DNA of 34,421 nucleotides, taken from NCBI GenBank assembly GCA_903831095.1, contig CAIKWD010000023.1, positions 1 to 34,421 on the forward strand. The letters run 5' to 3'. Source of the stretch: Candidatus Staskawiczbacteria bacterium (GTDB taxonomy: Bacteria; Patescibacteriota; Minisyncoccia; Minisyncoccales; Staskawiczbacteraceae). Positions 1 through 34,421 of the stretch are shown piece after piece. Each line of letters starts with the position of its first letter. Positions within the stretch are counted from its first letter, which is position 1. The position numbers and the translations under genes are program-made. Under the pieces are notes generated by a model, which worked only from the letters and a program-made list of their open reading frames with translations, ran no database searches and had not been told where the DNA came from.

Positions 1-7
1 GAATTTT

Positions 8-117
8 CCGGTGACGATTATTCTGGAGTTGTCCCACCTGATCCCATTTCGAACTCAGAAGTGAAATACTCCAAGGCCGATGGTAGTGGAAACGCGAGAG
101 TAGGTAGTCGTCACCAG
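8..117 (+). rRNA. rrf: 5S ribosomal RNA
   Basis: This is the small RNA of the large ribosomal subunit. The ends form a terminal helix (GGTGACGA at 10-17 pairs with TCGTCACC at 108-115). The interior carries the usual bacterial 5S landmarks, including the CGAACTCAGAAGTGAAA block of loops B/C and the GATGGTAGTG...GAGAGTAGG block. The length of about 110 nt is normal. It probably closes an rRNA operon lying upstream of the window. The exact ends are good to a few bases. Confidence 0.95.
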
Positions 118-221
118 AGCATTTAATTGGCTTTTTAGTTGTAATTTTTCAGGTTTCTGGTAGTATATACCTAAGGATTTTTTGGATTTGAAACTTGAAA
201 ACATAATATTAGGGAGGAAAT

Positions 222-479
222 ATGTTACCCAAAAAAGGAAACAAAGACAAATTTGTCCGTCTTGCATGCAAAAACATCATAACAGGTAAAATAACTAGTT
301 ATGATTGGTTTAAAGCAATGGAAAATGAAGTAGACAATGAAAAAAATCTACGTGAAACCGCTCGGAAGCAAAATGAAAATCCAAATCGAATTGTGGATTA
401 TTTTGTTGAGGTTAGCAATAGCCAAATTAACGATGAAAAGAAAAAAATTTTAAAACCCGTAGATTATCGCGCCCCATAA
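222..479 (+). CDS. small soluble protein of unknown function (85 aa)
   Basis: I do not recognise a family. The product is hydrophilic, rich in Lys, Asn and Glu, and has no membrane segment. The start is supported by a strong ribosome-binding site (GGGAGG, five bases before ATG), which the core genes in this window lack. A possible promoter (TTGGAT at 182-187, 16-base spacer, TAATAT at 204-209) would place the transcript start almost on the ribosome site, so the gene may instead be read from further upstream. The next gene starts 18 bases downstream and shares a terminator, so the two form a small unit between the rRNA operon and mreC. Confidence 0.7.
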   Translation: MLPKKGNKDKFVRLACKNIITGKITSYDWFKAMENEVDNEKNLRETARKQNENPNRIVDYFVEVSNSQINDEKKKILKPVDYRAP

Positions 480-497
480 TAAAATAAGGAGGAATGT

Positions 498-695
498 ATG
501 ATCACTGTCGCTGGAGTATTACTTGTTTTAAAGTGGAGCTTTATTCCACTTGCAATCGGATTATTCGTTGGATTAATTTTTGACTGCCAAGCAGACAATT
601 GTGGTCATAATTATCCAATTTGGCCAAAATTTTTCTATTTTTCGTTGATATTTTGGGCTATTTTGTTCCTTATTCGTGGCGTATTTTATGCCTAA
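498..695 (+). CDS. small two-helix membrane protein, unknown function (65 aa)
   Basis: No family is recognised. Two hydrophobic segments (about residues 4-28 and 44-62) flank a short polar loop containing two Cys (CQADNCGH), so a small helical-hairpin membrane protein is likely. The ATG is preceded by a near-perfect Shine-Dalgarno, AAGGAGG. The stop is followed within two bases by an intrinsic terminator. It lies directly after the 85-residue orphan gene and is probably co-transcribed with it. The paired Cys could form a disulphide or bind metal, but nothing in the sequence decides this. Confidence 0.75.
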   Translation: MITVAGVLLVLKWSFIPLAIGLFVGLIFDCQADNCGHNYPIWPKFFYFSLIFWAILFLIRGVFYA

Positions 696-696
696 T

Positions 697-720
697 GCCC
701 TGTTATAAAGGGCTTTTTTA
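697..720 (+). terminator. intrinsic terminator after the 65-aa membrane gene
   Basis: A GCCCT/AGGGC stem (697-701 with 709-713) is followed by six T. It closes the small two-gene unit. Confidence 0.8.
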
Positions 721-740
721 TTGCAAAAATTAATTTAAAT

Positions 741-769
741 TTGACCGCGAATTTCTAATAAGGTAGAAT
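741..769 (+). promoter_or_regulatory. sigma70-type promoter of mreC
   Basis: TTGACC (741-746), a 17-base spacer, and TAGAAT (764-769). The predicted start at about 776 leaves only about 10 bases before the mreC ATG, so the message is nearly leaderless and has no Shine-Dalgarno. Confidence 0.7.
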
Positions 770-785
770 GACATATTAAATAACT

Positions 786-1634
786 ATGAATAATATTAAG
801 AATTTTTCGGTAAACAAGAAAAGAAACATTTTTTTAAGAATGTTTGTAGGAGGGATTTTTATTTTGTTTTTGATTTATGTTTTAGGCGTTTTTACTTCTC
901 CAATAAAGAATTTTTTTTATAATTTTACTTCTCCAATTCAAAGATCTTTTTGGACAGCAGGGGAATCATCTTCTTTATTTCTTGGTTCTTTCTTTAGGGG
1001 GGGCGCATTGTTGAAGGAAAATGAAAATTTAAAAAGCGATAATCAAAAACTTCTTTCGCAAGTTGCCATACTTCAGTCTGTTGAGCAGGGAAACAAAGCT
1101 CAAAGCGATGTTTCAATTTCCTGCCAAAATAGCGGGTTAAAATATGTCATGGCTGGCGTAATTGGTTTGGACGACAACGATATTCTTTCAATAAACAAAG
1201 GTTCTGCCGATGGAATAGCAGTTGGCATGCCAGTAATAAGCCAAGAGAGTGTTTTATTTGGTAAGATTTCCCAAGTTTATAAGAATTTTTCCAAAATAAT
1301 GCTTGTATCTAATAAAAAAAGCGTTGTTAATGTAAAAATTCAGCAAACTGCAGATGCTTTAGCAGTTGATGAAATTGATGGAGTTGTAAAGGGAAGCGGT
1401 GGGTTGAGCGCATATCTGGATTTGATTCCAATTAGCAGTGAAATAAAGCAAAATGATGTTTTGCTTACCTCGGCAATAGACAAGTCTTTTCCAAAAGATT
1501 TGCTTGTAGCTAAAATAACTCAGACTCAGAAAAATGACCAAAAGCCTTTTCAACAAGCACAATTAAGCTTATTTCTCAATGTAAAAACAACGGATAATTT
1601 GTTTGTAATTACCAATTACAAACAGCCAAAGTAG
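786..1634 (+). CDS. mreC: rod shape-determining protein MreC
   Basis: MreC is a bitopic periplasm-facing scaffold that links the MreB cytoskeleton to the elongation-specific peptidoglycan synthases. A short basic N-terminus is followed by one membrane helix (about residues 16-38). A predicted coiled coil follows (about 75-97, with the LKENENLKSDNQKLLSQ pattern typical of the family). The beta-rich MreC domain comes after it, with the characteristic GSADGIAVGMPV stretch. The length of 282 residues is normal. The next two genes, mreD and mrdA, confirm the elongasome context. There is no ribosome-binding site, and the start is fixed by the promoter just upstream. Confidence 0.93.
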   Translation: MNNIKNFSVNKKRNIFLRMFVGGIFILFLIYVLGVFTSPIKNFFYNFTSPIQRSFWTAGESSSLFLGSFFRGGALLKENENLKSDNQKLLSQVAILQSVEQGNKAQSDVSISCQNSGLKYVMAGVIGLDDNDILSINKGSADGIAVGMPVISQESVLFGKISQVYKNFSKIMLVSNKKSVVNVKIQQTADALAVDEIDGVVKGSGGLSAYLDLIPISSEIKQNDVLLTSAIDKSFPKDLLVAKITQTQKNDQKPFQQAQLSLFLNVKTTDNLFVITNYKQPK

Positions 1635-1636
1635 CC

Positions 1637-2155
1637 ATGTGGAAAAAAATCCTGGCAATAATTTTTCTTTTTTTTATTTTTGCATTTTTGCAAATAAGTT
1701 TTTTTGCGTATTTTAGCCCATTTGGAATGGTTCCAAATTTAGTTTTTGTATTTTTCTTTGTGCTTGTTTTTTTTAGTAACAAGCCAAAACCTGTTACAAA
1801 TGATTTTTTTATTGTTTTTTTGGCATTTTTAGCTGGACTTGTTTTGGATATTTTTTCGTATAGAAAATTGGGCATTTCAATTGCATTATTGGCTTTAATT
1901 GGTTTTTCTATGAGGAAAACTCAGTCTTCGTTAAAAGTTTCTGGAGATAATCATCCAATTTCCTATTTTTGGACGTTATTTTTGGTTTATTTTGTAATAT
2001 ATGAAGCTCTTATGGATGTTTATTTGTATTTTTTCGAACCAGCTTATTCTGTGTTTAACTTTAATTGGTTGTTCATAGCTAATTTAGCGTATAATTTATT
2101 GTTTGCCTTGCTGGGTTTTTTGGTTTATAAGAAATTATTTATAAATGCTAAATAA
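1637..2155 (+). CDS. mreD: rod shape-determining membrane protein MreD
   Basis: MreD is a polytopic membrane subunit of the elongasome that associates with MreC. The 172-residue product is almost entirely hydrophobic, with about five membrane helices and the loop pattern FLAGLVLDIFSYRKLG. That pattern matches the conserved G-x-x-x-D-x-F region of MreD proteins. It starts two bases after the mreC stop and its 3' end overlaps mrdA by 11 bases, so the three genes are translationally coupled. Identification rests on hydrophobicity, the short motif and position, because MreD is poorly conserved. Confidence 0.88.
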   Translation: MWKKILAIIFLFFIFAFLQISFFAYFSPFGMVPNLVFVFFFVLVFFSNKPKPVTNDFFIVFLAFLAGLVLDIFSYRKLGISIALLALIGFSMRKTQSSLKVSGDNHPISYFWTLFLVYFVIYEALMDVYLYFFEPAYSVFNFNWLFIANLAYNLLFALLGFLVYKKLFINAK

Positions 2156-4064
2156 ATACCGGATTAAAAATTCAAATATAGATATAGAACCTCATGAGGT
2201 ATTTTTGGATAAATTAGCTCATTCAAAGGAAGAAGAACTTGGTTTGTCTGAAAAAAAGTTCGAGGTTCCGCTAAAAGAAAAAATATCATATGTTTTATTT
2301 GGTATTTTTTTTGTTTTGGCAGTCTTACTGTTTTCAAGGGTTTTTTATTTTCAGATTTTTCAGGGCAAACAACTCTTAACTGTAGCTGAAAACAACAAGG
2401 GAAGCGTAAATATAATTGTTCCAACTAGGGGAATAATTTATGACAAGAATATGAAGAAATTGGTGCTGAATTCGCCAGCTTACGATTTGGTTTGTGACAG
2501 GGCAAAATTTGCATTTTCATCAAGTCAAATTACCTCAGAAATAAAGGAAATTTCAGGCATTGTTGGGCTAAAACCAATTGATGTTTTTAGCAAGATTCAA
2601 AATGTTGATTCGTCAGAGGTTTTAATAGCTGATAATTTAAGCCACGACCAGCTTTTGAATTTGGAAGCAAAAATAAACAATTTTCAAGGCTGTAACATAA
2701 GGCAGAATACAGCAAGGGATTATGTATATGGGTCAACTCTTTCCCAGGTTTTAGGTTACACTGCAAGAATAAATAAAGATGAATATTCTAATTCTGAAGG
2801 TTATTCAATTAACGATTATATTGGAAAAACTGGTTTGGAAAAATATTACGAAGCATATTTACGTGGGAAAACAGGGCAGGCAAAATCCGCGAGTTCTTCA
2901 AAAAATAGAACCGAAGCTGTTTTAGAACCTAAAGCTGGAGACAATTTGGTACTCAATATAGATGCAGATTTGCAAAAACATCTTTATGACGCATTGGAAA
3001 AAAACATACAGAAAATGGGTGGTAAAAAAGGTGCTGCTGTTGCCATGAATCCAAGAACTGGAGCTGTTTTAGCTTTAGTTTCTTATCCTTCATATGACGA
3101 TAATTTGTTTTCAGGCGGAATAACACAGGTAAATTACAGTAAAATTGTAAATGATCCGTCACAACCACTTTTTAATCGTGCTATTGCAGCGAAATATCCA
3201 ACTGGGTCTACAATAAAACCTCTTGAAGCATCTGCAGCCCTGCAGGAAAAATTAATTTCTCCTACTAAGTTGATAGATGACCCTGGGTATATTTTAGTTC
3301 ACAGCCAGTATGATCCTAATGTAGTTTATACTTATGGAGGCGTAAAACCGCATGGTTTGGTTGATATGAGAAAAGCCATAGCTGTTTCTTCTAATATTTA
3401 TTTTTATACAATTGGTGGAGGATATGGAGATCAAAAAGGTTTGGGGCCTGCAAGAATAAAACAGTATCTTTCACTTTTTGGCTGGAATCAAAAAACAGGA
3501 ATTGATTTGCCCGGAGAATTTTCTGGTTTTATACCAGATCCAGCATGGAAAAAAGCCACTAAAGGGCAATCTTGGTTTGACGGTGACACTTATAACTTAT
3601 CTATTGGGCAATCTGATTTACAAACAACTCCATTACAGGTTGCTTCGGCCTATTGCGCAATTGCAAATGGAGGAACACTTTATAAGCCTCAAGTTGTGAA
3701 TAAAATTATCTCGGGCGACTCTAAAGAAACAGTTCAACAATTTAGTCCACAAATAATAAGAAGCAATTTTATTGATGCTAAAAATTTGCAAATTGTAAGA
3801 GAAGGCATGAGAGATGGCGTGACTGAAACATATGGATTATCAAGGTCGTTAAGCAGTTTACCTGTAACATCAGCTGCAAAAACAGGAACAGCAGAAATTG
3901 GTATAGCAAACCAATATAATGTTTGGTCTTCAGTTTTTGCACCTTATGAAAGCCCAGAAATTGTCTTGGTTGTTACTGCAGAAAATGTAAATGGTCTTGG
4001 AGCTGTTACTTTGCCAGTTGCTCATGACGTTTTGGAGTGGTATTTTTCTAAAGACAAAAAGTAA
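2145..4064 (+). CDS. mrdA: penicillin-binding protein 2, peptidoglycan DD-transpeptidase (MrdA)
   Basis: This class B PBP cross-links peptidoglycan during side-wall growth. A cytoplasmic N-terminus of about 45 residues precedes one membrane anchor (about 47-68). A PBP dimerisation domain comes next (IVPTRGIIYDKN and later GKTGLEKYYEAYLRG). The C-terminal transpeptidase domain carries all three catalytic motifs: STIK with Ser355 and Lys358, SSN in VSSNIYFYTIG, and KTG at 579-581. The length of 639 residues is normal. It overlaps the end of mreD and is followed by an intrinsic terminator. The cytoplasmic leader rich in Glu and Lys is slightly longer than usual. No RodA gene is visible here. Confidence 0.95.
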   Translation: MLNKYRIKNSNIDIEPHEVFLDKLAHSKEEELGLSEKKFEVPLKEKISYVLFGIFFVLAVLLFSRVFYFQIFQGKQLLTVAENNKGSVNIIVPTRGIIYDKNMKKLVLNSPAYDLVCDRAKFAFSSSQITSEIKEISGIVGLKPIDVFSKIQNVDSSEVLIADNLSHDQLLNLEAKINNFQGCNIRQNTARDYVYGSTLSQVLGYTARINKDEYSNSEGYSINDYIGKTGLEKYYEAYLRGKTGQAKSASSSKNRTEAVLEPKAGDNLVLNIDADLQKHLYDALEKNIQKMGGKKGAAVAMNPRTGAVLALVSYPSYDDNLFSGGITQVNYSKIVNDPSQPLFNRAIAAKYPTGSTIKPLEASAALQEKLISPTKLIDDPGYILVHSQYDPNVVYTYGGVKPHGLVDMRKAIAVSSNIYFYTIGGGYGDQKGLGPARIKQYLSLFGWNQKTGIDLPGEFSGFIPDPAWKKATKGQSWFDGDTYNLSIGQSDLQTTPLQVASAYCAIANGGTLYKPQVVNKIISGDSKETVQQFSPQIIRSNFIDAKNLQIVREGMRDGVTETYGLSRSLSSLPVTSAAKTGTAEIGIANQYNVWSSVFAPYESPEIVLVVTAENVNGLGAVTLPVAHDVLEWYFSKDKK

Positions 4065-4085
4065 AAATATAATTTTTTGTAATAA

Positions 4086-4112
4086 AAGAGGACGCTTTGT
4101 GGCGTCCTTTTA
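4086..4112. terminator. bidirectional terminator between mrdA and the minus-strand small genes
   Basis: The hairpin GGACGC/GCGTCC (4090-4095 with 4102-4107) has a T-run on both strands (TTTT on plus, TCTTTTATT on minus). It can end both mrdA and the converging 53-aa gene. Confidence 0.8.
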
Positions 4113-4132
4113 GTTTGAGAAAATAAAATTAT

Positions 4133-4294
4133 TTATGGTGATGTGCAGAGCTCATCGAGCTTGCGGAAATAGCTTGACCAGAATGTACTCAGCCAAATAC
4201 TACTGCTGTTCGGCGGGTCATGTTTTATTGCCTCGTTGGCAGTTTCTTTTGCGTGTGCATGAGCGAGTTTCTTCATTTCGGCCGGAATTTTCAT
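4133..4294 (-). CDS. small protein of unknown function (53 aa)
   Basis: No family is recognised. The sequence begins MKIPAEMKKLAHAHAKETAN, a likely amphipathic helix rich in Ala, His and Lys, and continues to an aromatic stretch (WLSTFWSSYFRK). There is no clear membrane helix. The start is supported by an AAAAGGAG ribosome site seven bases before ATG. The gene follows the membrane zinc-ribbon gene by 15 bases and ends 20 bases before a terminator that also works on this strand. Base composition is about 47 percent GC in the two full lines counted by hand, against about 25-35 percent in core genes. The His/Lys/Trp pattern suggests binding to nucleic acid or membrane, but that is only an impression. 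Confidence 0.65.
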   Translation of the reverse strand: MKIPAEMKKLAHAHAKETANEAIKHDPPNSSSIWLSTFWSSYFRKLDELCTSP

Positions 4295-4309
4295 TTTACT
4301 CTCCTTTTA

Positions 4310-4606
4310 TTATTTTACCATATAAAAAAGATTAAGATTATAACACTTTGGACATGTTATCATCCATATTCCTTTTTTCTTTTTCACTCCGCTGTGAAGA
4401 GAATTTTTTTCAAATACTTTATCGCACATGCGGCACTTAAAGCTTGGGTGATTTTTTGGCATCAACGCCATGAATAGTGAAAATATAATAATAATCACTA
4501 CAGCGCCAAATCCAGAAAGAATCAACCAGTCTATCCCTCCGCAGTAAAAACAAAGTCCAGAAAAAAATAATAAACAAGTTACCAATAGATAAACCTTGAT
4601 TTTCAT
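4310..4606 (-). CDS. membrane protein with a C-terminal zinc-ribbon-like motif (98 aa)
   Basis: The function is unknown. Two membrane helices (about residues 4-24 and 28-50) are followed by a cytosolic tail. The tail carries two Cys pairs, CRMCDKVF (about 58-61) and CPKC (about 85-88), in the spacing of a zinc ribbon or rubredoxin-like knuckle. An AAAGGAG ribosome site and a divergent promoter upstream (4646-4674) support the start. Small two-helix proteins with a zinc ribbon are often annotated only as hypothetical. The tail could bind metal, nucleic acid or a partner protein. It shares a transcript with the 53-aa gene downstream. Confidence 0.75.
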   Translation of the reverse strand: MKIKVYLLVTCLLFFSGLCFYCGGIDWLILSGFGAVVIIIIFSLFMALMPKNHPSFKCRMCDKVFEKNSLHSGVKKKKGIWMITCPKCYNLNLFYMVK

Positions 4607-4645
4607 TTTCTACTCCTTTAAACTAATTTTTAATTTGCTACCTTT

Positions 4646-4674
4646 TTTCTATCATTATTACCATGACTCGTCAA
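4646..4674 (-). promoter_or_regulatory. minus-strand promoter for the zinc-ribbon membrane gene
   Basis: Read on the minus strand: TTGACG (4674-4669), a 17-base spacer, TAGAAA (4651-4646). It lies 40 bases before the ATG and back-to-back with the lysS promoter. Confidence 0.65.
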
Positions 4675-4677
4675 GGG

Positions 4678-4706
4678 TTTACGTTGTTTTGCAATTTTGG
4701 TATTAT
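4678..4706 (+). promoter_or_regulatory. probable promoter of the lysS-ftsQ operon
   Basis: TTTACG (4678-4683), a 17-base spacer, TATTAT (4701-4706). A second -10-like TATAAA lies at about 4715. The region also serves the divergent minus-strand gene, so only a few bases separate the two -35 elements. Confidence 0.5.
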
Positions 4707-4742
4707 TATAGAATATAAATATATAGTAATTGAACATCAATT

Positions 4743-6218
4743 ATGCCTACATTTGAAGAATTGCGACAAACACGAATAGATAAACTAAAAAAGCTGAAAA
4801 CTGCTGGGGTTTTAGCATACCCGGCAAAGACAAATAGAGATCACACAATTGCAGAAGCTTTATCATATTTTGGAAGGTTTTTTAAAACAAAAAAGACATT
4901 TGTATTGGCTGGCAGGATAATGGCACAAAGGGGACATGGAAAAGCTACTTTTTTGGACATAAATGACGGATCAGGAAAAATTCAGGTAATTATAAAACAG
5001 GACAAAATTGGAGAGAAAGGATACCAATTCTTCATGGAGGTTTTTGATATTGGAGACTTTGTAGAAATAACAGGAACATTGTTTACAACAGCTCGTGGAG
5101 AAAAAACAATTCAAGCAAGTGATTATAAAATGCTTTCAAAAGCGCTTTTACCTTTACCAGAAAAGTGGCATGGAATTTGTGACGTTGAAGAATGTTTAAG
5201 AAAAAGATATTTAGATATACTTTTCAATCCTGAAGTGAAAGATATGGTTCAAAAGAGAACTGTATTTTGGGCCTCAATGAGGGAGTTTTTGGTCAAAAAA
5301 GGTTTTTTAGAGGTAGAAACACCAGTATTTGAGACAACTCCCGGTGGAGCTGATGCAAGGCCATTTATTACTCACCATAACGCCTTAGACATGGATGTTT
5401 ATCTTAGAATTTCCATGGGTGAGTTATGGCAAAAAAAACTTATGGTTGCAGGTTTTGAAAAAACATTTGAAATTGGTAGGCAGTTTAGAAATGAAGGCAT
5501 GGATGCCGAACACTTGCAGGATTACACACAAATGGAATTTTATTGGGCTTATGCAGATTATGAAAAAGGTATGGAATTAGTTGAAGAAATGTATAAATAT
5601 ATTGCAGAAAAAACATTTGGAACCTTAAAATTTAAAATTAGAGGTTTTGAAGTTGATTTGGGAAAGAAATGGGAAAAATATGATTATAAAACTACAATTG
5701 CAAAATATACAGGAGTAAATATAGAGGAAGCCAGTTTGCCTGAAATAGAAAAAACCTTACAAAAGCTGAAAATTGATTACGATAAAGATGGTTTTAATAT
5801 AACAAGGGCAATAGACAACCTGTGGAAATATTGCAGGAAAAATATTGGAGGCCCTGGATTTTTGATAAACGTGCCAGTTGAAGTTTCTCCTTTGGCAAAA
5901 AGAAGTGAGAAAAATAACAAAGTTGTGCAAAAATTTCAGCCAATTATTGCTGGCTCTGAAGTTGGAAATGGTTATTCTGAGTTAAATGATCCAATAGACC
6001 AGGCAGAAAGGTTTACTGAACAGCAAAAAATGCGAGATGCGGGGGACCAAGAAGCACAAATGTATGACAAAGACTTTGTGGAAGCCCTAGAGCAGGGGAT
6101 GCCACCAACCTGCGGATTTGGAACCTCAGAAAGGCTATTTTCGTTCTTAATGGATAAACCAATGCGCGACTGCCAAATATTCCCATTAATGAAACCCAAA
6201 CAAGAAAACAATAAATAG
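4743..6218 (+). CDS. lysS: lysyl-tRNA synthetase, class II
   Basis: This enzyme charges tRNA-Lys with lysine. An N-terminal OB-fold anticodon-binding domain (about residues 50-145, VLAGRIMAQRGHGKATFLDI) is followed by the class II catalytic core. Motif 2 is FEIGRQFRNEGMDAEHLQDYTQ. LysRS-specific landmarks include RYLDILFNPEV, NVPVEVSPLAKR and GYSELNDPIDQAERF. Motif 3 reads PPTCGFGTSERLF where the usual bacterial LysRS has a GIGIDR pattern; the essential Arg is kept but the preceding residues differ. The length of 491 is normal. There is no Shine-Dalgarno. It is the first gene of a nine-gene envelope operon, followed 19 bases later by serS. Confidence 0.93.
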   Translation: MPTFEELRQTRIDKLKKLKTAGVLAYPAKTNRDHTIAEALSYFGRFFKTKKTFVLAGRIMAQRGHGKATFLDINDGSGKIQVIIKQDKIGEKGYQFFMEVFDIGDFVEITGTLFTTARGEKTIQASDYKMLSKALLPLPEKWHGICDVEECLRKRYLDILFNPEVKDMVQKRTVFWASMREFLVKKGFLEVETPVFETTPGGADARPFITHHNALDMDVYLRISMGELWQKKLMVAGFEKTFEIGRQFRNEGMDAEHLQDYTQMEFYWAYADYEKGMELVEEMYKYIAEKTFGTLKFKIRGFEVDLGKKWEKYDYKTTIAKYTGVNIEEASLPEIEKTLQKLKIDYDKDGFNITRAIDNLWKYCRKNIGGPGFLINVPVEVSPLAKRSEKNNKVVQKFQPIIAGSEVGNGYSELNDPIDQAERFTEQQKMRDAGDQEAQMYDKDFVEALEQGMPPTCGFGTSERLFSFLMDKPMRDCQIFPLMKPKQENNK

Positions 6219-6237
6219 AAATTAATAAATAAAAAAT

Positions 6238-7485
6238 ATGTTAGACATAAATTTTATTAGGGAAAATGCAGAGGCTGTAAAAAATGCCTGTAAAAATAAA
6301 AATGTCGATATAAATATTGATGAGGTTTTAGAGTTAGACAAGAATAAAAGGGCAATTATGACAGAAATGGAATTGCTTAGAGCAGAGCAAAACAAAATCA
6401 GCAGGGGTGGCAAAGACAATACCGCAATTTTTGCTCAGGCAAAAGAAATTAAGGAGAAAATAAAAGAAATGGAACCAGAGCTTGAGAAAGTTGATTCTCA
6501 ATTAAAAATTATGCTTTTACAGCTCCCAAATATTCCATTTGAGGACGTACCAGTTGGAAAAGATGATTCTCAAAATGTTGTTTTGAGAAAAGTTGGTCGC
6601 CCAGCAACACAAATGTTTCATACTCCAAAGGACTACATGGAACTTGGGGCTGCTTTAGATTTAATAGATGTAGAAAGAGCTGGAAAAGTTTCCGGATCAA
6701 GGTTTGGATATATAAAAAGGCAATTACCAGTTTTGGAATTTGCCTTGGTAAAGTTGGTTATGGATACAGCTCAAAAAGAAGGTTTTATTCCAGTTATTCC
6801 GCCAGTTATGTTAAAAGATCAAATGGCTCGCGGAACAGGATATTTTGAAGCAACAGATGAAAAAGAAGCTTATTATTTGGCGGAAGACAAAATGTATTTG
6901 GTTGGAACTTCCGAACAGTCCATTGTTTCTATGCATTCTGACGAAGTTTTAAACGAAAAGGATTTACCAATTAGATATGTTGGATTTTCAACTTGTTTTA
7001 GAAGAGAAGCTGGAAGTTATGGAAAAGATACAAAAGGGATTTTGCGAGTTCACCAGTTTGATAAATTAGAAATGGTTATTTTTTCAACACCAGACCAATC
7101 AAAAGACGAACACAAACTTTTATTGTCTATAGAAGAGAAATTAATGAAAGCTTTGGATTTACCTTATCAGGTTATAAACATTTGTACGGGAGACTTAGGC
7201 AGGCCAGCTGCTGCAAAATATGATATTGAAGCTTGGCTTCCATCGGAAAAGAGATACCGAGAGACTCATTCAACATCAAACTGTACAGATTTTCAAGCTA
7301 GAAGGCTTAATATTAGGTATAAAGACAAAGCAGGAAAAGTTGGTTTTGTACATACTCTAAATGGAACAGCTTTTGCAATTGGCAGAATTTTAATAATGAT
7401 TATGGAAAACTATCAGCAAAAAGATGGTTCTATAAAAGTGCCAAAAGCTCTTAGGAAATATTGTGGGTTTAAAGTAATTAAATAA
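6238..7485 (+). CDS. serS: seryl-tRNA synthetase
   Basis: This enzyme charges tRNA-Ser. The N-terminal half (about residues 1-105) is the long antiparallel coiled coil that grips the tRNA variable arm. The class II core follows, with motif 2 in CFRREAGSYGKDTKGILRVHQF and motif 3 in LNGTAFAIGRILIMIMENYQ, both diagnostic of SerRS. The length of 415 is normal. It sits between lysS and a run of cell-wall genes that includes two FemX-type ligases, which use aminoacyl-tRNA as substrate. The arrangement may tie amino-acid charging to cross-bridge synthesis, but that link is inference. Confidence 0.96.
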   Translation: MLDINFIRENAEAVKNACKNKNVDINIDEVLELDKNKRAIMTEMELLRAEQNKISRGGKDNTAIFAQAKEIKEKIKEMEPELEKVDSQLKIMLLQLPNIPFEDVPVGKDDSQNVVLRKVGRPATQMFHTPKDYMELGAALDLIDVERAGKVSGSRFGYIKRQLPVLEFALVKLVMDTAQKEGFIPVIPPVMLKDQMARGTGYFEATDEKEAYYLAEDKMYLVGTSEQSIVSMHSDEVLNEKDLPIRYVGFSTCFRREAGSYGKDTKGILRVHQFDKLEMVIFSTPDQSKDEHKLLLSIEEKLMKALDLPYQVINICTGDLGRPAAAKYDIEAWLPSEKRYRETHSTSNCTDFQARRLNIRYKDKAGKVGFVHTLNGTAFAIGRILIMIMENYQQKDGSIKVPKALRKYCGFKVIK

Positions 7486-7488
7486 CTA

Positions 7489-8235
7489 ATGGAAACTACA
7501 ATAAATGGAGCTAAAGCATATTACCAGGTTTTTGGAAGTGGAAAGCCATTTTTAATTTTGCATGGCTGGGGATCAAACTCCGATAGGTGGGTGCCAATTG
7601 CTGAGCAAATATCTAAGAAAGGATTTAAGGTAATTGTTCCAGACTTGCCTGGATTTGGAAAATCTGACGCGCTTTTAATGCCTTGGAATACCAATAATTA
7701 CATTAATTGGCTGGAATTATTTATTAAAGACCTAAATTTGAGTGATTTTTATTTGTTGGGCCATTCATTTGGTGGAGCATTATCTTCAAAAATAGCAGTA
7801 AAACATGTGCAAGATGTTAAAAAATTGTTTTTAGTTTCTGCAGCATGCGTGAGAAAAAAAACCGCAACAAAAAGCTTTTCAGCAGTAATTGCTAAAATTA
7901 TAAAGCTTTTTTATTTTTTGCCTTATTATGGTCTTTTTCGCAAGGCAGTTTACAAATTTATAATCAGAAAAAGCGATTATGTTTATGTTGAAGGAATAAT
8001 GAAACAGACATATTTGAATGTTGTTGCCGAGGATTTGTCATTTCATTTACCATTTATAAAAGTTCCTACTGTAATTATTTGGGGTTCAAAAGATGAGTTT
8101 ACTCCAATTGACGAAGCATATTTTATCAACAAACAAATAAAGAATTCCAAGCTGATTGTAGTGCCAGAAGCTGGGCACGACATAAATAGAAAACAACCGG
8201 AAGTTTTAGCTGAAAAAGTTTTAGAAAACGCATAA
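7489..8235 (+). CDS. alpha/beta-hydrolase fold protein
   Basis: This is a probable serine hydrolase or esterase of the alpha/beta-hydrolase superfamily (248 aa). The oxyanion region HGWGSNSDRW (about 26-35) and the nucleophile elbow GHSFGG with Ser93 are intact. Asp in WGSKDEFTP (about residue 203) and His in PEAGHDIN (about 230) complete the triad. A helical cap lies between about 120 and 180. There is no signal peptide, so it is probably cytosolic. It starts three bases after serS, and its stop overlaps the femX start (TAATG). The substrate cannot be told from sequence; the operon suggests envelope metabolism. Confidence 0.85.
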   Translation: METTINGAKAYYQVFGSGKPFLILHGWGSNSDRWVPIAEQISKKGFKVIVPDLPGFGKSDALLMPWNTNNYINWLELFIKDLNLSDFYLLGHSFGGALSSKIAVKHVQDVKKLFLVSAACVRKKTATKSFSAVIAKIIKLFYFLPYYGLFRKAVYKFIIRKSDYVYVEGIMKQTYLNVVAEDLSFHLPFIKVPTVIIWGSKDEFTPIDEAYFINKQIKNSKLIVVPEAGHDINRKQPEVLAEKVLENA

Positions 8236-9215
8236 TGGAATTAATATACAACCACGACGAAAAAAACTGGGATGCGTTTGTACTGCAAAATAGCAAGAGT
8301 TTTTTGCAATCTTTTGCCTGGGGAAATTTTCAGCAAAGCAATAGTGGTAAAGTATTTAGGCTTTGTGTACAAAAAAATGGTCAAACTTTAGTACAGACGC
8401 AAATTGTCAAAGAATCTTTTTCATTTAAAAAGTATTTTTATATTCCATTTGGCCCTATTTTTAAGAATGGCATCGAAAGCAAAAGAAAAAGTGAAGCTTT
8501 AAAATTTTTACTAGATAGTATTAAAGAGTTGGCAAAAGAAGAAGATTGCGTATTTTTAAGAATTGAGCCTTTTGAAGAACTCGGCGAAATTAATGGATAT
8601 ATGGTAAATAAATCATTAAGGAGAATGCAGCCAAGAAAAACATTGATAATGGATCTGCAAAAATCCGAAGAAGAACTGCTCAAAGAATTTAAGCCAAAAA
8701 CAAGGCAAAACATAAATTTTGCCAGGAAAAGTGGGATTGAAATAAAAAAGAATAAGCAAAATTTTGAAGATTTTTACAAATTAATGCAGGAAACAAAAGA
8801 AAGAAGGGAATTTGGAATTCACACAAGAAAATATTATGAAAACATTTTGAAAATTGGCGGAGGGTCAATGGAAAGCGAATTATTTTTAGCAAAATATCAG
8901 AACAAGGCAATAAATTCTTTGGTCGCAGTATTTTTTGGCAACAGAGTGACAACTCTTCATGCAGGTTCTGACTACGAATACAGGCATTTTAAAAGCGCCA
9001 ACCTTTTGTACTGGGAAGTAATTTTAGAAGCAAAGAGAAAGGGAATGAAGGAGTTAGATTTTTGGGGAATAGATGAATTTAAATGGCCAGGAATTACAAT
9101 TTTTAAAAAAGGTTTTAGTGGTATTGAATTTGAATACCCCCAGGGAATTGAAATTGCTTATCAAAAATTTTGGTACTTTGCATATAAAATTTATAGAATA
9201 TTAAAAAGAAAATAA
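8235..9215 (+). CDS. FemAB/FemX-family aminoacyl-tRNA-dependent peptidoglycan ligase, copy 1
   Basis: FemX/FemA/MurM-type enzymes add amino acids from aminoacyl-tRNA to the peptidoglycan stem peptide to build the cross-bridge, working on lipid-linked precursor at the inner membrane face. The 326 residues match the double-GNAT layout. The N-terminal half begins NWDAFVLQNSKSFLQSFAWGNFQQ. The central substrate loop region is FKPKTRQNINFARKSGIEI. The C-terminal half has VAVFFGNRVTTLHAGSDYEYR and KELDFWGIDEF. It overlaps the hydrolase stop by one base and is followed six bases later by murF. A diverged second copy lies at 12574-13629. The donor amino acid is not predictable from sequence. Confidence 0.88.
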   Translation: MELIYNHDEKNWDAFVLQNSKSFLQSFAWGNFQQSNSGKVFRLCVQKNGQTLVQTQIVKESFSFKKYFYIPFGPIFKNGIESKRKSEALKFLLDSIKELAKEEDCVFLRIEPFEELGEINGYMVNKSLRRMQPRKTLIMDLQKSEEELLKEFKPKTRQNINFARKSGIEIKKNKQNFEDFYKLMQETKERREFGIHTRKYYENILKIGGGSMESELFLAKYQNKAINSLVAVFFGNRVTTLHAGSDYEYRHFKSANLLYWEVILEAKRKGMKELDFWGIDEFKWPGITIFKKGFSGIEFEYPQGIEIAYQKFWYFAYKIYRILKRK

Positions 9216-9221
9216 CATAAA

Positions 9222-10844
9222 ATGGATTTTCAATACATTATATTCGTTCTATTATTTCTTTGGTTTATTCACATTTTACATAGGATGCTTTATGTTGTTT
9301 ATTTCTGGCAGGTAAAAGAGTATAGATTGGACAGGATGAAGGGAGATCTTAAAAAAACATTAAATGTTTTGTTTCCAAAAACTGCAATATTATCTTTGCT
9401 TGTTTTGATTATTCTGCCAATATTTTTAGCAAAGCATAACGTATCTGTCTGGGATAGTATAGTATTATTTGTTTTCTGTCTTTTTGGGTTGTATTCCTTG
9501 GCTTTGTTGGCAAAAAAAAGCTGGAGAATCCCAAAATTTACTAAAAAAGCATCTGTGCTGGCTATTTTGTCAATTATTTCTTTAGTTTTATTTTTCTTTG
9601 TTTCTACTAGCAGGTTTTTTATTTTTATAGTTTTAGCTGAAATTATTTTTCCTTTAATTACTTTAGTTTTAGCTGAAATTTTACAGATTCCAACTTTTTT
9701 TATAAAGAATGCAATTTATAAAAAAGCGCAAAAAAAAATAAAGCAAATGAAAGGGCTTACAGTTATTGGGATCACGGGGTCTTACGGAAAAAGCTCAACT
9801 AAGGAGTTTATTTATGCTTTTCTTTCCAAAAAATTCAATGTTCTAAAAACATGCGGAAATATTAATACTGAAATTGGAGTTGCTCAGACGATAATTGACC
9901 AATTAAAACCCGAACATCAGATTTTTATTGCTGAAATGGGTGCATACAGGAAAGGCGAGATAAAAATGCTTTGCAATATTGTAAATCCAAAATTTGGAAT
10001 TATCACTGGAGTAAATGAACAGCATTTGGCACTTTTTGGTTCACTAGATAATCTTTTATCTGCTGAAGGCGGCAGGGAATTAGCTGAGTTTTTACCAAAA
10101 AATGGAGCTTTGTTTGTAAACGGTGATAATAAGTTTTGCTTGGACCTTTATAAAAGAGCCGATAATTTTCCAGTGGCTAACAAAAAAATATACAGTATTA
10201 GTAATAGGGCAATTGATTCTGACATTTGGGCTGAAGAACTTGAAGTTGCTAAAGATTATGTTTCTTTTGTTGCAATAAATAAAAAAGGCGAAGTGGGACA
10301 TTTTAGGGCCAATGTTTTAGGAAAACAAAATGTGCAAAATCTTCTTGGAGCAATTTTACTTGCCAGAGAGCTTGGGATGACTTTTGCGGAAATATCTGAA
10401 GCATGTAAAGATATTTCAAATACTCAAGCTGGCATGGTTTTGAAGAAAGGCAAACATGAAATTGATATTGTAGATTCCTCTTATTCAGCCAACCCAGACG
10501 GAGTTTACGCAGATTTGGACTATTTTTCAATGTATGAAAATAAAAAAGTTATTGTGATGCCTTGCTTAATAGAGTTGGGTGAAAAATCATCTGAAATTCA
10601 TGATATAATTGGCAAAAAAATTGCTGGAATTTGCGATTTGGCTATAATAACAACCAAAGACAAGTTTACAGAATTAAAACAAGGTGCAGTTGATGCTGGA
10701 ATGTCACCGAAAAATATTTTATTGTGTGACAATGCGAGTGCTGCATATGCGGCAATTACTTTGTTTTGTAAATCCGGAGACGCAGTTTTACTTGAAGGCA
10801 GGGTTCCAGCTGGATTGGCTAATTTACTAATAGAAGAAAAATAA
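9222..10844 (+). CDS. murF: MurF-like Mur ligase with an N-terminal membrane domain
   Basis: MurF adds D-Ala-D-Ala to UDP-MurNAc-tripeptide. The Mur-ligase ATP-binding loop is GITGSYGKSST at about residues 183-193. It is followed by family blocks CGNINTEIGVAQTI, AEMGAYRKGEI, GVNEQHLALFGS and VDSSYSANPDGV. The first 155 residues are unlike soluble MurF: about five hydrophobic helices replace the usual N-terminal substrate domain. The protein (540 aa) is therefore probably anchored in the membrane. This layout is one I associate with CPR bacteria. It lies between femX copy 1 and the DegT aminotransferase. The exact substrate is inferred from family and context. Confidence 0.82.
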   Translation: MDFQYIIFVLLFLWFIHILHRMLYVVYFWQVKEYRLDRMKGDLKKTLNVLFPKTAILSLLVLIILPIFLAKHNVSVWDSIVLFVFCLFGLYSLALLAKKSWRIPKFTKKASVLAILSIISLVLFFFVSTSRFFIFIVLAEIIFPLITLVLAEILQIPTFFIKNAIYKKAQKKIKQMKGLTVIGITGSYGKSSTKEFIYAFLSKKFNVLKTCGNINTEIGVAQTIIDQLKPEHQIFIAEMGAYRKGEIKMLCNIVNPKFGIITGVNEQHLALFGSLDNLLSAEGGRELAEFLPKNGALFVNGDNKFCLDLYKRADNFPVANKKIYSISNRAIDSDIWAEELEVAKDYVSFVAINKKGEVGHFRANVLGKQNVQNLLGAILLARELGMTFAEISEACKDISNTQAGMVLKKGKHEIDIVDSSYSANPDGVYADLDYFSMYENKKVIVMPCLIELGEKSSEIHDIIGKKIAGICDLAIITTKDKFTELKQGAVDAGMSPKNILLCDNASAAYAAITLFCKSGDAVLLEGRVPAGLANLLIEEK

Positions 10845-10849
10845 TTTTT

Positions 10850-12124
10850 ATGTCTAAATATTTCAAGCCAATTTCAATATCTCTGTCGCCAAATGTTGAA
10901 AAAGACGATTTACGTCTAGCTTTAAATTTGATTATACGGCCATGGCTATGGAAAAAAGGTAAGTCTATAAATAAATTAGAAGAAGAGTTTAAAAAATATC
11001 TTGGAGTAAAATATGCTTTTTCTTTTAATTCTGGCAGGAGCTCTTTATATGCAATTCTAAAATCGCTAAATTTAGACCAAGGAAGCGAGGTACTTTTGCA
11101 GGCTTTTACGTGCAATGCTGTGCCAAATCCTGTTTTGTGGGCTGGTTTGAACCCGGTTTACATAGATTGTAATAAAGATGACTTTAACATGTCTGCTAGC
11201 GATTTAGAGGCTAAAATTACCACTAAAAGCCGAGTTGTGGTAGTTCAACACACTTTTGGATTGCCAGCTGACATGGACGCAATTAGGGCCATTTGCAGCG
11301 CTTATAACCTAATACTGGTTGAAGATTGTGCTCATTCGCTTGGTGCGGAATTTAATGGACAAAAAGTAGGGACAATAAGCAAGGCTTCATTTTTTAGTTT
11401 TTCAAGGGATAAAATTATTTCCTCGGTGTATGGTGGAATAGCTGTCACAAACGACGACAAGATTGGAGAATCTCTTAGGCAAGCTCATGGTGAATTTGGT
11501 TTGCCAAATTTATTTTGGATTTTTCAGCAAATTTTTCATCCAATTTTACTGCACTATCTTATCTTGCCAATATATAATTTTTTGGACCTTGGAAAAATAC
11601 TTTTAGTTCTGTCACAAATGTTTCATATTTTATCAAAGGCTGTAAGTTTGCAAGAAAAGCAGGGCAAACAGCCAGAATATTTTCCGAAAGCTTTGCCAAA
11701 TGCTTTAGCTTCCATGGCTTTAAACCAGTTTGGTAAATTGGAAAAATTTAATACTCAAAGAAAAAAAATAGCTGAATTTTATTATGCAAATCTAAAAGAT
11801 ATACCCCTCGGGGCACAGGCCAAGTTTGAACTTCCAGCTGGATTTACAGCAAGGAAAAATGTTTTTTTGAGGTACACAGTAAAACACTCTAAGGCTCATG
11901 ATATAATTTACGAAGCTTGGCACAAGGAAAATATTTTACTTGGAGACTGGTATACAACACCAATTGCACCATGTGATACAAAAATTGATGAATTAAAATA
12001 TACACCTGGAAGTTGTACAAATGCAGAGTATTTAGCTAAGCGGACCCTTAATTTGCCAACTCACATAAATATTTCAAAAAAAGATGCAGAAAGAATAGTT
12101 AATTTTTTAAAAAAATATGCGTAA
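10850..12124 (+). CDS. DegT/DnrJ/EryC1/StrS-family PLP-dependent aminotransferase
   Basis: These are fold-type I PLP enzymes, many of which transaminate nucleotide-linked keto-sugars for surface polysaccharides. The family blocks are FSFNSGRSSLYAILKSL (cofactor phosphate-binding region), VEDCAHSLGAEF with Asp159 (contacts the PLP ring nitrogen) and SFFSFSRDKIISSVYGG with Lys188 as the expected Schiff-base lysine. The length of 424 residues is slightly above the usual 370-400, with an insertion at about 205-265 containing hydrophobic stretches (FLDLGKILLVLSQMF). It overlaps the NUDIX gene by 8 bases. A role in making an amino-sugar for the envelope is plausible from context; the substrate is unknown. 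Confidence 0.85.
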   Translation: MSKYFKPISISLSPNVEKDDLRLALNLIIRPWLWKKGKSINKLEEEFKKYLGVKYAFSFNSGRSSLYAILKSLNLDQGSEVLLQAFTCNAVPNPVLWAGLNPVYIDCNKDDFNMSASDLEAKITTKSRVVVVQHTFGLPADMDAIRAICSAYNLILVEDCAHSLGAEFNGQKVGTISKASFFSFSRDKIISSVYGGIAVTNDDKIGESLRQAHGEFGLPNLFWIFQQIFHPILLHYLILPIYNFLDLGKILLVLSQMFHILSKAVSLQEKQGKQPEYFPKALPNALASMALNQFGKLEKFNTQRKKIAEFYYANLKDIPLGAQAKFELPAGFTARKNVFLRYTVKHSKAHDIIYEAWHKENILLGDWYTTPIAPCDTKIDELKYTPGSCTNAEYLAKRTLNLPTHINISKKDAERIVNFLKKYA

Positions 12125-12584
12125 AACAGTTTCCGTTTGGTTGGTTTTAAATGATGGAGAAAATAAGGGCAAAATAGCCTCACAGAGAAGGTTTACAAAT
12201 GATTCCTCCCCATATATTTGCTCGGCAACCTGGGCTGGTGGAATTGAAATAGGAGAAAGTGAGATGGATGCGGTTTTACGGGAATGCAAAGAAGAACTGG
12301 GCGAGATTTTTTGTAATAAATTTAATTTTTCAGAAATTAAACTATTAGAGAAAGCTGAATTTGTTGAAGATGGTGAAGAATGGGAGGTCAATAATTATGT
12401 AGGTAAAGTAAGTGAAGAATTGCTTAAGGTTGTAAAGATGCACAAAGAAGCTTTTAATGATTTTGTTTTTATAGGGAAAGATGACGCAATTTATTCAAAA
12501 AATACTGGGAAAGATCCGCAAAAAAACAGAGTTTTGTTTGACGACCAGTATTTGATTTTAAAAAAGATATTAAATGGAGCTTAG
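12117..12584 (+). CDS. NUDIX hydrolase
   Basis: NUDIX enzymes cleave nucleoside diphosphates linked to another moiety. The box runs from about residue 41, G-x5-E-x7-RECKEELGE, matching the G-x5-E-x7-REUxEExGU signature except that the final hydrophobic position is Glu. At 155 residues it is a single domain. The look is closest to IPP-isomerase/MutT-type NUDIX proteins (SVWLVLNDGENKGKIASQRR). It is wedged with overlaps between the aminotransferase (8 bases) and femX copy 2 (11 bases), so it is clearly in the operon. Turnover of a nucleotide-sugar or a housekeeping role are both possible. Confidence 0.85.
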   Translation: MRKTVSVWLVLNDGENKGKIASQRRFTNDSSPYICSATWAGGIEIGESEMDAVLRECKEELGEIFCNKFNFSEIKLLEKAEFVEDGEEWEVNNYVGKVSEELLKVVKMHKEAFNDFVFIGKDDAIYSKNTGKDPQKNRVLFDDQYLILKKILNGA

Positions 12585-13629
12585 AGAAATAACAAATAAA
12601 GAGGAATGGGAAAATTTTCTACTAAAACAAACTGAGAAAACATTTTTGCAGTCCTGGAATTGGGGTGAATTTAATGAAAAATTAGGAGGTCTGTCTACGC
12701 AAGCAGGCAAAATATGGAGGTTTGGAGTTTATAACAATGGACTTCTGCTTTCTGTAGCTTTAATTTTAAAAGTTTCAGCAAAGCGCGGGACATTTTTATT
12801 TATTCCGCATGGTCCAGTTGTTTCTGAAGGTTTGGAAGGAAAAGACAAAAAGGAGGTTTTGGAATTGCTTTTGGTACAGCTTTGCACTATTGCCGAAGAA
12901 CAAAATGCTAGTTTTATAAGGGTTTCTCCTTTATTTCGAAGAAATGAACAAAATGAGAATATTTTTTCTGATTTAAGTTTTAGAAATGCACCAATGCACG
13001 CTTCCACTTATGACGCAACCTGGAAATTGGATATAAACCCAAGTGAAGAGGAACTTTTCAAAAATATGCGCAAAACCACCAGATATGTTGTAAAAAAAGT
13101 CCTGGAAAACAAGGATATTGAAATAGTGAAAAGCAGTGATCTAAAAGATGTGGAAATTTATCAAAAGCTCAACAAAGAGGTTTCAAAAAGGCAGAAATTT
13201 GTTCCGTTTTCTGATGAATATATTAAAAATGAATTTGAAGCTTTTGCAAAAGACAAAGAAATTATTTTTTTGTTTGGAAAGTATAAAGGAGAAATTGCCG
13301 CCGGAGCCATGATTATAATTTGGTCGGGAATTGCTTATTACCACCAAGCAGCTTCGCTTGGAAAATTTTCAAAGCTTTCTATTCCATATTTATTACAATG
13401 GGAAGCAATAAAAGAAGCAAAAAATAGGGGGTGCTTGACCTATGATTTTTGGGGTTTTACTGACCCAGAAGAGTTTCCAAAACATCCCTGGGCTGGGCCA
13501 ACTTTTTTTAAAATGGGTTTTGGCGGATATTCAGAGGAATACATTAAAACACAAGATTTTGTAATTTCCTCAAAATATTGGATAACATATATAATTGAAA
13601 AAATAAGGAAACTCAAAAGAAACCTTTAA
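12574..13629 (+). CDS. FemAB/FemX-family aminoacyl-tRNA-dependent peptidoglycan ligase, copy 2
   Basis: This is a second member of the cross-bridge ligase family in the operon (351 aa), clearly related to copy 1. Both begin with MEL, have a FLQS-W-WG-F block near residue 28 (FLQSFAWGNF in copy 1, FLQSWNWGEF here), and share the DFWG block in the C-terminal GNAT half (YDFWGFTDPEEFPKHPW here). The MRKTTRYVVKKVLE stretch matches the central substrate-binding helix. It overlaps the NUDIX gene and precedes ftsQ by seven bases. Two different ligases suggest a two-residue bridge or two alternative donors, as with FemA/FemB or MurM/MurN; that is inference. Confidence 0.88.
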   Translation: MELREITNKEEWENFLLKQTEKTFLQSWNWGEFNEKLGGLSTQAGKIWRFGVYNNGLLLSVALILKVSAKRGTFLFIPHGPVVSEGLEGKDKKEVLELLLVQLCTIAEEQNASFIRVSPLFRRNEQNENIFSDLSFRNAPMHASTYDATWKLDINPSEEELFKNMRKTTRYVVKKVLENKDIEIVKSSDLKDVEIYQKLNKEVSKRQKFVPFSDEYIKNEFEAFAKDKEIIFLFGKYKGEIAAGAMIIIWSGIAYYHQAASLGKFSKLSIPYLLQWEAIKEAKNRGCLTYDFWGFTDPEEFPKHPWAGPTFFKMGFGGYSEEYIKTQDFVISSKYWITYIIEKIRKLKRNL

Positions 13630-13636
13630 TAATTTT

Positions 13637-14485
13637 GTGTCATATAGAAAAAGCCACGTAAAAACAAAAATTCAGAAAATTAGGCCAAAAAAATCAATAT
13701 TAAAAAAGGCCTGGTTTTGGTTTTTTATTATAATTGTAATAATAATTTTAACAGGATCGTATTTTATTTTGTTTTATTCAGGCTTTCAATTGAAAAATGT
13801 TAATGTTTCAGGAAATTCCAAAGTTACAACTCAAGATGTCAAAAATATTGTTGCTGAAAGATCGCAAATTTTGATGTTGGATTTTTTGAAAACTAAAGTT
13901 TCTACAAAAAGTATTTTTTTAATTGATAGTCAAAAAATAAAAGAAGATATTTTAGTAAAATTTCCCGAAATAGAAAATGTTTCCGTTAGTAAAAAATACC
14001 CTCAAACTTTTTTAATTGTTATTACTGAAAGAAAACCTATTGGAGTATATTGTGAAAAATTAGGAAAATACTACTCGATTGATATAAATGGAATTGTTTT
14101 TGACCAAATTAGTAAACCAGCAGCAGATACAGTTATTGTGCGACAGACAAATGAGAATATGCAAATTGCGCCTGGAAAACAGGCTGTTGATGCCTCGACA
14201 ATGCAGGCAATATTTCAAATTCAAAAAGATTTGAAGGATAATTTCGATATTGGCGCTAAGGAAGCAATAATTATCAGTGCACTGAGAATGAATATAATAA
14301 CTTCTGAAAATTGGAAAATTTTTGTCGGTTTGCAAGGTGAACCCTCAATTGCGCTTCAGCTGCAAAAAATGATTCTTTTACTTAATGGGGGAATGTCAGC
14401 GGATGAAAATAAGAGTTTAAAGTATATAGATTTAAGACCAAAAGACAGGGCAATTGTTTGTGCAAATAACACTTGTGGAGAATAA
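13637..14485 (+). CDS. ftsQ: cell-division protein FtsQ (POTRA domain)
   Basis: FtsQ is a bitopic divisome scaffold that binds FtsB/FtsL and controls septal peptidoglycan synthesis. The basic N-terminal tail (about 25 residues) is followed by one membrane helix (about 25-48). A POTRA domain follows (FQLKNVNVSGNSKVTTQDV, about 51-115), then the FtsQ beta domain with FPEIENVSVSKKYPQTFLIVITERKP, the most recognisable block. The length of 282 is normal. The start codon is GTG (13637). It is the last gene of the lysS operon and is followed by a terminator. The usual neighbours ftsA and ftsZ are not in the window. Confidence 0.88.
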   Translation: MSYRKSHVKTKIQKIRPKKSILKKAWFWFFIIIVIIILTGSYFILFYSGFQLKNVNVSGNSKVTTQDVKNIVAERSQILMLDFLKTKVSTKSIFLIDSQKIKEDILVKFPEIENVSVSKKYPQTFLIVITERKPIGVYCEKLGKYYSIDINGIVFDQISKPAADTVIVRQTNENMQIAPGKQAVDASTMQAIFQIQKDLKDNFDIGAKEAIIISALRMNIITSENWKIFVGLQGEPSIALQLQKMILLLNGGMSADENKSLKYIDLRPKDRAIVCANNTCGE

Positions 14486-14503
14486 TAAAATAGTAACGCT
14501 TCG

Positions 14504-14530
14504 CCCATTGGTTATGGCCAAGGGTTTTTT
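14504..14530 (+). terminator. intrinsic terminator after ftsQ
   Basis: The hairpin CCC-TTGG/CCAA-GGG (14504-14511 with 14518-14524, one bulged A) is followed by six T. It ends the lysS-ftsQ operon. Confidence 0.75.
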
Positions 14531-14587
14531 GTTGTAGAGACACATTAATTGTGGCAGAATTAAGGTAAATTAAGCATTTTGAATACA

Positions 14588-14616
14588 TTGACAAATAAAT
14601 TAAAATAATGTATAAT
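14588..14616 (+). promoter_or_regulatory. consensus sigma70 promoter of the CAP-sortase operon
   Basis: TTGACA (14588-14593), exactly 17 bases, TATAAT (14611-14616): a perfect consensus. The CAP gene starts 27 bases after the -10 without a Shine-Dalgarno. Confidence 0.9.
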
Positions 14617-14643
14617 TAATTTATAATATAACAATAAAAATTC

Positions 14644-15642
14644 ATGGATTATTCCGTGGAGGAAAAGACTTTTGAAGGTATCTTGCACAAAATAAAATTT
14701 TATGTGATACCTTCAGATGAAAATGGGTATAGGTCTAAATTTTTACAAAGCAATATTTTATTGTATTGCGTTGTTTTAGTTGCAGTTTTGAAAATATTTG
14801 CCAGCATTGTTTCCATAAATTTTCCAAACAATATATTTTTTGCCGATATTGCCAAGTCTTCTTTGGAAGCTTTTGTAAATCAAACGCGCCAATCTGCTGG
14901 TTTAAATACTCTGACAAAAAATGATAAATTAGATAAGGCAGCCCTACTTAAAGCTGAAAATATGCTGCAAAACCAATATTTTAATCATGTAAGCCCAAGT
15001 GGAATAACTCCATGGTTTTGGTTTGTCAAAGCAGGATACAATTACAAATATGCTGGAGAAAATTTGGCAATTGGATTTTATGAGTCAGAAGAGGTTTTCA
15101 ATGCCTGGCTAAATTCTCCATCGCACAAAGAAAACATAGTAAACCCCAACTATACCGAGGTTGGAACTGCAGTGCTTGGAGGTTTTGGAGCAAATAATTC
15201 GATTGTAGTTGTCCAAGAATTTGGATCTCAGCTTCCCGTTAAACAAGCTGTTGTAAAAAATATTCCCGTTAAACAAGTTTTACCTCAAAATAGTCAACCA
15301 GTACAAACCACTGTTTTAAATACTAATGAAAAAGTTTTGTCTGAAACAACTCAAGCGCAAAATTCCATAGAACCTCAGAAGAAAACTGGCATAAGTAACT
15401 TGCCGTCGAAAATAGTAAATTCTGTCCTTTACGGCTACGACGATATTTTACAGGGGATTATTTATGGTTTTTCTTTGATTATTATCGGAATTTTAATGAC
15501 ACTGATATTTTTTAACTTTAATATAAAGTTTAAAAAAGCGCTTGTCCTCAGGGCGGTTGTTGTAATAGTTTTACTGTCTTTAGCTACATTGGTTAACAAG
15601 GAAACAATAATTGCATTTATTCCGCATCAAATTTTGATTTAA
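14644..15642 (+). CDS. membrane-anchored CAP/SCP-domain protein
   Basis: CAP-superfamily proteins are secreted or surface proteins; their bacterial role is mostly unclear. A cytosolic tail of about 35 residues and a membrane helix (about 37-58) come first. The extracellular CAP domain (about 78-200) has the ordered family motifs NQTRQSAGLNTL, NQYFNHVSPSGITPW, YAGENLAIGF and WLNSPSHKENIVNPNYTEVG, including the paired His/Glu of the CAP cavity. A low-complexity Gln/Val/Thr linker follows (about 205-260). Two more hydrophobic segments (about 277-296 and 301-320) place the C-terminus back in the membrane. The gene opens the sortase operon. It lacks the shared C-terminal motif of the proteins at 16409 and 32243. 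Confidence 0.85.
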   Translation: MDYSVEEKTFEGILHKIKFYVIPSDENGYRSKFLQSNILLYCVVLVAVLKIFASIVSINFPNNIFFADIAKSSLEAFVNQTRQSAGLNTLTKNDKLDKAALLKAENMLQNQYFNHVSPSGITPWFWFVKAGYNYKYAGENLAIGFYESEEVFNAWLNSPSHKENIVNPNYTEVGTAVLGGFGANNSIVVVQEFGSQLPVKQAVVKNIPVKQVLPQNSQPVQTTVLNTNEKVLSETTQAQNSIEPQKKTGISNLPSKIVNSVLYGYDDILQGIIYGFSLIIIGILMTLIFFNFNIKFKKALVLRAVVVIVLLSLATLVNKETIIAFIPHQILI

Positions 15643-15645
15643 GAC

Positions 15646-16341
15646 ATGGAAAACAAAAACGCAAAAAAAATATTAAAGGTGGCTGTTGTAATTTATTTGG
15701 CAAGCTTTTTAATTATAAACTGGAGTGATATTTCGTGGATTTTCAATTACAAGATGGTTTCTACAATGGTAAGTGATTTTTTTGATCCTTACCCAACAAT
15801 TAGTGCTTCTTCAATGGACCAGTATTTTTATCCAAATCATAGCCTGCCTGCGCAGGTAGGTCAGGAAACTCCCGTTGTAGTTAAAGAAGTAAAAACCACA
15901 TATACAGATAAGCAAAATACTTTGGAAATTCCCAAATTGGGAGTTTCTGTACCAATGATTTTTTCAACAAATACAAGTACTGAATCTCTTGCAAAAGATC
16001 TTGACCTGGGAGTTATTTATTACCCTGGGTCTGTTTACCCGGGGCAAATAGGACAGATTGTCATACTTGGACATTCAGCGCCAATTGGCTGGCCAAAAAT
16101 GAAAATAGCTTGGGCGTTTTCAGAATTGGAAAAACTTGCGCCTGGCGACCCTATATATATTAATCTTAACAACAAGCAGTACAAATACGAAGTCAAACAG
16201 AAAACAATTGTCAAAAGAGGGGCTGATGTTTCAAGAGATGGGCTAGACACTTCAAAGAATGTGCTTACTTTAATTAGTTGTTGGCCACCAGGGAAAAACT
16301 ATCAGAGAATTACTGTTGAAGCTGAACTCGTTGTTGAATAG
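15646..16341 (+). CDS. sortase (class D/E-like transpeptidase)
   Basis: Sortases cut a C-terminal sorting signal of surface proteins and transfer them to another surface molecule. The 231 residues have one N-terminal membrane anchor (about 10-25) and a linker of about 65 residues. The sortase barrel follows, starting at TLEIPKLGVSVPMIF. The catalytic triad is visible: His143 in ILGHSAP, Cys212 in TLISCWPPG (the TLxTC-like motif) and Arg221 in YQRITVEAEL. The short C-terminus is bare, as in class D/E enzymes. It starts three bases after the CAP gene. The next gene carries a strong candidate substrate signal. An 18-base palindrome (15843-15860) lies inside the linker. Confidence 0.92.
   Translation: MENKNAKKILKVAVVIYLASFLIINWSDISWIFNYKMVSTMVSDFFDPYPTISASSMDQYFYPNHSLPAQVGQETPVVVKEVKTTYTDKQNTLEIPKLGVSVPMIFSTNTSTESLAKDLDLGVIYYPGSVYPGQIGQIVILGHSAPIGWPKMKIAWAFSELEKLAPGDPIYINLNNKQYKYEVKQKTIVKRGADVSRDGLDTSKNVLTLISCWPPGKNYQRITVEAELVVE
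15843..15860. repeat. REP-like 18-bp palindrome inside the sortase gene
   Basis: CCTGCCTGCGCAGGTAGG is self-complementary over its whole length with one G-T pair (15846/15857). It encodes part of the linker between membrane anchor and sortase barrel (LPAQVG). Its GC richness and symmetry are unlike the surrounding AT-rich code, and similar CCTGCC/GGCAGG palindromes are dispersed in many bacterial genomes. Confidence 0.55.
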
Positions 16342-16349
16342 TTTATATA

Positions 16350-16378
16350 TTGACATTTCTTTGTATAAATGGTAGTAT
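16350..16378 (+). promoter_or_regulatory. promoter of the DUF11-like surface-protein gene
   Basis: TTGACA (16350-16355), a 17-base spacer, TAGTAT (16373-16378). The ATG lies 31 bases downstream. No terminator separates it from the sortase gene, so some read-through from the operon is likely. Confidence 0.8.
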
Positions 16379-16408
16379 TAACAATTATAATAATTATTAA
16401 TTTTTTAT

Positions 16409-17323
16409 ATGGAAAATACATACAAAATAATTTTCAGCGGAGTAGTTATAACATTATTATTTATCGTGGCAGGATTAATTCCTGCAGTTGCCAATGCTCA
16501 GTCATGCACCTATCACTCATCTCAGAGGTGTGTTGGTTCTAGCTTGTATTGGTATGACTCATGCGGAGTACAGCAAGATTTGGCTCAATATTGCACAAGC
16601 GGATGCATTAACAACTACTGTACAAATACTAACAATTATTCAGCAGGTACTTTAACTGCTTCAAAAACTGTTAGAAACCTTACAGCTGGATCTGGATTTT
16701 CAACTTCAGCTTATGCAAGCCCAGCAGACATGTTGATGTTTATGATTACCTTACAGGCAACAGGACAAGATGTTCAAAATGTCCTTGTTAGAGACACTCT
16801 TCCTGCAAATTTGAATTTCAGCGATCAATTGGTAGTTGCTTGTACAACAAATGGAACTATAAGTACAAACTGTACAAACAATATTTACAACTATACTGGC
16901 AACATAGCTTCTGGTATAAACTTGAGCACTATATATGCAGGACAAACAGTAACTATTACTTACCAGGCAAAATTGGCAAACGCAGACAATTTTGCTTTTG
17001 GAACTACAACTTTAACCAACAATGTTATTGTAACCAGTTCAAGCACAGGATATACTCCTTCAAGTAACGCTTCTATTGTCGTTACAAAATCTTCAGTTTT
17101 AGGAGCTAGCACTGTAAATACTGGTTTGACTGACAACTTCTGGGTAGATTCATTCTTGTTGCCAATGATAATAACTTTATTGGGAATTTGGATGTTTAAA
17201 TCTGGAATGTTCTTTGGAGTTGAAAAATGGATAGATAATAAAAGAATGATTCGAAGAGGATATAAAGCAGAAAGGGAATTCACCAGCAGAATAGATGAAA
17301 TACGTAGAGTAGAGAAAATTTAA
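16409..17323 (+). CDS. surface protein with DUF11-like domain and a candidate C-terminal sorting signal
   Basis: This is a secreted cell-surface protein (304 aa). The signal peptide is about residues 1-30, with a likely cut at AVANA/QS. A small Cys-rich segment (about 33-72, seven Cys) may be disulphide-linked. A beta-rich domain (about 78-225) resembles DUF11 repeats of adhesins (VQNVLVRDTLPANLNFS, AGQTVTITYQAKL). The last part has a 20-residue motif (230-249, see the separate entry), a membrane helix (about 250-270) and a basic tail of about 34 residues. The order motif-helix-basic tail is that of sorting signals. It lies 67 bases after the sortase gene and is the obvious candidate substrate; that pairing is inference. 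There is no Shine-Dalgarno. Confidence 0.85.
   Translation: MENTYKIIFSGVVITLLFIVAGLIPAVANAQSCTYHSSQRCVGSSLYWYDSCGVQQDLAQYCTSGCINNYCTNTNNYSAGTLTASKTVRNLTAGSGFSTSAYASPADMLMFMITLQATGQDVQNVLVRDTLPANLNFSDQLVVACTTNGTISTNCTNNIYNYTGNIASGINLSTIYAGQTVTITYQAKLANADNFAFGTTTLTNNVIVTSSSTGYTPSSNASIVVTKSSVLGASTVNTGLTDNFWVDSFLLPMIITLLGIWMFKSGMFFGVEKWIDNKRMIRRGYKAEREFTSRIDEIRRVEKI
17096..17155 (+). other. 20-residue juxtamembrane motif, copy 1 (candidate sorting signal)
   Basis: Codons for VLGASTVNTGLTDNFWVDSF (residues 230-249 of the 304-aa protein), identical in amino acids to the copy at 32969-33028. It lies just before the last membrane helix and a basic tail. TVNTG within it has the x-x-x-T-G form of a sortase pentapeptide. 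Confidence 0.8.
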
Positions 17324-17340
17324 TCAAAATATGAAACAAA

Positions 17341-17365
17341 AGGCCGTTGTAATGACGGCTTTTTG
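17341..17365 (+). terminator. intrinsic terminator after the surface-protein gene
   Basis: GCCGT/ACGGC stem (17343-17347 with 17355-17359), extended by weak flanking pairs and followed by TTTTT. The next gene starts 19 bases later with no clear promoter of its own. Confidence 0.7.
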
Positions 17366-17383
17366 CGTATAGAATAAATTAAT

Positions 17384-17752
17384 ATGACACAGGAAGAATT
17401 TGAAAAATTAGTCAGCGAAGGAATTGATTCAATAGATGAGAGGTTTTTAGCCATGCTTAAAAATTTAGAAATTGTAATTGAGGACGACCCAACTCCCTCG
17501 CAAATTCAAAAGCTCAGACTGAGAGGAGCTTTTCTTTTCGGCTTGTATGAAGGAATCCCACTTACCAAACGCGAAAGTTATGGCCAAGTTTTACCGGACA
17601 AGATTACAATTTTCAAAAATCAAATAGAAAAGTTTTACTCAAATCCTGAAGATATAAAAAAAGCCGTAAAAAATACTGTGTGGCATGAAATTGCCCATCA
17701 CTTTGGCATGGATGAAAAACAAGTTAGACAAGCTGAAAAAAATCGAAAATAA
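17384..17752 (+). CDS. mini zinc-metallopeptidase-like protein (MetX/DUF1025 family)
   Basis: A short zincin-like protein (122 aa) of the family often annotated as metallopeptidase family protein or possible acetylase/Zn-protease. The zinc motif HEIAHHFGMD (about residues 103-112) is HExxH followed by the family's FGMDE. An upstream block YGQVLPDKITIFKNQIEKF also fits. It is cytosolic, with no signal peptide. The start is nearly leaderless (TTAATATG). The substrate of these small zincins is unknown to me. It follows the terminator of the surface-protein gene and may be transcribed by read-through. Confidence 0.85.
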   Translation: MTQEEFEKLVSEGIDSIDERFLAMLKNLEIVIEDDPTPSQIQKLRLRGAFLFGLYEGIPLTKRESYGQVLPDKITIFKNQIEKFYSNPEDIKKAVKNTVWHEIAHHFGMDEKQVRQAEKNRK

Positions 17753-17772
17753 ATTTCGGTGCATAAATTTTC

Positions 17773-17801
17773 TTGACTGCACTTTTTGTATTTTATATAA
17801 A
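17773..17801 (+). promoter_or_regulatory. strong promoter of an unassigned RNA unit
   Basis: TTGACT (17773-17778), 17 bases, TATAAA (17796-17801). It faces a 330-base stretch with no recognisable protein gene that ends in a terminator at 18135. Confidence 0.8.
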
Positions 17802-17902
17802 TAACTAATCCGCTAGAAAATAATAACCGTTTAACCGAAAGGATTTTAGCTCTTTTAAAAGTATAATCAGCCTCAACAACAAAAAGACGAGAGGGAAGTA
17901 AT

Positions 17903-17980
17903 ATGATTATAAATAAAAGAGACGCAAGGTTTCACAACACAAGAATTCTTAAGAAAGTATCTATAATTAATGGCTCTTGA
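17903..17980 (+). CDS. possible 25-aa basic peptide in the structured RNA unit
   Basis: ATG at 17903 has a GAGAGGGAAG ribosome site four bases upstream, a spacing like that of the other small orphan genes. The product starts MIINKRDARFHNTRILKKVS, is strongly basic and ends at TGA 17980. A second 25-codon ORF overlaps it from 17970 in another frame and is also basic. Neither resembles a family I know. The ribosome site is the only real support, and the overlap with a folded RNA could be regulatory. Confidence 0.3.
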   Translation: MIINKRDARFHNTRILKKVSIINGS

Positions 17981-18104
17981 CTGGCGAGAGCGTCGGGCCC
18001 AAGTCAGTAAGGCGGGTTCGCTTTTCAAGAGGACCCGCCCGGTCTAACCATTCTTTATATTTATATATTAATTCTTTAAACTTCTTATTGTGCGACAATT
18101 CTCA

Positions 18105-18135
18105 AAACCCGGAACTCTTTCCGGGTTCTTTTTTT
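18105..18135 (+). terminator. intrinsic terminator of the structured RNA unit
   Basis: AACCCGGAA/TTCCGGGTT (18106-18114 with 18119-18127), loop CTCT, followed by a run of seven T. It also stands between this unit and the converging recR. Confidence 0.88.
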
Positions 18136-18141
18136 ATAGTT

Positions 18142-18762
18142 TTATTTGCGACCTTCGAGGGCGCTTTCAAGAGTTTCTTCGTCTATATATTCAAGTTCTC
18201 CGCCAACTGGGATTCCTTTTGCAAGGTGAGTAATCCTTCGACTCTGCTCAGGACCTGCGGGTTTTATTGAAAGCCAAACTTCTCGTATAGACTGTTCGAC
18301 TAAAACAGATGTTGTACGGCCTTCGGGAGTTGGGTTTAAAGCAACAATAATTTCTGTAAAATTTCCTTCTTTGACTCTTTTTTTAAGTTCTTCTATTCTT
18401 AGTTGGCTTATATCTTCTTTTCGCATTGTAGCCACTGTTCCACCAAGAATAAAATAAAGTCCAGTATACTTTTTAGTGCTTTCAAGCGAAGACAAATCAG
18501 TTTCTTTTTCAACTATGCAAAGCAAATTTTTATTTCTTGATGTATTTGAGCATATTTTACAAATTTGTCCTTCACCCTCAAAAGGATCAAAACAAAGCTG
18601 GCATAATTTAATTTTGTTTTTAAGTTCTAAAATTGCATTTATGAGTTCGTCGGTTCTTTGCTTTGGCTGTTTCATCAAATAGTAAACAAAACGGCCGGCT
18701 GTTCTTGAGCCAACCGTTGGAAACCTTCTAAAAATTTCAACTAATTTGTCTATTGAATCCAT
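18142..18762 (-). CDS. recR: recombination protein RecR
   Basis: RecR works with RecO/RecF in loading RecA at gaps. The N-terminal helix-hairpin-helix (FRRFPTVGSRTAGRF) is followed by a C4 zinc finger (CQLCFDPFEGEGQICKIC, about 55-72). A Toprim domain comes next (LLCIVEKETDLSSLE...ALNPTPEGRTTS), then the C-terminal AKGIPVGGELEYIDEETL block. The length of 206 is about normal (near 200). Odd feature: where RecR proteins go from a KPSG-like turn directly into the strand before G-PVGG, this one has KPAG-PEQSRR (residues 167-176). That is about four extra residues, encoded by a dispersed-repeat-like sequence (18235-18252). It starts 10 bases after dnaB on the same strand. Confidence 0.94.
   Translation of the reverse strand: MDSIDKLVEIFRRFPTVGSRTAGRFVYYLMKQPKQRTDELINAILELKNKIKLCQLCFDPFEGEGQICKICSNTSRNKNLLCIVEKETDLSSLESTKKYTGLYFILGGTVATMRKEDISQLRIEELKKRVKEGNFTEIIVALNPTPEGRTTSVLVEQSIREVWLSIKPAGPEQSRRITHLAKGIPVGGELEYIDEETLESALEGRK
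18235..18252. repeat. dispersed-repeat-like insertion inside recR
   Basis: The plus strand reads CCTTCGACTCTGCTCAGG, the core of a short element (CCTTCGAC-n-GCTCAGG) that I have met scattered through many unrelated bacterial genomes. In recR it encodes PEQSRR in frame and coincides with extra residues against the family pattern. It is the only copy I found in the window. Confidence 0.45.
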
Positions 18763-18772
18763 TTATTTATTT

Positions 18773-20137
18773 TTAACCGTTTTCTCCTGTTTCTGGAGAA
18801 TATCCGCTTTTATCCAAATCCCTAAAGCTTGCCATACTCTTTTCAAAGTATAATTCTATAGAACCTGTGGCACCATTTCTGTGCTTTTCAATAATAACTT
18901 GGGCAACTCCTGGCTTCAAGCTGTTTTCATTGTAAAAATCTTCCCTGTAAATAAACATAACAATGTCTGCGTCTTGTTCAATGGCTCCAGATTCCCTAAG
19001 GTCGGAAAGTCTTGGAACTTGTGGTACTCGCGACTCAACCGCACGAGAAAGCTGTGAAAGTACCAATACTGGAACATTCAGCTCTTTTGCCAACATTTTA
19101 AGGGCTCTGGAGTTTTCAGTAACCTGCTGGACTGGAGAGGCAAATCTGTTCATTGGTTCCATTAACTGCAAATAGTCGACAATAAGTAAGCTCAAGCCTT
19201 TGGTTGACTGCAACCTGCGAGCCATAGCCCTTATTTGAAGTATATTTACCGAGCCTGCGTCATCTATATATAGAGGAGCTTCAGATAAGCTTCCCATAGC
19301 ATGCTGTATTCTTGAGTAGTCGTCATTGGTAAGCTGACCTGTCCTTAAGTGCCAGGCTTCAATATTGCCCGTAGAAGAGATTAAGCGGTCAGTAAGTTGG
19401 TCTTTACCCATTTCAAGACTAAATATGCCCACAGGCTTATTTTCGCGCACTGCAACGTTTCTGGCAATATCCAAGGCCAACGAAGTTTTACCCATTCCAG
19501 GACGCGCAGCCAAGATAATCAAGTCGGTTTTCTGCAATCCTGAAAGTTTGTTGTCCAAATCTTTAAACCCAGTTGGAACTCCTCGCAAAGCTCCATGATG
19601 TTTTGCCAAGGCGTCTAGTCTTTCAAAGGTTTCAGGTAAAATATCTTTTATGGCAATAAAGTTTTTAGTCAAAGCGCGCTGGCCAATTTCAAAGACAGTT
19701 TTTTCTGCCTTATCCAAAAGGAAATCAACCTCTTCTGATTCATCAAACGCAGACAATCCAATTTCTTCTGAAGCTGAAATCAAGTCCCTCAAAATCTTTT
19801 TTTGCCTGACAATCTTTGCATAATTGGAAACGTGAGTGGCAGTAGGAACTGTATTTATTAATGTAGATAAATAAGAGGATCCCCCAATATCTTCTAATCT
19901 ATTTAATTCCTTTAATCTTGAAGAGACAGAAAGTATGTCTATTGGCTCTGACCTACTGTAAAGGTCAGCCATTGATTGGTAAATATCTTGGTGAATGCTC
20001 TTATAAAAATCTTCAGCTCTAATAAAGTCAACAACTTTGACAATGGCGTCTTTGTCCAACATTAAACAGCCTAACAGACATTGTTCTGCTTCATTATTCT
20101 GTGGAGGAAGTTTTTCTTTTATGGTTTCGTTTGCCAT
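18773..20137 (-). CDS. dnaB: replicative DNA helicase DnaB
   Basis: This is the hexameric 5'-3' helicase of the replication fork. The N-terminal DnaB domain begins LPPQNNEAEQCLLGCLMLDKDAI (about 11-110). The RecA-like ATPase domain carries Walker A at ARPGMGKTS (about 210-218), Walker B in LSLLIVDYLQLM, and the family blocks LAKELNVPVLVLSQLSR and RLSDLRESGAIEQDADIVMFIYR. The length of 454 is normal and no intein is present. A promoter lies just upstream (20155-20183). There is no Shine-Dalgarno. recR follows after 10 bases, so the two are co-transcribed. Confidence 0.97.
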   Translation of the reverse strand: MANETIKEKLPPQNNEAEQCLLGCLMLDKDAIVKVVDFIRAEDFYKSIHQDIYQSMADLYSRSEPIDILSVSSRLKELNRLEDIGGSSYLSTLINTVPTATHVSNYAKIVRQKKILRDLISASEEIGLSAFDESEEVDFLLDKAEKTVFEIGQRALTKNFIAIKDILPETFERLDALAKHHGALRGVPTGFKDLDNKLSGLQKTDLIILAARPGMGKTSLALDIARNVAVRENKPVGIFSLEMGKDQLTDRLISSTGNIEAWHLRTGQLTNDDYSRIQHAMGSLSEAPLYIDDAGSVNILQIRAMARRLQSTKGLSLLIVDYLQLMEPMNRFASPVQQVTENSRALKMLAKELNVPVLVLSQLSRAVESRVPQVPRLSDLRESGAIEQDADIVMFIYREDFYNENSLKPGVAQVIIEKHRNGATGSIELYFEKSMASFRDLDKSGYSPETGENG

Positions 20138-20154
20138 TTTGCGATGTTATTTTT

Positions 20155-20183
20155 TGTATACCAGAAATAGAGATTGGTATCAA
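20155..20183 (-). promoter_or_regulatory. promoter of dnaB-recR
   Basis: Minus strand: TTGATA (20183-20178), 17 bases, TATACA (20160-20155), 18 bases before the dnaB ATG. Confidence 0.65.
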
Positions 20184-20196
20184 TAGCCTACAAACC

Positions 20197-20226
20197 TTTG
20201 ACAGTTGTCAAATAAAATGATATTAT
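20197..20226 (+). promoter_or_regulatory. promoter of the 97-aa gene with an overlapping palindrome
   Basis: TTGACA (20198-20203), 17 bases, TATTAT (20221-20226). The -35 is embedded in a perfect inverted repeat, TTTGACA-GT-TGTCAAA (20197-20212), an operator-like arrangement just upstream of the divergent dnaB promoter. Confidence 0.75.
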
Positions 20227-20280
20227 TTTTTTATCGTTTTGTCTTTGCAATTTTAAAATATTTAAACAGGGAGGGAAATT

Positions 20281-20574
20281 ATGGTTGTTTTTACCGCAAT
20301 TTTCGTAATGTCGGTCATTGGAATCCTGGTTATTCTCAGGCTTATTGATGGATTTTCAGAATTGCCAGAAACTATTTCACTGATCAATAATAATCCTACA
20401 GAGAGATATGATCTGGCATATCCAATAAAATATAACAGATCAGGTCGTCCTAAAAAGGTCACATTTATAACCAAGAGTGGCAGAATTCTTGTCGCTAAAG
20501 TAATTTACAGCAATTTTGGAACCTACCTCAAAAGAGGAAATGGCTCTCATTTTTTAAGGGATATTGTTTCCTAA
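20281..20574 (+). CDS. small membrane-anchored protein, unknown function (97 aa)
   Basis: No family is recognised. One N-terminal hydrophobic helix (about residues 2-22) precedes a soluble domain of about 70 residues. That domain is rich in basic and aromatic residues and ends with a probable beta-strand pair (PKKVTFITKSGRILVAKVIYSNFG). The start has a GGGAGG ribosome site. It has its own promoter with a palindromic operator-like site, a 50-base leader and a terminator, so it is a self-contained unit set between dnaB and cysS. The isolated, tightly bounded layout resembles the other orphan small genes here. Confidence 0.75.
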   Translation: MVVFTAIFVMSVIGILVILRLIDGFSELPETISLINNNPTERYDLAYPIKYNRSGRPKKVTFITKSGRILVAKVIYSNFGTYLKRGNGSHFLRDIVS

Positions 20575-20581
20575 ATACCAA

Positions 20582-20608
20582 GCCCAGCATAAACTGGGCA
20601 TTTTTTTT
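20582..20608 (+). terminator. intrinsic terminator after the 97-aa gene
   Basis: GCCCAG/CTGGGC (20582-20587 with 20594-20599), followed by A and eight T. It abuts the 3' end of the converging cysS. Confidence 0.88.
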
Positions 20609-20609
20609 A

Positions 20610-22004
20610 TTAAAATGTACTTTTTACAATTGTTCCTTTGTCTGTATCCTCAACCAAATAGCCGTTTTTTTCTATTTCATGCCTCAATTCGTCAGATTTC
20701 TGCCAATTTTTGTCTTTTCTGTGCTGCTCTCTATCTTTGACGAGCTTTTTTATTTCAGCGGGAATTGCTTTGTTAACTTTCTTAAAATCTATAATTCCAA
20801 AAATTTTATTGATTTCCTGGAAAAATTTATTTATATCAGTAGATTGTTTTTTACTAATTGAATCCTTATCCATAAACTGATTCAAATTTTTTACAAAATC
20901 AAACAAAACTGCAAAAGCTTGCGGAGTGTTAAAATCATCATCTAGCTGATTGTAAAAATTATTTTTTAAATTTTTAATTAGTACGTTTATTTCTTTTGAT
21001 GACTTTTTATTATTTTGAGTCTTTAATCTTCTTATAAAATCCTCAATTTTTTCAATAGCAGCCCGGACTTCAATCATTACTGATTCAGAATAATCAACAG
21101 GCGAGCGCCACAAATTTTTAACAACAAAAAATCTTATTAAATTTGCTGGACATCTTTTCAATAGGTCACTAATTGTAATGAAGTTTCCTGTTGACTTAGA
21201 CATTTTTTGACCGTTTACAGTTAAAAATCCTACATGCATCCAATATCTTACCAATGGAGATTTTCCAGAAATTGCCTCCATTTGACTTATTTCCGCCTCG
21301 TGATGAGGAAAAATTATATCTCTGGCACCTCCATGAACATCATATTGAGGGCCAAAAAACTTTTCAGTTATAGCTGTATCTTCAATATGCCATCCTGGCC
21401 GGCCGTTTCCAAAAGGTGCGGGCCATGTTGGTTCTGGTTCTTCACAAAACTTCCACAGGCAGAAATCGCCCCTGTTTTTCTTATCTTTACTGTAATCAAT
21501 TCTTGAAACTGCATCTTCTGCTTCCAAAGCAGTTCTTCCGGCTAATTTTCCGTAATTTGGAAATTTACCTATATCATAATAAATTCCATCGCCATCAATT
21601 TTGTAGGCGTATCCTTTCTCCTGTAATCTCTTAACTTGACTTATAATCTCTTTTATATAATTGGTGGCTCTGGCATATTTTGAAACACTGTTAACGCCAA
21701 GCAATTTCATATCTGCTAAATATTCCTTTTCAAATGCAAGTGCTAAATCCTTTGGAGAAACGCCCTTTTCTCGGGCTCTGGCAATAATTTTGTCGTCCAA
21801 ATCTGTGATATTTTGTAAATAAAAAACCTTGTATCCCTTGAACCGCAAGTATTTTACAAATGAATCAAAGGCAATGTAATTTTTTGCATGTCCAATATGG
21901 GAATAATCGTAAACCGTCGGTCCGCAAACAAAAAGATTTACATTTTTTCCTTTAATAGGCTTGAATTCATCCTTGTTGTTTGAAAGCGTGTTATATATTT
22001 TCAT
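20610..22004 (-). CDS. cysS: cysteinyl-tRNA synthetase
   Basis: Class I synthetase that charges tRNA-Cys. The signature motifs are HIGH in YDYSHIGHAK and KMSKS in GQKMSKSTGNF. The family block FVCGPTVYDYSH carries the first zinc ligand Cys, and FPHHEAEISQ carries the His and Glu ligands. The second zinc Cys is missing: GRPGWHIEDTAI has Asp where the E. coli-type enzyme has HIEC. The chosen start (22004) gives MKIYNTLSNN, the usual N-terminus; an alternative ATG four codons upstream (22016) would deepen the overlap with pgsA. The length of 464 residues is normal. It is coupled to pgsA by a 14-base overlap. Confidence 0.94.
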   Translation of the reverse strand: MKIYNTLSNNKDEFKPIKGKNVNLFVCGPTVYDYSHIGHAKNYIAFDSFVKYLRFKGYKVFYLQNITDLDDKIIARAREKGVSPKDLALAFEKEYLADMKLLGVNSVSKYARATNYIKEIISQVKRLQEKGYAYKIDGDGIYYDIGKFPNYGKLAGRTALEAEDAVSRIDYSKDKKNRGDFCLWKFCEEPEPTWPAPFGNGRPGWHIEDTAITEKFFGPQYDVHGGARDIIFPHHEAEISQMEAISGKSPLVRYWMHVGFLTVNGQKMSKSTGNFITISDLLKRCPANLIRFFVVKNLWRSPVDYSESVMIEVRAAIEKIEDFIRRLKTQNNKKSSKEINVLIKNLKNNFYNQLDDDFNTPQAFAVLFDFVKNLNQFMDKDSISKKQSTDINKFFQEINKIFGIIDFKKVNKAIPAEIKKLVKDREQHRKDKNWQKSDELRHEIEKNGYLVEDTDKGTIVKSTF

Positions 22005-22662
22005 GTTTTTTTTCATACTTATTTAATTCTTTAACAAGTATTTTGTTTTTAATATAACCTTTATTATTTAATTCCAATATCCGGTAAAAAATGCTTAAAA
22101 AGGAAAAAATTATGGAAATCCAAAGCATGTCTATAAAAAATACCGACGGAGCATTTGGCCAGACAATTAATATTGCAATGAAAACAATACACAGCATGAC
22201 CATTTTTGTCTTTCCAAAAATATTTGATTCTAGATAAATTTCCTTTGATTTGTAAAACATTGAGGCAACAGCATTTAATATTTCCATTAAAAACAGTGTT
22301 AGCAAAAGCCATTTATGCGGAGTGTACAAGCTATAAAAGGCAATTGGAAAGATTAAAATCCTGTCAGCCGTGGAATCAAGCATTGCTCCAAATTCTGTAA
22401 CCTTGTTTAAGCCACGGGCAACAGATCCGTCCAAAAGGTCTGTTACAACTCCCAGTGTGAAAAGCGAAAATATTAGAATCTTGTCTTCAATTTTAAAAAA
22501 GAAAAGCAAGACAAACAAAAGCAAACCAACAAAAATTCTCACATATGTAATGTGATTTGGGATTATCTTTCTTGGCCAATAAGGCTTAATAAAGAGGAAA
22601 AGAAACTCGTCCCTGTAATGGTCGAGTTTTTCCAGGAAATTTTTAAGGTCGTTTATAATCAT
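21991..22662 (-). CDS. pgsA: CDP-alcohol phosphatidyltransferase (PgsA-like)
   Basis: This membrane enzyme transfers a phosphatidyl group from CDP-diacylglycerol to an alcohol, most often glycerol-3-phosphate. The signature DG-xx-AR-x8-G-xxx-D-xxx-D is intact in DGSVARGLNKVTEFGAMLDSTAD (residues about 76-98). About six hydrophobic helices follow the class pattern. A soluble N-terminal stretch of about 25 residues precedes them. The length of 223 is slightly above typical PgsA. It overlaps cysS, and its promoter is back-to-back with that of gtrA. The accepting alcohol cannot be fixed from sequence; PgsA is the default. Confidence 0.85.
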   Translation of the reverse strand: MIINDLKNFLEKLDHYRDEFLFLFIKPYWPRKIIPNHITYVRIFVGLLLFVLLFFFKIEDKILIFSLFTLGVVTDLLDGSVARGLNKVTEFGAMLDSTADRILIFPIAFYSLYTPHKWLLLTLFLMEILNAVASMFYKSKEIYLESNIFGKTKMVMLCIVFIAILIVWPNAPSVFFIDMLWISIIFSFLSIFYRILELNNKGYIKNKILVKELNKYEKKHENI

Positions 22663-22675
22663 AGGTTAATAGATT

Positions 22676-22704
22676 ATATTAGCAAATTTAACTGCACTTG
22701 TTAA
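22676..22704 (-). promoter_or_regulatory. promoter of pgsA-cysS
   Basis: Minus strand: TTAACA (22704-22699), 17 bases, TAATAT (22681-22676), 13 bases before the pgsA ATG. Its -35 overlaps the -35 of the divergent gtrA promoter. Confidence 0.65.
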
Positions 22705-22727
22705 GGGCAAATCAAATGTGATAAGAT
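22698..22727 (+). promoter_or_regulatory. promoter of gtrA-dnaX
   Basis: TTGTTA (22698-22703), 18 bases, TAAGAT (22722-22727), followed after 12 bases by the gtrA ATG with no Shine-Dalgarno. Confidence 0.5.
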
Positions 22728-22739
22728 TATGCAATAAAC

Positions 22740-23150
22740 ATGAAAATTTTTGGTGATGAAAAATTGGCGGGGCAGGCAACTAGGCATATTATAACTGGCG
22801 GATTGGCTGACCTAGCCGATATTGGATTTTTTAATGTATTTTTACTTTTTATTCCTGATGTTTTTGCCAAAGCGTTTTCTTTTTTAGTAGCCGTGTGTAT
22901 TAAATATTTTGGAAACAAATATTGGGCTTTCAAAAAGCCAGAAACAATAGAGATAAGAAAAGAAATTGTTATTTTTTTATTAGCTACAGCAGTGGGCTTG
23001 GCCATAAACCTTTTATCTTTTTCTTTTTTTGTTAATATAAACACAGGTTTTAGCGTAAATCTTTGGCGCCAAATTTCCGTAATTTTTGCTATGGGTGTTA
23101 CAGCAATTTGGAATTTTTTATCATATAAATTCATTGTATTTAAAAAATAA
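22740..23150 (+). CDS. GtrA-like membrane protein
   Basis: GtrA-family proteins are four-helix membrane proteins thought to move or flip lipid-linked sugars for surface polysaccharides. The 136 residues have about four hydrophobic helices. The family landmarks are the N-terminal QATRHIITGGLADLADIGFF, the central KYFGNKYWAFKKPE, and the C-terminal WNFLSYKFIVFKK. The length is normal. It is followed after two bases by dnaX, so both share a transcript. A glycosyltransferase partner is not in the window. Confidence 0.9.
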   Translation: MKIFGDEKLAGQATRHIITGGLADLADIGFFNVFLLFIPDVFAKAFSFLVAVCIKYFGNKYWAFKKPETIEIRKEIVIFLLATAVGLAINLLSFSFFVNINTGFSVNLWRQISVIFAMGVTAIWNFLSYKFIVFKK

Positions 23151-23152
23151 TT

Positions 23153-24259
23153 ATGAGCAACATTGTATTATATAGAAAATACCGTCCACAAAAATTCAGC
23201 GAAGTTGTAGGACAAGAACATGTGGTAAAAACTCTGACTAATTCAATAAAAGGGAATAATATTTCACATGCATATTTGCTTTCTGGGCCCCGGGGATCAG
23301 GAAAAACAACAATTGCTAGGTTGTTTGCCAAAGCCATAAATTGCGAGAATAGGGAAGATGGATTTGAACCGTGCAACAAATGCTCTTCATGCTTGGAAAT
23401 TATGGCAGGAAATTCAATGGATTTGGTTGAGATTGATGCAGCTTCAAATACTCAAGTTGAAGGAGTAAGGGAATTAATAGCTGGGATAAAATTTGCTCCC
23501 GTAAAATCAAAATACAAAATATTTATTATTGACGAATGTCACCAGCTTTCTAAATCTGCTGCAAATGCCTTGCTAAAAACCTTGGAAGAACCACCAGCTC
23601 ACGCAATTTTTATTTTAGCCACAACAGAATCACATAAAATGATTCCAACAATACTTTCACGATGCCAGAAATTTGACTTCAAAAGACTACAAGTGCCAGA
23701 AATAATTAAAAAGCTGGAGTTTATATCAAAAAAAGAGAATGTAAAGTTTGATGAATCTGCTTTATCTCTTATTGCCTTAAATTCTCGCGGATCATTTAGA
23801 GATGCTGAATCCTTGTTAGATGAATGCTTGAGCTTTTCTGGGGAAAAAGGAATTATTAAAACTGAAGACATTAAGGAACTACTTGGAATTGTAGAAGTAG
23901 GTGAGATTTCTAAATTTGTAGATTATTTGGTGGCTAAAAATACCAAAGACGCAATAATGTTTTTGAATTCACTTATGGAAAATGGCGTAGACTTGCAGGA
24001 ATTTACCAAAACATTGGTTTTTTATTTGAGACAGGAATTGCTTTTGAAAATAAATCCAAGTTTTTTAAATTTGCAAAATTCAGGACTATCTACAGCTGAA
24101 ATAGATAAAATGAAGGCACAAACTACAAACTTGACTCAAAAAGACATTCAAAATATGCTGGAATTTTTTATTGATGCCGAAAACAAAATTAAATTTTCAG
24201 CAGTTACACAGCTTCCTCTGGAACTAGCTATAATAAACATTACGCACGCCGAACAATAA
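23153..24259 (+). CDS. dnaX: DNA polymerase III subunit gamma (DnaX, short form)
   Basis: DnaX is the motor subunit of the clamp loader. AAA+ features: YRPQKFSEVVGQEHVVKTL at the N-terminus, Walker A GPRGSGKTT (45-53), the clamp-loader zinc module with Cys64, 74, 77 and 80, DECH Walker B (127-130), and the arginine-finger SRC in ILSRCQKFDF. The domain III collar follows to about residue 368. There is no tau-specific C-terminal region, so only the gamma length is made. I saw no slippery A-run at the right place to make two forms. The start is nearly fused to gtrA. Confidence 0.94.
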   Translation: MSNIVLYRKYRPQKFSEVVGQEHVVKTLTNSIKGNNISHAYLLSGPRGSGKTTIARLFAKAINCENREDGFEPCNKCSSCLEIMAGNSMDLVEIDAASNTQVEGVRELIAGIKFAPVKSKYKIFIIDECHQLSKSAANALLKTLEEPPAHAIFILATTESHKMIPTILSRCQKFDFKRLQVPEIIKKLEFISKKENVKFDESALSLIALNSRGSFRDAESLLDECLSFSGEKGIIKTEDIKELLGIVEVGEISKFVDYLVAKNTKDAIMFLNSLMENGVDLQEFTKTLVFYLRQELLLKINPSFLNLQNSGLSTAEIDKMKAQTTNLTQKDIQNMLEFFIDAENKIKFSAVTQLPLELAIINITHAEQ

Positions 24260-24272
24260 AATAGCACAATAG

Positions 24273-24281
24273 TTATCCACA
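24273..24281 (+). promoter_or_regulatory. single DnaA-box match
   Basis: TTATCCACA, an exact match to the consensus DnaA box, lies in the short gap after dnaX. It is the only exact copy I noticed, so it could be a regulatory site or chance; it is not enough to call an origin. Confidence 0.35.
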
Positions 24282-24347
24282 TACTTGAAGTTTTTAAAAG
24301 AGGTATAATGAGTTAAATTACATCTCTAATATTAAAATAGTAAATTT

Positions 24348-26024
24348 ATGGCAGAACAACAATTAGTAGATTATATTACAAAAGCTAAAGCAGCTGGGCA
24401 AACAGACGAGCAGTCGCGTAATTTGCTTTATAAAAACGGTTGGACTGAACAAGAAGTCAATGAGGCATTTACCGAAATCATGCCAAAAGTCCAGGTTCAA
24501 CCTGAAGGAAAGCCACAAATACAGGCTAATATTTCCCCAACTGGAATTGATAATCTTAAGGTACAACCGCAAGCTCAACCTCAACCACAGGAAATAATCC
24601 AGCAAAAACCAATTGTCCAACAACCAAAAATTCAAAATCAGCCAGCACAACCTACTGTTCAAAATAATGTAATGATAAAAAGAACTGGATCTCACAAGTT
24701 ACTAAGACTTTTAATTGTTTTGTTAATTGTTATTGCCCTTGGCGCTGTTGGAGTATTTGCAATAATGAAAAATCCAAATATTTTATCTGGTATGTTTTCA
24801 CCAAATCCAAATACAGTCATCGCTAAAATGCTGACAAATATGTCTGGGGTGAAAATTTACCAGACAACAGCACTAATAGAAATGGGCATTATTAAAAAAA
24901 GCGACAAATCTACTCAAGGGAAATTAACCGCAAATGTAAACAGCGAAATTGATGCAACTGATGCAAATAATGCTAAAGCTGATGGAAATTTAATATTAAA
25001 TCTTACATTATCAGGGTCATCTATTTCTGCGAATATCAGCGTTACTGTTATTAACAACGCTACTTATTTAAAAATAAATGACATTGTTTTGCCAAGTTCT
25101 TACACAAATGGAGTTGATATTGCAAAAATAAAGGGAATTTGGATGAAAATTGACCAGGATTCATTTAATACACTGCAATCACAGTCGCCAACCGGGCTCG
25201 TTGACAGTTCAACAACGTTTGAAACCACAAAAACAACTCAATCGGAATTTGCTAAAAAAGTTGCAAATTTAATTTCAACTGAAAAACTTCTTTCCATAGA
25301 TAAACAATTTGCAGATGAAACTATCAATGGTAAAAACACATATCATTATTCAGTTAAAATTAGTAAAGCTAAAATGACAGACTTGTTCAGTAAGATTGTG
25401 GCTTTGGAAACCCAAGACAGTCAGTCAATTGGAAATTCTGCCTTGTATATAAACATGGCAAATGCATTTGTTAAGACAATAGTAGATGCAGTTGGCGACA
25501 TAAATATTGAGCTTTGGATTGGTAAAATTGATTATATGCTTTACCAAGTAAAATTGAACAAGATAATTGATGCTGGCAAATTTGATCCATCAGCTGATAT
25601 GCAAATGGAAATTAGATTTACTGCTAATAATTCAAACTTCAACAAAGCAATAACAATTCAAGCGCCGGAAAATTTCCAGAAAATTGAGGATGTACTCATG
25701 CCAATAATGAAAATACAGGAAATAGTATCTGATATGAGGCAAATTGGCATTGGAGCTTCCCAGGCTCTCATATTAAATAGTAATTACCTGAATGTCTGCA
25801 GAATGGGCTATGTTAATGCACCTAAAAGCGCTCCATATTCACAAGCTCTCATATTTGTAGTTAAAGATTTAATGTCAAAAGGAGCTACAAACCCAATTTG
25901 CTTTGCCTCGTCCGACAATTATTGTGTATCGACTCAGTTGCCAGATAAATCATATATGTGTGTTGGGGTTGGAGGAGTTTTGGGAACAGTACAATGTGTT
26001 TCGCCTCAAACAGTCTGCAAATAG
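24348..26024 (+). CDS. large single-pass membrane protein with an N-terminal helical mini-domain (558 aa)
   Basis: The function is unknown. The cytosolic N-terminus (residues 1-44, QQLVDYITKAKAAGQTDEQS and GWTEQEVNEAF) looks like the UBA-like or SHOCT-like helical repeat common at the start of CPR membrane proteins. A Gln/Pro linker (about 45-108) is followed by one membrane helix (117-139). A large extracytoplasmic domain (about 145-475) has a layout reminiscent of LppX/LolA-like lipoprotein folds (GVKIYQTTALIEMG, WMKIDQDSF, GKNTYHYSVKI). The last 85 residues carry five or six Cys and look like the C-terminal part of pilin-like CPR proteins. It stands alone with its own terminator. No sortase motif is present. 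Confidence 0.75.
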   Translation: MAEQQLVDYITKAKAAGQTDEQSRNLLYKNGWTEQEVNEAFTEIMPKVQVQPEGKPQIQANISPTGIDNLKVQPQAQPQPQEIIQQKPIVQQPKIQNQPAQPTVQNNVMIKRTGSHKLLRLLIVLLIVIALGAVGVFAIMKNPNILSGMFSPNPNTVIAKMLTNMSGVKIYQTTALIEMGIIKKSDKSTQGKLTANVNSEIDATDANNAKADGNLILNLTLSGSSISANISVTVINNATYLKINDIVLPSSYTNGVDIAKIKGIWMKIDQDSFNTLQSQSPTGLVDSSTTFETTKTTQSEFAKKVANLISTEKLLSIDKQFADETINGKNTYHYSVKISKAKMTDLFSKIVALETQDSQSIGNSALYINMANAFVKTIVDAVGDINIELWIGKIDYMLYQVKLNKIIDAGKFDPSADMQMEIRFTANNSNFNKAITIQAPENFQKIEDVLMPIMKIQEIVSDMRQIGIGASQALILNSNYLNVCRMGYVNAPKSAPYSQALIFVVKDLMSKGATNPICFASSDNYCVSTQLPDKSYMCVGVGGVLGTVQCVSPQTVCK

Positions 26025-26041
26025 CCTAAAAGTTTACTTGA

Positions 26042-26078
26042 AAAATGCTTTCCAACATAACGGAGAGCATTTTTTTTA
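26042..26078 (+). terminator. intrinsic terminator after the 558-aa gene
   Basis: The stem AAAATGCTTTCC / GGAGAGCATTTT (26042-26053 with 26062-26073) is followed by continuous T. Confidence 0.88.
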
Positions 26079-26098
26079 CTAAGTAAATCTATCTTATA

Positions 26099-26127
26099 TT
26101 GAAAATAAATTTAAAAAGTGTTATTAT
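26099..26127 (+). promoter_or_regulatory. promoter of tRNA-Gln
   Basis: TTGAAA (26099-26104), 17 bases, TATTAT (26122-26127), 10 bases before the mature tRNA 5' end. Confidence 0.7.
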
Positions 26128-26137
26128 TGCAAAATAT

Positions 26138-26211
26138 TGCGGGATCGTCTAATGGTAGGACATGGCCCTTTGAAGGCTAGTATCTAGGTTCGAGTCCTAG
26201 TCCCGCAGCCA
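26138..26211 (+). tRNA. tRNA-Gln (anticodon UUG)
   Basis: The cloverleaf is complete. The acceptor is TGCGGGA/TCCCGCA (26138-26144 with 26201-26207) and the D-stem is GTCT/GGAC. The anticodon stem TGGCC/GGCTA holds loop CTTTGAA, giving anticodon TTG. The T-stem is CTAGG/CCTAG with loop TTCGAGT. The discriminator is G, and the 3' CCA is encoded (26209-26211). The last bases of the tRNA are also the start of a strong hairpin in the trailer (next entry). Confidence 0.97.
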
Positions 26212-26300
26212 GGCACCATACGGCGCCTGGCTTCGCCAAAAGCGAAGTCAGAAGCATAGTATGGGGACTGAGGGAGGCGCAGTATTGTGCCTCCCAGGTC
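26208..26300 (+). ncRNA. GC-rich structured element between tRNA-Gln and the GIY-YIG gene
   Basis: Three stems lie side by side. Stem A is GCCAGGC/GCCTGGC (26208-26214 with 26225-26231), beginning in the tRNA's own discriminator and CCA. Stem B is CTTCGC/GCGAAG (26231-26236 with 26242-26247). Stem C is GGGAGGCGCA/TGTGCCTCCC (26272-26281 with 26286-26295), closed by loop GTAT and extended below by GACT/GGTC. The loop of stem A holds CCATAC (26216-26221), which matches GTATGG at 26259-26264, so a pseudoknot is possible. There is no T-tail, so it is not a simple terminator. It could be a processed trailer RNA, a mobile-element end or the leader of the GIY-YIG gene. Confidence 0.5.
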
Positions 26301-26313
26301 TTAAAACAAAAAC

Positions 26314-26577
26314 ATGAAATTCTTTTACGTATATGTTCTATATAATAAATCAAAGAATTTTATTTACATCGGTTATTCTGAAAATATAGTAAGAAGAGTA
26401 GCAGAGCAAAATAGCGGACTTTCGCAATCTACAAAACACTATAAACCATTAGAGCTCATTCATTATGAAGCCTATCGCAGCATGGAGGATGCAAAAAGAA
26501 GAGAATTATATTTAAAAACAAACCGAGGAAAAACTACCTTAATGACGATGTTGAAAGAATATTTTCGAGAAAATTAA
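26314..26577 (+). CDS. small GIY-YIG nuclease-domain protein
   Basis: A stand-alone GIY-YIG domain (87 aa) as in the UvrC N-terminus, YhbQ and homing endonucleases. The two signature strands are YVYVLYNK (about 5-12) and FIYIGYSENIVRR (about 16-28), the second carrying the Arg pair. The C-terminal helix has the expected catalytic Glu (about residue 65, AKRRELYLKT). No DNA-binding module is attached. It follows tRNA-Gln and the structured element by 14 bases, with no ribosome site, and ends in a terminator, so tRNA, element and gene may be one transcript. Small proteins of this kind are common in CPR and Bacteroidota; their role is not settled. Confidence 0.88.
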   Translation: MKFFYVYVLYNKSKNFIYIGYSENIVRRVAEQNSGLSQSTKHYKPLELIHYEAYRSMEDAKRRELYLKTNRGKTTLMTMLKEYFREN

Positions 26578-26578
26578 A

Positions 26579-26603
26579 AATCACTCAAGACGAGTGGTTT
26601 TTT
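26579..26603 (+). terminator. intrinsic terminator after the GIY-YIG gene
   Basis: CACTC/GAGTG (26582-26586 with 26592-26596), extended by flanking weak pairs, then TTTTTTATT. Confidence 0.8.
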
Positions 26604-26625
26604 ATTGCATGTTTACACCTTTCAA

Positions 26626-26653
26626 TTGAGGTGGTTTTTTGCTATTATATATT
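26626..26653 (+). promoter_or_regulatory. possible promoter of the exonuclease-engB pair
   Basis: TTGAGG (26626-26631), 16 bases, TATATT (26648-26653), 18 bases before the exonuclease ATG. Confidence 0.4.
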
Positions 26654-26671
26654 ATTCGCTAATCGTAATTT

Positions 26672-27313
26672 ATGAATAAACCAAAACAAGCAAGTTTATT
26701 TGAGAAAAGGGAAAACAAGACCGATATCAGGCAGGCAGGAACTTACTTGTTTTTTGATACAGAAACAACGGGTTTACCAAGGAATTGGTACGCTCCAGTG
26801 GAAGATTTGGAAAATTGGCCAAGGCTTGTTCAGTTAGCTTGGGTTTTATACAAAGACGGGGTTAAAGTTGAAAGCGTTGACTTAACTATTAAACCTGAAG
26901 GATTTGAAATTCCAATAGAATCTTCAAATATACATGGAATTACAACTGAAATTGCGGCAAAAAAGGGAGTTGACCTACATACTACTTTAACTAGATTTGA
27001 GAAATTGGTTGCAGAAGCAGATTTTTTGGTGGCACATAATATAAGCTTTGACGAAATGATTGTTGGGGCTGAATTTTTGAGAAAGAAAATGGCTAACATT
27101 TTTACTGAGAAACAAAAAATTTGCACAAAAGAAATATCAACAGATTTTTGCGCTATACCAAGTACAAACGGCAAAATTGGATACAAATGGCCAAAACTTT
27201 CCGAATTACATTTAAAGCTATTTGGCACAGATTTCGAGGATTCACACAATGCTCTGGCTGATGTCGAAGCCACTGCAAAATGTTTTTGGGAAATGAAAAA
27301 ACAAGGATTATGA
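26672..27313 (+). CDS. DEDDh-type 3'-5' exonuclease (DnaQ/PolC-like)
   Basis: This is a proofreading-type exonuclease domain protein (213 aa). Motif I is FFDTETTG with Asp29 and Glu31, motif II is LVAHNISFDEMIV (Asp at about residue 128), and motif III is HNALADVEATAKCF with the His and Asp of the DEDDh type. An insertion after motif I (LPRNWYAPVEDLENWPRLVQLAW) is typical of the subfamily often annotated as 3'-5' exonuclease or DNA polymerase III epsilon-like. It could be the epsilon subunit or a repair nuclease. The gene ends with an ATGA overlap with engB. Confidence 0.9.
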   Translation: MNKPKQASLFEKRENKTDIRQAGTYLFFDTETTGLPRNWYAPVEDLENWPRLVQLAWVLYKDGVKVESVDLTIKPEGFEIPIESSNIHGITTEIAAKKGVDLHTTLTRFEKLVAEADFLVAHNISFDEMIVGAEFLRKKMANIFTEKQKICTKEISTDFCAIPSTNGKIGYKWPKLSELHLKLFGTDFEDSHNALADVEATAKCFWEMKKQGL

Positions 27314-27885
27314 AAATACTAAGCGCAAAATTTACAAAGGGAATAGTTGGCGGGGATTATAGTACAAATGACAATTTATTGCAGTTTGCGTTTTTGGGCA
27401 GGTCAAATTCTGGTAAATCAAGCGTAATTAACTCTTTAACTGGCCAAAAAAAACTTGTTAAAGCCAGTAAAATGCCTGGGAAAACAGTTGAGGCAAATTT
27501 TTTTAAAATTAACGACCAGTTTTATTTAGTAGATTTTCCTGGATATGGCTTTGCCTTGCGCTCAATAGCTGATCGAAATAGAATGATAAAAAGGATTTTC
27601 TGGTACCTAGAATTTTCAAATGTAAAACCAAGAATTATTTTTCTTATCATTGACGCAAATGTTGGTTTGACCGAGTTAGACAGAGAAATGCTTGAAGTTA
27701 TAAATAAAAACAATCATAACCTAATAATCATTGCCAATAAAATAGATAAAGTTGCAAAAACAAAATGGGAAAGCAAGATTCAGGAAATTTCAAAAGAAGC
27801 TGGTAATGCTAAAGTTTTAGGCTATTCAGCCAAGACCCATCAAGGTAGAGATGAAGTATTAAGTGAGATAGAAAAATTGTTGTAG
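27310..27885 (+). CDS. engB: ribosome-biogenesis GTPase EngB (YihA/YsxC)
   Basis: A small GTPase required for large-subunit assembly. Motifs: G1 GRSNSGKSS, G2 in KASKMPGKTVEANFF, G3 DFPGYG, G4 ANKIDK and G5 SAKTHQG. The ATG chosen (27310) overlaps the exonuclease stop (ATGA) and gives MKILSAKFTKGI; an in-frame start 30 bases upstream would lie inside the exonuclease and looks unnecessary. The length of 191 residues is normal. Downstream is a convergent small-RNA unit on the minus strand. Confidence 0.95.
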   Translation: MKILSAKFTKGIVGGDYSTNDNLLQFAFLGRSNSGKSSVINSLTGQKKLVKASKMPGKTVEANFFKINDQFYLVDFPGYGFALRSIADRNRMIKRIFWYLEFSNVKPRIIFLIIDANVGLTELDREMLEVINKNNHNLIIIANKIDKVAKTKWESKIQEISKEAGNAKVLGYSAKTHQGRDEVLSEIEKLL

Positions 27886-27925
27886 AACAGGTCATTTTTT
27901 GCTATATTAGGGTAATGTAAACAAT

Positions 27926-27959
27926 AAAAAAAGCCGTTAAATTGAGATAGTTTAACGAC
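27926..27959 (-). terminator. terminator of the minus-strand small RNA
   Basis: On the minus strand GTCGTTAAA/TTTAACGGC (27959-27951 with 27941-27933), followed by seven T (27932-27926). Confidence 0.88.
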
Positions 27960-28104
27960 TCGCATATTATATATGCTCCCTCAGTTTGCTTCGTACCTAT
28001 CTCATGGATAGGCGACAGCGTGGCTTAAGCCGAGGTTTATACGCCACACAATGATTCAGAGTATTGGCATGTATAGCACTCCTGCCATCAAACACCACTC
28101 CGAA
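27926..28104 (-). ncRNA. small RNA of about 180 nt, 6S-like in size and layout
   Basis: A minus-strand promoter and a strong terminator bound a stretch with no ORF. The predicted 5' part reads GGAGTGGTGTTTGATGGC; a GUGUUNG block near the 5' end is a feature I associate with bacterial 6S RNAs. Long-range pairing GTTTG...CAAAC joins the two halves. Internal hairpins include GAGTG/TACTC, GTGGC/GCCAC, CCTATC/GATAGG and GCATAT/ATATGC. The size matches 6S RNA, which binds RNA polymerase and lowers sigma70 transcription. I could not build the full closing stem and central bubble, so 6S is only the best guess; another family remains possible. Confidence 0.45.
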
Positions 28105-28110
28105 TGCTTC

Positions 28111-28138
28111 ATATTACTAATTAGAAATAATTTTGCAA
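28111..28138 (-). promoter_or_regulatory. promoter of the minus-strand small RNA
   Basis: Minus strand TTGCAA (28138-28133), 16 bases, TAATAT (28116-28111). It lies 18 bases from the divergent pseudouridine synthase gene. Confidence 0.7.
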
Positions 28139-28155
28139 GCTAAATTAAATAAAAA

Positions 28156-28821
28156 ATGGACATTACATATCCGATTAGAATAAATAAATATTTACGAGAC
28201 ATGGGGTTGGCTTCGCGAAGGGAAGCAGACAAGCTAGTTGAAAGCGGGCTTGTTTTTATAAACGGAAAAAGAGTTGAAAGTGGCACAATGGTTGCCGAAA
28301 AAGACAAAGTTTTGGTAAAAGGACAGGCAAAGGAATACATTTATTTAGCCTACTATAAGCCAAGGGATCTTCCAACACAGGATTTGCCGGGAAAAACAAG
28401 TGTAATAACAATGTTTAAAGACAAAGGAGTTTATCCAATAGGTCGCCTCGACAAAAGCTCGGAAGGATTGATATTACTTACAAATGACGGCAGGTTTGCT
28501 AAGGAAGTTTTGTCTAATAGTGGAAAATGGGAAAAAGAATATGTGGTTGCAGTAAAAGAGCCTTTAAGAGTTGGCGTTGTAAATATTTTTAAGGCAGGAA
28601 TGGATACAGAAGCCCTTGGGAAATTACTTCCCGCAAAAGCTAGAATTATAAACAACTCACGAATTCAGGTAATTTTAAATGAGGGGAAACGTCATCAAAT
28701 TAGAGTTATGTTTAGCGAATTGGGCTACACTATAAACTCTTTAAAGCGAGTTAGAATTGGAGATATAAAAGTTGGAGATTTAAAACCAGGAGAAACTAGA
28801 GCAATTAGCGCAAAATTTTAA
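28156..28821 (+). CDS. RsuA/RluB-family pseudouridine synthase
   Basis: Converts a uridine in rRNA to pseudouridine. An N-terminal S4 RNA-binding domain (INKYLRDMGLASRREADKLV, about 5-55) is followed by the synthase domain. The catalytic motif GRLDKSSEGLILLTNDG has Asp99. The C-terminal block NEGKRHQIRVMFSELGY is also typical. The length of 221 fits RluB/RluE/RsuA types. The exact rRNA target cannot be assigned. It is divergent from the small RNA and is followed 13 bases later by the LtaS-like gene. Confidence 0.92.
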   Translation: MDITYPIRINKYLRDMGLASRREADKLVESGLVFINGKRVESGTMVAEKDKVLVKGQAKEYIYLAYYKPRDLPTQDLPGKTSVITMFKDKGVYPIGRLDKSSEGLILLTNDGRFAKEVLSNSGKWEKEYVVAVKEPLRVGVVNIFKAGMDTEALGKLLPAKARIINNSRIQVILNEGKRHQIRVMFSELGYTINSLKRVRIGDIKVGDLKPGETRAISAKF

Positions 28822-28834
28822 TTGCTAAAAAATA

Positions 28835-30775
28835 ATGTATCAAAAAATCGATTTCGATTTTGATAAAAAGCCAAAAGGAAACCTTGTTGATTATATTAAA
28901 ATATTATTTTTGCCAGTGGTGCTGGCGCTTTTGTTTGCAGTTCAAAACCAAATTTTCAATATTTGGCTTGGCATATATTCAAAAACATATTCTGCCAGGC
29001 TTTTTTATGTTTCTCTTGCGCTTGGAATTGTTTTTTACGGGCCTAGTTTGCTTTTTAAGAAAAAAATAAGATATTGGTATTTTACTATAATTTCTTTTTT
29101 AATTTCAGTTGTTTTTATTGCCCAGTTTTTAAATTACAACTATTCACAAAGTTTTTTACAATTTTCGGCAATAAAATATTTAAACCAGGCAGGAAGCGTT
29201 TTGGGAACAATAAAAACTTTAGTTAACTTCAAATTATTACTGTTTTTAAGCAATTTTCTTTTGGTTGTTGCTTTATTTATAATTTCTGCAAAAAGGAAAA
29301 AGAAAGAATTTATTTTGCCTTCCTGGGAAAAAGTAATTATTATTTTAGCAATGTTTGCAATTGTGTTTTTTGGATACAAATACCTTTTATTTTCAGAAAA
29401 GAAGGAGTGGGGAAGCACAAGCCGACTTTATACAGATGTTTATGACCTAAAAGCCTTGGTTGGTAAAATGGGAATAATGAATTTCTTTCTGGAAGATACT
29501 TTTAAATATGCCTTAAGAAGCAGTTTGGTTACTGATTCAGATAAAACATTCTTAAAAAATTGGGCAGGTAAAAGAACCTTTCAAAGCTCTGACCAATATC
29601 AAAAAAACAAGTTTTTTGGTTTGGAAAAAGGTAAAAATATAATAATTATTCAGGTTGAGTCGCTGGAAAACGCAGTTATAAATCAAAAAATTGGAGGAAG
29701 AGAAATTACGCCAAACTTAAACCAGCTGGCAAAAGATGGAATGTATTTTAATAATTTTTACGCACAAGTTGGCCCGGGCAATACCGCTGATACAGAATTT
29801 TCTACAATGAATTCGCTTTATCCACTACCAGACGACGTTGTTTTTATTGATTATGCAAAAAATCAATACAATGCTTTGCCTCAGCTTTTAAAAAGTAATG
29901 ATTACGAAACTTATTCTTTACATGGAGATGTGCCGACATTTTGGAACAGGTCAAACATTTATCCTGGACTGGGATATCAAAAAGCTTTTGGTTTGAAAGA
30001 TTACAAAATAACTTCGCCCGTAGGAAAAGGTCCGTCTGATTTGGGAGATGAAGATTTGTTTTCGCAGTCTTTGACAAAATTACACGGATTCAAACAGCCA
30101 TTTTTAGCGACTTTAATCACAATGAGTTCGCATACGCCGTTTATTTTGCCCGACAATCTGCAAACTTTGCCAATTTCTGAAAATACAACCTTGGACAAAA
30201 CCCAGCAGAATTATTTGGAGTCTGTGCATTATACTGACAAGGCGATTGGGGAATTTATTGACAGCTTGAAGCAAAACGGACTATATGACAATTCGTTAAT
30301 TTTAATTTGGGGCGACCACGGAAGTTTTACAAATATTGCGCAAGCTTTTGGAAAGGACAATATTTTGCCTGAGTTGAACAACAGCATGGTTCCGTTGATA
30401 GTTTTAGGTTCAAAAGATTTAAAAGGTACAATTGACATTCCTGCCAGCCAACTGGATATTTACCCAACAATAGCAAATTTGCTTGGAATTTCCCCCTTAA
30501 AAACAGTTTTAGGCCAAGACCTCCTAAACACACAAACTCCCATTGAAACTCATTTTGAGCTTGTTTCAGGAGGCATAGACGCTATTCTGACGCCTGATTT
30601 GGCATACCAGGCAGGAGAAGACGGCTTATTTGACCATGGCTCTTGCAAATCCCTTCCCAAACTCAAAGCCTTGCCAATTTCTGACTGCAAGAATATTTAT
30701 ACTCAGCAGGCAAACAATATAAAAGCCTCAAACATTGTTGTCCGAGGAAATTTACTCAACTTAATCTCAAAATAG
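28835..30775 (+). CDS. LTA-synthase-like membrane sulfatase (alkaline-phosphatase fold)
   Basis: LtaS-type enzymes polymerise glycerol-phosphate from phosphatidylglycerol; relatives transfer phosphoethanolamine or phosphoglycerol to glycans. The 646-residue product has about five membrane helices in the first 195 residues and an extracellular catalytic domain. Nucleophile region: GNTADTEFSTMNSLYP with the Thr at about residue 316. Further family blocks: IIIQVESLENAVI (metal Glu), HGDVPTFWNRSNIYPGLGYQ and LILIWGDHGSF (Asp/His at about 492-493). Length and layout match LtaS. With pgsA in the same window a phosphoglycerol polymer is plausible. It could also be a phosphoglycerol transferase of another glycan. 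Confidence 0.9.
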   Translation: MYQKIDFDFDKKPKGNLVDYIKILFLPVVLALLFAVQNQIFNIWLGIYSKTYSARLFYVSLALGIVFYGPSLLFKKKIRYWYFTIISFLISVVFIAQFLNYNYSQSFLQFSAIKYLNQAGSVLGTIKTLVNFKLLLFLSNFLLVVALFIISAKRKKKEFILPSWEKVIIILAMFAIVFFGYKYLLFSEKKEWGSTSRLYTDVYDLKALVGKMGIMNFFLEDTFKYALRSSLVTDSDKTFLKNWAGKRTFQSSDQYQKNKFFGLEKGKNIIIIQVESLENAVINQKIGGREITPNLNQLAKDGMYFNNFYAQVGPGNTADTEFSTMNSLYPLPDDVVFIDYAKNQYNALPQLLKSNDYETYSLHGDVPTFWNRSNIYPGLGYQKAFGLKDYKITSPVGKGPSDLGDEDLFSQSLTKLHGFKQPFLATLITMSSHTPFILPDNLQTLPISENTTLDKTQQNYLESVHYTDKAIGEFIDSLKQNGLYDNSLILIWGDHGSFTNIAQAFGKDNILPELNNSMVPLIVLGSKDLKGTIDIPASQLDIYPTIANLLGISPLKTVLGQDLLNTQTPIETHFELVSGGIDAILTPDLAYQAGEDGLFDHGSCKSLPKLKALPISDCKNIYTQQANNIKASNIVVRGNLLNLISK

Positions 30776-30788
30776 CCAAATTTTTCGC

Positions 30789-30820
30789 AAAAAAATAGCA
30801 GTCCCTCATGGTTCTGCTAT
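30789..30820 (-). terminator. terminator of the 30-aa/37-aa minus-strand unit
   Basis: ATAGCAG/CTGCTAT (30795-30801 with 30814-30820), followed on the minus strand by a run of seven T. Confidence 0.75.
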
Positions 30821-30828
30821 ATATGTTT

Positions 30829-30848
30829 GACCCGTGGTCTTTTTTTTG
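30829..30848 (+). terminator. terminator after the LtaS-like gene
   Basis: GACC/GGTC short stem (30829-30832 with 30836-30839), followed by eight T. It is weak but well placed, and faces the minus-strand terminator at 30789-30820. Confidence 0.55.
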
Positions 30849-30941
30849 TTATCCGAGATATTTTATTGCCAGCAATAACATGGTTGGCAAACCAAATGCG
30901 GTTATTACGCCAAGCAATATAAAAATTATTGTGCTTTTCAT
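30849..30941 (-). CDS. 30-aa single-helix membrane peptide
   Basis: An unknown small protein. The sequence starts MKSTIIFILLGVITAFGLP and is nearly all one hydrophobic helix, with a Lys near each end and LG at the C-terminus. It is preceded by one of the best ribosome sites of the window, AAAGGAGG, nine bases before ATG. It lies 48 bases after the 37-aa gene on the same strand and ends just before a terminator. The size and single-helix design are those of regulatory membrane peptides or type I toxin-like peptides; no antisense RNA is evident. Confidence 0.65.
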   Translation of the reverse strand: MKSTIIFILLGVITAFGLPTMLLLAIKYLG

Positions 30942-30989
30942 TGTCTTTTCCTCCTTTCTAACTTTTAGTTTGTTTTTGTAGTTTTACAA

Positions 30990-31103
30990 CTACTTATAAA
31001 AAATCAGCACATAGAGCAGAAGTAGAATGGGGGGTAAAAAAGTTACCGCCAAAACCTTCAATGCTCTCTTCGCATCCTCGCTCATAACAACTCTTTTTCT
31101 CAT
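30990..31103 (-). CDS. 37-aa single-helix membrane peptide
   Basis: An unknown small protein. A basic N-terminus (MRKRVVMSEDAKRALK, about 16 residues) is followed by one hydrophobic helix (about 17-35) ending in FYK. The start has an AAGGAG ribosome site, six bases before ATG. A near-consensus promoter with an exact TATAAT lies 50 bases upstream (31155-31182). A weak hairpin (GTAGTT/AACTAC) follows the stop, then the 30-aa gene. The N-in, C-out positive-inside pattern is clear. Confidence 0.68.
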   Translation of the reverse strand: MRKRVVMSEDAKRALKVLAVTFLPPILLLLYVLIFYK

Positions 31104-31154
31104 AAGAACTCCTTCTTTTTTATATCTACAAGCTTTTGTGAATGAACCGCGCAT

Positions 31155-31182
31155 ATTATAGCATGTTCGACAGCCATGTCAA
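31155..31182 (-). promoter_or_regulatory. consensus promoter of the 37-aa/30-aa unit
   Basis: Minus strand TTGACA (31182-31177), 16 bases, TATAAT (31160-31155): both hexamers are perfect. Confidence 0.85.
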
Positions 31183-31203
31183 TAGTCAAAAAATCCTTTT
31201 TTG

Positions 31204-31236
31204 CAAAAAAAATCCAGCAAGTTCCTAACCTGCTGG
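31204..31236 (-). terminator. terminator of the three-gene minus-strand unit
   Basis: CCAGCA/TGCTGG (31214-31219 with 31231-31236) with a run of eight T on the minus strand; the plus strand side also has TTTT. Confidence 0.85.
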
Positions 31237-31262
31237 TTTTATTATTATCTGATTTTCAGACA

Positions 31263-31751
31263 TTATTTTATTTTATTGAGGTCTTCGCCGTGGCTAAAAG
31301 CCTTGGCAAAAAGTTGTTGTGGTTGACCACACAAGAGTTCTGTTTTTAATACATAAACCCATAACTGTTTCGTTATTGGGTCTTCCTTGAAATGTGGGCG
31401 CAAACCACTGCCGATTATGCATATCCTGAAAGATTTTACATCTTTCTCATCTCCATTTTCAGAGATGATGCAATATCTAATACCAGCATCTTTGTATTCA
31501 GCAATCGAGCCGATTACTCTGCGCCAGCCGATTACTTCTGCATTCTCGGTTGGTAAAGCTTCGAGCTTCACCGCATTTGTAATAGCCGCCGTTGCCGGGT
31601 TGGTTGACTTGATTCTTTTTCCGTGATGCTTGTTTATTTGGCATAAGCCAAACACTATTGCGCTTCCAAGGACAATTGACAAAAGAATGGTCATTGTCGT
31701 CCGATATCGACTTTCTGATTCCTTCTCCACTTCTTCAATGCTGTTTTCCAT
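31263..31751 (-). CDS. single-pass membrane protein of unknown function (162 aa)
   Basis: No family is recognised. An acidic cytosolic N-terminus (MENSIEEVEKESESRYR) is followed by one membrane helix (about 19-38) with a basic flank (NKHHGKRIK). An outside domain of about 120 residues contains GWRRVIGSIAEYKDAGIRYCI and two or three further Cys. An AGGAGG ribosome site is eight bases before ATG. It is the third gene of a unit with the 58-aa and 51-aa proteins. Two full lines here (31501-31620) count to about 48-50 percent GC, far above the AT-rich core, hinting at separate origin. Confidence 0.78.
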   Translation of the reverse strand: MENSIEEVEKESESRYRTTMTILLSIVLGSAIVFGLCQINKHHGKRIKSTNPATAAITNAVKLEALPTENAEVIGWRRVIGSIAEYKDAGIRYCIISENGDEKDVKSFRICIIGSGLRPHFKEDPITKQLWVYVLKTELLCGQPQQLFAKAFSHGEDLNKIK

Positions 31752-31767
31752 TTTTAATCCTCCTGTT

Positions 31768-31923
31768 TTATTTTTGTCGTTTTGTTACTTTTTCAATTGA
31801 AGTTGCTTGTTTTGGGAAAAAAATTGTTTTGCATAGGTCATATCCCAAGGCAAGAGCCATTGAGATTGCACCAATCAAACACATTACCTTCAGATCCTTA
31901 CGGATCTTTCTTTTTCTTTTCAT
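31768..31923 (-). CDS. 51-aa basic small membrane protein
   Basis: Unknown function. A strongly basic N-terminus (MKRKRKIRKDLK) precedes one hydrophobic helix (about 13-30) and a polar, Lys-rich tail of about 20 residues. The ribosome site is GAGGG, five bases before ATG. The gene starts inside the end of the 58-aa gene (26-base overlap, different frame), so it is translationally coupled to it, and is followed 16 bases later by the 162-aa gene. Confidence 0.65.
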   Translation of the reverse strand: MKRKRKIRKDLKVMCLIGAISMALALGYDLCKTIFFPKQATSIEKVTKRQK

Positions 31924-32074
31924 TTTTACCCTCACTTTTAATTTCTACATGAATCAATGTCAAAAGACTGGGAATTGGCTTTCCTTGGTCTGGATGATAA
32001 GCCGCCAAGAAAAATAAAAAGAAAAGTAAGATTGAAGTGATTATTAAAATCGCTGCAATTATCCATGTTTTCAC
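31898..32074 (-). CDS. 58-aa small membrane protein (GTG start)
   Basis: Unknown function. One long hydrophobic helix at the N-terminus (about residues 3-25, WIIAAILIITSILLFFLFFL) is followed by a polar segment ending in a run of Lys (NEKKKKDP). The GTG start is fixed by an AAGGAGG ribosome site five bases before it; a nearby ATG is out of frame. It is the first gene of the unit whose perfect promoter is at 32120-32148. The overlap with the 51-aa gene and the shared layout suggest the proteins act together. Confidence 0.65.
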   Translation of the reverse strand: MKTWIIAAILIITSILLFFLFFLAAYHPDQGKPIPSLLTLIHVEIKSEGKNEKKKKDP

Positions 32075-32119
32075 CTAGACCTCCTTATATTAATTTTTTG
32101 CATATTTGTACGTAGAAAA

Positions 32120-32148
32120 ATAATAGCACAATAATATTGTCTTGTCAA
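32120..32148 (-). promoter_or_regulatory. promoter of the 58/51/162-aa unit
   Basis: Minus strand TTGACA (32148-32143), 17 bases, TATTAT (32125-32120). Leader about 40 bases to the GTG. Confidence 0.85.
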
Positions 32149-32185
32149 TGCAAATAAATCAACTTAAATTAACAAAATATTTATC

Positions 32186-32213
32186 TTGACAGCTGTATTG
32201 TAGAGAGTAAAGT
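32186..32213 (+). promoter_or_regulatory. probable promoter of the PKD/FN3 surface-protein gene
   Basis: TTGACA (32186-32191), 16 bases, TAAAGT (32208-32213), 29 bases before ATG. Divergent from the minus-strand unit. Confidence 0.55.
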
Positions 32214-32242
32214 TAATATGGAAAAGCTAATTTTTAAAAAAT

Positions 32243-33121
32243 ATGAAAAAAATATTTAAATTACTTTTATTAACTATTGTTTTCTGCACTTTACTTGGAA
32301 CTGAAACAATTGTTTTGGCATTTCAAAATCCAGTGGTTAGCGCTGGTCCTGATTTATATTTGAGTTCCGGGCAAACCATTTCATTTCAAGCTACTGGGTA
32401 TGACCCTAACGGATTTTCCCTTAATTATTATTGGACTTGTACTGGCGGGAACTTGTCTAATTATAATATTTTACAGCCTATTTATACTGCTCCATATGCA
32501 GCTGGCCAAGCTACATATAATTGTACAATTACTGCAACAAACAACTACGGGACTACAAATTCTTCCAGCATGACTATATATGTAAATTACGGCAACAATT
32601 ATAACAACTACAACACTGTCCAAACCAATTATGCTTCATATGTTTCCAACAGCCAGGCAATTTTAAATGGAACTATTCCTTACACAAACCAGTCTTCAAC
32701 AAATTACGCATTTTTCCAGTGGGGAACAACAACAAATTATGGCAACCAAACTTCTCCGCAGGCTTTGGGATACAGTGGATCATTTATGCAAGCCTTGGGA
32801 AACCTGAATCCTGGAACCTTGTACCACTTTAGAGCTGTTGAACAAAACAACTACGGAACATTTTACGGCCAAGATCTGACATTTACAACAACGGGCACAA
32901 GTTATTACAATAATTATAACTACAACAATCAGCAAACATATCCCAATCAAATTATTTACCAGCCAACAGTACTTGGCGCCAGTACAGTTAATACAGGACT
33001 TACAGATAATTTTTGGGTAGATTCGTTTTTTATGCCTTTATTGCTAATTTTAGCTGGACTTTGGCTATACTTTTCTGGAAAAGCCTTCAAATTTGCCGAC
33101 TGGTTAAAAAAGAAAGTCTAA
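32243..33121 (+). CDS. surface protein with PKD-like and FN3-like domains and the shared C-terminal signal
   Basis: This is a secreted cell-surface protein (292 aa). A signal peptide (about 1-28) is followed by a PKD/Ig-like beta domain (about 30-115: SAGPDLYLSSGQTISFQATG, then CTITATNNYGTT). An Asn/Tyr linker and a fibronectin-III-like domain come next (about 128-215: AILNGTIPYTN, LNPGTLYHFRAVEQNNYGT, typical of FN3 repeats in CPR proteins). After a Tyr/Asn/Gln-rich stalk comes the same 20-residue motif as in the protein at 16409 (residues 243-262), a membrane helix (about 263-280) and a short basic tail (KFADWLKKKV). It has no Shine-Dalgarno and ends at a terminator. It is a likely adhesin or surface-display protein handled like the 16409 product. 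Confidence 0.85.
   Translation: MKKIFKLLLLTIVFCTLLGTETIVLAFQNPVVSAGPDLYLSSGQTISFQATGYDPNGFSLNYYWTCTGGNLSNYNILQPIYTAPYAAGQATYNCTITATNNYGTTNSSSMTIYVNYGNNYNNYNTVQTNYASYVSNSQAILNGTIPYTNQSSTNYAFFQWGTTTNYGNQTSPQALGYSGSFMQALGNLNPGTLYHFRAVEQNNYGTFYGQDLTFTTTGTSYYNNYNYNNQQTYPNQIIYQPTVLGASTVNTGLTDNFWVDSFFMPLLLILAGLWLYFSGKAFKFADWLKKKV
32969..33028 (+). other. 20-residue juxtamembrane motif, copy 2 (candidate sorting signal)
   Basis: Encodes VLGASTVNTGLTDNFWVDSF, residues 243-262. Amino acids are identical to copy 1 (17096-17155) but 16 of 20 codons differ synonymously, so the match is held by selection on the peptide rather than by recent copying. Confidence 0.8.
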
Positions 33122-33130
33122 ACTTAAAAA

Positions 33131-33157
33131 AACTGCCTTAATTTAGGCGGTTTTTTG
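33131..33157 (+). terminator. intrinsic terminator after the PKD/FN3 gene
   Basis: AACTGCC/GGCGGTT (33131-33137 with 33146-33152), followed by TTTT. Confidence 0.8.
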
Positions 33158-33173
33158 TTATATAATAGCATTA

Positions 33174-33201
33174 TTGACAATTATGGTAATAAGCCTAATA
33201 T
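33174..33201 (+). promoter_or_regulatory. promoter of the 369-aa membrane-protein gene
   Basis: TTGACA (33174-33179), 16 bases, TAATAT (33196-33201), with a leader of about 35 bases and an AAGGGG ribosome site before ATG 33242. Confidence 0.75.
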
Positions 33202-33241
33202 ATATAGCAAGCACTTTAACATATAGATAAGGGGTGACAAA

Positions 33242-34351
33242 ATGAATAAGATATTTTTCGAGGCAATGGTGGCATTATCGGTTATTATAACAACCGCAGT
33301 AGTGGTAATATTGTCGTTTGCAGAAAGATTAAACCTTTCGATTCAAACCTCAATTTTACTGGCATTTGTTGTTGGTCCAATTATATGGTACGCCGTATTC
33401 CCACCGAGAAAAAATGACGGCGCATTTACCGAACTTTTTTCTCTTTTTTGGAGAAATACTGGAAAAAAAATAATGTATGAGTATGAAATCAGATTGGCGG
33501 TTGAAAGGCATACGCCACTTGATTTAGATGTAAAATTCTTAACGAAAGTAAAAATATTTTTCATCTCAATATTTACTTTTTCCCCAAAGCCAAACGATTG
33601 GGATAAAAGAGAAATTTTTGGAATATCTTTCTGCTTTTTATGGTTAGGAATATTCCTAACATCTTGCTGGTTTGTGACATCCATGGTAACAGTCGCAAAC
33701 AGGTATTCCTTTGCAGTTGTGATCGTTTTCCATCTATACGCTTGTTTTTTTGTAAGCGTCTATATACATTTTATAGACGTATTTTTAAAACCAAGCTGGT
33801 GGTTGCCGATATTCTGCCGAATTTCGGTAAAAACTTACGATTCAGTTAGGCAATTTGAAGATTACATTTACTCCAAATACAGGATTAGCAATCACGAACA
33901 TGAAAAAGTTGCTGCGATAATTATTGCCATAATTTTCCCATTTTTATTCGCTGCAGTTTTAATGATTGTTTTGGAAATTCTGGCAATTGATGCGGTTTTA
34001 ACTGCAATATTTGCCATTGCGTACACAAAAAGGATTGCCATTTTCCTTGGCATCTTAATTGGTGCGCTAATAGGAAAATTTGCACAAAGTATTATTCCGT
34101 TTGACCACACTTTGACAGTTATAACTTGCTGTATAATTGGGGTACCCATAGGTAGTTGGATAATCACAATGAAAGAATATCTAACATATGATCCGCCTCA
34201 AAAGAAGGTATTAACAGGTTTTCGCATTCGAAAACAAACGCCGTTGGATTTCCAACGGTTTTTTATTGTGCGACAACACGTGCAGAAGATGAGATACATA
34301 GGTAACACCCCTAAACTGCCAAAAACTGGTAGAATAGGGCTGAAAACCTAA
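33242..34351 (+). CDS. polytopic membrane protein of unknown function
   Basis: No family is recognised (369 aa). About eight hydrophobic helices are visible. A pair lies at the N-terminus (8-30, 35-53). A cytosolic stretch of about 55 residues follows (RHTPLDLDVKFLTKV). Two helices lie around residues 125-180. After another polar loop there are four close helices from about 220 to 315. A start with ribosome site AAGGGG and a promoter supports it, in the manner of the small orphan genes. The 3' end is odd: a strong terminator hairpin (34242-34265) sits inside the reading frame. The last 35 or so residues are then unlikely to be translated normally, or the frame has been shifted; a +1 frame has a stop at 34212 just before the hairpin. 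Confidence 0.7.
   Translation: MNKIFFEAMVALSVIITTAVVVILSFAERLNLSIQTSILLAFVVGPIIWYAVFPPRKNDGAFTELFSLFWRNTGKKIMYEYEIRLAVERHTPLDLDVKFLTKVKIFFISIFTFSPKPNDWDKREIFGISFCFLWLGIFLTSCWFVTSMVTVANRYSFAVVIVFHLYACFFVSVYIHFIDVFLKPSWWLPIFCRISVKTYDSVRQFEDYIYSKYRISNHEHEKVAAIIIAIIFPFLFAAVLMIVLEILAIDAVLTAIFAIAYTKRIAIFLGILIGALIGKFAQSIIPFDHTLTVITCCIIGVPIGSWIITMKEYLTYDPPQKKVLTGFRIRKQTPLDFQRFFIVRQHVQKMRYIGNTPKLPKTGRIGLKT
34242..34265 (+). terminator. intrinsic terminator inside the end of the 369-aa reading frame
   Basis: CCGTTGG/CCAACGG (34242-34248 with 34253-34259), loop ATTT, followed by TTTTTATT. It would stop transcription before the annotated stop at 34351. The rest of the window (34352-34421) shows nothing I can identify. 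Confidence 0.75.
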
Positions 34352-34421
34352 ATATTTCATCCTATGCAACACCAATGGTATATCCCCAGTCTATGGCGAG
34401 GCCATTCCTTCTTTGTGCCCC

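What the first reader, a model, noticed from the sequence alone, without database searches (positions are those of the whole stretch)
30849..32148. A minus-strand cluster of five tiny membrane proteins in two strongly promoted units
Genes of 58, 51, 162, 37 and 30 residues, each with one hydrophobic helix and a strong ribosome site, lie in two units (32120-31204 and 31182-30789). The promoters are TTGACA-17-TATTAT and TTGACA-16-TATAAT, among the best in the window, and each unit has its own terminator. The 58- and 51-residue genes overlap by 26 bases. No product is recognisable. Two full lines within the 162-aa gene (31501-31620) count to about 48-50 percent GC against about 25-35 percent in neighbouring core genes. 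A set of single-helix peptides that would assemble with one larger bitopic partner could be a membrane complex, a bacteriocin/immunity set or a host-interaction system of an epibiont.
Basis: partly seen in the sequence, partly recalled or inferred. Interest (0 to 1): 0.72.

Follow-up and report, generated by a model that had tools for sequence, protein, structure and literature searches.

The report
Swappable gene cassettes in Parcubacteria chromosome
The five tiny membrane-protein genes are real. They form two self-contained, strongly promoted and probably foreign gene cassettes in a chromosomal slot that holds different, unrelated cassettes in sister species, so they look like part of an exchangeable gene pool in a tiny-genome bacterium rather than one conserved membrane machine.

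Summary
In detail: five minus-strand ORFs (58, 51, 162, 37 and 30 aa), each with one hydrophobic helix, in two units with the two best minus-strand promoters of the 14-kb scan and strong terminators. Four SD-led ORFs of at least 30 aa were found against 0.05 expected in 2000 shuffles. The genome is a Candidatus Staskawiczbacteria MAG (806 kb; relatives named). None of the five has a credible relative in 247 genomes of the order or in any library searched. The sulfatase-to-PKD interval that holds them carries different, mutually unrelated cassettes in three sister species (G009, G003, G007). Two more intergenic slots in this window (cysS-dnaB, pbp2-lysS) behave the same way: empty in some species, differently filled in others. 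Over the three slots, cassette genes average 47% GC against 36% for core genes, and 25 of 29 have a strong SD. Two homologous pairs in the same slot show codon-position conservation. Best reading: two moron-like autonomous cassettes in a variable chromosomal slot. A fixed five-part complex is not supported. What the proteins do (membrane exclusion, immunity or host interaction) and how cassettes insert remain inferred.

The parts
32120..32148 (-). Unit 1 promoter TTGACA-17-TATTAT (TG before the -10)
   Evidence: 11/12 matches
31898..32074 (-). o58: 58 aa, GTG start, one TM helix; SD AAGGAGG
31768..31923 (-). o51: 51 aa, one TM helix, net charge +11; weak SD GAGG; overlaps o58 by 26 bases
31263..31751 (-). 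o162: 162 aa, N-terminal TM (about residues 17-41) then about 120 aa soluble part; SD AGGAGG; GC 41%
   Evidence: no relative
31206..31236 (-). Unit 1 intrinsic terminator CCAGCAGGTT/AACTTGCTGG + T8
   Evidence: -14.0 kcal/mol
31155..31182 (-). Unit 2 promoter TTGACA-16-TATAAT (TG before the -10)
   Evidence: 12/12 matches
30990..31103 (-). o37: 37 aa, one TM helix; SD AAGGAG
30849..30941 (-). o30: 30 aa, almost wholly one TM helix; SD AAGGAGG
30789..30820 (-). Unit 2 intrinsic terminator (AGCAG...CTGCT + T7), 14 bases from the sulfatase stop
   Evidence: -12.6 kcal/mol
31197..31211 (.). Direct repeat copy TTTTTTGCAAAAAAA at the end of unit 1 (pair with 30781-30795; the pair brackets unit 2)
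   Evidence: D6, 93% identical
30781..30795 (.). Direct repeat copy TTTTTCGCAAAAAAA at the end of unit 2
   Evidence: D6
30776..32242 (.). Slot 1: interval between the sulfatase gene (28835-30775, +) and the PKD surface-protein gene (32243-33121, +); different content in sister species
20198..20607 (+). Slot 2 (cysS-dnaB) cassette: promoter TTGACA-17-TATTAT, GGAGG, 97-aa TM-anchored ORF (20281/20284-20574), terminator; slot is 43-57 bp in three sister species
4081..4675 (-). Slot 3 (pbp2-lysS) cassette: 98-aa TM protein with Cys pairs + 53-aa ORF, terminator; slot about 70-130 bp in two sister species

Best explanation
The cluster is two head-to-tail, self-contained expression cassettes of horizontally acquired, lineage-private genes sitting in a variable chromosomal slot of a Candidatus Staskawiczbacteria genome. 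Each cassette carries a near-consensus sigma-70 promoter, a leader of about 45-50 nt, strong ribosome sites, two or three small genes and an intrinsic terminator, so it can be expressed wherever it lands without disturbing its neighbours (shown for the anatomy, inferred for expression). The slot, and at least two others in the same 34 kb, holds unrelated cassettes from species to species (shown). The likely work of this pair is to put small bitopic proteins, one with a soluble part probably outside the cytoplasm (o162), into the cytoplasmic membrane as lineage-specific exclusion, immunity or cell-contact functions, much as phage morons do (inferred; about 0.25 for this function class). How cassettes enter is unknown; capture of foreign DNA followed by illegitimate or short-homology recombination between core genes is the default (inferred).
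For: Promoters, SDs, ORFs and terminators far above chance. None of the five in 247 order genomes: 162 aa (only a 34% match over 66 aa inside a 397-aa frame), the four small ones (only weak hydrophobic matches inside larger frames). Slot 1 holds unrelated cassettes in G009 (45+80+80+80 aa, GC 56-60%), G003 (65+210 aa) and G007 (109 aa, opposite strand). Slot 2 is empty (43-57 bp) in G008, G002, G010 and filled with 388-1305 bp in eight species. Slot 3 is nearly empty in G008 and G005 and filled in seven or more. Slot genes: mean GC 0.47 against 0.36 core (p 7e-9), first-gene promoter score 10.15 against 8.47 (p 7e-8), 25/29 strong SD. Same-slot homologous pairs show codon position 2 > 1 > 3 conservation (zinc ribbon, 42% identity, dN 0.52 with dS saturated; PEP-CTERM, dN 0.80, dS 2.4). 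More such cassettes lie elsewhere in the genome. PEP-CTERM cargo in a genus with no detected exosortase.
Against: No empty version of slot 1 close enough to place exact junctions. No integrase, attC or target-site duplication was found, so insertion is inferred. The own cluster's GC (36% overall) is only mildly raised. The core-gene promoter control contains operon-internal genes. Transcription, translation and function are untested. No relative of any cassette tried was found in the phage, plasmid or IMG/VR collections at the sensitivity used, so the donor is unknown.
Confidence: 0.72

Rival explanations
1. A co-adapted membrane complex: four single-helix peptides assemble around the 162-aa bitopic protein.
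For: All five are single-helix proteins on one strand; three lie in one predicted transcription unit.
Against: Separate promoter and terminator for o37/o30; the set was not found in any relative; single-helix cassette genes occur singly in other slots (97-aa in slot 2, 145-aa L051, 48-aa L053), so small TM proteins are a general trait of cassettes. AlphaFold of o162 alone is uninformative (pLDDT 43).
Confidence: 0.12
2. Bacteriocin/immunity or type I toxin-like hydrophobic peptides with a membrane-anchored immunity protein.
For: Peptides of 30-58 aa with one helix fit the size of hydrophobic toxins; o51 is strongly basic (+11).
Against: No leader peptide, modification enzyme or transporter recognised nearby; strong promoter and open SD are odd for a toxin that must be kept low; no family hit.
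Confidence: 0.1
3. Cassettes are moved by a dedicated recombination system of these bacteria, integron-like but without attC, the 15-nt TTTTTYGCAAAAAAA repeats being traces of its sites.
For: Recurrent slots, cassette unit size, orientation constant in slot 2, tandem cassettes; 15-nt direct repeats bracket unit 2; T-run+GC follows about a third of cassette terminators, not only in this species.
Against: No integron integrase over the curated cut-off, only one Xer-like frame; most cassette ends lack the motif (AT follows more often); the motif is also found outside cassettes.
Confidence: 0.12
4. The slot genes are old native genes that evolve so fast that homology is lost; no transfer is involved.
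For: Two same-slot pairs are still recognisable homologues (zinc ribbon in slot 2, PEP-CTERM in slot 3), as expected from vertical descent in some lineages.
Against: Lengths, gene numbers, strands and membrane topology differ within one slot; several species are empty; GC mostly 44-60% in relatives whose core genes are 32-44%; PEP-CTERM cargo without a detected exosortase.
Confidence: 0.1

Closest known systems
Phage morons (independently regulated accessory genes of prophages; glossary in PMC7380047)
   Same: Own promoter (and, from general knowledge, own terminator), deviant GC, variable presence at one place among relatives, small and often membrane proteins.
   Different: Here they sit between housekeeping genes of a bacterial chromosome with no prophage recognised around them, in several slots, and often in tandem.
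Integron gene cassettes
   Same: Small private ORFs, tandem cassettes, exchangeable content.
   Different: Each cassette brings promoter and terminator; no IntI over cut-off; no attC seen; slots dispersed over the chromosome.
Strong-promoter anti-defence genes of archaeal viruses (PMC11065993)
   Same: Genes of private kind recognisable by shared strong regulatory sequences.
   Different: Viral genomes there; bacterial chromosome here and no defence target known.
Archaeal dark-matter islands (PMC4158269)
   Same: Clusters of narrowly spread, fast-evolving genes in cellular genomes.
   Different: Those are described as clusters making up as much as 20% of a genome; these are 0.4-1.4-kb cassettes, each with its own promoter and terminator, in recurrent intergenic slots.

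Membership tests
Moron (phage) | Independent promoter and terminator | tested here: met
   Both units; other slots:
Moron (phage) | Base composition different from neighbours | tested here: met
   Met for slot genes as a set (0.47 vs 0.36); weak for o58, o51, o30 taken alone
Moron (phage) | Absent or replaced at the same place in relatives | tested here: met
Moron (phage) | Lies in a phage or prophage genome | tested here: not met
   Flanked by cellular genes (sulfatase, PKD surface protein); no PHROG hit. So it works like a moron but is not filed as one.
Integron gene cassette | Integron integrase in the genome | tested here: not met
   TIGR02249: best 80.8 bits against cut-off 265, a level of match also seen in all 14 control genomes
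Integron gene cassette | attC site between cassettes | tested here: inconclusive
   Intercassette stretches read by eye and by repeat search: no imperfect-palindrome attC seen, but no dedicated attC model was run
Anti-phage defence system | Match to a known defence family | tested here: not met
   PADLOC: none for ten cassette proteins

The most novel reading that the evidence does not exclude
Staskawiczbacteria, and probably much of their Parcubacteria order, maintain a genome-wide system of exchangeable, transcriptionally autonomous ORFan cassettes in recurrent chromosomal slots, moved by an undescribed capture mechanism, with cargo that partly acts on the host cell (for example PEP-CTERM proteins although the bacterium has no detected exosortase).
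Probability: 0.25. Interest if true: 0.85.

Novelty: new variant of a known kind. Interest (0 to 1): 0.62.

Why it matters
Candidate Phyla Radiation bacteria are generally seen as streamlined, yet many of their genes have no relatives. If many of those genes come as self-contained cassettes in swappable slots, it explains where part of the dark proteome comes from, gives a simple way to list it (near-consensus promoter + AGGAGG + terminator between core genes), and makes the hypotheses of phage exclusion and host interaction testable gene by gene.

Tried and rejected
Pfam, PHROGs, NCBIfam, PADLOC, PDB sequences: nothing credible for any of the five (PDB for o162 only; weak hits such as SosA, YnaM, H2A.Z are chance). 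Viral contigs, phages, plasmids: no relatives. AlphaFold of the 162-aa protein without an alignment: pLDDT 43, useless, so no fold search was run. Integron integrase: only Xer-like. A universal boundary motif after the terminators (T-run+GC): only about a third of cassettes, rejected as general. Concatenated query of 14 cassette proteins: found one 39% relative in another family (L113, a 3.4-kb contig with a MoxR-like ATPase gene), but the search missed several perfect own matches, so its negatives are weak. The order-wide promoter pattern also picks up ordinary promoters; loci read afterwards include many small membrane or secreted ORFs but this was not quantified.

Full report
WHAT IS THERE. 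On the minus strand between a sulfatase-family gene (28835-30775, +; PF00884) and a PKD-domain surface protein (32243-33121, +; PKD_4 just below Pfam's cut-off) lie two predicted transcription units. Unit 1: TTGACA-17-TATTAT (32148-32120), o58 (GTG, 32074-31898), o51 (31923-31768, overlapping o58 by 26 bases), o162 (31751-31263), terminator 31236-31206. Unit 2: TTGACA-16-TATAAT (31182-31155), o37 (31103-30990), o30 (30941-30849), terminator 30820-30789. In 2000 dinucleotide shuffles of the region a mean of 0.05 SD-led ORFs of at least 30 aa appear (maximum 2); four are observed, and the opposite strand has none. Each protein has one hydrophobic stretch. o162 has an N-terminal helix and about 120 further residues; its lone AlphaFold model is not usable (pLDDT 43).

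WHOSE GENOME. The window is the whole contig C23 of an 806-kb, 31-contig assembly.

NO RELATIVES. o162: none in the genus, one E = 0.005 match over 66 residues inside a 397-residue frame in 247 order genomes, none in GTDB genome contigs, IMG/VR, phages, or Pfam, PHROGs, NCBIfam, PADLOC or PDB. The four small proteins, searched as one spaced query, match only stretches of longer frames at E of 7e-4 or weaker. DNA of the cluster has no plasmid match.

SLOT 1. The sulfatase is present in 10 of the other 11 genus genomes. Downstream of it: G009 has three promoters and four ORFs (80, 80, 80, 45 aa; GC 56-60%) on the minus strand; G003 has at least two units (65 and 210 aa) on the minus strand up to the contig end; G007 has a plus-strand unit (12/12 promoter, 109 aa, GC 58%) directly before the next gene; G011 and G004 have an ordinary-looking plus-strand gene (resembling DUF763 by eye, not tested); G001 has two larger genes; G008 has the PKD gene close by. 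An all-against-all of 50 cassette proteins found no similarity across species apart from the same-slot pairs below and one marginal match.

SLOTS 2 AND 3. To test whether this is general I looked at two other intergenic gaps of the window in relatives. They were chosen because this window has a cassette there, so own occupancy is not independent evidence, but the content in relatives is. cysS-dnaB: 43, 55 and 57 bp in G010, G008, G002; 388-1305 bp in own, G009, G007, G006, G001, G003, G004, G011. Own has a 97-aa TM-anchored protein behind an 11/12 promoter; G003 180+101 aa; G004 131+116 aa; G011 108+111 aa behind a 12/12 promoter; G009 and G006 have no SD-led ORF and may be decayed. pbp2-lysS: nearly empty in G008 (about 130 bp) and G005 (about 70 bp); own 98+53 aa, G003 252 aa, G009 241 aa, G010 265 aa, G002 103 aa, G011 53 aa, G004 85 aa. 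Over all 29 slot genes: mean GC 0.470 against 0.359 for 81 genes of at least 200 aa from the own-genome sample (Mann-Whitney p 7e-9); first-gene promoter score 10.15 against 8.47 (p 7e-8); strong SD in 25 of 29. Core genes of the same relatives have GC 0.32-0.44. The promoter control includes operon-internal genes, so that contrast is an upper bound; slot genes were partly picked by their SD, so the SD count is too.

THE SLOT GENES ARE REAL GENES. Two pairs of homologues occur in the same slot of two species: a 116/111-aa zinc-ribbon protein (42% identity, E 2e-31; codon positions 0.57/0.67/0.35 identical; dN 0.52, dS saturated) and a PEP-CTERM protein of 241/265 aa (E 1e-17; dN 0.80, dS 2.4). 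The zinc-ribbon protein has full-length relatives in only two of 247 order genomes, plus a 22-residue match in a third. The PEP-CTERM motif of the G009 protein is above Pfam's cut-off, yet no exosortase was found in any of the 12 genus genomes. So this cargo either came from another lineage or is meant for another cell's exosortase.

MORE CASSETTES. In about 222 kb of the own genome (plus the window) the same anatomy recurs: L053 4093-5405 (48-aa TM peptide, then 250 aa, two promoters at 12/12), L046 8033-9390 (205 aa, then a multi-helix protein), L051 19300-18740 (145-aa TM-anchored), L057 and L052. Two of these, on different contigs, share 29 of 33 bases across the promoter, a hint that promoter modules travel. 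The 250-aa protein has a 40% relative in another family of the order, beside a MoxR-like ATPase gene on a 3.4-kb contig.

HOW IT LIKELY WORKS. Shown: autonomous anatomy, private content, slot variability. Inferred: strong, context-independent expression; acquisition by horizontal transfer; membrane-located products with lineage-specific jobs, for which phage or element exclusion, immunity, or contact with a host cell are the candidates. No integron integrase passes its cut-off. Unit 2 is bracketed by a 14/15 direct repeat TTTTTYGCAAAAAAA, and T-run+GC follows about a third of cassette terminators, but the motif is neither universal nor exclusive, so I do not claim a recombination site.

COMPARISON. 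The anatomy is that of phage morons (PMC7380047 for the definition; terminators and GC from general knowledge), but the place is a bacterial chromosome with no prophage recognised. Integron cassettes differ by usually lacking their own promoter and terminator and by needing IntI and attC. The literature search found no description of such cassettes in Patescibacteria within the open library held here, which is not proof that none exists.

VERDICT. Observation confirmed. Interpretation moved from a five-part membrane complex to two occupants of an exchangeable cassette slot.

Noticed in passing
window 15646-16341, 16409-17323, 32243-33121: A sortase (PF04203, 6e-21) next to a secreted protein; that protein and the PKD protein flanking the cluster both end in VLGASTVNTGLTDNFWVDSF-helix-basic tail: a likely shared cell-wall sorting signal of this lineage.
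   Followed up: partly
L135:644-1369 and L139 (slot 3 of G009 and G010): PEP-CTERM-type proteins in genomes without a detectable exosortase.
   Followed up: partly
window 33174-34351: The 369-aa multi-helix ORFan after the PKD gene also starts with a TTGACA-16-TAATAT promoter right behind a terminator; it may be a further cassette, close to the contig end.
   Followed up: no
L113 (G050:C83, 3389 bp): GC-rich contig with strong SDs, a MoxR-like ATPase gene and a relative of the own 250-aa cassette metallopeptidase-like protein (VHELCHC); possibly a mobile element of Parcubacteria.
   Followed up: partly
L053:4093-4125 and L046:8838-8870: 33-bp promoter stretches 88% identical at two unrelated cassettes on different contigs.
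   Followed up: partly
L120 and L128 (slot 2 of G009 and G006): Filled slots without any SD-led ORF; possibly decayed cassettes or structured RNA.
   Followed up: no
leaders at L053:4160-4180 and L046:8900-8922: Small GC-rich hairpins (GGGC-AAAATA-GCCC, GAGCTC-AAAAC-GAGCTC) just upstream of the SD in cassette leaders; perhaps mRNA stabilisers.
   Followed up: no
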